From Apteryx mantelli (lineage: Eukaryota; Chordata; Aves; Apterygiformes; Apterygidae), in the NCBI RefSeq assembly GCF_036417845.1, contig NC_089981.1, positions 513,501 through 577,500 of the forward strand: a stretch of DNA of 64,000 nucleotides, read 5' to 3'. Under the pieces are notes generated by a model. The model saw only the letters and a list, made by a program, of their open reading frames with translations, was not told the origin of the DNA and did not search any database. Position numbers and translations under genes: made by a program. Position 1 is the first letter of the stretch, and each line of letters begins with the position of its first letter. This document shows, piece by piece, positions 1-64,000 of the stretch.

Positions 1-466
1 TCCTGCTATCCAGGTGCCAGTGGCTAGGTGAGCACACAGTTTCATACTCACAAGATTCATGTACTGCAGTGGATGACATATTGCAACATAACGGTCATAT
101 GCCATCACAGCCAGAAGGAAAATCTCTGTGGCTACAACATCAGTGAGGAAGAACAGCTGGAGCATGCAGCCAGTGAATGAAATCACCTTGTTCTCAAACA
201 ACAAGGCCTCCAGCATCTTCGCTACAGTTATAGTGGGGCATAAGATATCCAGGAAAGAGGTTGCAGAGAAAGAAGTACCTGGGGTTGTGCAGGCAAGTAT
301 CTGTGCTAATGACAGCAAGGATTGCGATGTTGCCTGCCAGGGCAGCCAAATAGATGAGCAAAAACAGCACAAAGAGAAGAAAACGTACCTCGGGAGCATC
401 AGAAAGACCTACAACAATAAATTCAGATACTGTTGACACGTTGGCCTTCTCCAGCTTACTTTTCAT
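1..466 (-). pseudogene. Olfactory receptor, class II, frameshifted and cut by the window edge
   Basis: This is the N-terminal half of an odorant GPCR. Reading minus from the ATG at 466, the protein has an N-glycosylation site (NVS) close to the start, a TM1 with GNIAIL, and a degraded version of the TM2 hallmark (NPRYFFLCNL instead of PMYFFLCNL). A one-base-class frameshift follows near 251-260. In the next frame the protein continues with FLDILCPTITVAKM, ISFTGC (TM3 cysteine), then MAYDRYVAIC and HPLQYM, and runs off the edge at base 1 in TM4. A good splice acceptor (polypyrimidine then CAG/GT) lies at 492-493, 25 bases 5' of the ATG, as in other OR coding exons. The frameshift makes a pseudogene likely, though a single indel could also be an assembly error. 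The family within class II is not certain. Confidence 0.85.
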
Positions 467-491
467 TGTGGAAATGATTTCAGAGATGTAC

Positions 492-904
492 CTGGAACAA
501 AGAAGTAGTAACTTTGTCAAAACTGCATCCCTCTCTCAAAGAGGGTGGGTTTTTTTTTCTGTTTAGCAGTTCAAAAACACTTTCAAGTTTGCCTCACCTC
601 ACTCCAAAATCGGAACCTTACTCACATATACCTAATGTAAAAGGCAAAAAGTAGGTATCAAGCATACAGTCATTAATCAACAAAGTATGCAATTCAACTT
701 CTCAGACTCTGGAGAGCTGAAGAGTTGAAGACAAAAATAACAGTTTCAGCTCATCTCCGTCCACCATCTCTGTCTAAGGCATTTCCAGAGAGCCATTCTT
801 TCTGTTTGTGTTAAATGTCTGTCCTAGCCCAGTGGTCCCCAGTAAGGATGTTAGGAGTAGTCAGAGGTAGGGTTAATCTTGCCTCAGTTCAGGTGGGTAC
901 AGGG
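492..904. other. Intergenic, no gene seen
   Basis: There is no ORF with protein-like character and no repeat I can name. The stretch just upstream of the OR coding exon would be intron of that gene if it is still transcribed. Confidence 0.5.
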
Positions 905-1305
905 AAGGCAGAGGTCAAGTCAATTTATCAAAGGATTCAACTTCAGCCTTTAGAAGAGAAATTGAAGGGGAGGCCTATTTGCAAACTTCAACTACTTGTT
1001 GTAAAGGTTGTAAAGATGAAGTCAGACTCTTAGAGATGCACAGAGAAAGGACAAGAGGCAACAGGAACAAACTGCAGCAGGGGCAATTCCAACTAGAGAT
1101 AAGAAACAAGAAATTCACCAGAGTGCTACAACGTTGGAAGCAGTGCCCAGAGAGGCGGTGGCCTCTTCATCCTTGGAGCTGTTCCAAACTCAGTTAGACA
1201 AGGCCCTGAGCAACCCAATATGGCTTGGAAGGTAGCCCTGCTCTGAACAGGGGGATTGGAATACAGACCTCTAGAAGTCCTTTCAGCTTCAATTATGTCA
1301 TGATG
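905..1305 (+). mobile_element. Old CR1 LINE 3' fragment
   Basis: The plus strand follows the CR1 3' region in order. It has the [12 protein letters not shown] zone, then a GACAAGAGGCAAC-type stretch, the GCCCAGAGAGG segment, CTTGGAGCTGTTC, CCCTGAGCAACC and the AGGGGGATTGGA stretch near the 3' end. It is heavily diverged, with many substitutions and broken frames, and the terminal octamer-like repeats are worn to CAATTATGTCATGATG. It is much older than the CR1 copies at 48.4 and 50.75 kb. Its 5' limit is fuzzy. Confidence 0.75.
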
Positions 1306-4300
1306 CTAATATCGTCAAAGGAGGTTAGATGACTAGCTGAAACTAGAGACCTAATGTTTACATGAAGTAATGCTAGCACAGAGGAATCCCACCCCCAGTA
1401 ATCGCTGGAAGGGATGGTGTACCCAGAATGCATTTTGTTCTTTCGGCTTTATCTGGTGGGATACAAAATGGAATATATAATCCAGTATCTGATAAAAGAC
1501 TTCACTTCTTCCTATAAATTTTGCCCTGTAGACTTTCATAACAACGGTATTATCACTTTTAGGATCTACTCAGACATTTGATTTTTTCCCCTCTCCCAGT
1601 GCATAGAAGTCTAGGCAGACTTGGCATTGAAGGATCTTTCTGTATACCTTGCATTACTGTATTAAACAGTAACTCAGTACTTGCAGGAATGACTTACACA
1701 CTGGTTCTATAGCGAGAGCTCGCAAGAATATTCTAGCTGAATCTTATGCAGGAAATTCTTTACTGATAACCATTCTAGCAATTCATTACTATGATCAGCC
1801 AAGTCGTTTGCACTCCCTGGCCAACACCCAAGGAACACAGGCAAAAAAGAAAGTCTTATTCACATCCTTATTTTGAAATCTGGATCACAATGATGACATG
1901 GTGTAAATAACATAATACATTGTCACTTGTAAGAGATACAAAGGATCAACATAAAATAGGTAACTATGATACTCAGTCTAAAACAGGGTCATCTCTTGCC
2001 TCTCCTTCTCCTAGAAGCTTATTTCCAGCTTGAAAAGGACTAAGGTCAGACCTGAAAATACCATAAGAAATGTTTTAGTCAGCAGGAACGCATGGTGCTT
2101 TAAACAACAACATCACGTATTCTTAAAATGGGGAACTTATTCAGGTCACATACAATGGAAAATTAACACAGAAATACTCACTGCTACAAGGAATTCATTG
2201 CTGGTAATATACACTGATCTGTATCTCCAGAAAATGTAACTGTCCTTTTCTTCTTTCTTTCCACACCTGATAAGAATATCTTCCCAGGACAGAAAAATTA
2301 TTTCACTGCTGACTTAGGAAACACCAATCTGTTAAGCAAGTGGTCAATTCAGATTTTGCAACATAGGAATATTCATACAGACATCCATAAGTATTGGCAA
2401 AATCGCTTGCTTGATTGCGAGAGCAAGTGTCTCTTTTTTTTTAATGTGGTTTCATAAACATGTGCTGAGGATAGTATCGGGGGAGGATTGTCTCTGAGGC
2501 TTTCTTGGATGCTCTCTTTATTGGGTGTGGGAGGCTTTTTCAGAATAAAAGTATGTCATCATCCTGAATCCTTTGGTTCCTAGGACTTTCACGTTCTAGG
2601 ATCTTTCTATAGGTGGTTTGGAACTTAAGTCTACTCTCAGGAAAAGGAAATACACGGTGTCTTTTTCCTCAGGTCCTATAACTCTGCCTCATGGGCCCTT
2701 CCAGGCTACCAAAGTTTCATATCTCAAGAGAGTCCACCGTTTTAAATGACTTCTTTACAGTAAACTACAGCCTTAAGAAGGCTTGATCCCAAATGGTTTT
2801 TTAAACCAGTTTGTCTTGGTGTGAAGTCTGAAATCAATCACTTGCACAGATTTGGCCAAAATAAATGTGGCAACAGCTCCCCAGCAAAGGAGCATACCTT
2901 AGGAAAGAGCAGTGGTAACACATACATTCAGAGTCTCTTTGCAGAGTAAAGAGCAGAGCCTGAATGACTGCTGTGGAAGTGTCAGAATGGCTTTGCAAGG
3001 ACAGCTTAGCACAGCATCCTCTAAACTCCTTCTGTGTTGACTTTATGGACAATACCCGATTCTTTCACAGGAGTAACCTTTAAATTTTGTATAGGCTCTC
3101 CTGAAATGACAAAAGGTAAACCACTTGTGGAATCCATGCACTACTTGAAGTGCATGTGTAGCCAGGCATAAGAATGAACACAAATTACCAGCACTACTTC
3201 GGAGAACAATCAAAAATCCCACTCTTGTTCCAGGAAGCATCCATGCATTTATTTATTGCAATGCCACTTTCCTTCTGGATGCACAGCTTGGTGTATATGT
3301 TACTGTTCCAACACTACCAACCAATAACTTTTGCAGTGTTAACATGGATAATATCATTTATCAATCACTCCTAAAGCCTCTTCTCTATGTTTGCAGTGTG
3401 TGCCTCTTACAAAATTAAGACTCCCATGTATATGTTAGAAGATATGCTGGTATTCTCCAAGGATTACCAAACACAGGTCTACCCTATGCAATGCTTGCAT
3501 AGACCTTTGGCTGGAATAAATGCATGAGGTCCAGTTCTCTTTGTGTGTACTGCAGTAAGCCCTAGGACCATCAGAAATCACATATCCCATGAAGTTTTGA
3601 AACAGAGAATGGAGCTAGTCATTATGTAATAAACCCAAAAGATGCCAGAAATGGACACAGTGAACAGATACATTTCATGTATTCCTAGGAGTAGAACTAG
3701 GGCTGTGCCCTTCCATCTTCCCAAACTGGCTTAATGTGCTCTCCACTAGCTGAAAACTTTCTGAGTTACCCATCTTTTGTTGGACAGCCACAAGAGGGCA
3801 ATACTTCATACAAAATCTCTCTGTGATACACGGCTCCAAAATACAGTGCTGTACGGATAGTCAAGTGACGATGTGCTAATACTAGCCAAACGAATGCACC
3901 TCCTGCCTGTGAGATGCTCCCTTTCTGGAACTTCTAACCTGAGACCTTATATCTAGATCCCAGTGCTGATAATCCAATCCTGTCACAATGCAATGTCTGA
4001 CATTCTGCTAAACCATACATTGCTAACCATCAGCATGAAGTACGTGGTAAAGCTAACTATCTCATCAAAATGCACACGTCTAAAAGGTAGTGGTGTAGTT
4101 GTATGTGAAAGTATAAACAAGTTCAAGGAGAGTTTCACGTCATGTATCTTAGAAACCTCTTTCAGGTTGGGTTGCATTGCCCCTTCAAGGTGAGAATCTC
4201 CCATGACTATGGAGAGAGCTTTGGGCTGCTGGCTCTCAGTGACACCTCTAGTTTTCAGATGTGTCATTGTAGGCATGTTCTTAGTTGTACCGGGTAATTA

Positions 4301-6160
4301 AAAGTAGAAACATAGGGCAGTGTCTGAGATATGTTCTTAGCCAAATCTAATGAGGCCTTCCAATTAACCAGGTTGGTTGTGATGTTGTTAGCCCAAGACT
4401 ACAAAGGTCTAGGCTTGTGAATATGATGTTACTGATCCTCACAGTGCCTGTGAACTATATGTGCCACTATTATGTACCAAATGCAAATGCCGACTTTAAG
4501 GCCTCAGGAAAATACCAGCAATTACCAAAAGCATCCTCAGCTGTGTCTGTATTATGCTGTTCTTTTTATCAGCTTTGTCATACGGTTACCAAGGCCTAGT
4601 GAATTTTACCTAAGTAGAGAAATATTTCATAAGAATAGCATTACTAGCCTCTCTCTATTCTAGATACTGAAATATTCAGTCTGTATGCAATAATTGCAGT
4701 ACTTGTGAAGTATTACTCAGGAAAAAAAAATGAGGCCTTTAGCCCAGTTGCAAGTAGATGTTACATATTGCTTGTAAAAAGGATATTAGTTCACCCAGCA
4801 AAAAAAAAAAAAAATTTCAGGAGTCTATTTGGAGAATACATGCATGCACTAGTTGATGATATGCTGGGCCCAAATAATCCCAGGCCTGTTGGGGGAGCAA
4901 TTTAAATCAAAAGTTTTGAACACGCATCTCTGAATTCAGTGAGTCCTTGGAAAAATAGTTCTTCCTTTGAGCCCTGCTTTCCAGGTCAACACCTCTCAGT
5001 GGCTTTTTTGGTTGCAGAAAACTCAGCCCTGGCCCTCTTGGCCGGCCAGGAGAGTCTCTCTCCCTCTGTCACTTCAGAGGCCTCGCTCTGGCCAAGTCCT
5101 GCAGCACACTGCCCCCCTGCAACTCTCAGCTGTTTCCAATCTGCATTCAAACTGCAGATTCTCTACCAAACTCCTGCCCTGCCAAAGGCACTTGCTCTCC
5201 AAAAGGCTCTCAAAGGTCAGGATGTTTGGGGCAACTGAAATCTCCTGGAGTTTCATCTCGATCCACAGTGCAGCAACCAGGACAAGACAAATAAGCAGTC
5301 ATTCCCCCTGGTGCCCAGCCACACGCTTTTACATCTATACACTCATTATTATCACAATTTCCTGGCTGTTTTTTTTTTCTTTTTCTAGTTTTTGAATCCT
5401 AGCTTTGGATCTCAAAGCAAATAGAAAGCTCAGAAGGAGAGGAAAAGTCTTTTTATGCATGCCATGCTGCTGTTGAGATTTGTTTAGGCCTCTTCTTTGC
5501 ACTGTGCATGCTACTGCATTGTGTAACCCTGCAGACTGGTGCTTCCACCGAGGGTCGTCGGCCTTATACCTGAGGAGCCGTCACTATGGGGTTTATGTAG
5601 GCAGCAGAGGGGCAAGTGTTTGTCTGGAGAAGGGCTTTGTTCAGCCCTCTCATGCCACACCAGGACTATGTTCCTGGAGTAATGCGATCAAAGCAATCTG
5701 ATTTTGACTAATAGTGGGATTAATGAGCTTTGTCAGGTCTTGAGCTGTCCAACTAAGGATGCTCGTTATGGCCCCAGGCCAATTACAGACTTAGCTGCTG
5801 CCTTTAGACATGGGGCTGAGAACGATCCTTTTTTCTTTCGTGGCCATCTGTGTTTCAGACATAGAGACAAGATGCTTTGAGGTAGTTCTGTTGCAAGGGA
5901 ATAATCCCTCCCTGCAGCTGACATTGCAGGTGGGCTCCATCCTCCCTGCTAGGCTCCCTCAGAATGTTCTTTATTCTAAAATTAAATTAAAAACTGGGTT
6001 TCTAATGAAAACTTTGTCCCCTACTTTCCAGGTTCTGCAAAGGAGATGGAGTAGCAAGAAGAAATCTGCAGAGTAGGAGGCCTGGGACAGCAGAGGAAGA
6101 CAGTGAAACTTGTGAATTGGACTTATCTTTGCCAGAAACCATTTCTGAGTTTACTCCCTT
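1306..6160. other. Intergenic, no gene seen
   Basis: I found only short ORFs without recognisable domains. A 15-base poly-A run lies at 4800-4814, with no LINE or SINE body recognisable 5' of it. Nothing else could be assigned. Confidence 0.45.
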
Positions 6161-6230
6161 TGTGTATATATATATATATACACACATATATGTATATACA
6201 TATATATATATGTATATGTATATATATATA
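6161..6230. repeat. AT-rich (TA/TG)n microsatellite
   Basis: About 70 bases of alternating TATA with interspersed CACA and TGTA steps. The words TACTCCCTT/CTCCCTTTG are present on both flanks, so a short flanking duplication accompanies the array. Confidence 0.9.
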
Positions 6231-8915
6231 CTCCCTTACTCCCTTTGCTATGTAGACCAAATTGGTCAGCCAGCTGTGTATCATCCCAGCAAAAAACAGA
6301 TTAGTTCAAAACCAGCTCAGTCCAGGCAGTTTTAAAGCTGCAGCCCCACTAGTGCAATGCAGCCAGCTCTGTTTGACCCATCATCTTTAAATGAAATAGA
6401 TTAGACCAGGGTCTCTGTGGGGTTTTTGGAGATACAGCAAAAGCATTGTAGAGATCCTGCCAGTTTTCACAGGCTGCTTTTCCTTCAAGGCGGTCTCTCA
6501 CTGTCCCTAGATTAGAGCAATAATCACGTCTGACTGTGAGATGAGAGAGCTGCTAATTTCAAGGAGTGAAAGAACTTGAGCTTTTAATGATGCACACTGG
6601 AGCCAATTTAAACACACTCGCAAACTCACTTGCCAAGTTGCATCATTGCAATTTGTCAGGCACAAGTTTCTTAACTGTACCTACGGAGACCTTACTAAAA
6701 TCATCCTAAGTCATTTCCTGGAGAGACAACCAATTATATTAAATTGCTTGCCTTGAGTCTTTAGACACAGGCTCCTTAAAGCTGTAACCTACCTGGAATT
6801 TGCATTTGGCTTCCTTGTCAAAGTCAGAGTGATTAGTTCAAATCAATACATGTAATAATCTGCATAGGGTTTCCTCAGAGAAAAGCAAAGGAAATCACAG
6901 ACATTTCCCCTGGAGGAAAGGTAAAGCTTAAAAAAAGAAATTAGGAAATTACAGTTTCACAATTACAGATGAAGCAATTAAAAAAAATCTGAAATTCCAC
7001 AGTTTTGTTCTTATGGCTGTGTTAGCATCCATCAAATATTACTAGTCATCAGTTAATAAGTGTCAGCCAGACGTGCCTGTTTTCCACAGTCTCTCCATTT
7101 TGCCTCACCAGCACAAAATGTCTTCTTAAAGGCATACATCTTAATGCTGAGAGAAATCAAACTGGCAGCTGAGGAATCCAGTGCTGAAGTCCATCACTTC
7201 CACAATTTATGAAACAGGTTGCCCCTTCCGGGAAAAAAAAAAAAAAAGAACTTTAATAATAAAATAATTGAAATTTGACAGTACACATAATCCAGCCCAA
7301 CTTGTTCTCTCTCCTGCCACCTCTCTCAGGTTATTAGGCAGAGCAGAGGGGTTGCCTTGGGCAGCAGATTAGTAATGGCAGCAAAATTGCCAAGACCCCA
7401 GCAGAGCAGAATCCTGGAAAATTTCAGTGGGGCATAAATGGAGGTGGTCACTGAAGGAGTGGGGCAGGGAAGGAAGAACAGCCCCCCTCCCCAAACTGGC
7501 AACTGTGTCCTTGTTTTTTTCTGTCCTTAGCAGCAGGTAGTGAATTCCAGCTCTTCAGGGCTGTCCCTGCACAACTCTGTGGCCTCCTTTTGCGTTTGGC
7601 AACAAAATTCAACTGCCGAGAAGCCTGTCAGCCAGCCCTTCAAGTCTGCCAGTGCAACTCTTATCCTAAACCCTACCCGCCAAGCACCCCATAGTTCCAT
7701 TAAGGATCCCAAATCCTATTTTCCACTGCCATGTTCCCTACGAGATCAAAGATCAAGAATACCTCCAGCCCACCTCCACCATATGTGTCAACTCAAAGAC
7801 CCAGGTGAGGGCTGCTACCTACAGACTTGGAAATAGAGAGTTCAGTCCCCTGTCCTGCAAAGACCTTTGGCATCCCAGACGGTTTTCACACAATGTCAGA
7901 CCATGCAGAGAAACCACTTGCCCCCACTCGTGAACATGGGCTCTAACCTTATTATAGTGCAATGCCTTTCAAACTGAAGCACTGAGGATAAGCTGGCTGC
8001 TGTTCCAAGGCCATGGCTGAAGAAGGTAGAGTCCAGGGGGTGGGGGAACCTGTATGTGTTGGTGGCCGGACAGGCTACAGCCAACACCGAGGGGGTCTGT
8101 GAAGTAAGTGCCAAGGTCTGGCTGAGCTCCTGGAGCAAGGGACTCAGCTGAGGAAGACTCCAGGGGCTGTTTGGGGAAAGAATGGTCCCGCTGTGGTGGC
8201 CTGGTTAGGTTGTGCGTGAGGACGCTGACTCTGGATGGAGGGAAGGCAAAGGAAGGGAGGAGAGGACTAAAAGGAGACATGGCTCAGCGTAGCAGGAGGA
8301 GAAGAAATGAGTAATTGGAGCAAGTGACAGAAGCGAGCGTGAGAAGCGCAGTTTAGGGCACTACCTAGATAAGCTCAAGCAGCTGGAAGTCCAGACTGGC
8401 ACTCAACCTAGCCTCCACAGGTAACGACACAGACTGTGAATGCTCGTAATGGCAGAACTGAGCTGAGGCCAGGGTTTACCTTGTTTCAAGCAATGACAGG
8501 CTGTGAGGCAATCAGAAGTTGCAGAAAAGTCATTTGCGCATCCTCTGCAGACATGTCCCTCGTTTGTAGCTGGCTAACTCTGCTCCTAAATTCAGTTTCC
8601 ACCATTCTTTTATTTCTCCCTGAAGTCCAGCTGAACCCCTTCAGTTTTGGGCCATAGCCACCTGCTGCTATTTCAGTCTGCCCTCACCCCCATGCATATC
8701 TGAAGACCTCTTTCCCAAAAGCTGTTCCTGTGAGGTAATTACATACTCAGTTATTTCCAGTTGATAAACCTCGTGTGCTTAGAGAGGCATGCGATGGACA
8801 CACATGCAGAATTCCCACTACCTTAATAGCCCCGGTATTCCTCCACGCATCCCACAGTGCCTCCATCTTCCCACAGGTCCCCTTCCCGCTTCCAGCACAA
8901 CATCTCCCAAGGAAA
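6231..8915. other. Intergenic, no gene seen
   Basis: No coding exon, RNA gene or named repeat was recognised. A 15-base A-run lies at 7233-7247 without a recognisable element attached. Confidence 0.45.

Positions 8916-8951
<36 letters not shown>
8916..8951. repeat. (AATC)n tetranucleotide microsatellite
   Basis: About eight to nine units of AATC, with one unit altered to AATA near the 3' end. No coding meaning is inferred. Confidence 0.9.
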
Positions 8952-8952
<1 letters not shown>

Positions 8953-11900
8953 TCTCTGTAAGTGCTCCTAGTCCCATGTTTTTAGCACTTCCTTTTAAAC
9001 CAACTGCCCAGCTAGTCAGCTGGTATAGTTTGACTTTGATCCATTGTTACATTTGAGATGGAGAAGCACTTCCAGTTTCCAAAGCATTTTCCATACCTAC
9101 TTTCTTGTCTGGTTTCATTTAATTTAAAACACACTCTGTTATTACATATTATATGACTGTATCACAATGTTTTATGATATACATTCCGAAATATCTAATA
9201 ATTTCTTTATTGAAATTAAATGATTCAAAATGATCAAAGTGAAGCATTTTGATTTTTCTCAATTGAAATTTAGCATAATTGACCCAGAAGACATTTCAGT
9301 GTTTCAACATTGCCTCTCATGCAAAAGGAAGATTAGAGAAGTAGGAATTCACCATTGAAGAGAAACACTATTTGCCCAAAGATGGGAGATCTTTGGAGAG
9401 CAGCCTCCACCAGGAATATCAATGACTTCCCCAATGCTTCTGACCTTCCTTCTCTTTCTGCAGGTGCAGGAGTGAGGGCAAATTTAAGATAGCATTTAAA
9501 ATACCAGCAGGAAATGAGTGGAAATGGAAAATGTCCCACGTCCCTGTAAGATGAGTTTGCAAGAGAGAGATGATGAATTATCTTCTTGAACGGCCTGTCT
9601 CCTTTTCTTACTACAAAGGCAGTTTAGACAACTAGATTAGATTTAGTCACCTAACTTTTAAATAGCTTAACTGCAGGGAGATGAATCCCATCTGCTGTAT
9701 AGACATGTGGCATGTGCTCAAGATCCATGATGGGTCTGGATCTACTGCACAGCTCTGTCCAGGAGATGCATTTCACATTCTCTGAAATATCACACTGAGC
9801 TGCACCGTGTGCTGTTCTGACTGTCTTTATGTGCACAGTAAACTTTGCACATCCCAAAATCTGGGATGCATGGAGCCTAATCAACATGGCATGGAGAAAG
9901 CATGTGTGAAATTGCATGTGCATGTGTAAAAAAACAAAAACCCTGCCCTGGAAATCCACCAGCCTTACCCTCCCAAGCCTGCAGTTCTGCGCCATGCCAT
10001 CACACCATATTTCCATACCACAGCAATGCAGGAGGCCAGGCTCCATGATTACTCTTTCAAATGCTCATAGGTGTGAAACACTTGGGGAAAACATACAGGA
10101 AGACTTCCTTACTGAGCTTTAGCTGTATGCAAGTGACCTATTTAAAGCTAATCAGGCTTCCTCTGTGTTCATCAGAGAGAAAGAAGTTAGCATCTTCACA
10201 GAGCGCTTCTTCCTTAGGACGGGTTGAATCATCTCCAGGAACTGCCTGTCTCTCTCCATTGAGTACAGAGCGGGTTTAGATGACTAGATTAGATTCAGAC
10301 AAAGCTTTTAGGTGCTTCCTGGTAGATGACATGAGCGTTTTCACCCACAATCCTCCCTAATTTCTCCCTCTTATCTCTGCTGAGAGATCTCAAACCACCT
10401 AGGCACCAGCATGAGGTCCTTCAGTAGGATGCCTGAATTTAGGCGAGATGAACTGAATCCTAAGAGTCAGTTACTCTAACACAAACAGATAATGTAACTC
10501 CCTGTATTTCTCTTGTTGGCAGATGTTGAACTTTTGATGTATTTGGTGACATAATTAATACGTTCATAACGGATAATTTGCTGAAGGAGCACAGTAACTT
10601 AATTACTGCAAGGTGGAAGTTTCACGGTTATTCAGTTCACCTCACAGAAGAAAATCCTCTTGTCTTCCCTTTACTCTGCTTCCCCAAATACTTGTGCTGC
10701 CTCCCCAGCTATAATACTGGATTGTGTCACTTCCTCCTTTACTTATGGATGTCCCCTTGTATGATTTTTCATAATTAACTTGTGCAGGAGAATTATGACA
10801 ATTTTCAGAAAAGTTTTTTAAAATGTAGCGCCCTACTATGGCTAAAGAAAATCCAACAAATAAAATAGCCATCTTCAACTTACCGGAAAACATCAGCACC
10901 AGTGAATACACATTTATATACACTCAGGTTTGTGCCTTCGCCATCTGGTGGCAAAGCACGATCATAGCATGTCCACAGAGCTGAGAAAGTTTTTGGACCC
11001 TATCTATTTGTTTGAAAATGGGGATTCTAAATAAGTAAGATGGTTGAGAAAGTTTCCGTTTTTCAATGTTTGTTGATAATACCATCAGTTATATATACAC
11101 ATCATTTGGAGAGCTTCTATTTTGTAAATAGGTGATACTTATTGTTTACTGCTGCTACTTGTTTTAATGTATTATCTTGTAATTATATTGTACTGAACAA
11201 CATTGCATTGCATCATATCTGAGTGCTGTGGCACAAAAATATCTGACATGCTCTTTTCAGATAGTTGACTATGCATCTAGTCATAGGCTTGAGCAAAAGG
11301 CTGTCCCAGCTTATTCCAGTTATAGCTGAGCACATTGATTTATCTTACCCAAATTTAAACCTCTGCAGCAGATTTGAGTCCATCTGACCTCACCAATCTA
11401 ATCTTCCTTTAAGGTTAATAAAAAAAAAAAAAGGGCACTTCTTGGGCACCGTTCATCTTTTCTTAGAAGAGACGTCTTCATACACTGGGATCCATGAATC
11501 TTCTTTGTAAACTATGAAGAACACGAGATGCAGAGCTTAGGTGAAGTCAATTACTTCTGAGATCATATACCTTATATCATAGACAGCCAAAGCACAGACA
11601 GCACAAACCTCACATCTTGTCCTTCAAACTGGGGAATCCAAGTCAGTGAGTGTAATTATAACCCGGTTACTTTCTCATGTATCCTGAAATATTGGAGCTG
11701 AGAAAGATATCTGAGCCATATTACATACTAAGATCAAATTTTAAAAAAAAGTACTTCTCTTTTTCTTTTTTCTAACTCTTACATTGCGTAGGAGGGGATT
11801 TACTAGTTACACTGGTCAGTATGAAATTTGCATTTTCCTGGGCTTAGAAATTAGTGGTTGAAAGATCTATTTCCCATCTCTAGTTTCTTTGCTATGAAGG

Positions 11901-13254
11901 ATGGCCATTCATTTTCTTACACCCACTGCTTAATCCTGCCTGCTATAACCCTGGATTTCAACACAGGTGGAGTTGCTTGCTTTCTCAACTGGGAAGTAAC
12001 ATCTGTGTTCACTTTGGAAGTTCTTGTATGATCCAAGCATAAGTTGCTATGTAATTGCTTGCAAGTTTTTTGGGTTTTTTTTCCCAATAACGACTGGATT
12101 ATTTACCAGATTTGCTTATAGACCCTTGATCTCCAGATGTCTATACACACATATAGAAGCTCCATCGTTAACCAGACGAAAGCCTGTTCAGATCTCCTTC
12201 TTTTTCAGAGTGCTGGGTATTACCAAGAGTGGAATAAATCCAAATCTTCTCAACATTTTGGAATGAGACCATCTCTGTTATACAAAACAGAAATAACAGA
12301 GATAAAGTCTGTTTCTATTTAAAAGTAGACTGAAATTTAGCAAAACATCATTTCAGGACAATGTGGAACTAGAATGTTACAGTCTAGGAATCCTAGAATA
12401 GCCTCATTTTCACACGTGTTCTTTGTGGCTTGTATGTCCAATTTATTGATAGAATTGATACAGCAGCAGCAGATTGTAGTGATGTATTCTTCTGTGCAAA
12501 CAAATTGCAGTTACTTACCTTTGGTTTAATAAAGACATGATAAGTGAAAATGGATATGAATTTAACTCTTTTCATAGTCGTGGAGTTTAAGTGCAGTTGA
12601 GATCTACTCTGGAATATCATTGTAATCCCATGCAGACAAATGCATTTGAAACCTTATTTTCCCCAGAGATGCTGACCATCCATTTCTGTCTTCACAGGTA
12701 ACTTTGTATATGCTGCACACCTTCAAAAGTCAGCTCATGAATTCATACGTCCATGTACCTACTAGTCAGACAGTCAGTTTGTTATGAGTGTGAATGGAGC
12801 TTGGTTTGGTGCAAAAAAGGGCAGAATTAATCAAAGAATGTTTTCTATTAGACATTTGTCTAGTAGAATGCCATCAAGTTGACTGGAAAGAGTTGGAATC
12901 CAACCAGTGGACTTTAATATCCTTTTCTGAATTAAAAAAAATATTAGTATCACAGTTATAAATATGGCAGTGAAGGAATAGTTGGTTTATTTGTAATAAA
13001 TCTGGAGTAGCTCTACATGCATATGCCTGCTTATGGAATTCATCTCACCTAGAGATATACCTTTAAGCATGCCTTCGTTTCTGTCTTCCATCTTAGTTTC
13101 TTCTCAATAGGGAGGGGGAGGAAAAAAAAAGTAACAGGTATTTTTACGGAATGGTTCATGTGAGTATCTTAGACATCTGCTACATGATGAGATGAGTTAT
13201 GCCATAGAAGTGCCCATTTTTTCCTTCCTTTTCCCTATTCAGGATGTGTAGAAT
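8952..13254. other. Intergenic, AT-rich in part, no gene seen
   Basis: The part at about 9.1-9.3 kb is strongly AT-rich. A 13-base A-run lies at 11,420-11,432. The ORFs are short and have no domain signature. Confidence 0.45.
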
Positions 13255-13765
13255 GATAAGCTCAGGAGGCTGCAGCCAGGGCCTGTCCCTCTGGCCCTGA
13301 GCCAGGTGGGCAGAGAAGACCTAGAGATGGTAGCCGAGTTCAGCCAAGAGTCCGGATGACCAGGAGAGTTCATGGTGATGAAGCAGGTATGAGGTCAAGC
13401 TGAGAAGTCAGCCTGCGGGTCAGAGTCAGGATCAGGCCTGGTGAGGGTAACCAGGGACAGAGAGAGTCCAGTGCCTACTGGGCAGGCCCAAAGTGACAAG
13501 ATAGGTCCAGGGTCAAGCTGGGAAGTCAGTCCACAGAGTCTTGTAGGCTCCAGAGCAATGGAGTCTGCACGCTGAGCTGAGCTGAGCTGAGCTGAGCTGA
13601 GCTGAGCTGGAGATCAGTGCTCCTCTAGGGTAGCTCAGACAGAAACTGAAGGCCCAGGGTTGAGCTTAAATGGGGCTCCTGGGCCCATGGGCAGGAGGTG
13701 CAAGTGGATGCCTCAGGCGAGGATGATCAGGCCCATTAAGGCCTATTAGTGCCCTTAGACCCTGA
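13255..13765. repeat. GC-rich low-copy repeat block with internal ~119-bp repetition
   Basis: This ~0.5 kb block stands out from its AT-rich surroundings by higher GC and by repeated words. AGGTCAAGCTGAGAAGTCAG near 13,391 recurs as GGGTCAAGCTGGGAAGTCAG near 13,510. The phrase CAGAGAGAGTCCAGTGCC and several CAGGATCAGGCC-like words lie between them. It is probably part of an interspersed or minisatellite-like repeat that I cannot name. It contains the GAGCT array annotated separately. No ORF is supported. Confidence 0.5.
13571..13609. repeat. (GCTGA)8 pentamer array
   Basis: Eight consecutive GCTGA units, the last ending in GG. The pentamer GAGCT is the core word of vertebrate immunoglobulin switch repeats, but here the array is only about 39 bases long and no immunoglobulin sequence is nearby. 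Confidence 0.95.
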
Positions 13766-13775
13766 AAACAGTAGT

Positions 13776-13813
13776 AATATTAAATATTAAAAATAAATAT
13801 TAAATATTAAAAA
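13776..13813. repeat. AT-rich short tandem repeat (TTAAATATTAAAA-like)
   Basis: Three imperfect copies of a TAAATATTAAAAA-type word occur back to back at the 3' edge of the GC-rich block. Confidence 0.75.
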
Positions 13814-16800
13814 CTTTTCTGTAATAGCAAGAGCTACAGCTTTACTGTGAGAAAGTACAGTTGTGACACTTTTGACGGTGATTATTTTCACCTAAGTTTT
13901 TACTTTCAAGTTTGATGCCTTGAAGACATCCCAGCTTTGTTTTCAACTGTTGCTAACTAGTACCACTTCAGCAGTATCGCTTCCATGTTTTGTTTCCATT
14001 CCCTTACCTCATACATCCTTGTAGTCTTTTTTTTCCTGACTCACAGTCTGAAGGTGATCATTAACCATTCAGTAAAACCGGGTCACATTCATCAGGCACC
14101 TTAAACTCTTTACAGTATTAGTGATGTGGGCGACTCGAGTCCTCGATGCAAGACAAAGTTACCACACAGCAGGTGGTCCTGAGGGACAGCCTACCCTTTT
14201 GTTGTGGATGAATATCCTTGAACCAATTCACATGCATCGCAGGCTAAAAATGTGCACACAGAAGAATTTTTTACAAATGCTGAGGCTGGGATTCATCTTA
14301 CTTAAGTTTAGACTTTTGTTAATGAGCTGCCAAAGCGTAAACCAAACTTGTAGGCTCTTTCTATAGCTCATGAAGGCAAATAAAAGTCTGTTTGCCTCCA
14401 TAGTTTTGGAAGAGAGATTGATCACACCTGTCTCTGTCTCCCTTGAAAGGTCTATATTTATATCTATGAATTACAGGAAGAGTGTAGAGTGACCAGCTCA
14501 GGTTTATGGAATTATTTCAAGTCCACGTTAATGCAGCTTAATGCTGCCCTGAGTTCTGGTTTTGGATCACATTCCAGCTGACTCAGGGAGCTGGCTCGTA
14601 GAGAACAAAAAGCCACTGGCTTCAGTAGAGAAAGACTTCAGTCACATGACCATGGAAGTAGCACAGAGAAGGAAACGGAACCTGCTATAACACTGCCGCA
14701 ATACACAGAGTTATTAGACAAATGGGTGTAAAACCATTTTTCCCTATCCTTAGGAAGGACTGCAAGTAAAGGTCCCATAAAAAGCTACACTCCCTCTCAC
14801 TGGGGGTCATCACTCAGAGCAACCCATTCTGCCCATCCTGAACCACTTAGACCCCTTAGTGTGTAAATGTAGTGTCTGAGGAAGAAATATGTTCCACTCT
14901 TCCATATCCATAGCTTTATCATTAAGACTGACAGGTGTTATTAAACAATAACCAGTCAGTTCCCAGAGCAACTCTGGCAGCATCTAGAAGTACAAATTTT
15001 CTGCAAGCAAACATTTTCATGCTTCCGAGAATACCGTGGAGGTTTCAGATATTCCTGACTAAACTGTGAGAGAGGACTACAGCAAAGAACGATAAATAAC
15101 CCAGACAAGCAATACCTGTTGATCCACTTTTAACCCAGCTATCTCCTGACCACCATGGCTTTCATATAGTCTAGACGAGAACTCCGGAAGCCATTACATT
15201 GCCAGTCTAATCCAGTCTGGAAGAGGACTCGGTCCAATGCAAATACATTGCAGACCTCACGGTGCAGCCCAAACAGACGAGCTTCCCTCACTCATCATCT
15301 TACACATGGCACTGCACATTCATTGTCCCAGGAGTCGCCCCCACTCCACAACACGAGCAGCCACTGTAAGCACAGTCTAACCAAGGCTCCGTTACCTGGG
15401 ACATTTCTGCCTGCCTAAGCCCCACTGATGACTTTCCCTGCTAGGGACAGTCAGAGCAGTTCGCTCTTCAGCTGAGTAACCCAGTTCAGCTCTCTGCTCT
15501 GAAGGCCAACAGTTTGTCAAACAACCTCTAAGCCCTCGAAGTAACACAAATAAGCTAGCTTTTCTGGCAGGTAGAGATGTCCTTAAACTCCTGCCAGAAT
15601 CAGGGGAAGGGTCTTTGTTCATATGTCTCAAAGGCTCCTCAGCTTCCCTGAACAGCTTTCTTCATCATCTTATCGTAAAGTAATTTCAATAAGTGTCCAG
15701 TGATATTGCAAGAACAGAGAGAGGTTAATGGCAAACTGTTTACTAAAGCATGATATCTATGTCAACATCTTCCAATAGACCATTATTTTTCTTTTCTTCA
15801 AAAGAGTTAATTATTCAAGGATCTTAGAAGAAAAATATATGTGGGATTAGGTGCAAGTGCAAAGGCAGTGTTAAGGCAGAGGCACCAGAACTCTAAGCAA
15901 ATCACCAGCGATTACCTACTTGAAGAATTTTCTATCTGCATTTGAAGAAAAATCTACCCCGATGGATGGACACATAATCTGAGCCTGGATGGTCCACAGA
16001 TGAACAGGTTATCACAGCAAAATATCTGCTCCACAGCTGAGCAGGCTGCCTGAAACTAGATGGTCCATGAGACAAAGAGGTTATCTAACAAAGGACACGA
16101 GTCCAAGGGTGGATGTGTTACTAGAGACAACAGGAGTCTTCTGTGGAAAAACCAGCTAACTGTGTATCAGGACTGTGCATTTTAATGAGAGGAAGAATTA
16201 TCAAGTTTGATCATAATTAATAACAGAGATGGATTCACATCCAGATGGCATACTTCAACTCCACAGAGTTGCACTGCAGCTCTTCAGAGTCAGATAAGCA
16301 GAACTGATTCCTCTGATATCTTACACTGTACTGCTATTTACATGAATACGGTCTTATTATTATTAAAAGAATTTGTGTTAAAGTTTGCGGTCTAAAGCTT
16401 TGTTAAGCTTTGTTTGTGAGTTGATAGGGACAGACCAGGGTTCACTGAATTTGCTAGGACACTTATGTCATCAGTTTCACTAGTAAAAAGTAGTAAGGGC
16501 AGGGAATGAGACGGGCATGTCCTATAATCAATGACAATAAAGACACCCTTAGAGGATGATTCCTTCTGCTTATCACACTTATCTTAAGATGGGATGAATT
16601 GTCCTTTGAAGGTGATATTGCTTCCTTTGTCTATAGGGGGAGCCCAGAATAGATGTTGACTAGACCCCTAACCAAGGGTAGGGGAAATTAATTCACAGAA
16701 AGATTCTTCATTACAGTGCATCTGCTGAGACTCCTAATTAAGGCCTGGTGTCTTGCAGGAGATCTAATTTACAGACATTAAACTGCATCGAGAGTCATAA

Positions 16801-17311
16801 ATACACCAAGTACTTCAGTAACACCATTTTTCTGAAGAAAGAATTCCAAAGCGGCAAGCTGAGTGTTAGAATATCACATTTCATATTGAAGTTGTTTCTC
16901 AGCGTGTCACTCCACTAATGTTTCACAACGCCCAGGCTGCAGGTCAGCTGCAACATATAGGGAAAAGAATGAGCTGTTGCTCTAAAGGCAGTACTGAATT
17001 GCATAGTTCTGCAAACTTCTCAGCAAATAACATTTATCTGGGCAGGTGGAGCAGGGAGGGGCTCTATTGCAAGTCTGAAGTCCTAAAGTTTTTCTATTTA
17101 GATAAATCTTCTGATTTGTTTCAGTAAGATGTCTTTGTAGTGAAGAAGGAAGCTACTCACTATTACGAAGGTACATGAAATGTTTGTAGCTTTTGAAGTA
17201 AGAGTTTATTTCTGGGATCAATACGGCATAAAATATCTCACACCTTCATGCAAGGAAGGTAGGCCTATTTCTTCATTTTAGAGATGAAAAAGATCATTTT
17301 CAATCTGCAGA
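13814..17311. other. Intergenic, no gene seen
   Basis: No domain-bearing ORF, RNA gene or named repeat was recognised. Confidence 0.45.
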
Positions 17312-17475
17312 TGGAATCATAGAATAATTTAGGTTGGGAAGGATTTCTGGAGGTCATCAAGTCCAACCTCCTCCTCAAAGCAGGTTCAGTCAGATCAGAT
17401 TGCTCCGGCCCGATCCCGTTGAATTTTAAATGTCAGCACAGATGGAGATTCTACAAATTTGCACCTAATCCGGTG
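17312..17475 (-). mobile_element. Old CR1 LINE 3' fragment, minus strand
   Basis: The plus strand reads as the reverse complement of a CR1 3' end. It has GAATCATAGAATAATTTAGG, then TTGGGAAGGAT, GGAGGTCATCAAGTCCAACC and TCCTCAAAGCAGG. A decayed continuation through TTGAATTTTAAATGTC and ATGGAGATTCTAC follows. It is strongly diverged and truncated, and no reading frame survives. Confidence 0.8.
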
Positions 17476-19105
17476 TTTGATCACTCACGTTGGGGCAGGA
17501 GAGGGAAATTTCCTCCTTCAGTTTCCCAAGTAGTCCATGGAAGAGAGCAACCTGTTGATAGCAAGCTCATTGAAGCCCTTTTCTGAAAATTAGCTGGGCT
17601 AGTTGCTGTGCTTTAGGGCAGAAAAGGTTGGGTAGGTTGGAGATAAACAACAGCCAACTATGCAAAGATAACTCAGTGTGTAAAGGCAGTCTGGTCTTTT
17701 GTGCATCTAAGCAGGGTAAGCATTTTGCTCACTTAAACTGTGTACCTAACCATTATAGGCTGGTTTTAATCCTGCTGTCTGCTTCTTGAAATGGGCAAGT
17801 ACTTCTGAAGATTTGGCTCAAGGGGGGAACAAACTGGCTTGGTACCTACAGTATCTTCTCTTGTCTTTCTGGATGAAACAGGTCAGTAAGAGAATAGTTT
17901 TGTACATATGCAATACCTTGAAGCCTATGCTAGAAACAGACCTCAGCAAGAATTGAAACCTCCATTCAGTCGCCCACATGATAAGAACTCCGCTTTGAGA
18001 GCGTCAGCCAGGTTACTGGTAACCTCCAATAGATTAACAATAATTTTTCATGTGAGGTGAAGCTGGTAGAACCTTTACAGGGATGACTGATTCCCTTTTT
18101 GTTCAGGATTCCTTCCCTTTTAGCATGAGACTTTTCACCCTCTAAATGGAAAGTATTTCATTTGGTGACTCTTCCCAATTTATTCCCGAGCAGAAGATGG
18201 CCACTTTTCCTTGACAACAGGGATGCAAGCAAATGAGAAATCCTTTCTCAGCCAAACCTGGAGGATCTTGTGGTATCTGCTCCTCTTTGGGAAGATGCAA
18301 AGCTGAGTTTTCCTGCTGCTGTTGCCATTTAGTGCTTGCTGCCATTTCTTTCAAGAGAGGAAACTCTTACTTTCTTCTGCCAGGACGAGGATTTGTTATT
18401 TGTATGTTTACAAGTTGCAGTCCCAAAGGTCAGGCTGGTGGAGGTCCATGTAATTAAGGCAGGTCTTAGCAAGTTGGCACAGCTGCAGCCTAACCATTAT
18501 ATTCCTATTTCAGCAAGGCTGAACAGGGGCTGCTTTGCCCTGTTAACGGACTTTGTGGCCCATACTGAGCTCTAACTACCCTGCTACCAATGCCCAGGGG
18601 AGTTAGCTAATAGGCAAAAAATGTATTGGTGATTGCAATACAGGAAGAATGATGTCTGAACTCGTGTCAAGACCGTGTATCTTCAGGAACAAGCGGGCCA
18701 TTGCCCTTGGAGTGGGCCATTCGGATGATACTGTACACCCAACCGTGGCCACGAGTGAGGGGAGAAGAGTGCTCCATAGATGTCCTCAAGAAAAGCAGAC
18801 TTTTTTCCTTAAAAAAGGACAAAGAGGGCACACGAAAACCATTGTAGTGCCAAACTCGGACTTGTGTTTCACAGTGCTGCTGTTGCCTTTTGAATAAATT
18901 ATTTTATCTTTCTGTGCTTTCTTATCTGACCTGAAAAATAGGAACAGTACTCCCTTGCATCACAAGTCATTTCAATGCGTAATTAAAGAAGTCTAGTCAG
19001 AAGCTATGAGGAAAATGCTCCGCACTTCCTTGTGGCTACTGAGACAATCCATTGTGTGTTGCCAGTTTCCCATTACTTCTAGGTGTTGAACCAGTTTCTT
19101 TTCAG
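17476..19105. other. Intergenic, no gene seen
   Basis: No coding region was recognised. The last part (polypyrimidine then CAG at 19,103-19,105) looks like the splice acceptor for the OR pseudogene that follows. Confidence 0.4.
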
Positions 19106-19130
19106 GAGACAATATGAGTGTGCTAGCAAC

Positions 19131-20152
19131 ATGCCTGAGAGGAATCACTGTGTGGCCATTGAGTTTATCCTCTCCGGACTAACAGAAAGCCAAGAGGTGA
19201 AGGTAACCTGCTTTTTTTTAAGCACATTAATAGGGAATCTTGGAATGATCGTGTAGATGAAGGTTGATCCCCCAGTTTCACACACTGTGTACCTTTCCCT
19301 CAGTAACTAACTTGGCTTCTGTGGATTTCTGTTACTCCTCAGCTCTCTCCCCAAGGTTGCTGGTGAACTCTTCAGCAGTGAGGAGAGCCATTTCAGTCAG
19401 TGCCTGTGTGGCACAGCTATTCACTTGTCTCCTCATGGCTAGTGTTGTGTGTCTCCTGCTGGCAGTAATGGCATATGACTGCATGTGGCTCTCTGTAACC
19501 CTCTCCTTTATGCAACTGTCATGTCCTCAAAAGCCTGTACACAGATGGTAATCATCTCCTCTTTCACTGGCTTTGTCCACGCACTTGCGCAAACTATCTC
19601 CACCTTCACATTCTCTTTCTGTGACTTCGGTGTTATCGGTCATTATTTCTGTGACATCCCCCTAGGATCCAGCTTTCATGCTCTGACACCTATAGCAAAG
19701 AGACGGTACTTCACATTTTTGGTGTGTTTCGTGGCATCTTCACATCTCTGGCAATTCTCATCTCCTCCATCTACCTCATCTCCACCACCCTGAGGATCCA
19801 CTCCTCCAAGGGCAGATGCAAAGCCTTCTCCACCTGTGCTTCCCATCTGAGAGCTCTCTTCTTGTTTTATGGGAGCACCGTTTTTATGTGCGGTAGCCCA
19901 ACATGCAGCTACTCATTGGACTGAGATAAATGGGCCTCTCTGTTCTCTACAGTGGTGACTCCAGTGCTGAATCTTATCAGCTACAGCCTAAGGAATAAGG
20001 AGGTGAAGGATGCTCTGAGGAGAGTTTTAGGTCATATTAGAGAAACTTCAGCAGACTTGTTAGAAAGAGAACTTTGTTTGGGGAAAACTTATCAAAACCT
20101 TGGTACAAAGAGTAGGACTTCCAAGGAAGATTTGATCCGCTTCCAAGGGTGA
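19131..20152 (+). pseudogene. Olfactory receptor pseudogene (OR5/OR8-like), many lesions
   Basis: This is a class II OR relic. From the ATG at 19,131 it reads an OR N-terminus (EFILSGLTESQEVKV), then loses part of TM1, reads GNLGMIV and hits a stop. TM2-TM3 are scattered over other frames with further stops. One frame gives LASVDFCYSS and CVAQLF with LLAVMAYD, another CNPLLYATVMSSKACTQM. TM5-TM7 survive in pieces: GHYFCDIP, then AILISSIYLISTTLRIHSSK with KAFSTCASH, and after another stop [19 protein letters not shown], with NPLIYSLRN degraded to NLISYSLRN. The DRY motif is lost (AYDCMW). It is clearly non-functional. A splice acceptor at 19,104-19,105 still sits 25 bases before the ATG. The coding homology proper ends near 20,045 and the last ~35 codons have no OR counterpart. 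Confidence 0.9.
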
Positions 20153-23100
20153 GATTCAGAAAGGTACTTAATTGTTAGAAGTGATTTTAGGTGGACTTTT
20201 AACTGGTTGTATCTGCAACTTCTATCCTGAAAGACTGTGTTCCTCTGCTGCTGAAAGCTGGAGGAATCCTGACTTTTAACTTGCAAGTTCCAAGCACAAA
20301 CAAGACTCCTGCCTGAGGAGTGCGTGGCACAGAATTGCAGTTCTCTGTTCTATTAGGAACGTTTGCTCATGTAGGAAAACCACCAGTCTGTCAAGATGAG
20401 AAAAAGCTTTCAGAGATATTCAAGAGGAGAAAAGCAATGTGATTTGAATTTATGGCCATTTCTGCTACGTCTTCAGTATTTGAAAGGAGTAGCCTCTTCC
20501 AGTGCAACACACAGAACCTGAAGTTCTGGAAAGGAAATCTTGGAGAACAGACACCCATGTTTTTGCCCCCCAAACACTAGGGAAAGTAACTGTCCCTCTC
20601 CTGTTAAATCTCCCTCTTCTGTCACTCATTACTACCTCCTTTTTCCCCTTCTGCCTGGAAACATGAAAAAACTACAGAAATGCAAAAATGATTGACTTCT
20701 AATTTTGCTACCATTGTAAAGTAACAAGAACTTGTTCCTGCTTTTCATCTCCACATATCAGCAATCCACTTGAGGCAACTGAGTGAATTGGTGGTTATTT
20801 TAAGGACATTGGACATAATTTGAAAGTTAATCAAGCTGCAGTGTTGTTTCACTTAAAAAAATGCTGAAATAAGATGGTGACTTGCCAACTACATGTCTGT
20901 CATCAATGTGGTTTTGAGAATAAATGACCAATCATTTCTGGGAGATGAGAAAGTTGGGAAAGGCTTTGGAATCCTTTTATCAATTCAACTAAGCTAGCTC
21001 TAAGGATAGGTGTTCTATCACTAGTAGATGTTTCATCGCTTCTGGCTGAGTTTACAAATGCTGTCCCTCAGTTGGCAGAAGGAGTTGAAATCTTTATTGA
21101 GCTGAAAGTGACAGAATTAATCTCAGACAGGAGAGAGGTTCCTGCGTCTGCATAAGGTTTACAGTCAAAGGGGGATGGAAAGAGGTCTTGCGGATTCCCT
21201 TTGCATTTCACTGCAAGCCTGTTAGGGCTGTTATTTCCCCTGACTTCCTCTCCTTAAAGCTGTGCATAACTCTAGCAAAGATTGTGTCCCTGTGATCATC
21301 TATGGCACCCTAAAGAAGGATTTTACAAGTGTCTTTTCTTCAAACTGCTGCCAGCATATTTTACAGAAAGGTGATATGACTGTGAAACATCATTATTTCT
21401 GCCCAAAGACACACGGCTGGGGAGAAAACTTATCTTCAGTATGTTATAGTCTGAATTTTGATCAAGTAGTGATGATTAAAGGCCATCACTATCTCAGAAG
21501 CCGTTTATCTCAGTAACGCTAAAATTAGAATATGCACGGGGCAGTAAAAGCATTTGGACTATATGCACTATTATCCCACTGGCCTGACGGTCCTAAAATG
21601 CAGGAAAAAGAATGTGAAAATGTAGCCGTTTGGTCCTGCTAGTTGTCATCTTTCTGTTGCTGCAGAGGCTGAAGCTCAAGGTTTATCTCTTGTTTCTGAT
21701 TATTAAGTATCATCAGATATGTGAAGTTCACAGTTTTTACACGTATCAATGTTGCGTTGTTCTTATCTTGAACAGAGATGTGAGATTTTTAAATCAGATT
21801 TCTGAGGTGTCCAAATTGTCTCTTTCAGTGGACTCCCAGCTCAAAGGAAGGAAATAGCTTGAAAAGAAATCACAGGCATCATTTTACTTTACTGTGTATG
21901 TTTACAGGTCTCTGGGAAGAGCAATGTACAATACTACTCTTCCAGAAAAAGACAGGTAGATCGCCATCAAAGAGCTTCCCTGCACAGCAATGAGTCATGT
22001 CTGCACACCTCTCTCTGCGCTGATGTTTAAGATGGTCAAAGCCATCTAGAGCTAAGCATCAGCAGAACCGGCAGCATGTTTCAATCAAGAATCACAATCT
22101 CAAACCTAAATATGCTTTCTGACAAATATCATCAAAAAGAACAGATTTTCATAAGCCTCGCATTCATCTAAGTCCTGCATTCACCTATCCCTTAGTCTCC
22201 ACCTCGAGAAACCCAGACAAAATTAGGGAATTTAAAATGTTAAAGAGCTGCTGTCTCTTCAAATCTACAGTTTGCTTTTCTAAGAAAGCCTTCTGATCCA
22301 CCATCCAGAATCCTGTTCCTCTTCTTTCCTTCCCCAAATCTCAGTTCCAGGAGGAGATTTGGGAAAATCCCTGCCTTGAATCACTTGTCATGACAGCAAT
22401 GCTAAAGTAAGTCTATTTGCGGTAGAACAGCATTGCCCAGTCTTAGGAGGTCCTAGGGGCATTTGGGGGTTTCCCTGCTGCAAACAGCTGAGGAAAACTC
22501 GATGAATCAAGAACAGTACTGTTAAGAATTTTAGGGAAATTTTCAGTGTTCAGCTAGGAATTAGGTTATATCTTATGGAGTATGGAGAGATATTGGATCT
22601 CCATATTTCCACTGAGATGCCTATTCCTTAGACTTTTATAGTGTAAAGCACCAGACGACTGGCCAAAGTATGAAACTTCATCCAGTCTCTAAATAAAGCG
22701 GTGAAAAATGTCCTGATAATTGAACTGGAATGTGGCTCCAACATTGACTATGGTATTTAACCGTGCTTGGATTGCTGCTCTGATAGATTACAAAGCTCAG
22801 CTATGACATAAGGTCAAGGCCTTGGAAAGGTGTTAGCAGAGCTCCTTTAAATGAAGCATTCCCAGAGACACCAGGTTGGCACAGACTGATGAAAATCGGA
22901 GTGAATGCCTGGCATCGGGGAACGACCTCTGTGTCCATCAGTGTTCCTGGGAGCCTTGGAAAGCCTAGTACAGTGTATGTCACCCTTCACTGTAAGGCAG
23001 ACACCTAGTACAGCATCCTGCTCCTCTCATGCTCCTATTTTACCATGCAATGAATCTCAGTCCCCTCAAAGGTCTCTTGCTGTCTTCAGCAGCTCTCTCA

Positions 23101-23604
23101 AGTTGAGGCACCTCATGTCAGCACACCAATATATGTGAGATGAAACCTGCTTGTGCTGTGCCATTCCGAAGGATTTGCTTTCTCTTGGAAGCTTAGCACC
23201 ACCATCACTTTTTTTGTGTAGAAACGTGAGCAGACACCACTCTCTGAAGCTCGTAGGAGCTAGTGGGAAAGCATAACCTCTCAAAATACTTAGTTATTCC
23301 TCTTAATGCCAGGAGAAGCCTAGACCTGAGACTTACACAGCTCTAAGGTGTCTAAAGGTAAAAGTCACAATACCACCCCAAATGCTCGGGTTTGACTGGT
23401 GACAATATGCTCACATCCTTTTGACTGACAATTTCCAAAGAAAGATGAGAGCTACATGAAACCTTGAATTTATTTTCAGTTCTATTCTGAACAGCCATGC
23501 TAAAAATAGAACAACATTCCTGAAAAGTCCCTCCTGAACACTTCTCTTTGCCTCCCCATGGTTTCTTGAGCTACAGTCGTCTTACAAACATCCACCCTGT
23601 TGTT
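20153..23604. other. Intergenic, no gene seen
   Basis: Only short non-descript ORFs are present. I recognised no repeat family. Confidence 0.45.
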
Positions 23605-24538
23605 TCATGTGTCACTCCTCTTTGCTTTTCTGCTCCACAGCTTTTTCAAGGCTTTTTTCATGTCTTCATTTCGGAGGGTGTAAATCAAGGGATTGAGCAT
23701 AGGCGTGATGATGGTGTAAAACACAGAGATTATCTTGTCTGCTGAGAAGATGGTGGAAGGGCTCATACAGATGAAAATGCATGGCCCAAAGAACAGAAGT
23801 GCAACAGTGATATGGGAGGTGCAGGTAGAGAGTGCTTTGAGACGCCCTTTGGAAGAGTGTGTCCTCAAAGAGACCAAAATAATGACGTGGGACACAACAA
23901 GAACAAGCAAAGAGCCCGAGGAAATCAGACCACTATTGGCAACCACGATGCAACCAACCACGTAGGTGTCAGTGCAGGCCAGCTTCAGCAAAGCGTGTAC
24001 ATCACAGAAGTAGTGGTCGATCTCATTGGGCCCACAAAACAATAGCTGAGTGGTCAGCAGGGTCTGCACCAGGGAGTGCACACAGCCTCCCACCCACGAA
24101 GCTGCCACCAGCTGGCCACACACATGCTTGTTCATAATGCTTGTGTAATGAAGCGGCTTGCATATAGCAGTGTAACGATCATACGCCATTGTTATGAGGA
24201 TGAACATCTCCGTGCAGGCAAAGAGATGGACCCCAAAGAGCTGTGCTATGCAGCCCACAAAAGAGATGGTCTTCTTTTCAGCAAGAAGGTCATAAATGAG
24301 TTTGGGAACTGTGACAGTAGAGTAACTGATATCTACAAAGGACAAGCAGCTCAGGAAGAAGTATGGGGTGGGAGAGTCCAGCTGTTGACTGTTCTGTATA
24401 GTGACGATGATAAGCAGGTTTCCAAGAATAATAGTGGCATAGAAGACTAAGAAGAATGTGAAGCATACTTTTGCTAATGCATCATCTTGTGTGAAGTCCC
24501 TGGAAGATAAACTCCGTCACATTGTTCTTGTTCTTCAT
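23605..24538 (-). pseudogene. OR4-like olfactory receptor with a single early frameshift
   Basis: This is an odorant receptor on the minus strand. From the ATG at 24,538 it reads MKNKNNVTEFIFQGL, then the frame is lost near 24,489-24,495, where one extra C relative to the open frame leads to TGA within a few codons. The next frame is open to the stop at 23,605 and contains all seven helices: GNLLIIV (TM1), PTPYFFLSCLSFVDI (TM2), ISFVGCIAQLF and MAYDRYTAIC (TM3), GPNEIDHYFCDVH (ECL2), KALSTCTSHI (TM6) and TPMLNPLIYTLRNE (TM7). A splice acceptor (TTCAG) lies 20 bases 5' of the ATG. It is close to the intact OR at 29.15 kb and in the same orientation, so they are probably tandem paralogues. A single indel means either a recent pseudogene, a segregating null allele or a sequence error. 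The OR4 assignment comes from motif resemblance, not a tree. Confidence 0.85.
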
Positions 24539-24558
24539 ATACATCATGTAGACAGGAC

Positions 24559-27500
24559 CTGAAGCACAGAATAAAGCCACCTGTGATGGCATTAGAAACA
24601 CAGTGTTATCAGTACACATCCAAACTGATCACTGGTATGTTCAATATTAATATATTCCCTTTTATGCCTTTTGGGGAAAGTTTCCTTTCAAAGTCAATGC
24701 TTCTCTCAAGGAGTGACAGTTGATATCTAACTCAGAATGTATTACTGAAGTGTGTAATAGCGAGCTCCGTTTATTTATTTGAGGGAGTTGGTGGAAATAT
24801 CCTCCAGATTCATATTTCTGATCTTTGCCCCTTTTAAAAAGGAAGACTAGTCACTAGGTTGCCTAAACATCCACTTTTGAAGTGTTGATTTGGAAATGAA
24901 AAACTGACTGAGAGGGATAGTGCATGTTTTGATTTGAGTCTCAACATGTTAGTCATGCCCTAAGGAATTCTGCTCAAGCAGTGAACGTACCTTCTTTTTC
25001 AACCCTCTGAAGGAATTCAACAGAACTAGTCCTTACTAGTGCTCTCTGGCTCTGGTAGAATGTCCATGCATTTCTGTGCAGCCATCAGTATTCACATCAT
25101 GACACAAGGCAGCTGGCTAATTAACATCACTTCAACTATCAGTGTAGATCCTTCTGGAGGAGGTAAAGTGGACACCTACCTCATGTCTGTTTAGCAGAGA
25201 TGTGCCTTTAGGCACAAACTGTCTTTAAGGCGCCCTAAGTGAAATCAGACCATGTTCAAGGGATGCCAGGAAACCTGAAGCAGGAGAGTCATTGTCCTAT
25301 ATGTGCTGTACTGGGCTACATCTTGCGTGGATTGGTTCCAGTTATTGCTCATGAGTTTCTGGGTTGAGACCTCAGTCTCCAAAAGAGCAGGCTTGTATTT
25401 CCTCAGACCACCTTTCACACAGTACATGGGTGAATACTGGAGATAATCTGCATTAACGATGTGTCAGTAAAGTTTTTGTACACCTCAGCCAAGTTCTGGA
25501 CTATGGAAACTCCCATAAACACACCTGTGATGCCACCGTGGTAATAAATACACCGCTGCTGAATCTCCTTTACTCACCAACACCCTTGTATTCACCTTTG
25601 CTGCACTCTAGTGCAGTACGCAAGTATCACTAGTGGTCAGTTTCTACACTGAAAAGATAGATGGCAAGAGCTGCATAACAATGTCCACAATACTGGCAAG
25701 TCCTTTGGGCTCTTAATCCTGTTCCACAATCACAGGTCAATCAGTTCTTTCTCACGGGATCTCTGCCTCTTCCACCCTCCAACTTTAGCAGCAGAGGAAA
25801 TATTCTTTCGTGTCTCCGTCCCTATCTCCATGCCACTCCATGGGCAGAGGGAAAGCAGTGTGGGGAGGCCCAAAGCATATGTGTTAAGAGCATTGTTGCC
25901 ACGATGTGTACAGCTAGAGGGGACAAGTTAAAACTGAGTACATAGGCAGTGCTGCAGCTACCTATTGACTCCTTGACTCTGTAACACCAGAAACTTCCTT
26001 TTGACAGATATTTCTGGAAATGGCATATAACTGAAAAATAAGCAAAGAAGACACCAATTAAAACAAAGGGTAAAAAAAATTGAGTTCTTTCTACTTCATA
26101 AAATGCACCTCACAAAAGTCACTCAACAGTAATACCTCTTTTCAAAGGCAGGATTTCATAGTCATGCTTGAACAAAACAAAGAAGCAAGATCAGAAAACT
26201 TACACAGTTTGTATTTGCTAGTCTGCAACAGTTTGCCTGCTATTCTCCTCTGATGACCTCTCGGACCACTTCAGGCAGTTTCATCAAAACCTCTCAGCTC
26301 CAAGCTGCTTCTTATGTGTCGTGAGAGCAGTCCACGTCTCTGCCAGGGCTGAAAACTACAGAGGATGAAACGGACAGCCTGAATGTCTAGCTCCATTTCT
26401 CATTCTGCAAAAACAACTTCCAAGAGCATCTGCAAGAACAACTCTCTCTCTCTCTCCAGATGGGGAAGTTGTGGCAGAAATATTTCAAGTAAATTGCACA
26501 GCAGAAGCACAAGCTTACCAGAAGCAATGAGATCCCAGAGGCATGTGAAGTTTTCTTTGTCAGAAAGAATCAGTGGACGGGGAGCTAAAATATGTATTTT
26601 GGACAGCTATTAGAGTAATCTCTACAGGGTGATTCTGGACCGTGATCACCTAGACCATGTCACATTGTGTGGGGGTTTGCTTGCTGTCTTACTTGCTTTC
26701 CAATGCTGTGCAGATAAATGGACTTCATTTAGTACTAGCTATGTGCTTCTTTTGGAAACATTTCTATTTAAAATCAATGTCATGGCTGACCATTTGCAAG
26801 ATTTTGTGTTCACATTGCCCTTGCAATCAAACATTTTTGAGCAAAGATGACTCTTACACGTGTCAGATATTTTTTCCCTTCTAAGCCAATATTTCACATA
26901 TGCTTTCTTATTTCTTATTAACTTGCTCTTACCATTGCACGTTTGCAGCATAAATAAATATCAGAACTGTGCTATATGACTGTTGGCACTTAGACATCTG
27001 GTCTGTACACGTTTGAAACAAGAAGTAAACGAAGAAATCATTTCAAGACTTTAAAAATGTTTGTGGTCAGGCCTCACTACTTGCCAGGTATTTTTACTCA
27101 GGCATTGCAAAATATAGAAGCAGCTGGTTAGTCCTCGTATTAAGTCATTATAAGAATCTGGGCCAAAGTGTAGAGGAATCAAATGTTGTTGTTGTTGATG
27201 CCTTCCATAAGCTATGGTCCCGCTGTTGCCTGCTAGCACCCGGCAGCCGGAAGAGAAATCAGAAAAATCATGGCGTTCTTCCCCAAAACATTAACCCCCC
27301 CCTCCCAGTTTTTAAATTATAAGCCTTAGCTTGAACTGGCCGTGTGCCCTAACCCCTCAGCAGTTGCAGTATGAAGGGGGTCAGTGGGCCCCATCTGTCT
27401 TTCTACCTGCCCCACCCCGGGTGAGACAGACCAACCTCTGAAGGCGCCTGTCCCTCTCTGTTGACAATGGTGCTGAGCTAGACAACTGTCCTTCATTGCA

Positions 27501-29152
27501 TGAAGAATTTAGACTGCTACAAATAGGTGGGGATGGTCCCACCTTTAGCTGTGTCCACAGAGTGTGAATGCTGGGTGAGGGACATGCTGGCCCAGGCCTG
27601 AGGGACACTATCCCTCTAAGCCTTGAGAATCGGGATTTATCCCAGTTCCGTCCTGCTGGCTGCCAACCACATAACCCACCACGGTGAGGAGAAGACACTG
27701 AGACATCTGCAGTGTGCTGGTGCATGCCTGTGAAATGGGAACCCACTCTGCCACCCCCTGCATAGAGCAGAGGGCATTCGGGGAAGCAGAGCATTTCCGA
27801 CATTGTCCCAGGGTTTGGTCCGTAGATCTGCCGCTCTCCTGTGCAGGGAACACCTTCTTATCTTGAATCTCACTTAAGCCATGTTAAGGTGCGACACAAG
27901 TGCAAACAAGTGTTTATAGGGAACGTGAAGTGAAGGAAGAAAAAAGAAAGTGCTTTAATTACTTTCAGAGTGCATTACACAGATGTCTTTCTCCCTCACG
28001 CAGCTCATTTGCTCTTTTCCTCCTGGCAAGGTAGGAGTCAGGGTCCCGTGGCTCCTCGTGGCTCCTTTGGCCTTGTGGAGAACCTTAGCTGCTACAACTA
28101 ACCTCCCTGTGGCAGCTTTGGCTGCCTCTGAGATGATTTAATCTTCCATCTTCACATTTCTTCTCTTCCCTCCTGCAGTAGTAGCTGCTCCAGCTATTCC
28201 CTTGGAATACATGTTTCTTCCTTTGGCTGGGCCTGTAGATGTGCCCTGTTGGGCTAGGAGTTATCCTGCGTACAGGAATTATTCCCAAATAACTCTTTTT
28301 TTTCATTGACACATAAAATTGTGCCCCCCAATGCTTTCTTTGCCCCCCAATGCTTTCTTTGGTGATGACGATTTCCTACAGTGAGCAATTTATCTTTCAC
28401 TTGGATCTTTGATTCTCTATTAGCCTAAACAGTAAAATGCAAAATCTGAGGCAGAGATGAAGGGCAGAGGGGATGGTTAGGAAGGAGGGCATTAGTGATA
28501 GGTGAACTACTGCAGAAAGGCAAAGAGTTGCTGCACTGGAATGGGAAGGGGAGAAGCTTCTCCTCATATCATCTGCATCAACAAATGACCCAGCCAGCAT
28601 CTAATATCAGCAGTTTAATTGCTAACCCATGGATTCAGCATATGACAATGCAGTACTCCTAAGAAGGCATTTACTCCAAAGTAAAGGGGAAGGAAGCCTT
28701 TGGCACAATTGCTTCCAGCAGCAGGGGACCAACAGCCTTGCAGGCACCTTCGGCCATTGTTTCCTAGCTGAGTAGATTACAGAGTAGATGGAGTTTGTCT
28801 GACAGAAAGTTTACACCTGGGAGAGCTCAGACTAATGGGATGCTCTGCCTGGAACACATTTTAATATTTTTGATAGCATTCATTTATTTATTTGCTGGTG
28901 TCTCAGCAGTGCTTGGAAGCCCCAGTCCTGGGCCTGTGCTATTCAAAAAGAGAACATAAAGGGAATCCCTGCTAGTCACAGAGTTTACAATGCCATTCCA
29001 ATCAAAACATGAACTTTCAGTGTCTTCCTAATTACTGCAACAGCTAAAACCAAGCTTTTCTTCAAAAGGGAGCTTTCAGTAAATTTTCCAAAATGGAATT
29101 ATAGTGAGAGAGACTTGATTTTCTCAGCTCCTGAGAAAACGTTACCACAGTT
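24559..29152. other. Intergenic between two OR genes, no gene seen
   Basis: The ORFs lack domains. A perfect 19-bp direct duplication (TGCCCCCCAATGCTTTCTT) lies at 28,322-28,360. AATAAATAAATG on the minus strand at 28,882-28,892 could serve as a poly-A signal for the intact OR, about 260 bases past its stop. Confidence 0.45.
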
Positions 29153-30088
29153 CTACACCTCACCCTTTTCACTCCAAACTTTTCTATTCCACAGTTTTCT
29201 TATGGCACTTTTCATCTCCTCATTTCTCAGTGTGTAGATGAGTGGGTTCAGCATGGACGTGATGACAGTGTAAAAGACAGCTACACTCTTGTCCTCCGAG
29301 AGGTTGCTGGATGGGCGTATGTAGGTGAATATGCATGGCCCAAAGAAGAGAATCACCACAGTAATGTGGGACCCACAGGTGGAGAGGGCTTTGTTCCTCC
29401 CTTCAGACGTTCGCCTTTTCAAGGATAACAAAATGATAATGTAGGAAATGACCAGGATGAAGAAAGAGACCAAAGTAATCATTCCACTATTGGCAACGTC
29501 AATGACGCCCACAACATAGGTGTCTGTACAGGCCAGTTGTAGTAGGGGATGGACTTCACAGAAGTAGTGGTCAATTTTGTTGGGGCCGCAGAAAGGGAGC
29601 CTAACGGTTATGAGGGTCTGCACCAGGGAGTGCACAAGGCCCCCCACCCATGAACCTATCACCATCCAGCCACACACACGCCTGGTCATGAGGGTGGTGT
29701 AGTGGAGGGGTTTGCATATGGCAAAGTAGCGATCATAGGCCATCATTGTGAGGATGAAGATTTCAGCGCAGCCAAAGAAATGTAACCCGAATAGCTGTGC
29801 CATGCAACCCACAAAGGAAATGGTTTTCTTTTCAACAAGGAAGTCAGCAATCATTTTGGGAGCTGTGACAGAAGAGAGGCAAAGATCTGAAATGGACAGG
29901 TGGCAGAGAAAGAAATACATGGGGGAGTTCAGACGCTGACTGCTAATTACAGTGACAACGATGAGCAGATTTCCTGCCACAGTAACAATATAGAAGAACA
30001 AAAACACCACAAAACATATTTTCTGCACCCCTTGGTTCTTTGAAAGGCCCAGAAGAATGAATTCCTTCACACTGCTTACATTCTCCAT
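29153..30088 (-). CDS. Intact OR4-like olfactory receptor, 311 residues
   Basis: This is an odorant GPCR, expected in the ciliary membrane of olfactory neurons coupling to Golf. It is a single open coding exon of 311 residues, normal length for a class II OR. It has an N-glycosylation site NVS at residues 3-5, GN in TM1 (39-40), SPMYFFLCHLSISDLC (55-70), the TM3 cysteine C95 paired by family rule with C177 in ECL2, MAYDRYFAIC (116-125), KALSTCGSHI (233-242) in TM6 and SMLNPLIYTLRNEEMK (278-293) in TM7. The usual PMLNPLIY has Ser for Pro at 278. IDHYFCEVHPLLQLACTDTY resembles family 4. A splice acceptor (TTTTCCCAG) ends at 30,132, so the coding exon starts about 43 bases 5' of the ATG. It is the only fully open OR in the window. 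The ligand is unknown. Confidence 0.95.
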   Translation of the reverse strand: MENVSSVKEFILLGLSKNQGVQKICFVVFLFFYIVTVAGNLLIVVTVISSQRLNSPMYFFLCHLSISDLCLSSVTAPKMIADFLVEKKTISFVGCMAQLFGLHFFGCAEIFILTMMAYDRYFAICKPLHYTTLMTRRVCGWMVIGSWVGGLVHSLVQTLITVRLPFCGPNKIDHYFCEVHPLLQLACTDTYVVGVIDVANSGMITLVSFFILVISYIIILLSLKRRTSEGRNKALSTCGSHITVVILFFGPCIFTYIRPSSNLSEDKSVAVFYTVITSMLNPLIYTLRNEEMKSAIRKLWNRKVWSEKGEV

Positions 30089-30131
30089 GTTGATCAGTCA
30101 GGTGCCAATATGCAATATACAGCTTATACAC

Positions 30132-33100
30132 CTGGGAAAACAAAGACAGACACATGATTCATCAGCATTTTCTCATTATTAGTAATGAATTCTATATCAG
30201 AAGTGGACACAAACCAAGAAAGATATAGCATTAGTATTAAGCTTATGAAGTGTTTAGTTTCTGTCATGTATTTTTTTTAACGGCTATTTAATTCTCCACA
30301 GTACAAAGCTTCTGCCATGGCTTTGGTGGCACAGAGATAGGTGCACTCTGTGATATGTTCCTTAATCCTGATCCTCCAGAATTTTGAAGGACTGGCTCCA
30401 TGGCTGGTAGCCTTCCATGCACTAAGGACAAGGCCAGGGTGTTCACCTTGGGCACTACAAGGCAGATAATGCAGCATGTTTGCCCTCAGGGGAGACAAAG
30501 TCCCTGACAGCAATCTTTGTAAAATGGGTGTCTTTAAGAATACCTGGAAATATTGCTCAGAATGATGATTTGCTTTATAAGTACACATGATCTTTGAATT
30601 CTTGTTTAGAAGGGAAATGTACCCACATGCAGAGAAAAGAACTCTCTTGTGTATATACATTTTGAAACGTAAATATGAAATGTCACAGGCTGAAAAATGA
30701 GTTCTGGGAAGGTTATCTGTCATGGAGGGGAAAAAAATTGCACATATGACTTAATGTAGTATTTCACATTGTTCTAAATCTCAGCATTGTTTCTATCAGA
30801 GGAAGGAAGAATGAAAGACTCTTGTGAGATCTTCTGTCCCAGCATTGTACTGATTTTACCTAGTGTGATTTTTGATACGCTCTGCGTGATGCTTTCAAGG
30901 GTTAACTTAGCTTAATGAAGCTAATCTAACTAAACTCCTTCAACAGCCAGTATAAGTCTCTCTATAGGCTGATTCAGAATGACTAAATTAGGGTCCTTTG
31001 CAGAACCCTTTTTTCCTCCATTCACTATGAGGAGCTTAAGTAAATTAGCACCACCAGGTTAGAATGACCTTCAGAGAATAATCCCTTTTGGTCCCTGAAA
31101 GTAGCTCAGAGCTTTTTGTAATGCCATCCACCTGTTTTAGGTTATGGCTGAGCTCCTTGTCCCTAGGCATTTCTACATCCATACAGTTTCTCATTCGAGA
31201 CAAGGTCACATTCCAGCATAAACATGGGACTTCTTTGGTTCACCCTGTATTCCAGCTACAACCCATCGAGCATTACATGTCACTAATAAATGAGTAGCCC
31301 ACATCTTTAAAAAGAGTGTAACGTCTCTAGCTTGCCATTATGCACCCAGACCACCAGAATTCCCTTGCTCAAAGAAGTCTGGGAACCACCAGATTAAACT
31401 CTTCACAGAGAGTTTAAGGTCAGCCAAAAGCAGGCACTCTTTTAATAAAAATATCCACTGTGTGGGCTTCCTTCTAGTATCAAAACATTCCCAGTCAGCT
31501 GGTGTTAAAATGCACCATTTTAAGTCCTGCAGAATTACACCACAACCAGCTTCTCATTTGTATTCGTGATCTGTGAGCAAATCTGTGGAATGATTCAGTT
31601 AAGCCAAGTTATCTACCAACTACTTCAATCTGCAGCATAATCAGAAATTCTCGTGCAGGCACGAAGTGATCAAGCATCCACAGGGAACACTGAAACTGAG
31701 AAAAGCCAAGATTACTTTCAAACCCACAAAGTGAAGCCGAGAGAGGAAGTGGGCAAAGTTAGGGACTTTTCCTATGCTTACAGTTGTACTTACACTAGAT
31801 GAAAGTTTTTCAAGCAGAAGGGTAAAATTTACACGGATGGTTCCCTTTCAGATATTTCTACAAGGAGAAGGATCAGTAAGAACAACGTGAGGTCAGTTTC
31901 TCCCTCGTCTTACCAAGTCGTGATCCTTTCTACCCCTCTTCCTTCTACTGAGCAACGACGTAGACTTCTCAGCAAAATAAATGACAGGGATGAAATGAGC
32001 ACACCTTTATGGCTGTGCAGTACCCAGTCGAAAAGAAATAGCTGGGCTCCATCCAAGCCAGAGCATGACTGGAAGCATACCACAGCAATCGCAGGGCCAT
32101 ATTTAGGCAGCCGGAAAGGAGTGACCAAGAGAGAAATGGTCAGGGGAAACTATATGCCTGAATACCAGCAGGTGGCAAATTCCTGAGCTAAAAACAAGGT
32201 GTGTACCTACAAAAGGACCGATTCACAATTCAGACAGCTCAGCTATGTATCTTGCTTTCCATCACCACCAAACTGCATTTAAACAAACTTCCCATCTGTC
32301 TGATCTCATCTCATCGACTTAAGTCATGTAGGCACCTGTACCTAAGCTAGACATATTACACCTGACCAGTCTACTTGTAGATGTGATGAATCATGTGCTG
32401 CAGGTACCCGTTTCCTACTGCTGACTCCAAGAGGATTACTAGAATGACTAATTCAGTAGAGGATTGCCACCAGTTATGGCTTATCTCTTCAAGTGCCTTT
32501 GCAGGGGTAGACCTGAGGTATATGACATAATGCAATCAGCTGCAAAATAAAATGACTCTCATGTGTACTCTTAACATCTCAAAAAGGGTGAGAAATTGCA
32601 CCATCTCCTTACTGCATGCATTCTTCCCTAAAATCTCAGGTGGTTATGGGAAACAAAAGAATAATATCGAAGCAATCTAATCTGCGGCTATAGAACTAGC
32701 TCTGTATATGATTCTAGCCAAAGATAACTAGAGACAGTTGATAACTTCAGTGGAAGTTTCTTTCTGTATTTTCACATTTGTGCAAGAAGAAAGGAAAAGG
32801 AAGAGGAAAGAAAAGCGAGCAAAGCAAAGCGCAGCAAAGCGAGAAGCCAGAGAAGCTGCAAAACTTACCTCACCTGTGTTTAGAGATCTAATATTTTGTG
32901 TAAGGGCTGTACAACTTTATCTCCTCAACTTCTGTCTTCCCTGGTATGAATGTGTTAGAGCACAGCACCTTTAAAGAACATAGAATGGCTTCTGGAAAGC
33001 TTCCAAAACTTGCTTAGGAGGTGGCTGTTAGTGTATAATCCAATCCCACCTAATGTATTACTTGCTTTCGTGTGTCACAGGTGTATCTTGATGTTTCCTG

Positions 33101-35049
33101 CCTATGTGAGAAGTGGTTTAATAGGCTGTGTGGATGATGTGACCTGGATGTGCTGAATGATGCTTTCATACCCCAGCAGCTGCAAAAAGGGCTGAGAAGA
33201 AAACCATTTAAGTACCAATCTTTAACCCTCTCCCAGGAAATCTTCCACCTGAAGGGCTCTTGGGGCTGGAGGAGGGAGGTGTGGAGGCTTAGTGAAGGGA
33301 AGGCGTGAAAGAAAGGGGCAAAGGAGGAGAATGAGTTCTGTCTTGACTGAAAAGTTTAAGTAAATATATTTTAAAGAAACAGTTGTCAGTCAGTGCTTTT
33401 ATAATGATATCACAAAGGCATTTCAGGGTTTCTCCATAAGAAATAACAGTCAAAGGAGTAGCTGAATATTCAACTGGACAAGCATATGCATGGAACTATC
33501 CAGCTAACGCTTCTCAGAGTTCTTCCTTACTCCAAGCTGATAGTTGTATGGATTTCCCATGTGTAAAGGGCCATTAGGTCCACTGCTCTGGCTTCCTAGC
33601 ATTGTGAATGCTAAAACAGTCCATTTGTAATCTAGATATTTTCTCTCCTTTTTTAACTTCTGTGTATTCCAAAAAACATGTAAAAGAGAAATCTTCATTA
33701 AAGGAAAAAAAGAAAGAAACCTCAAGCTGTAGGAAGTGTCACCATCCTCCAGGGATGGTAAAGAATTCCTATCACAGGAGCCTTTTAAGGACAGGTTGGG
33801 CTCATTTCTCTCAGGAGTGGTTACGATTAAGTTCTTATAGGGACAGAAGATGTCCTGGGTGACCTCTTGATGACCCTCCAAGTCCTATCTCACCAGAAAT
33901 TTCATCACTGGAAATCCAGTGAGTAAAGCCTTTTTGCAAGAATTTGCATGTTTTAACAGAGGTCAGTGAATTACCAAGTCAGTCAAAAAAATCCTTCATT
34001 TACGAATTGGGAAACTGAGGGAGGAAGTCACCTATTTAATGCCGATGGAAGTCAGTAAATTTAACCCTGACTTAGTCACTCTAGGCTCTTCTGCAGAAAA
34101 AAATGAATGTCTCTGGAAGCAGATGCATCTGATCTACCTCAGAACTGATTTTAGGATGCGATTAGGTGTGAAATAGACATCTAGCTTTTAAACAAAATAA
34201 CTTAGGGCAGACAAATCTCACTGTCATGATGGGCCCCATCTTTCTTAACCTGAGCAGCTGCAGTCAAAGGTGAACCTATGAAATGAAACAAACAAAGCAA
34301 ACAGACATGCTGATTTATATCAGCATATCGTCTCAACCAAGGCCCAAGTCAAATTCATCATGGCTCTGAACTCTACTGTGTATTTGTAGCTTATGCCTCA
34401 CGGATGTCAGGAAAGACATTGTCTCAGCTGCTGTCCTTTACTTTGTTTTGCTGAAATTTCTGGAAATGTGGAATGGCCTGATAGCAACATAGTTAATGTC
34501 TCCATCTCCTCTGCACAGAATGCCAGCGATCTACAGAGTGAAAACAGAAATCCTACAATTAATGAGAATAAATACTGGTAAAGAAATGTCTCGGTGAAAA
34601 CAGTCCCCTAACTTAAATGTCCTTTTACTGTCGCCTGGAGTCTTGGGCAGGTTATTGAGGGTTAACAGTAGTCACTACAGGAAACAAGAGTATTGGGTAA
34701 GAAGGTAAACAAAGTCTTACAATCTTTGGGAAAGGAAGAGGAACAACAGATGACAGAAGCCAGAGATCAGGTCAATAGTATCTGGCCTGCTAACCTAGTA
34801 TGAGTCAGCCTGCCCCTTTCTGTACCCAGTGGCACACATGGCAGCAACTTGGCTAGCATCGTATTCATGTCCTTTTGTTTCCCTAGCCAAATGGACTACC
34901 AGAGGTGACTTGATGCACAAGTCCAAATGAAGAATTGCTGCTACCTCCTGCTGCAAAATAATTCCCCGTAGGGCTGTGCTTAGTGCCAGGAAAGGAGAAA
35001 GGTCTTTTCTCCATTTTCATTCCACTTACCTTGGCACCTGGCTCTGGAC
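30132..35049. other. Intergenic, no gene seen
   Basis: This starts as the putative intron upstream of the OR coding exon. No other exon is recognisable. A purine-rich tract with AAAGC/AGCGA pentamers lies at about 32,785-32,860 and gives a lysine/arginine/alanine-rich ORF that I regard as low complexity. Confidence 0.4.
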
Positions 35050-35715
35050 ACCACTATGGCAGCAGGTCATGCTTGGGGAGCTGTGATTTGGACAAGGAGG
35101 GACTGTGCATGATGAGATGAATGAGTTTTTGCAGCTGGATAGTGAATACTGGCAAGGGGGTTGTTGATAGAGCCATGGTGAATGTGTGTTGTGAATTTGA
35201 TGATGGGCAGGATGGGGACAAGGCACGGTGTGGGGGTAAGTTGTGACACTTGAAATGGATGCTACATGGCCAGGGGCTGTCTTCATGGAGTTTGTGAAAT
35301 CAGAAGTGCCTGAGGTGTGGTGAGGGACTGTGCTGAAAGATCGTATGAAGTGGCAGGTAATACTGTGGGTGATAAGCTGTGTTGAAAGACCTTGTGACAT
35401 CAGAAGCGGGCATCGTGCATTGAAGGGTAACACTAGGAGAGGTTGCAAAATTGTGGCTGCTGAGGTGTCATAAGGCTGGCTACAGAGTTCAAGGAGACCC
35501 TACAGTAGAACAGGTAGTGTGAATAGTAGGGGACAATGTATGGTGACAACTTGTGTTGGGAGAGGTTTTGAGGTCAGAAGAGGACACTCGGTAGTGGTGA
35601 GTATGCTAAGGGAGGTTCTGCAGTGACAGTGGACCCTTGGGGAATGAGAAGTTGTGTTGAGGGAGGTTGTGAAATCAGCAGCAGGCATTAGGGAAGAGGA
35701 CTGACAATTTCTCAA
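35050..35715. repeat. Decayed minisatellite, ~50-bp period
   Basis: About 13 degenerate units of a TG-rich word of the type AGGTTGTGAAATCAGAAG plus a GCATTG..GGTGA.. part. Recognisable anchors are TGTGAAATCAGAAG near 35,293, TGTGACATCAGAAG near 35,392, TTGCAAAATTGTGG near 35,443, TTTTGAGGTCAGAAG near 35,563 and TGTGAAATCAGCAG near 35,665. The spacings are close to multiples of 50. The antisense ORFs here, rich in Ser/Thr/Pro/His, are products of the repeat and not genes. Confidence 0.6.
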
Positions 35716-38700
35716 TCTGTGTGACCCTGAGCAGCAGTAGAGCATCTTCTGCAAGGTCTGTGAAACTAGAGCTGCTCATGGATGCAGCTGGGAATCAAAG
35801 CATCAGTGCAAGAATCAAGCTATAACTTTGGACAGACAGTTCCTGAGTTCTTTATATTGTGAGACTGTCTGAAGAAGGGAGAAGTAGTGAAAAAGCATTT
35901 CCTAAGCCATGACAGTGACAGGTTCTGTGCTGGGAGGGAAGGGGGAAGTGGTTGAAATCTAAGTGACCACATACAACAAACTAGATACTTCCCCAAGAGA
36001 GTGATTGGCTGTTTCTCCAGACGTCACATTGAAATGACCATGGCTTTTTTAACAGTGTCTAAACAGCCCAGCACCAGGATTTGATTTTACAGCACAAGGA
36101 TTTTATCTGGACCATCAGTCACAGAATTCAGGTGACAATTTTCACCAGCAGATCCGCACCAGGCAGTTGCTGCAAATAGTCCCTGAAATACCAAGGAACC
36201 CGCAAGAAGGTGAGAAATTCCTGGATGGCTGCAACGATCTTTGCCATTGCCCTCTGTCTCTTGCTTTCTGCCATGATTTTGGAGAGATGGTGAAGGGAAG
36301 GGAGGAGAAAAAAGAACTGGGGGAAAGGAGCTCCAATATTTTTCTTTCCTGATGGTTAGAAAATGGCTATAGCTACACAATTGTCTTGATCATCTTCAAG
36401 ATAAGGAGATCTTCATTCTAGGGATCTTTTTCCAAGAACAAATGCTATTGCATTGCCCTAAATGCCCATCTGTCATAGAAGGTGGCATTCTTCAGAGATC
36501 AAGCAGTAGCAGTTTTGGTCTTAGATGATCAATTAAGATTAGCTGAGAAAACACAACAGCATAACTCTGTGTCCAGACAAGGAGATGTCTTTGTGGCGTC
36601 AAGTTTGTTCAGACTAACAGCTGCCACAAGAACTATACTGTACTCAGCATGTAAACCACAGGAAGGATGTTTAATCTCAAGGGAAAGAAAGACCAGCTAG
36701 ACTGCTGCTATTTGATGCAGGCTTTCATTAATTAGTTTCATTAAGGAAGTAGACTCAGGTTTTGAATATGCTTTGGAGGCAGGAGTCTTACCAAAGGAGT
36801 TTACCAAAGTCTTATAAGAGCTATACGAGAACTGTGAGCGACTTTTCAACTTGCTTTTGCATGGTCTATGGAAGTCATAGGATGGTTACTTCACTTGCAT
36901 TATATGGAATGCAAAGTTTCTGATGATTCGGCATATCTCCACAGGGCGTCCATTACAACCAGTTTGACACTACATGACAGTACACTATCAATGGCCCAGG
37001 CTGATACTATTAACATTATGAAATCTGATTGAAATGCCTTAGCTAGAAACGTAATCACCTGATGTTCCCTAAATGGCCAATGGAGAGAGAGGCACCTCCA
37101 GAGGATGACCCACATTTCAGGTGGGGTGAATTGCCTTGTGGAGATGATGGCAGCAGGGAGGTAAAACCACCACTTTCTTAATGTGAGCACCTGGTCAGAA
37201 GGTTGGAGTGGGCAAAGGCAGAGGTAGGTGTCACTCAAATAGTTGTGTCCTCTTTAAATCAGTTAGCAAATTGCTTCAGGTCACACAGAGAGGTTGTGGC
37301 AGAGGAGTGTGCTGCAACTGGATTCTCCAAAGGGTGGGTAACCACTAACCATCGGGTCTTCCTTTCTCCTCACAGCAGACTTGGTTCACAGAATTAGCAA
37401 CTGCTTCAGGTACTTTCTACTGTGGATCAAGGTCTGATAATTTTTCATTGTGGGAGATCTGCTGCGACCCCACAACCAGATGGAGAGGAAGTGAACACTG
37501 TCATAAGGCCATATATTTTCACTGGGCTTGCTACAGATGTTCAGGGAGCAGGTAGCCTTGTGAGTGCTGTTGGGCAAGCAGTAAGCTACTCTACTAAGAT
37601 AAAGAAACAGAAGGTGAGTTTGGACTCAGATGTTACATGCAGGACTTACCTACCTGTTCTGAAACAAACTATGCTACAACAGACATTCCTTGCTTTCTGA
37701 AAGAGACAATGCTTTTTATTTTCCTTAGTCCGTTTCAGAAGTACATACTCAAATTCTTTCTTGGATCTAACAGGCTCTAAAGGCTTGATGTTAAAAACAC
37801 TCGAGGTCCCATAATGGCTGAGGATGGAATCTTCTAGCTCCCTACAAAAGAGTATGCCGCAGTGCCAGAAGTTTCCTGGGTTCAGTCAACCCTAAAAGAC
37901 ACATCCTGCAAGCTGTGGTGATGAAATTAAGGGTGCAATTCACCTCACCTGCCTTTAGCCATCCAGATGTTAAGCCACTAGGTGAAGCTAGCACCATGGG
38001 ATGTGTCTGCAGTCAGCAGAGAAAGACAGGCAGCTGACTGTGCACACCTAAGACACCTATCTTAGGGCCAAAATATTACCTTTGCAGGTGCTCCTAAACC
38101 TCCATTAATTCTAATGGTAGCTTTAAAAGCTAAGTGCAATGAGACGTTTGTATTCTTAATGCATAAAGTTAGGTGCAATGGTTCCACTTGGATTCTCAAC
38201 CAAGCGCTGCCGGTGTATATGCCTGTCACAGACTCATGCGGCAAAATTATCCCCACTGCCCCGGCTATCAGCTGGACGAGGAGATTACCTGCGTAGTCTT
38301 TCCATGTAGCACTGGAGACAGGGTGGGCTGTTCAGATGAAACAATAATGTTTCAATTTGTCACATTTCACCCGTTCAGGTAGTCTGTCTCCCCACTTGCT
38401 GTGGCATTTGACAAAGGGGTAAGGAACTATTCGTGTCAGTCAGATTATCCCATGATTCACCTCTTCACCACTGTCCTTATTTTGACTTGTTTCTCTCTTC
38501 TTTTTGACTATCTCCTGCTGTCTTTCATGGCACTTCTCTATCTTGTCATGTCCAAATTAACAGCTGGCAGGGCGAGTAGGAAAGAGTCACACAGTTTGAC
38601 CTCATTGCACAAAAATGGAGTGAATTTTATTTCTGGACCTTTGGTTTTGGGTTTTTTTTGGGGGGCAAGATTCTCATTCAAATTCCAGTATCATGGGGGA

Positions 38701-39485
38701 GGAAGCAGGGTGAATTGACAGAACGGTGTGAAACAGTTATTTAAGCCATAATTCCAATGTCATGTGAGGGTCAGACACTTTTTCCTACACATGGTGCTTA
38801 AAAATTCTGAGAAAGAAATTAGTAAGGCCTGACTTTGTCAGACTGAATTATTATCTATACATAAGGCTCCAGAGGCCAAACCAATCACATTAAACTACAT
38901 TTCATTAAAATAGAAATCAGCCATCAACATAAGAAACTACCAGCTATTATGACTACTCGGCCATGTTTTCTGGGAGTATGGATAGGAAAAACTCGGTCTG
39001 ATTTAAAGCTGCCTAAATTTGTATGTTGATTGTCTACAACTTTCATACACTTTTGACAATATTCATCTCACCTAATCCTAGCTATATGAAGCAAAGACAA
39101 TTATATCTGAGCTAATATCCCTGGGTTCCCTTTTTATTAAGACAAGAAAATGAGGAACTTTTCGGGTATGATCAATCTGAGCTAACATTGCTTTATTTTA
39201 GCCTACTTGTTTCCCACCACTGGCTGTAAAAGGAGCCTCAAGAAATAAGTTCAAAAAGAGACACATACGTTGTAATCTAGCTTTTCCTACATGCCACACA
39301 CAATTTGGCCTCAGATACGGTGTTTTAAATGACACATAAAAGCTCTGGGCTCCAAGTCCAAACACAGCAATCCTTTCCTGAATCTACCTCTGGCTACAAA
39401 GAGCTGGAAAGGCATTGCAAACACCACCAGATGATCATGAGAGAAAGTCACACAAGCTACCACCTCTGTCCTCTCTGCTTACAGG
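35716..39485. other. Intergenic / putative intron upstream of MRGPR copy 1
   Basis: No exon is identified. The segment ends in a good acceptor (CTCTCTGCTTACAG at 39,472-39,485), so part of it is probably the intron between a non-coding 5' exon and the receptor coding exon. I could not place the 5' exon. Confidence 0.4.
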
Positions 39486-39540
39486 TCTGTGTGAAATCAG
39501 AGACAGTGACAGATCAGTATTTCACAGTGAAGCCCTCATA

Positions 39541-40494
39541 ATGAGTGCTAAAACTACATCAACCTTCCTTCCAAATACAACCAGCCTGGCTCATGGAGCT
39601 AATTACAGTGGGACTGTGCAAAAGGCAGAGCCGTCATATGCTCTCCTCAAGTTCATGGAGAGCTTCTGCCTCATCAGCTCTGCCTGTGGCATGGTGGGAA
39701 ATGGCATGGTCCTGTGGTACCTTGGCTTCCGCATCCGGAGGAACCGCTTCACTGTCTACATCCTGAACCTGGCTGCCGCTGACTTTGGCTACCTGCTCTG
39801 CATCGCCATCGAAACAGTTCAGTACCTGATGCAGTTCAATGTGGGAGTGCAGTTTGGGATATTCCTCTTCCTGGATCTTTTCACGTACGGAACTGGCTTG
39901 TATCTCCTGACAGCCATCAGCATTGAGAGGTGCCTGTCTGTCCTCTGTCCCATCTGGTGCCGAAGCCATCGCCCAAAGCACTTGTCCAGCATCATCTCTG
40001 GCCTGCTCTGGAGCCTCTCGCTGCTGCTGAACATGCTGGGGTACATTTCTTGCACTGTTCGCCCCTCTAGCAACTGCCACATACTCCTCATCACCATTGG
40101 AGTCCTGGACTTCCTCTTCTGCACGCCCCTCATGCTGGTATTCAGCCTCACCCTCTTCCTCAAAGTCAAGTGCAGCTCCCAGCACCTCCAAACAGGCAGG
40201 CTCTTCACCGTGATTATGCTCACCGTCCTCTTCTTCCTCATTTTTGCTGTTCCGCTGAGTGTCCTGATCCTCTTTGACTTCTGGGGCTATAAATTTCTCT
40301 ACTCCCCAGAGATTGGTTTTGTGCTGTCCTGCGTCAATAGCAGCCTCAATCCAGTTATTTACTTCATCGTGGGCAGCTACAGGGATCGGAGGATTCGGCT
40401 CAACCTCAGGCTGGCCTTCCAGAGGGCCTTTAAAGATTCGGCAGATGACAAAGATGAACGGGAAACCCACGAAACAATAAGTATGTCCTCTTAA
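39541..40494 (+). CDS. Mas-related GPCR, tandem copy 1, 317 residues
   Basis: This is a rhodopsin-class receptor of the MRGPR/MAS1 family, at the plasma membrane and by family precedent in sensory neurons or mast-cell-like cells. MRGPR hallmarks are GMVGNGMVLWYLGF (TM1, 50-63), FTVYILNLAAADF (TM2, 70-82), ERCLSVLCPIW (129-139, replacing DRY) followed by RPKHLSS, SLNPVIYFIVGS (268-279) in TM7, and a helix-8-like RLAFQRAF (290-297). N-glycosylation sites are at 12-14 (NTT) and 21-23 (NYS). I chose the ATG at 39,541 because an acceptor ends at 39,485 and the usual family N-terminus is short. An in-frame ATG at 39,415 lies on the intron side of that acceptor. Candidate poly-A signals are at 40,848 and 40,873. 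It is nearly identical to the gene at 45,385. The exact orthologue (MRGPRH-like or MAS1-like) needs a tree. Confidence 0.92.
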   Translation: MSAKTTSTFLPNTTSLAHGANYSGTVQKAEPSYALLKFMESFCLISSACGMVGNGMVLWYLGFRIRRNRFTVYILNLAAADFGYLLCIAIETVQYLMQFNVGVQFGIFLFLDLFTYGTGLYLLTAISIERCLSVLCPIWCRSHRPKHLSSIISGLLWSLSLLLNMLGYISCTVRPSSNCHILLITIGVLDFLFCTPLMLVFSLTLFLKVKCSSQHLQTGRLFTVIMLTVLFFLIFAVPLSVLILFDFWGYKFLYSPEIGFVLSCVNSSLNPVIYFIVGSYRDRRIRLNLRLAFQRAFKDSADDKDERETHETISMSS

Positions 40495-40847
40495 TACCCT
40501 GCTGTGCCTAACATGATGGCTGTACTCTGGAGTTGAGGGCTGACAGTTTACAGAATCGAAGAACTCTGAAATACTGGGTGTAGTTCCTCTCACCTAACCT
40601 TAGATGTCTTCACTATAGACCTCTGCCCTTTAGTTAGTTATCTTAAGTTCCACCTGTAATCAATGGAAACAAATAAGCACCTCTGCCACAGAATTCCTCT
40701 GACCTGTGTTAGTTTTCGCCTTCAAGATCACATTGAAAGTGCCTACTTCTTTTCAATGGCCATTAAATGATTTTAATTTGATTAGGTGAAACTTCTTGAT
40801 GTCTGCATTTCATGAAAGGAATTCCATCCAGAGTTTTCGGCTCACCC

Positions 40848-40878
40848 AATAAATCTCTGTCTTTCAGAGCACAATAAA
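40848..40878 (+). other. Two candidate poly-A signals (AATAAA)
   Basis: AATAAA occurs at 40,848-40,853 and 40,873-40,878, about 355-380 bases past the stop of MRGPR copy 1. They are the first good hexamers downstream. Use is inferred, not shown. Confidence 0.5.
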
Positions 40879-43800
40879 ACTGACATTCATACATTCTCAG
40901 TCACTTTTTTACCTAGGTTTCTGAAGACAAGGTGGGATCCATCCTCCTCCCATTGAAATCAGCATCAAAATTCCTGGAAGAAGAGTCCATGTTCCTCACC
41001 TTTAAATAGCTGTATCTCAGCAGCACATGCAACCTTTTGTGGCTGGTACATTGTATGATTCTTTGTTTTCTAATGTGAACATTTCAAATGATCAAACAAT
41101 TCGTGTTCTAGAAGTCCCTTTCTTCTGTTAACCGGGGAGGATTTCATACCGCTCCAGTCCCTACCAACTACCTTGTAACTGTGTGTGCTGAGCTGCACAT
41201 TCCCTCTTCTTTGCATTTCAGAGAAGTTCAGGGCTGGAGTTGTGTGCTATTTTAGCTTCCTCCAGCACAGGAGAAAGTATCTGCATCTTAATACAGTATG
41301 CATTGGGTTGCTCTTTCTTCCTTTAAAAATGACAGACAGTAAGAACCCATGGCCTCTAAAATTTCTTGATGTACCAACAGGTGTAAATTCAATAATAAGA
41401 AAAAACTAAGAAACAGAAGAAAGGTAAATAAATGCCGCAATTTGTAACAACTTTCTCTTCAGAAACCCTGTCCACTGAAATGCAAGACAGGATTATTTGA
41501 AATATTATCATATCAGACCATGTAATACTTTCACCTAGTGCAATAGACCTTTTAACCTAAATTGATGGAAAAGTGAAAAACAGGTAGTTTTCTTTAAGAA
41601 ACTTTACAGATTTCCTCTTCATGCTTTCTTCTGCAAATATTCTCCTAAAGGGAGGCTGCCACATTCTTCTAGTACGTATTCTCTACTTTCTGTGCATTTG
41701 CCTTTTTATTAATATTGAAAAGCACCACCTAAAAAGCAGTGGTTCACCCTAATAATGCCCATGGTTGCTTGTTGCTTCCTGTTTACAGACTCTGAAAGCT
41801 AAAATCTGAGTTCCATTTCTATTATTCTTTAATTATTAATGCTATTTTTCTGCAATGTACATAGAGTTGATTCAGATTTGGTCTATGTCATCAACTATTT
41901 TTAGCAGGATTTTCTTTCTTCTAGCTTCTACTGGTGAGGGCAAAGGGGCATCCATTTATCAGAAACCATGTTAGAAATGTTTTCCTTTTAATATCTGTAA
42001 TGATTTTATCATTGGGAGAACTGAAACTCATATCCCTTATTATATAGAATGTTGAAAGTTTGTTTTTTTTTTAAGAAAAAACAACTGTATCAAAGAATAA
42101 GCATTACTGTGTTCAGAAGAAGCCATCAAGTGATGAAAACCTATAGGATGTAAACTGTTAAAAAACTTCCCATCCTGATAGTTTGTCCTTTAAACATACC
42201 CATCAAGAAGACGTGGCATTTAGTGTGAACACACCCTTTTCATCTCATCCAACTTTGGACATGTAAAAGGTGATGCTTGCATATAAGCCACCATCGTAGA
42301 CCTTCTCAATCATTGACAGTAAGAGACAAGCATTCTCAGAGGTGACATCTGCCACGTATTTGCAATATATTTCTTGTGGTGCAAGAGAAGTCGGTGATAG
42401 GACGACTGCAAGGAATAGGGATCACGTGCAGAATTTTCTGCCCTGAACTAACATTAAGATAGCCAGCCCAGCCTACCATGGAGCATGCCCTCAGCAAGTG
42501 AGCTATGTTTGTCCTCTGAATTGCTCAGTATCTCTCTGGGAAGATGCCAGGACACAGAGCACTCTAGAAGGTCAGTGGTCATGGCTAAGAAGAATGCATT
42601 CCTCAGGGGCCACCAGCGCCCTGAAAAAAAAACACATTTCTGCTTTCCTGGGGACGGTTGAAAGGAGACAGGCAGCCAAGGATGTTAGTGCTGAGTGTGT
42701 TCCTCAACATAGTCCATGTACCAGTGGCATGAGGTGCCTGCAAGGGACACCTGCCGCCCTGAGGGCAGCAAACCTGATTCCACTCATCACAAGAGCTCCT
42801 AGACACCAGCGTTTGAAATAGTCTTTATTTTCTCACTGATTGCAACATAAGGCACTCATGGTACTGTTGGTATTTCTGCAATGTGGTTGAGGCCTGGAGG
42901 AAGGAATCTGTAGGTGCATATGTGTGTTTCAGAGCAGTCCAATTTTCACCACATGCAGAAGGGTCAGAGAAAAACTCTAAAAAGACTTGATTTGCTTCCC
43001 TTTCCCAAGCCTCTGCCCTCAGTAGTTATCCCCACCCTTCCTTTCCCACAGCTACTTCCTTCTCAACTCCAGGAGCTCCTACTGCAGTCAACCCTCTTCT
43101 CTCCCTCACCTCAGCCTACCTCAAACATCAAACAAAAGTAGCAGCCTTCCCCTCATGACCCTCCCCAGCATCAGCTGCCAAATTACCTGTCTTGCACCTT
43201 TCATGGAGATGTTGCTTCCTGACACAGGAAAGAAGGGGAGGCAGCTAGGAAGAGAAGGCTATGCCCTGTTTGGAGAAAGGGAGTAAGGTCAGTTAAGTAG
43301 GGGGCAGAAGGAGGGGCGAGCAACTTCAAACAGCTACCTTTTTGACCATTTACGTCTTGCACCAACTCAGAGCCAAGTGATGTCTCGTATCCCACAATTT
43401 AGAATCGTGCACAAAGGATGCAGGAGACACAACAGTGCAAGCAGGCTTTGGTAGGCCTTGTTAGTGAGTCTTAAGAGACATTACAGAAACACCACTTTAT
43501 GCCTACTTCTCCCTGCTTTAGAAGCTTAACCCTCAAAAGCAGTTGCCCATCCCTACCATGGCCAGAAAAAGAAAGCACTTCAAAGTAAATGTCCAGAGGC
43601 AAGAAGCTGTATATAAAGGACTTTTTGTCATCTCTCTTAGATCAAATCAACCAGAGTTTAAGATCAGACTAAGTCAGGTCACAGACTAAGTCACAATATC
43701 ACAAAATAGGTCTAATTTGTCTAATCAAAGACAATTCCTGACTGTAGAGGCAGAGAGAGAGACCTTTGCTGCTTCACCACATGATACCCGAAGTCTGAGT

Positions 43801-45320
43801 GAGATTTATCCCTCTGGAGCCAACACCTGCCCATTTTGAAGCTTGCACAATCACATTGTTAAAACTCTTTTCTTCCTCTTCATTTTGTAAGTAAGTGGCA
43901 CACAACAAGCATACTTCTTGTCTGCAGGGTTTCTGTTGTATTACTGCGAATAAATTGCTGTGTTTACTATTTTTCTAAAGTCCCCTTCAGGTCAAGCTGC
44001 TAAAATACTTTAATTCTCTGGGGCCAGAGGTGAACGACGAGTCATCAAATGCTGTTAGAGCCCTGTGCAGTTTGGGGAGACTCCTCCTATCTGCAGGAGA
44101 AAGAAATAGGCACCTTTTTACACATGTTGTCAAAGGGAGGCCCAGAAGCATTCAGGGGAGGCAGGCAAAGGCTGATAATGCCCAAAGAGGATTATTGATG
44201 CCTAGCACCCAGGCTGTGAAGGCCTCAATGTCTGATCTCCCTTTCCCACCCCACGCGCAGCAGACAAGCCGTTTCTCTTTTGGGGGTCTTGGCAGGATTT
44301 GGGGCGAGACATTGCACAGGAAGTGATTTTTGAAGGAAACATTGGAAGAAGGGACATCCTGCTCTGGAATAATCCCATTCCAACTGATTCTCATATTCCA
44401 AGAAAGAAAAAACAAAACAGAATACAGTTACTCTGAAAACTTCCCGCAATCTCTACTGACTGCTCATTTGTACATCTCCTTTATAACAGCATTTGGCCAG
44501 AGTACAAACACACCAAGAGTCTTTCACAGATGCATGCAAAATCCCACAGCATCCCTGGGAATGGAATCCCTGGCAGGTAATTTTCTCCCCACCTACTGTA
44601 AAAGCAACCAGAGAAGTAGAGCAGAAATAGGAAACTGCCTCACAACATGAAAGAGCCCCATTCTCATCTGCCGCTGACTTCGTCCCAGCCTCCTCAGTAC
44701 AGTGAAAACACTCCTTCCTGACAACACCTGCTTCATTACACCACAGGAGACAGAAACTGAATCTGCAGACTGAAAGAACTTCCTTGTCTTTTTCACAGAA
44801 AATGTTTCCCAGAAGATCCATGGGATGAATCAGAAACCAAGAGAAAGACACTAGAGCTGATGCCAGGTCCCAGCTTCTCTGAGCAGTCAATTCCGATGCA
44901 CTGGGGCAGGAAGGTAAGCATTTCTGGGAAAGGTTCAGCATTTCCTTGCCATCATTAATGCTTTGGGATGTTCTCTGTCTCTGCTGTTCCATCTTCATGT
45001 CCTCTCTCACAGACATTCACACACACACGATCACTGTGTAGAGTTACCCCCTCCTCATCTCCTGCTCCTCCCTCTCTATAAGTAGCAATGTTTTCTTCTG
45101 CTTCTTTTTTTTTAACTCTGTTCAACTGTCTCACCCTGTCTTCCTGCTTCAACCTCTCCAAATTTCTGCATGATTTTGCCTTCTCCTCAATATGTAGCAC
45201 CTTGCCGTTACCTTCCCAGACATCAGCCATGCATACTCCGTGAGCGATAGCTGTCCCAGGCCACAAGGCTGTAAGTATAAAAGCAGTGTATCAGTCACTA
45301 AATTCCCCTCTGTCTCTTGC
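40879..45320. other. Intergenic between the tandem MRGPR genes
   Basis: No gene was recognised. The end is a splice acceptor (CTCTGTCTCTTGCAG ending at 45,320). A consensus-like donor (AGGAAG/GTAAGC near 44,912) precedes it by about 0.4 kb and could bound a short 5' non-coding exon, but this is speculative. The 187-residue minus ORF at 44,453-45,016 has no domain. Confidence 0.4.
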
Positions 45321-45384
45321 AGAAACAGAGAGAAGAAGAAACTTTCTCCATTTTGGTTATTTCATAGTGACTGATCAGTTCATA

Positions 45385-46314
45385 ATGCTCTCCTTCCAAA
45401 GCAGTTCAAGCCTGGCTGAAGGGACTAATTACAGTGGGACTGTGCAAAAGGCAGAGCCATCATATGATCTCCTCAAGTTCATGGAGAGCTTCTGCCTCAT
45501 CAGCTCTGCCTCTGGCATGGTGGGAAATGGCATGGTCCTGTGGTACCTCGGCTTCTGCATCCGGAGGAACCGCTTCACTGTCTACATCCTGAACCTGGCT
45601 GCCGCTGACTTTGGCTACCTGCTCTGCATTGCCATCGAAACAGTTCAGTACCTGATGCAGTTCGATGTGGGAGTGCAGTCTGGGATATTCCTCCTCCTGG
45701 ATCTTTTCACGTACGGGACTGGCTTGTATCTCCTGACAGCCATCAGCATCGAGAGGTGCCTGTCTGTCTTCTGTCCCATCTGGTGCCGAAGCCATCGCCC
45801 AAAGCACTTGTCCAGCATCATCTCTGGCCTGCTCTGGAGCCTCTCGCTGCTGCTGAACATGCTGGGGTACATGTCTTGCACTGTTCACCCCTCTAGCAAC
45901 TGCCACATACTCCTCATCACCATTGGAGTCCTGGACTTCCTCTTCTGCACGCCCCTCATGCTGGTATTCAGCCTCACCCTCTTCCTCAAAGTCAAGTGCA
46001 GCTCCCAGCACCTCCAAACAGGCAGGCTCTTCACTGTGATTATGCTCACCGTCCTCTTCTTCCTCATTTTTGCTGTTCCGCTGAGTGTCCTGATCCTCTT
46101 TGACTTCTGGGGCTATAAATTTCTCTACTCCCCAGAGATTGGTTTTGTGCTGTCCTGCATCAATAGCAGCCTCAATCCAGTTATTTACTTCATCGTGGGC
46201 AGCTACAGGGATCGGAGGATTCGGCTCACCCTTCCAGGCTGGCCAATCCTTGAAGATTCAGCAGATGACAAAGATGAATGGGAAATCCACAAAACAATAA
46301 CTATGTCCTCTTAA
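45385..46314 (+). CDS. Mas-related GPCR, tandem copy 2, 309 residues, altered C-tail
   Basis: This is a paralogue of the gene at 39,541, in the same orientation, 5.84 kb away. From NYSGTVQKAEPSY onward the two proteins align without gaps through all seven helices: GMVGNGMVLWYLGF, FTVYILNLAAADF, ERCLSVFCPIW at 123-133, NPVIY at 264-268. By hand I count about 16 base differences in ~800 bases, about 10 of them changing a residue (for example A/D before TM1, N/D and F/S near ECL1, R/H in ECL2). After RRIRL the tail differs. The RLAFQRAFKDS of copy 1 is replaced by PGWPILEDS through a +2 and a -8 base change that together keep the frame. The start at 45,385 follows the acceptor ending at 45,320 and matches the position of the copy 1 ATG. 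It is open and plausibly functional. Helix 8 is the weak point. Confidence 0.9.
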   Translation: MLSFQSSSSLAEGTNYSGTVQKAEPSYDLLKFMESFCLISSASGMVGNGMVLWYLGFCIRRNRFTVYILNLAAADFGYLLCIAIETVQYLMQFDVGVQSGIFLLLDLFTYGTGLYLLTAISIERCLSVFCPIWCRSHRPKHLSSIISGLLWSLSLLLNMLGYMSCTVHPSSNCHILLITIGVLDFLFCTPLMLVFSLTLFLKVKCSSQHLQTGRLFTVIMLTVLFFLIFAVPLSVLILFDFWGYKFLYSPEIGFVLSCINSSLNPVIYFIVGSYRDRRIRLTLPGWPILEDSADDKDEWEIHKTITMSS

Positions 46315-46601
46315 ATTCATCCCTTCTTTTGCCTGAACACCTTCTGCATTGGAGACAAAAGGAAAGAGAGAGGAAGACTATGAAGATTCCTTTAAACCAT
46401 TGGACTCTAGAAATCGGGGGGGGGGAAAGTGAATATAAGGCTTTAATTTAGGGTTATCCCAAGCCATGTTGCTAGTTCCCTACATTAAGCCCATATTCAA
46501 ATGCCCTTTGTTCATTTAGACTCCTGCACAACATGGCATGAGAAGCAGGCTGCATAGCCTTCTATCTCTGCTTACTGTCACTGTCCTTGGGTGCTAAATT
46601 T

Positions 46602-46607
46602 ATTAAA
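46602..46607 (+). other. Candidate poly-A signal (ATTAAA)
   Basis: ATTAAA lies about 290 bases after the stop of MRGPR copy 2. A second copy of the copy 1 AATAAA pair is not seen, showing that the 3' flanks of the two genes have diverged. Confidence 0.4.
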
Positions 46608-48441
46608 CACCTTTTTAAAATGTATCAGCCTGGTCTTTGTTTGCTTCTTGCTTTCAGCCTTCACGCTAATTGAGAGCAAAAATCTCAGCTCCTTCTCCAT
46701 CAACTTTCTTGCTCCTAAAGCCATTGCATAGATCACATATTGTCAAAAGTGTCTGGTCAAAAATAATCTCAAAAACAATTATTTTTGGCAATAAACCATA
46801 TAAGGGATCTCTCCCCACCCCTCAACATTTATTTTTGGAAAAAAAAAAAAAAAGGTTTTCTAAAAGAATCGTGGAAGAAAGAATGACCACAATGTATTGA
46901 AGGAAGGGAGAGCTATATGGGGATATATGTTCTCCTCTGCTTGAGTGCTTTCCCCCAGGTGTCTGCCTGGATGCTGTCCCTGCTTACCAGAAGGAACACA
47001 CCAACCTCCCTCCAGCCACAAACTGAAAGCTCTCCCTGAAAAAGGAAGAGATTCAGGGTGAGGCAGGGTGCAGGCTGTGGGAATACAAATGAGAAAAGGG
47101 ATGTGAGTGTGTCAGAGTTCAAAGGAAGGAATCCTAAGGGAATAACGAAGAGAGTCCCCCTGCTGCCACAAAACTCCCACCATCTGTGGGGCACAGGACT
47201 GTGTAGGAAGTTCCTCAGGGCAGAGAGAAGGGAAGACTGACAAATTCCCATCCCAAAGAAGCAACTAGAGATAGGAGAGAACCTGGCTAGCCCTGACCTT
47301 GCAAAGGAGGTAGCAGGAGGTGCAGTGGGTCGACCACCTGATTTGCTGGGAAAGGTTGCTGGGTAGAGCCAATCCCCCTTGCAGGCCAGAAGCACTCCTG
47401 TAAAACAACAGCAAGCTGGGGAGGCAGTGAGGCTCTATCAGACACACAAGAGCCTGCGGGGGCAGCTAAGGAAGGCACACAGCAGACAGTCCCCTTTCTC
47501 CTGCAATCTGCTCCAAAGACCTGTGAGGGCCCTGTGAAAACCTGGCCAGAAGTAATCCAGAACATCTTCTGGAGGATCACAGGGAGAATACAGGCAGGAT
47601 CGACCTGTCAAGGACATCATCTCACTCTGAGCATGACTCTCAAGTAGTGTGACACATCCCTGCAGTAAAATGGGCTGATAGGGTTAATGCAAGAAATTCA
47701 GCCAAATAGAGAGCTGGGGCCAAAGCTGACTGCATGGTCTCTTGTACACTTTCCATGTCATCCGTCATGTCAGAGGTAATCCCCAACAGGCCATTCACTC
47801 TCTTTCTTCTTAAAAGAACAGATGTGATCTGAGAGGGGAAGTAATATGCTAATGCTACTTAAGATGACACAATTACGCGAAACTTAAAAGTACAGATACT
47901 ATTTTTCTGCTTTTCCCGTTCAGCTTAGTAAAGTGCGAGTACATCTGCCCTGGCAGTTAACTGGTCAGGAATCTGGACTGTTATGAGCTGCTGCTTCTCC
48001 CTTCCTGGGGATTTTTATCAGCTGCATAAGGATACAAGGATATGGAAGAGCAGGGAGGAGAGTGCTGGAGGGTGAGGGAGGGAGAGAGGCAGTGGAGCAG
48101 TAAACAAAGAAAGAAGCAGAGACTTGGGCCAGCAGTCCTTCACATTTTTCCCCAAGAAACCCTGCAGTCTGTATTGCATCCTTATGGAAACTGGCCTAAA
48201 GTGGACTGGCCACACACTCCCTGTATATCTCAAGAACTCATCGTAATTCTTACTGGAAGGTTGCTCTTGGCTACCCACATTCAGAACGCCCTTTCCAGGA
48301 AAAGCAGCCAAATCCTATCAGGGGTTGTCCTTTCTAGGCTGTGCAAGGTTGGACACCAACTTAACCTTACGTTTTCTGAACACTAGATGGCTTCCGAGCT
48401 TGTCAGGATTACCGTTCTTTTGAAACTGATCTCTAACAGGA
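46608..48441. other. Intergenic, no gene seen
   Basis: A 15-base A-run lies at 46,839-46,853. No domain-bearing ORF or RNA gene was found. Confidence 0.45.
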
Positions 48442-48700
48442 AATCACAGAATCACAGAATGGCTGAGGTTGGAAGGGACCCCTGGAGATCATCTAGGCCA
48501 ACCCCCCTGCTCAAGCAGGGTCACCTAGAGCACGTTGCACAGGATTGTGTCCAGGCGGGTTTTGAAAATCTCCAGAGAAGGAGACTCCACAACCTCTCTG
48601 GGCAACCTGTTCCAGTGCTCTGTCACCCTCACAGTGAAGAAGTTTTTCCTCATGTTCAGATGGAACTGTCTGTGTTTCAGTTTGTGCCCATTGCCTCGCG
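48442..48700 (-). mobile_element. Young CR1 LINE 3' end, minus strand
   Basis: The plus strand starts with the reverse complement of the CR1 terminal repeats (AATCACAGAATCACAGAA) and continues back through the 3' end into the last codons of the reverse-transcriptase ORF. It matches the plus-strand CR1 at 50.75 kb at about 97% over ~255 bases by hand count, so both belong to one recently active subfamily. It is truncated at its 5' end near 48,700. Confidence 0.95.
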
Positions 48701-50725
48701 TAAATAGATATATCTCAGTAGGCAGATACTATCAAAAACCATTTTTACCTGTTGTAGACAGAGTGCAGTCCAAACACATTTGTTAGCATGAAAATTAGAA
48801 CCCTTGTACAAATTATACATATGCAAAGAGGAATTAGGGACACATTTGTCCAACGATTTTAAAAAGAACTGATGATTTTTGTCATATTCTGACATAGTGA
48901 ATCGATCCCTGCAGCTCAAACCTGTCTCTGTCAGAGGCAAGGACTCCTTACAAAGCTTTCCTTGCTGGTGTTTCTGTCCCTGCTTTTCCCCTTCCTCTCC
49001 CATCCCTTAAGCAACCTTGTCACTGGGAAATCTAGTATTTCCCAGCTGCATGATAGCTGGAATTTGTCCCCTCAACATCTCTCAGGACTTTTCATGGAGA
49101 GGCCGCTCTACACCAGCTCAAACTGAAGGAGAATTGAGCTCACAAAGTCTGGTTTTGTCTGAACATGGAGCAAGTTTTAGGGCATTCAGCCATGCTCTTG
49201 ACTTCTAATCTTCTCTGTGTAGAGGAAATGACTCATGGAAAGAAAGTTCAGAAGACAAACAGGGCAAAAAAAAAAAGTTTTTAGCTGACAGAGATTCCTA
49301 TTTTGTATAGATTTTTTCTGTCCTGGTAATCAGATGAATATTAGCACCCACTTAATTGTGAGATTTGGTGGTGGTGGTGGTGGTGGTGTTCTCTGCTCTT
49401 CATGGATCTCATGCATATTTGGTAATATATTTTCTCCATCTGAAAATCCATCTGATTTTCTCAGTCCATTATGCATTTTCTGGAACTGCCTTAGGATGTG
49501 TTTCCATTATAGCTGTGCTTTGCATTAGAGTAGCAACATATGCATCACCCATTTTTGTGGGAAGTTCCTGACAAAGAAAAGGGATCTGAGAAGAACCAAG
49601 AACACTCATCATACAATGTGTCGTGGAGGGAATACTATTAAAACTACTGTCAAAGAGAACCCTAAATATAAGGCAAATCATAATGAAAAGAAATAAAGGG
49701 AAAACAAAAGGAAAAGGAAATGGGGACTGGACCAGGTAAATATTTTTTTATGTAAGACACAGGAAAAATCTTTGCTGAAAGATTCAGTGTGGGCTGAAAG
49801 AGGACAAAAAAAAAGCCAATGTTATTTGAAAAGAGCTAACTCCAGCCGTGCCAGTCTGGTACTACACAGCTGCACTTGCTCTTTGGCAAGGGAATAACAT
49901 GTCCTGCAGTGATTTCAGAGGGAGCAGGACCAGTCCCTATGTGATTCAATGAACTACATATGAGGATTTAGCATGCTTGGCATATTCCCCTGCAGCTGGC
50001 CTGCCCAAGTGGATCTTTTGTCATGCAAACAATTTATAGCATCCCCGTTACCCAATTCCACCCTGTAACATGTTTGATCTGGGTCCCAAGATGGCTCTTC
50101 GTGTTCCACCTTTACCATACCGGCCTCAGTCCATCCTGTGCTTAATAAACTCCAGGCCTCAAGTGCTCCTCCCGTGCCATGCTCCTGACCTCATCAGACA
50201 TTTGTGCTTGGGTAAACACCTGGCTGTTGGTCACAGCTTCTTAAGGCTGCCTTGGTCCACACAAGAGCAAGGCTTTCATGTGAACTGCATTTGTGTGAGC
50301 TCCAGCAAGGTGCAGAGGTATTACCTAAACCTACAAATCCCCCCCGAGACTATCACAAGAAACAGCAACGTTTCTACTAGTTATGGTCATTTTCTCTTCT
50401 CTTGTATTGTTCAAGAAAACTTCATTTAGAGATAAAATAAATGTAAAGTATTTAGGGTGGGAAGGATTTATCTTTAGTCTTGGTAAAAGCTAAGGGTAGG
50501 ATTTAGGTCACCGGACTTTGGGTCCTCACAGTGTAGGTGTGCCAGGTGCCTAGGATCCCACTACAACCACGGAGATCCAGGAAACGCAGTCACTGGAGCC
50601 AAAAGAACAACTGGATATAGAAGGAGAACAGCAGAGAGGTCTCATGGTTTCTAGTGAAATCTCTGCTAAAGCAATATTATAATCAACTGTCAAAGGGCTT
50701 CTCCAAACCTTGTTAACTGACATGA
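48701..50725. other. Intergenic between two CR1 copies
   Basis: No gene was seen. A (GGT)8 microsatellite lies at 49,366-49,389. The short ORFs are without signature. Confidence 0.45.
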
Positions 50726-50749
50726 AGCTCTAGCTCTAGCTCTAGCTCT
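50726..50749. repeat. (AGCTCT)4 hexamer array at a CR1 5' junction
   Basis: Four perfect AGCTCT units directly precede the 5'-truncated CR1 body, which starts at AGAACTTCTTCATC. Confidence 0.9.
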
Positions 50750-51690
50750 AGAACTTCTTCATCAATGACCTGGATGAAGGGACAGAGTGCACCCTCAGCA
50801 AGTTTGCTGATGATACAAGACTGGGAGGAGTGGCTGATACGCCAGAGGGCTGTGCTGCCATTCAGAGAGACCTGGAGAGGCTGGAGAGGTGGGCGGAGAG
50901 GAACCTCCTGAAGTTCAACAAAGGCAACTGCAGGGTCCTGCACCTGGGGAGGAATAACCCCACGCACCAGTACAGGTTGGGGGCTGACCTGCTGGAAAGC
51001 AGCTCTGCGGAGAAGGATCTGGGAGTGCTGGTGGACACCAAGTTAAGCATGAGGCAGCAATGTGCCCTTGTGGCCAAGAAGGCCAATGATATCCTGGGGT
51101 GCATCAGGAAGAGTGTTGCCAGCAGGTGGAGGGAGGTGATTCTCCCCCTCTACTCAGCCCTGCTGAGGCCACATCTGGAGTACTGCGTCCAGTTCTGGGC
51201 TCCCCAGTACAAGAGGGATGTGGCACTGCTGGAGCAAGTCCAGCGAAGGGCTACAGAGATGATTAGGGGATTGGAGCATCTCTCTTATGAGGAAAGGCTG
51301 AGAGGTCTGGGCCTGTTCAGCTTGGAGAAGAGAAGGCTGAGAGGAGATCTTATCTCTAACGTGTACAAGTATCTGAAGGGAGGATGTCAAGAGGATGGGA
51401 CCAGACTCTTTTCAGTGGTGCCCAGTGACAGGATGCGAGGCAACGGGCACAAACTGAAACACAGACAGTTCCATCTGAACATGAGGAAAAACTTCTTCAC
51501 TGTGAGGGTGACAGAGCACTGGAACAGGTTGCCCAGAGAGGTTGTGGAGTCTCCTTCTCTGGAGATTTTCAAAACCCACCTGGACACAATCCTGTGCAAT
51601 GTGCTCTAGGTGACCCTGCTTGAGCAGGGGGGTTGGACTAGATGATCTCCTGAGCTCCCTTCCAACCTCAGCCATTCTGTGATTCTGTGA
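50750..51690 (+). mobile_element. CR1 LINE, 5'-truncated, with open reverse-transcriptase C-terminus
   Basis: This is the 3' portion of a CR1 non-LTR retrotransposon. The frame is open for about 285 codons from the truncation to the stop at 51,607-51,609. It begins [20 protein letters not shown], where FADD is the catalytic motif of the reverse transcriptase. It continues through [33 protein letters not shown] and [19 protein letters not shown]. The 3' UTR follows, ending with TTCTGTGATTCTGTGA at 51,675-51,690. The endonuclease and N-terminal reverse transcriptase are missing, so it cannot move by itself. The open frame and clean 3' end point to a young insertion. Confidence 0.95.
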
Positions 51691-51894
51691 AATGACTTCA
51701 GGAATACTGTTACTCCGTAGAATTAAAACAAACAAAAAAGAAAAGTTTTGACCCCTGTTAGTTCTTTGAATGTTCTGGTGCAGACATTTTCCCTTCTTTC
51801 TCTGCCTTCAACTTAATTTCAAAAAATCAGATTTAGATCCATTCCTTTTAAATCCAGCCCTTCACTTGCTCACAAACTGTTTTAGTGTTAATCA

Positions 51895-52135
51895 GATCCA
51901 CGCACCAGCCAACCCAGAAAGAGTAAGGGAGAAACAAAGGAGGGAAGGATTGAGGGCAGGAGCCAAAAAAAAAATAGAAAGTCTGGAGAGCTGGATGGAG
52001 AGGCAGAGAAATGCCCTTTCAGCCCTGCAGCAACAGGCAAGTGCCAGTGCCAGGAAGAGAGGTGACCCTCCCAGCAGCTACTGGGAAGACAGTGAGATAA
52101 GGTGCTGTGGCTGGGAGCTGAAAGCTTTCTCAGAA
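51895..52135 (-). repeat. Module B, outlying copy (MRGPR upstream-type segment)
   Basis: Read on the minus strand, this segment aligns with the plus-strand segment at 57,540-57,740. Shared words include AGGTCACCTCTC.TCC, CTGGCACTTGCCTGTTG, GCATTTCTCTG, TCCAGCTCTCCA, TTCCCTCCTTT and AGCTGGTG-like TTGGCTGGTGC. It is more diverged than the palindrome arms. No receptor gene is joined to it now. It may mark an older duplicated MRGPR unit broken by later rearrangement. Confidence 0.65.
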
Positions 52136-52139
52136 GCAC

Positions 52140-53029
52140 TAGGGTGAGAGGCCTTGCATGGCACTGCGTAAGGGGAGCGAGGCATCCCCAGTGTGGGGCG
52201 AGACGGTGGTGGGGAAGAGATTTGGCACAGGGACAGGAGGGGGGCTGATGGCTCAGCAGGAGCTGTGTGCTGCAGCCACATAGGGAAGGGAAAAGCTCCT
52301 TACAAGCACCTTTCTCTCCACTGCCTGTACAGGCAGCCTAGGGCAACTAACTCATCTGGAGATGGCCATCTTGGGCGAAAGCTGGGAGAGATGAGTTCCC
52401 CCTCCAGCCCTCTGGGGACAGCGATGGAGAGGCTCAGGGTGTAGGTGAGGAATTGGTGCTCTTCTCTACACACACAGAAGCACCACGCATCACTCCAGGA
52501 CCCCTGTGTGTTGATCAGAGCAGCCGTGGCACCAGCTGAATGGTCCCCTAGGTGTTCAGGCCTGAAGGATGTTTCTATACAAGCCCAAAACAGCCAGGAT
52601 GAAACTCATCCCTGCTGAGAATGGCCTCCCAGGAGCTGCCAGAATGCACTGGAGTCCTGCAGGCTTGGCCTCAAGTCAAAGTGAGGGAAAAGACTCCCTG
52701 TAAGGTTCAGGGTCCCAAAGACATGCCCAACATCCTGGGTCACTCTTCCTCCCCTCACTCTGCATGCTCTGCATAGCCATGCTCTGTGCACCATGTCCCC
52801 TTCCACAAGGGGGGGACCACGTAATGAGAAGAGGCACTGGCATGGTGTGCAGACAAGGATCGCTCTCACCCAGCTCCCTGGTCCCCAGCACAGCCCTGCT
52901 CGGAAGGGGCACATCACCAGCTGAGCTGCTCCCACCGCAGTGGAGATGCCCTGGCTCCGCTGGGGGCTGAGCACTGCTGCCCACCTCCCCTCAGTCCCCT
53001 CTGCAGGCTGCCCCACTCTCCCACACCTC
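52140..53029. other. GC-rich intergenic, no gene seen
   Basis: No supported ORF. The part nearest 53 kb may be a diverged 3' flank of the MRGPR fragment that follows, but the match is weak. Confidence 0.35.
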
Positions 53030-53222
53030 CTCGCCAGCAGGGATTTATACAGCAGTCTCTGCAGCAGTGTCTCTGGGCACTTAGCTTCCTTCTCCGCACA
53101 TTGCTTTCTCTGCAAACGCTTGTCAGAAGGTGACTTTCCCAGAGCCATGGAGCCGGTGGTGACAGTTGCTCCTGCCCAGGAAGTAAATGACCGGGTTGGT
53201 GCTGCTGTCCCAGAGAGATGAG
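53030..53222 (-). pseudogene. Truncated MRGPR 3' end
   Basis: This is a remnant of a Mas-related receptor, minus strand, aligned with the last ~60 codons and the stop region of the gene at 54,763. It reads STNPVIYFLGRSN in TM7 (complete genes: SINPVIYFLVGSC), then GSGKVTF against GSVKVAF, followed by a premature TGA. Past this the DNA still matches through the TTTGCAGAGAAAGCAA region and the CCAGCAGGGAT sequence beyond the stop. An extra C near 53,210 shifts the frame upstream of TM7. The homology ends near 53,222, where unrelated module A sequence begins. It shows that at least three genes of this subtype once lay here. Confidence 0.8.
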
Positions 53223-53249
53223 CCAGGGACCATCAAAAATGGGAATTTA

Positions 53250-53460
53250 CCAATGTTCGGCATGCAAGAGAACAAGGGCTTCATCCACTGATTCTAATCC
53301 CATTCCCGGCATGAACATGTTGCCTCAGAGATTACATGTCGTGGAGTACAGAGGGCTGCAAATGAGCTTTTCTCTGCAAGAGATTCTTGTCTCACAGAAT
53401 CTCATCCATCAGCTTTATGGAGACTGCATCTTTACTGCTCACTTGTCTTTCCTTCCCTTC
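53250..53460 (+). repeat. Module A, left copy
   Basis: It aligns with 57,225-57,420 in the same orientation. CACTGATTCTAATC, CTCAGAGATTACATG, GTGGAGTACAGAG and TTCTTGTCTCACAGAATCT correspond to CACTGCCTCTAATC, CTGAGGTTATGTT, GTAGAGTACACAG and TTCCTGTCTCACAATCT. It is diverged by perhaps a quarter. Its nature is unknown, possibly part of the duplicated flanking sequence of this MRGPR subtype. No coding potential is supported. Confidence 0.65.
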
Positions 53461-54340
53461 CTTCCTTTCCTTTACTCCTTCTTTCTGAGGTGTTTCCTGG
53501 GGAAAGACGGAGATCTCGAGAGGCTGCACACACACTACATGTGCCGCAGGCCCTCCTCACCCCCCCAGCACAGCAGCGCCATGGGAGAAGTGGGAAAGGC
53601 ACCAAGACAGGAAACAAGGGCAGGCAAAGGAGAGCACCACCTTCCCTGGCAGGGGCTGCTCTGCAGAGTGAGGGGGACATGCCCAGGCTGGGGGAGAGAA
53701 GACAAAGACCTCTGAGTGAGGGCTGCACACTTCTGTGGGAGCGGAAGAGGGAATACTTCTTCCCTGCTTTAAATTTGACAAGGACACACCATCAGAAAAA
53801 GACGTGATCTGGGGGCAGGTTCAAAACAGCTCTGGGGACTTTCTCATACAGCCGGTCACTGCCCGTGGAAATCACAGCCGTGGGGTGCTGAGGGTGCTGG
53901 ATGTGTGCGAGAGGCCCAGACCCTGCCTGCCGAGCTCAAGGGAGAAAGACCCCGGGACATCTTCACAGGGGTGTGTGCGCAGCCAAGGAGGTGCCAGAGG
54001 TGCAGAGCCGGGCAGACCACAAGAGACGGCCTGCAAACTGACCCCCAGCCGTGCTGCTGGGGCCAGGGCCTGCCTGCAGTGAGCCAGCCCAGCCGCTCAC
54101 CTGCTCTTCACGCCAGCAAAGGGGGGCTGCAGCGGAGAACCCCGTGCCGGGGCAGCAGGGTGGGCACAGAGAGCAGCTCTCGCAGCAGACGCTGCTCCCT
54201 GGGCCCGAGGGAGGTGACCGCTGACCAAATGCTGACCCAGCTGCATTTCTGCTTCCTGCTGGCAGGGTTCCCCTCCATTCTTGCTCAGCCTTTCACTTCA
54301 GCACAGGGACAGCAGGAAGAGGCAATCCCCCTCTGGTGGT

Positions 54341-54370
54341 CCACCACCACCACCACCACCACCACCACCA
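54341..54370. repeat. (CCA)10 trinucleotide array in left arm
   Basis: Ten CCA units. The mirror position in the right arm has eight TGG units, a two-unit length difference between otherwise almost identical arm segments. Confidence 0.95.
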
Positions 54371-54528
54371 TGTGTTGGCATTGCCGCTTTCACCCTGCCT
54401 GAAAACTTGCTTCCCCGAGTTGGCCAAAGCTCCACCAGAGCCTTCCTGTGAATGTGGCTCACTTCTCCTGAGCGAGAGAGTCCCAAGAAGACCACAAGGG
54501 CTTGTTTGCTGGCAGAAGAAAGCCAAAG

Positions 54529-54534
54529 TTTATT
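54529..54534 (-). other. Poly-A signal (AATAAA) of the left-arm MRGPR
   Basis: AATAAA on the minus strand about 230 bases past the stop codon, at the mirror position of the same signal in the right arm. Confidence 0.65.
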
Positions 54535-54762
54535 AGGCGAGGACCAGGACCGTGGTGGAGGTTGCAAAGGGGAATACAGGCAGTGCTTGGGGACCAAGTC
54601 CAGCAGAGCAGCACTATGCCAGGCTTGTGGCCCTGTCCCCACACCCAGCTTTGGTCACCTCCCTGGCAGCAAGAGGGCCACAGCCATGGCGTGGGGCTCT
54701 CCGTCTCCTCCCGGGCTGCCTGTGGAGATCAGCATCTCCACTCCTGCCTTGCCAGCAGGGAT

Positions 54763-55740
54763 CTACACAGTGGTCTCCACAGCAGTGTCGCCGGGGCCTT
54801 GGCTGCCCTCCTCACATGTTGCTTTCTCTGCAAACACTCGCCGGAAGGCCACTTTCACAGAGCCCTGCAACCGGCGCTGACGGCAGCTCCCGACAAGGAA
54901 GTAAATGACAGGGTTGATGCTACTGTTCAGAGACACCAGCAGGTAAGAAATATAAAGGTAAAATATGTTTAAATCAATCACAGGATCTAGGAACATCACT
55001 GCAGTTAAAGGAAACCCAAAGGCAAAGAAGAAGAGCACATTGAGCAAGATCGCAACAAACAGTCTCCCAGGGCGACGCCTCTGTGAGCCATATCGAAGTC
55101 TGATGAACAGGGTCAGGTTGGAAAGGAATGGGAAGAAAGAGAAAATGAAGAAATTCACAATGCCTAGTTGTAGAAATATATGTCGACAGTTCATACGAAA
55201 GGGGGAATAACAACCTAGAAAAACCAAGCAAACAAAAAGTCCAGAAAGAAACCAGATTACCCCACATACAATTCCAGACAAGCACTTTGGGCGACGGCAT
55301 CGGTACCAGATTGGGAATAAAACAGACAGACACCTCTCCATGCTCATTGCTGTCAGGAGATACATGCTGTTAAAGTACCACAAGAGAAACAGATGCATCA
55401 GGAGATATTTGGAAAAGATATAGTTATATGATGGAGAACAAGAGATTTTTATAACCATGTCTAGTGATAATATAACAAGAAGAAAGAGGAGCAAAGAGAA
55501 GTCGGTGATGGCCAGGTTCAGAATGTAGACAGTGAAGGGGCTCTTCTTCATGTGAAAGCCCAGGAACCACACAACCATCCCATTCCCCACTAGCCCACAC
55601 AGAGAAATACCAGTAGAGACACTTGAAATTATCACCATCCTGTAATCGCTTATGCACGGAGTTTCTGCAGTCCTCTGAGAGTTTGTGTATCCTGTGGCCG
55701 TGTAGCTCAGAGAAAGGGCTGTTGTGTTGGTGTCCACCAT
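54763..55740 (-). CDS. Mas-related GPCR in left palindrome arm, 325 residues
   Basis: This is a rhodopsin-class receptor of the MRGPR family. It starts MVDTNTTALSLSYT with an NTT glycosylation site at 5-7. Helices are TM1 about 35-61 (ISLCGLVGNGMVVWFLGF, 45-62), TM2 71-95 with FTVYILNLAITDF, TM3 ending in MERCLSVLFPIWYRC (134-148, the family form of DRY), TM4 155-176, TM5 186-212, RRRPGRLFVAILLNVLFFFAFGFP (split 221-244) at TM6, and SSINPVIYFLVGSC (273-286) in TM7. The long C-tail has KVAFRRVF. The ATG has a good context (TTCACCATGG). A splice acceptor (CTCTCTCCTAG on the minus strand) ends at 55,796, 55 bases 5' of the ATG. It is head to head with the gene at 59,116. The N-terminal 19 and the last ~55 residues are nearly identical between the two, while TM2-TM3, TM4-TM5 and TM6-TM7 differ widely. 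The ligand is unknown. Confidence 0.93.
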   Translation of the reverse strand: MVDTNTTALSLSYTATGYTNSQRTAETPCISDYRMVIISSVSTGISLCGLVGNGMVVWFLGFHMKKSPFTVYILNLAITDFSLLLFLLVILSLDMVIKISCSPSYNYIFSKYLLMHLFLLWYFNSMYLLTAMSMERCLSVLFPIWYRCRRPKCLSGIVCGVIWFLSGLFVCLVFLGCYSPFRMNCRHIFLQLGIVNFFIFSFFPFLSNLTLFIRLRYGSQRRRPGRLFVAILLNVLFFFAFGFPLTAVMFLDPVIDLNIFYLYISYLLVSLNSSINPVIYFLVGSCRQRRLQGSVKVAFRRVFAEKATCEEGSQGPGDTAVETTV

Positions 55741-55795
55741 GGTGAAGCCCCTGCTGTCAGTGTCGTCTTGTCCCTCTCCCCTCTCCCGCCACCTC
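55741..55795 (-). promoter_or_regulatory. 5' UTR part of coding exon with splice acceptor
   Basis: Polypyrimidine followed by CCTAG just above 55,795 is a convincing acceptor on the minus strand. The same sequence occurs in the right arm, where the exon begins at 59,061. The rest of the arm out to 56,686 is then intron or promoter. The first exon was not located. Confidence 0.6.
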
Positions 55796-56689
55796 CTAGG
55801 AGAGACAAGGAAGGAGAGAGGAGATCAGGAGCATCAGCACTCCCAGCACTCGCCTTCCCTCCCCACTGCCCCACGCCAAGCCCTGGGCTGGGGCGGGAAG
55901 GACCACCTCCCCCTGCGAGTGACTGGGAAAGGCCTGGAGAGAGCCTGTCTTGGGGCAGCAGGGAGAGGTGGAGACAGGCTGCAGGTCCAGGGCAAGAGAC
56001 ATCTGGGAGAAAAAGAGAGACAGAGAGCGGTGGGGACGGGGTGGAATCGCTGCAAATAGGGGATGTCAAAAAGGAGGGGTCAGGGAGAAGGGGAGAGCAT
56101 GGGAGAGACCAACTTGCCCCGGAGCAGGAGTGGGCACTGAGGACAAAACCCCACTGAGCAAAGCTTCCCTTCCTCCCACCCATGCCTCGCACCCCAGCAG
56201 AGAGCCTGGGGATGACCTCGCTACTGCCTCCCCAGCACCCCCCACCACTCCAGACCCCTCCCTGGCCAGCAGGCATTGCTCACATGCCCGTCCCCGGCCT
56301 CCTACCTCCTGGCACTCCTCAGAAATGCCTGCTCCCCCCTGGGAGCACCAGCACATGGGGCGGGGGGGCCTCTGCCATGCCAGCACCCCCCAGGAGAAAT
56401 GGGCAGCTCACGGCAGCCAAGGCCACCCAGCTCTGCTTCTGCCTCCTCCCTGGCACACGAGATGAAAACCGCCAGCCACAGATCACTTTGCATGAGCAGC
56501 AGACTCTCCTCACAATCTCATCACACCACTGACAACTTCCCCTCACATGTCCTATGTCCAGTGATCTTGTCAGTAAAAGTTGGCCACATCACCCCCTTCC
56601 TCTTCTCTATCCTTCTTCCAGCTTCATCTCTCCATGTTGGGGACTTCTGGGTTTAGCTGTGCCCTAATCGGTGCTGGAAACCTTTCACA

Positions 56690-56950
56690 TTTCATGGCCA
56701 TCCTCACAGCTTGCATTGCTTTTGGGAATTGCAGCACAAGAGCTCCAGAGAAAGCCTGATCCTGGAGAATGGTCAGGACAAGAAGGAGACATGATGAAAG
56801 AGGAGGACTGGGCACCACCTGATTCAGCGAAAGAGGGATGGGGAATAAAGGAAAGGAGGGAAGCATGGAAAGTTGTATTAGGGTGAGGGCACTGGCATGG
56901 AAAGAGGTGATGGTGGGGAAGATATTTGGCAGGACACGAGGGTGGCAGGA
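56690..56950 (-). repeat. Module B, left spacer copy (decayed inner arm)
   Basis: Read on the minus strand this aligns with plus-strand 57,620-57,805. TTTCCATGCTTCCCTCCTTT, CATGTCTCCTTCTT and AAGCTGTGAGGATGGCC correspond to nearly the same words on the right. It directly continues the left arm inward but at much lower identity, so it is an older layer of the same inverted repeat. Confidence 0.75.
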
Positions 56951-57224
56951 AGGTGAGAGCAGGGGAGATGAGCCAGTGTCCCTCAACAGTGGGGAAGGAC
57001 CAGCAGAACCCCCTCAGGAGTCCATCATATGGCCCATCGCCTTAATGCTCCTTTTTACTTCCCATCATTCCTCACATGCAGAATCACTCCCCATCATACC
57101 AATCCCCGCCCCAGGCAACACCACACACCCGCTCCCTTCCTTGGGATGCCAACATTGGCTCCTCAACAGCAGCCAAATAAGGCAGAGCACTGGCTTAGTC
57201 TCACCTTGCTGTGGGATGTCACCA

Positions 57225-57420
57225 GAGTTCAGACACACCAAAGCACAAGAGTTTGTTCACTGCCTCTAATCACATCTGGCATGCATGTGCCTCCTCTGAG
57301 GTTATGTTTTGTAGAGTACACAGCGCCACAAGTGTGTTTTTATCTACAAGTGGTTCCTGTCTCACAATCTTATCCCTCAGCATCAGAGACTGACATCTTC
57401 ACTGCTTGCTTTTCTTCCAC
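57225..57420 (+). repeat. Module A, right (spacer) copy
   Basis: Direct-orientation partner of 53,250-53,460 (see shared words there). It lies at the centre of the palindrome spacer and has no inverted partner, which marks the symmetry break of the palindrome. Confidence 0.65.
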
Positions 57421-57539
57421 TTTCGTGTATATTTCCATCTTCTTCTTTCCACTCCCCTTTCATAGTGCCATGCAAGTCCCCACACTCTTATGTTTTTGAG
57501 AAAGCTTTTGGTTCCCAGCCTTGGCCCTTTTTTTCACTC

Positions 57540-57805
57540 TCTGTCTTACCAGGAGCTGCCATGAAGGTCACCTCTCCTCCCTGGCACTTGCCTGTTGTTG
57601 CAGCATTTCTCTGACTTCCTGTCCAGCTCTCCATTCTCTGCACTCCTTACAGAATCTTTCCATGCTTCCCTCCTTTCCTTTTTCCCCAACCCTCTTTTGC
57701 TAGATCAGCTGGTGCTCACCCCTCCTCCTTTCACCATGTCTCCTTCTTCACCATCTTCCATGCCAAGGTTTTCCATGCAGGCTGTGAGGTTGGCCGTGCA
57801 ACAGT
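57540..57805 (+). repeat. Module B, right spacer copy
   Basis: Inverted partner of 56,690-56,950 and also related to the minus strand of 51,895-52,135. It lies 1.3 kb upstream of the right-arm receptor, in the orientation and order expected if module B is part of the ancestral 5' flank of this MRGPR subtype. Confidence 0.75.
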
Positions 57806-58169
57806 ATGATTGCAAGGATGCACAGCTGAGAGTGATTTATGTACCCTTGTGCATTGACAGACAACTTTCCCTGTGCAGTCATGTGGTGATGCTGGGAAGT
57901 AACAGAAAAACATGTTACTCTGCAAATCTGACCCCAAGACTTCACTGTCTGGGACAATATTCCCCTTACATACCTCCCACTTTGTGCATGAACAGTTCAG
58001 GCAGCATTGTCCCTAATTGGCAGCATGCCCCTTTCTCTTCCTCCGTATCCAAAGAGTTATCCTTAACCTATGGTGACTATACACAAGTTACGTGTTGTAC
58101 ATTCATTGTTTTTCCACACATTAAGGAAAAGTCACTGTCTGGAGGCAAAGTGACCCAGGACAGAATTGG
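57806..58169. other. ~360-bp segment present only on the right side of the palindrome
   Basis: On the left, module B abuts the high-identity arm within a few bases. On the right, ~360 bases lie between them (GGCCGTGCAACAG before, GGGAAAGG after). This is an insertion on the right or a deletion on the left. I do not recognise a transposon in it. Confidence 0.6.
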
Positions 58170-59060
58170 GAAAGGTTTCCAGCACCGATTAGGGCACAGC
58201 TAAACCCAGAAGTCCCCAACATGGAGAGATGAAGCTGGAAGAAGGATAGAGAAGAGGAAGGGGGTGATGTGGCCAACTTTTACTGACAAGATCACTGGAC
58301 ATAGGACATGTGAGGGGAAGTTGTCAGTGGTGTGATGAGATTGTGAGGAGAGTCTGCTGCTCATGCAAAGTGATCTGTGGCCGGCGGTTTTCATCTCGTG
58401 TGCCAGGGAGGAGGCAGAAGCAGAGCTGGGTGGCCTTGGCTGCCGTGAGCTGCCCATTTCTCCTGGGGGGTGCTGGCACGGCAGAGGCCCCCCCGCCCCA
58501 TGTGCTGGTGCTCCCGGGGGGGAGCAGGCATTTCTGAGGAGTGCCAGGAGGTAGGAGGCCGGGGACGGGCATGTGAGCAATGCCTGCTGGCCAGGGAGGG
58601 GACTGGAGTGATGGGGGGTGCTGGGGAGGCAGTAGCAAGGTCGTCCCCAGGCTCTCTGCTGGGGTGCGAGGCATGGGTGGGAGGAAGGGAAGCTTTGCTC
58701 AGTGGGGTTTTGTCCTCAGTGCCCACTCCTGCTCCGGGGCAAGTTGGTCTCTCCCATGCTCTCCCCTTCTCCCTGACCCCTCCTTTTTGACATCCCCTAT
58801 TTGCAGCGATTCCACCCCGTCCCCACCGCTCTCTGTCTCTCTTTTTCTCCCAGATGTCTCTTGCCCTGGACCTGCAGCCTGTCTCCACCTCTCCCTGCTG
58901 CCCCAAGACAGGCTCTCTCCAGGCCTTTCCCAGTCACTCGCAGGGGGAGGTGGTCCTTCCCGCCCCAGCCCAGGGCTTGGCGTGGGGCAGTGGGGAGGGA
59001 AGGCGAGTGCTGGGAGTGCTGATGCTCCTGATCTCCTCTCTCCTTCCTTGTCTCTCCTAG

Positions 59061-59115
59061 GAGGTGGCGGGAGAGGGGAGAGGGACAAGACGACACTGAC
59101 AGCAGGGGCTTCACC
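59061..59115 (+). promoter_or_regulatory. 5' UTR part of coding exon with splice acceptor
   Basis: CTTGTCTCTCCTAG ends at 59,060, a strong acceptor 55 bases 5' of the ATG. It is identical to the left arm, so both receptors probably splice from non-coding first exons located in the arms or spacer. Confidence 0.6.
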
Positions 59116-60108
59116 ATGGTGGACACCAACACAACAGCCCTTTCTCTGAGCTACACAGCCACAGGATACACAGACTTTATGGAAAATACTGAAATTTTAT
59201 GCTCAGTGAGACATTCTGGATTAATGATCTTTGCAGGGGTCTGTATGGGGATTTCTCTATGTGGACTAGTGGGGAATGGGATGGTTGTGTGGTTCCTGGG
59301 CTTTCACATGAAGAAGAGCCCCTTCACCGTCTACATCCTGAATTTGGCTGTTGCTGACTTCTCCGTGCTTCTTCTATCTTTTCTGATTATATTGGTAAAT
59401 CTTTACCTCAAAGCAATCTGTTCTCATCTTCAGAATTATATTCTTGTCTTCTATCTTTTTTTTTTGGCAGGTGCACTTCTGTACTACTTCTTTTATCTTA
59501 CCAGCCTGGGTCTCCTGACAGCCATGAGCATGGAGCGGTGTATCTCTGTCCTCTTTCCAATCTGGTACCGATGCTACCGCCCAAAGCATTTGTCAGGCAT
59601 TGTGTGTTGTGTTCATTGGGCTACTTCTGTACTCTTTACTTCGTTAATGTCTCTTACCTGTAGTTGTCTTCAAGAATTAACCTGTCAGAACGCATTTAAA
59701 GGCATAGCCACTGCAGTTTCAACCATTTTCTCATCACTGGTGTTGGTTTCCAACCTGATCCTGCTCATCAAACTTCGATATGGCTCACAGAGGCGTCACC
59801 CTGGGAGACTGTTTGTTGCGATCTTGCTCAACATCCTCTTCTTCTTTGCCTTTGGGTTTCCTTACAGTGTAGAAATAATACTCAGGGTTGCTTATTCAAA
59901 AGAATTATTTCCTGAAAATCTGTCTTTCTTGCTGGCATCTCTGAACAGTAGCATCAACCCTGTCATTTACTTCCTTGTCGGGAGCTGCCGTCAGCGCCGG
60001 TTGCAGGGCTCTGTGAAAGTGGCCTTCCGGCGAGTGTTTGCAGAGAAAGCAACATGTGAGGAGGGCAGTCAAGGCCCCAGTGACACTGCTGTGGAGACCA
60101 CTGTGTAG
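59116..60108 (+). CDS. Mas-related GPCR in right palindrome arm, 330 residues
   Basis: This is the head-to-head partner of the gene at 54,763. It has the same N-terminus (MVDTNTTALSLSYTATGYT) and the same C-tail from SLNSSINPVIYF onward apart from one G/S change. It shares GISLCGLVGNGMVVWFLGF (45-63), FTVYILNLA (70-78), LLTAMSMERCISVLFPIWY (133-151), LRYGSQRRHPGRLF (220-233) and LFFFAFGFP (241-249). Between these blocks the sequence is very different from the left gene: 20-44, 79-132, 166-219 and 250-274, i.e. the outer part of the N-terminus, TM2-ECL1-TM3, TM4-ECL2-TM5 and TM6-ECL3-TM7. The two proteins differ by five residues in length. The start codon context is TTCACCATGG. All MRGPR hallmarks are intact and it is probably functional with a different ligand preference (inference). 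Confidence 0.93.
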   Translation: MVDTNTTALSLSYTATGYTDFMENTEILCSVRHSGLMIFAGVCMGISLCGLVGNGMVVWFLGFHMKKSPFTVYILNLAVADFSVLLLSFLIILVNLYLKAICSHLQNYILVFYLFFLAGALLYYFFYLTSLGLLTAMSMERCISVLFPIWYRCYRPKHLSGIVCCVHWATSVLFTSLMSLTCSCLQELTCQNAFKGIATAVSTIFSSLVLVSNLILLIKLRYGSQRRHPGRLFVAILLNILFFFAFGFPYSVEIILRVAYSKELFPENLSFLLASLNSSINPVIYFLVGSCRQRRLQGSVKVAFRRVFAEKATCEEGSQGPSDTAVETTV

Positions 60109-60336
60109 ATCCCTGCTGGCAAGGCAGGAGTGGAGATGCTGATCTCCACAGGCAGCCCGGGAGGAGACGGAGAGCCCCACGCCATGGCTGTGGCCCTCTT
60201 GCTGCCAGGGAGGTGACCAAAGCTGGGTGTGGGGACAGGGCCACAAGCCTGGCATAGTGCTGCTCTGCTGGACTTGGTCTCCAAGCACTGCCTGTATTAC
60301 CCTTTGCAACCTCCGCCACGGTCCTGGTCCTCGCCT

Positions 60337-60342
60337 AATAAA
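60337..60342 (+). other. Poly-A signal (AATAAA) of the right-arm MRGPR
   Basis: AATAAA 229 bases after the stop, mirrored at 54,529-54,534. Confidence 0.65.
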
Positions 60343-60500
60343 CTTTGGCTTTCTTCTGCCAGCAAACAAGCCCTTGTGGTCTTCTTGGGACTCTCTCACT
60401 CAGGAGAAGTGAGCCACATTCACAGGAAGGCTCTGGTGGAGCTTTGGCCAACTCGGGGAAGCAAGTTTTCAGGCAGGGTGAAAGCGGCAATGCCAACACA

Positions 60501-60524
60501 TGGTGGTGGTGGTGGTGGTGGTGG
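60501..60524. repeat. (TGG)8 trinucleotide array in right arm
   Basis: Mirror of the (CCA)10 array at 54,341-54,370, two units shorter. It lies downstream of the poly-A signal, so it is outside the transcript if that signal is used. Confidence 0.95.
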
Positions 60525-61063
60525 ACCACCAGAGGGGGATTGCCTCTTCCTGCTGTCCCTGTGCTGAAGTGAAAGGCTGAGCAAGAATGGAGGGGAACCC
60601 TGCCAGCAGGAAGCAGAAATGCAGCTGGGTCAGCATTTGGTCAGCGGTCACCTCCCTCGGGCCCAGGGAGCAGCGTCTGCTGCGAGAGCTGCTCCCTGTG
60701 CCCACCCTGCTGCCCCGGCACAGGGTTCTCCGCTGCAGCCCCCCTTTGCTGGTGTGAAGAGCAGGTGAGCGGCTGGGCTGGCTCACTGCAGGCAGGCCCC
60801 GGCCCCAGCAGCACGGCCGGGGGTCAGTTTGCAGGCCGTCTCTTGTGGTCTGCCCGGCTCTGCACCTCTGGCACCTCCTTGGCTGCGCACACACCCCTGT
60901 GAAGAAGATGTCCCGGGGTCTTTCTCCCTTGAGCTCGGCAGGCAGGGTCTGGGCCTCTCGCACACATCCGGCACCCTTAGCACCCCACGGCTGTGATTTC
61001 CACGGGCAGTGACCGGCTGTATGAGAAAGTCCCCAGAGCTGTTTTGAACCTTCCCCCAGATCT

Positions 61064-64000
61064 CCTGGACAGCACTTGTGTTCAGTTGACTCCTGCTCAG
61101 TCTTTGGGCCCTAACACACAGCTCATGCTGAGGCCTGATGTATGCTGTGAGCAGCACTATTAGGCTAAAGCAAGAGCCACACGTACGTCAGATACTCAAG
61201 GACAAAAAAGAATGAGGTCCACTATCCTTGCCATTTTATAAGTAACTGCTTGCTAACACCTGATAAGACCAAAACTCTTTGGAGTTAAGTAAATCCTTGC
61301 CCAGTGACCAAAACAACCAACAGGGATGGTATAGACCAAACTTTCCGAGCTGGAAGGTACAAATACTTCACTTCATCCTAACAGCCTTTAAAGAGGACTC
61401 ACCAGCAGCTGGATGGCTGAAGTTCTCATGCTTCCCAGTGCAATTCAGGGGACACCCACATCATGACAGAGGAGGAAGGATGAGCACTCTCTCCATCAGA
61501 TAGGTAACTATTTTGCTCATAAACAAAATAGATGTGATATTAAATTATCAAGTTAATGAATCAACAAACTAGCGAAATAAGTAACTAGAGAATTAACAAG
61601 TTATGCTAGTCTACAGAGAAGGGATTAACCCCTTGTTTGCTAGTTTGCTCGTTGGGTTTTTTTTTTACTTAGTGAGCTCATAGAAATAAAGCTTGTTTCA
61701 TATAGTACGTTCTCCTGTAAATTCAAGAAATCACAAGTAACTGTGACAGTTTGGGCCCGTATTGTTGTATTGTTTTCATTCTTGTCTCTGTCCACATCTC
61801 CTGCTGCTCCTCTCTGGGCCCCCTGGATGGACCCTGGACCTGGTTCATCACCTCGCCTTGTCTGGGACTGTGAATGGACCCTGTCACCAGCACCCTGCTC
61901 TGCTCACCCAGATCAGACCCTATGGGACTTGCCCCATCAGTGGGGGCATTGCCTGGCCTGGGGTCATCTTCAGCTCCTGGCTTGCACCGCCTCATGGAGC
62001 AGCCCTGCTCTCACTGCTCCCTAATATTACTGTCTCAGAAACAACACCAAAGGGGTAAGGAGAATTAAGAAGGGCTCCAGGAGCAAAGAGAGTTAATTGA
62101 ACTGGCAAAAACCCTAGACATCAAGCTTGGGAAGCAGATGCCAGCACAAAGTCTGCCCGACACTGGAGAAGAGCAGTAGGGACCCTCATTCACTCTCACT
62201 TCTAATACAAACCCTAGGGAAGACACCACGCCTGTATTGAGAGCAGTTTCACATGGCACATGTCTGCATGGTGAGGTGCATTACCATGCAGCAAGGGGGA
62301 TGTCCAAATCCCAAGGGTTGCAGGTCAGCTCCTCCCATTGCATCAGGGAGTGGGTCAGGGATAGGTGAAAGAGCAGAGCCCCGTGCTGATGGCAGAGGGG
62401 CCCCAAGACACTGGCCTGCACATAACATTGACGCTCAGGCATTGGGCTCCTGGGAAGAAAGTACAGGGGCCATAATCACCTCCACACATGAATGCCACCC
62501 AAAACTGGCTGCTGCTCCAGTGCTGGTCTGCAAACACACGTAACTTCCTCCTGTCTAGCAGGACCTTCCCATCCTCCCAGCTCTACAAAGCACTCCCCCT
62601 TCATTCTTGTCTCCTGTGAAGCAGGTGCCTACAGAGCACAGGGTTGGGACTGCCTCGCAGAGCAGGCCAGAGGCAGAAACTGTCCTCTGCGTGGGAAGGG
62701 GTGCATGCTCAGACAGCTGGGAGACATGACCTTGACTGGGACATTGACCAAGCTGCCTGGTGTATTTCCTGGAAAAAGACAGTCTCCATTTCCTGTTCAG
62801 TGTTTTCCTTCAATGTAAGATTCACCAGTGTTCACCAAAGACTTCCCACCTCCCCTTCTCAAGAACCATTGCCATGAAAGTATTTAAAGCTCCAAAAATA
62901 CCCAGTGGTAAAGGGGAACTGTGATGTTCTAAGAGGCACAAGAAAAGAAAAGCAGTTGTCAGTAAAGGAAAATGCTGGCTTCAGTGTATATGCACAAAAT
63001 GGCATGTTTGTGTGGGAATATTCTCCTCCATCTGCCAAGGGGGGTGGACTTGCAGCATTATCTGCTGACAAGCATTGTAGCAAGAATGGCACTAAGCTTG
63101 AATACCAATTGTGTGGCATTTCTCCGAGGACCCAGCCATGGCATTTCACTGTGCACAGGGTTCTTGTTTCCTTGATACTTTCCAGACACGCCTCCTGACT
63201 GTGCATGGAAAATCATAGCTGCAAACACAGAAGTGTATATTTATACCATTGCAAAATTAAAAGCAGTTCATTAAAGAGTTTTCTTTGTCAATAACTGAAT
63301 ATATTTCAGAAGAAACGACCTAAACTGTTGTTTGACCTAGAAGAAGCTACTGCCACAACTTTGGTTTTCTGATTCTTTTTTCTTTTAGCATATTTCATAT
63401 ATTCTATGCCCATACTTTAGAAGTAAAACACCGTGGGAACTATGAGACTAACTCAGCAATAATTTCAGTACACCATGAAGATCTTCCAGGGAGAGCTCAC
63501 TTCGAGGAAAGAGCTAAGCAGCTCCACATCGCAGCTTTGCTGGACTTCAGGCCCCGTCAGAGGAGGGGTGGTCTCCAAGACACTGAAACCCCTGCCATGC
63601 ATGTCAACACTTATAAGTGGGCAGAGAGAGAGAGAGAGAGAGAGGAAGGTAAACCCAAATTGGCATTTCTGTAGTGGTCTCCCATCTGCCTGTGAGAGCT
63701 GTCAGAAGGCACAAAGCTATGCCCAGCCCCAGTGAAAGAGCAGAAGGACAATGTCAGAGAGCTGCCCCATCCCACTCAGTCAAGACTGAACCTTTGAGGA
63801 GAGAAGGAGACCTTTGCTCACGAGGGCAGCAAGAACAGGGAAATTCAGAAGGGAGGTGGCCAGGTACCTCATCTCACATTTTGTGTATGTACCATCACTG
63901 TAAATGAAACATCAGCCCATTTTGCAGGTAAAAAAGAGCCAAGATCAGGTACGAAAAATGATGGACAGGTGGCGGACAAGAAAGAGAAAGGAGTGAGCAG
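61064..64000. other. Intergenic, no gene seen
   Basis: No domain-bearing ORF. An AG dinucleotide array lies at 63,623-63,645. The GC-richer stretch 61,741-62,060 differs in composition from its AT-rich left neighbour and may be a repeat I cannot name. Confidence 0.4.

Follow-up and report, generated by a model that had tools for sequence, protein, structure and literature searches.

A head-to-head pair of MAS/MRGPR-like receptor genes in Apteryx mantelli, with near-identical flanks on both sides of a strongly diverged core

The window, i.e. the whole stretch of 64,000 nucleotides of Apteryx mantelli DNA analysed here (C4:513501-577500), contains two receptor genes, L and R, placed head-to-head within an inverted repeat, both with an intact reading frame. 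Table 1 summarizes the features discussed below. A rhodopsin-type 7TM domain was found in L and in R (Pfam 7tm_1, above cut-off). When the two proteins were compared to PDB sequences, the top 17 were all MAS or MRGPR, with E values of 1e-52 to about 1e-37 for L, and 3e-52 to 1e-40 for R. Complement/chemerin receptors ranked next (4e-19 for L, 7e-15 for R). We conclude that L and R are nearer by sequence to MAS/MRGPR than to other class A receptors. A structure model was of poor quality (mean pLDDT 47.6), and no claim is based on it.

Table 1. Position of the genes, repeat arms and other elements in the window
Feature	Position	Strand	Description	Basis or comparison
Gene L	54763..55740	-	325 aa, MAS/MRGPR-like class A GPCR	ORF; Pfam 7tm_1 E 2.4e-13
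Gene R	59116..60108	+	330 aa, MAS/MRGPR-like class A GPCR	ORF; Pfam 7tm_1 E 9.3e-14
L arm of inverted repeat	53806-56693			
R arm of inverted repeat	58163-61062			
Diverged core of L	54934..55683	-	about codons 20-270	partner of max-chi2 segment via arm alignment
Diverged core of R	59173..59937	+	max-chi2 segment	246/750 differences
5' arm of L	55741..56693	-		
5' arm of R	58163..59115	+		vs L: 9 substitutions in 953 bp
3' arm of L	53806..54762	-		
3' arm of R	60109..61062	+		vs L: 12 substitutions, 2 indels
Spacer	56694..58162		1469 bp, between arms	
Splice-acceptor-like AG	59059..59060	+	5' of R start codon; putative	read from sequence; identical sequence in L
AATAAA	60337..60342	+	downstream of R	L's own starts at 54534, minus strand
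Third receptor copy, partial	53021..53216	-	C-terminal part only, from about L codon 272	78% nt identity
G39	39541..40494	+	related receptor, 317 aa	outgroup
G45	45385..46314	+	related receptor, 309 aa	outgroup

GC content is 0.61-0.62 in the arms and 0.42 in the cores. The splice-acceptor-like site and the AATAAA motif both lie in the parts shared by the two genes, so that a shared regulation of L and R is plausible; that such a pair might retain it while ligand binding diversifies, as the annotation proposed, is a hypothesis. Within the spacer, segment 57656-57748 is an inverted match (88%) to 56780-56872, located outside the 99% arms. Two other pieces of the spacer have a counterpart elsewhere in the window: 57212-57416, with 71% identity to 53240-53449 in direct orientation, and 57452-57633, with 73% identity to 51984-52177 in inverted orientation. 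These three pieces are older duplicated material. Further to the left, segment 51435-51690 is repeated at 48444-48699 (inverted, 97%), and the open frame 51049-51609 resembles the last part of a CR1-type reverse transcriptase.

Comparison of L with R along the arms gave a very uneven profile. In the 5' flank, 2 of the 9 substitutions are found at the inner edge, and the two indels of the 3' flank are 6 and 3 bp long. The opening 20 codons contain 2 differences and the final coding stretch (59940-60108 in R) contains 3; overall, the R protein differs 36% from L. In a breakpoint scan, the best single diverged segment was 59173-59937 of R, with 246 differences among 750 positions inside, versus 25 among 2132 outside (chi2 of 651.5, versus a maximum of 30.9 in 100 shuffles, these being performed on a coarser grid). 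The initial annotation of this DNA, made from the letters only, had described near-identical flanks and coding ends around a strongly diverged core, and its R interval is exactly the one recovered by the scan. For L, the arm alignment gives 54934-55683, which keeps the proposed end and shifts the start by a few bases (54937 in the annotation). Judging from motifs and the alignment with MAS, the matched ends probably correspond to the outer N-terminus and to TM7 with its tail.

The same contrast holds at silent sites. Codons 1-19 have a dS of 0.07 and codons 271-325 one of 0.05, against 1.07 for the diverged blocks taken together (codons 20-44, 79-135, 158-202 and 248-270); dS is not uniform along arm and core, in line with the annotation. 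At codons specifying the same amino acid in both genes, silent differences amount to 19/48 in the diverged blocks, 14/81 in the islands and 2/72 in the ends. The core itself is patchy, with dS values of 0.44 in codons 45-78, 0.94 in codons 136-157, 0.15 in codons 203-219 and 0.08 in codons 220-247. The initial picture of a strongly diverged core is thus correct, with the correction that the core is not uniform; silent divergence in the TM1-TM2 block (codons 45-78) is likewise real, and the earlier count of about 6 differences becomes 8.0 synonymous differences over 24.2 sites. The term "hypervariable" does not suit a core in which the pooled diverged blocks have a dN/dS of 0.57. This ratio reaches 1.06 in codons 248-270, and 1.4-1.7 in codons 203-247, where it is computed on just 3.5 synonymous differences. 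In all, silent and replacement divergence peaks sharply between the homogenised flanks of L and R.

We searched the 1.50-Gb genome (408 contigs) for related copies. The L query yielded 126 matches; the R query gave 3747 candidates, of which 121 were scored, 120 of them on C4. Besides L and R, a hand count gave 52 L-type places, of which 47 were examined (those near C4 7397334, 10056803, 10947996, 11519249 and 12834896 were left out). The gene-wide alignment comprises 46 copies, L028 having been dropped from the stop and frame count owing to an insertion. All 46 alignable copies are broken: in 45 of them a deletion near codon 41 shifts the frame, and in L034 the damage consists of one stop and a one-base gap. 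L and R are therefore the sole intact members of their type among the copies examined. More broadly, MRGPR-like units are amplified and dispersed on a very large scale along C4, from about 0.55 to 17.9 Mb; those of the L type that were examined are pseudogenes, and many of the matches of the G39 type have long open frames. Of 40 loci retrieved, 38 carry, 3' of the gene, a C-terminal fragment equivalent to the partial third copy of the window, one of the two exceptions being cut too short to show it. The similarity of this fragment begins close to the start of the matched 3' part of L and R. At another locus, L054 (C4:9612300-9617200), a dispersed unit adjoins sequence that has 96% identity to 20190-20916 of the window, indicating that other parts of the window were amplified too.

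The copies were then painted using the 250 sites that distinguish L from R (codon numbers of the painting carry a one-base shift). Codons 20-202 were of the L type in all 46 copies, and codons 248-270 of the R type in 38 of them, the R-type tract extending from about codon 206 to 270 and the switch from L to R type occurring at about codons 204-214. The eight copies that are L-like in codons 248-270 are L021, L034, L035, L036, L050, L051, L052 and L056. A small L-like patch, at codons 233-247, is present in 9 of the 38 chimeras (L004, L005, L007, L017, L019, L039, L040, L043 and L044). Over codons 220-270, R differs from the R-type tracts of the copies by 2.3% on average. What first looked like a third core type at codons 248-270 was an artefact of gaps in a fixed-length alignment, as the letters themselves and a free alignment give the R type. 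The presence in the copies of L-type codons 20-202 together with an R-type tract implies that both core types predate the amplification, and the location of this tract within L-type copies implies that exchange into the core happened at least once. A second locus with R-type codons 20-202 was not found among the 121 matches scored of 3747 candidates.

One copy extends further than the gene. L034 (C4:1962500-1968500) is collinear with window positions 52389-58354 at 96.5%, and contains the L gene, the entire spacer and the initial 192 bp of the R arm. Sites 4 and 7, at the inner edge, carry R-specific letters common to the window locus and L034. Sites 25 and 179 read alike in both arms of one locus but differently in the two loci, and a fifth site varies solely in the R arm of L034. 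Sites 25 and 179 are a mark of concerted evolution, consisting of two sites in 192 bp. From this comparison, the mirror arrangement, including the inner R arm, is older than the copies.

A phylogeny of the core, separate from the flanks, had been suggested by the initial annotation with other avian receptors; we ran it with receptors of the same genome, namely L, R and seven others (G39 and G45, four receptors of C4:588-614 kb and one of C3). L and R came out as sisters, with supports of 100/99 for the whole core and 97/98 for the diverged blocks alone. The AU test rejected the grouping of R with k592 (p 0.0146), k607 (0.0175), k612 (0.0062), G39 (0.0028) and k588 (0.0096), these tests having been picked after the tree was seen, and in the presence of long branches. 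The core tree thus agrees with an old L/R duplication rather than with a swap in which a sampled cluster gene was the donor. Other pairs of related receptors have profiles of their own. G39 and G45 are the reverse of L and R: their coding regions are 95% identical (39566-40494 versus 45391-46314, up to the stop codon), and no similarity between their flanks was detected by BLAST. L060 and L061 (C4:607500-608900 and 612500-613900) are related receptors in tail-to-tail orientation; their identity is 94% across 1061 bp and drops to 74-80% in a stretch of about 100 bp. No close relative was confirmed in viral contigs.

Two options had been put forward in the annotation for the diverged core: either conversion homogenised the flanks and spared it, or one core was swapped in. 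According to the second, the R arm would be a plain inverted copy of L, whose core was later overwritten from another family member. Tracts do move within the core, since 38 of 46 otherwise L-type copies carry the R-type one, and the G39/G45 pair, with near-identical coding regions in unrelated flanks, is what core-limited exchange predicts. However, the R-type core and the inner R arm both predate the amplification, the sampled cluster genes are rejected as partners of R, and the low-dS islands within the core are not expected from a single swap. Nor was a donor found among the 121 matches scored of 3747 candidates: besides R, only C-terminal pieces (from codon 197 on) exceed 74% identity to R. 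A swap from one of the five cluster genes sampled therefore fits worse than a spared core (AU p values of 0.003-0.018), and, although the AU tests on these five genes are compatible with a lost or unsampled donor, we regard a swapped core as unlikely.

The dispersed copies also give a scale against which the similarity of the flanks can be read. Over flanks and coding ends, L and R differ at 17 of 1527 positions (1.1%), versus a mean of 3.2% between L and the copies (minimum 2.4%, n=47), and of 3.7% between R and the copies (minimum 2.95%). The ranks are reversed over codons 21-202, where L and R differ at 191 of 546 positions (35%), versus a mean of 5.7% between L and the copies. By bootstrap, L was nearer to R than to any of the 47 copies in 99.4% of 1000 column resamples of the flanks, and in the core (codons 21-202) the distance from L to R exceeded that from L to its farthest copy in 1000/1000 resamples. 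The margin is narrow for the 3' flank alone (1.26% between L and R versus 1.67% for the nearest copy) and wide for the 5' flank, where L and R are identical over 348 bp and the nearest copy differs by 3.2%. We conclude that the flanks of L and R are nearer to each other than to those of any examined copy, a single partial counterpart of the R arm having been found, and that the core is indeed older than the flank similarity, as the annotation had proposed. Of the flank changes private to one arm, R has 11 and L has 2. GC-biased conversion, suggested by the GC-rich arms, was discarded: 8 of the 11 changes private to R run from G/C to A/T.

The reversal bears on the idea that no exchange took place, purifying selection holding flanks and ends while the core is free to change. 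The splice-acceptor-like site and the AATAAA motif, lying within the arms, speak in its favour, but the same flanks differ from the copies by 3.2% on average, and the difference between core blocks and coding ends, about twentyfold, concerns silent sites; this makes uneven constraint very improbable. An assembly artefact, in which a collapsed or misjoined repeat made the mirror arms, is equally improbable: the abundance of similar units on C4 is the kind of setting where assemblers err, but L034, at 1.96 Mb, repeats the order up to the start of the R arm, and an error would not yield a second intact receptor with a protein so different from the first.

We therefore favour, as the probable history of the locus, an old head-to-head duplicate pair in which arm-to-arm gene conversion homogenises the flanks and coding ends, largely sparing the core. 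Three observations lead to this choice, the age of both core types relative to the amplification, the concerted sites in one copy, and the pairing of L with R in the core trees; the older inverted homology just outside the arms also counts in its favour. L and R would have begun as an old pair of MAS/MRGPR-like genes. Conversion between the arms would have maintained the near-identity of the 5' and 3' flanks, codons 1-19 and the last 55 codons, or established it recently, and the core (codons about 20-270) would have stayed mostly separate for much longer. Inverted arms 1.5 kb apart may pair readily, one arm being copied onto the other. In the flanks and coding ends, conversion would meet near-identity and pass through; in the core, it would either meet about 35-45% mismatch, or give products that erase the difference and are lost to selection. 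Occasional entry into the core would account for the low-dS islands, and for the R-type tract in the copies. We infer that the exchange was gene conversion rather than crossover, and that it was repeated. The sparing of the core would reflect either selection against conversion or a block by mismatch, the dN/dS values being compatible with both. A bolder extension, to which we give little credence, is that the mirror pair acts as a long-lived receptor shuffler, its two cores having a promoter and a tail in common: conversion would now and then move a whole TM6-ECL3-TM7 module between receptors, the chimeric copies being fossils of such a move, so that new ligand-binding combinations might arise at the locus.

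The L/R pair is a compact natural case, in which silent divergence rises about twentyfold across sharp boundaries on either side of a receptor core, and in which fossil copies date both core types relative to the flanks. With it, one can ask directly which of the two, selection or mismatch, arrests conversion between duplicated receptor genes. Caution is called for as well, as trees built from the flanks or gene ends would wrongly make L and R recent duplicates.

Several known systems resemble this pair in part. In the human red/green (LW/MW) opsins, introns are homogenised by conversion and one exon is kept different (PMC3924837). Both cases concern duplicated GPCR genes with homogenised non-coding sequence and a coding part that remains different, which in opsins is attributed to selection against conversion; this selection is documented for opsins, whereas it is inferred for L and R. 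Moreover, a single exon stands out in opsins, whereas in L/R it is nearly the whole core, within an inverted repeat, and with silent sites near saturation. In Caenorhabditis, inverted gene pairs keep palindromic intergenic DNA at about 98-100%, and one pair is 59.6% identical overall and 100% identical over the first 297 nt (PMC1803023). Like L and R, these are divergent paralogs in which the inverted repeat runs into the start of the coding sequence and the remainder diverges. They belong to a different gene family and organism, and in the cases considered here only the 5' side is kept, whereas both sides of the core, including the 3' flank, are kept in L/R. The sauropsid "MRGPR1" group shares with L and R the MAS/MRGPR sequence family and local duplication (PMC6504862); the passages on this group mention neither conversion nor mirror pairs. 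Palindromes of mammalian sex chromosomes are also reported to have inverted arms whose similarity is maintained by arm-to-arm conversion; these are much larger than the L/R repeat, which is short and has a diverged core. Within the terms and papers searched, no literature pairing MRGPR with gene conversion was found. The logic is thus known from opsins and Caenorhabditis, and what appears to be new in the L/R pair is the homogenisation of both sides of the core in one inverted repeat, accompanied by dated fossil chimeras.
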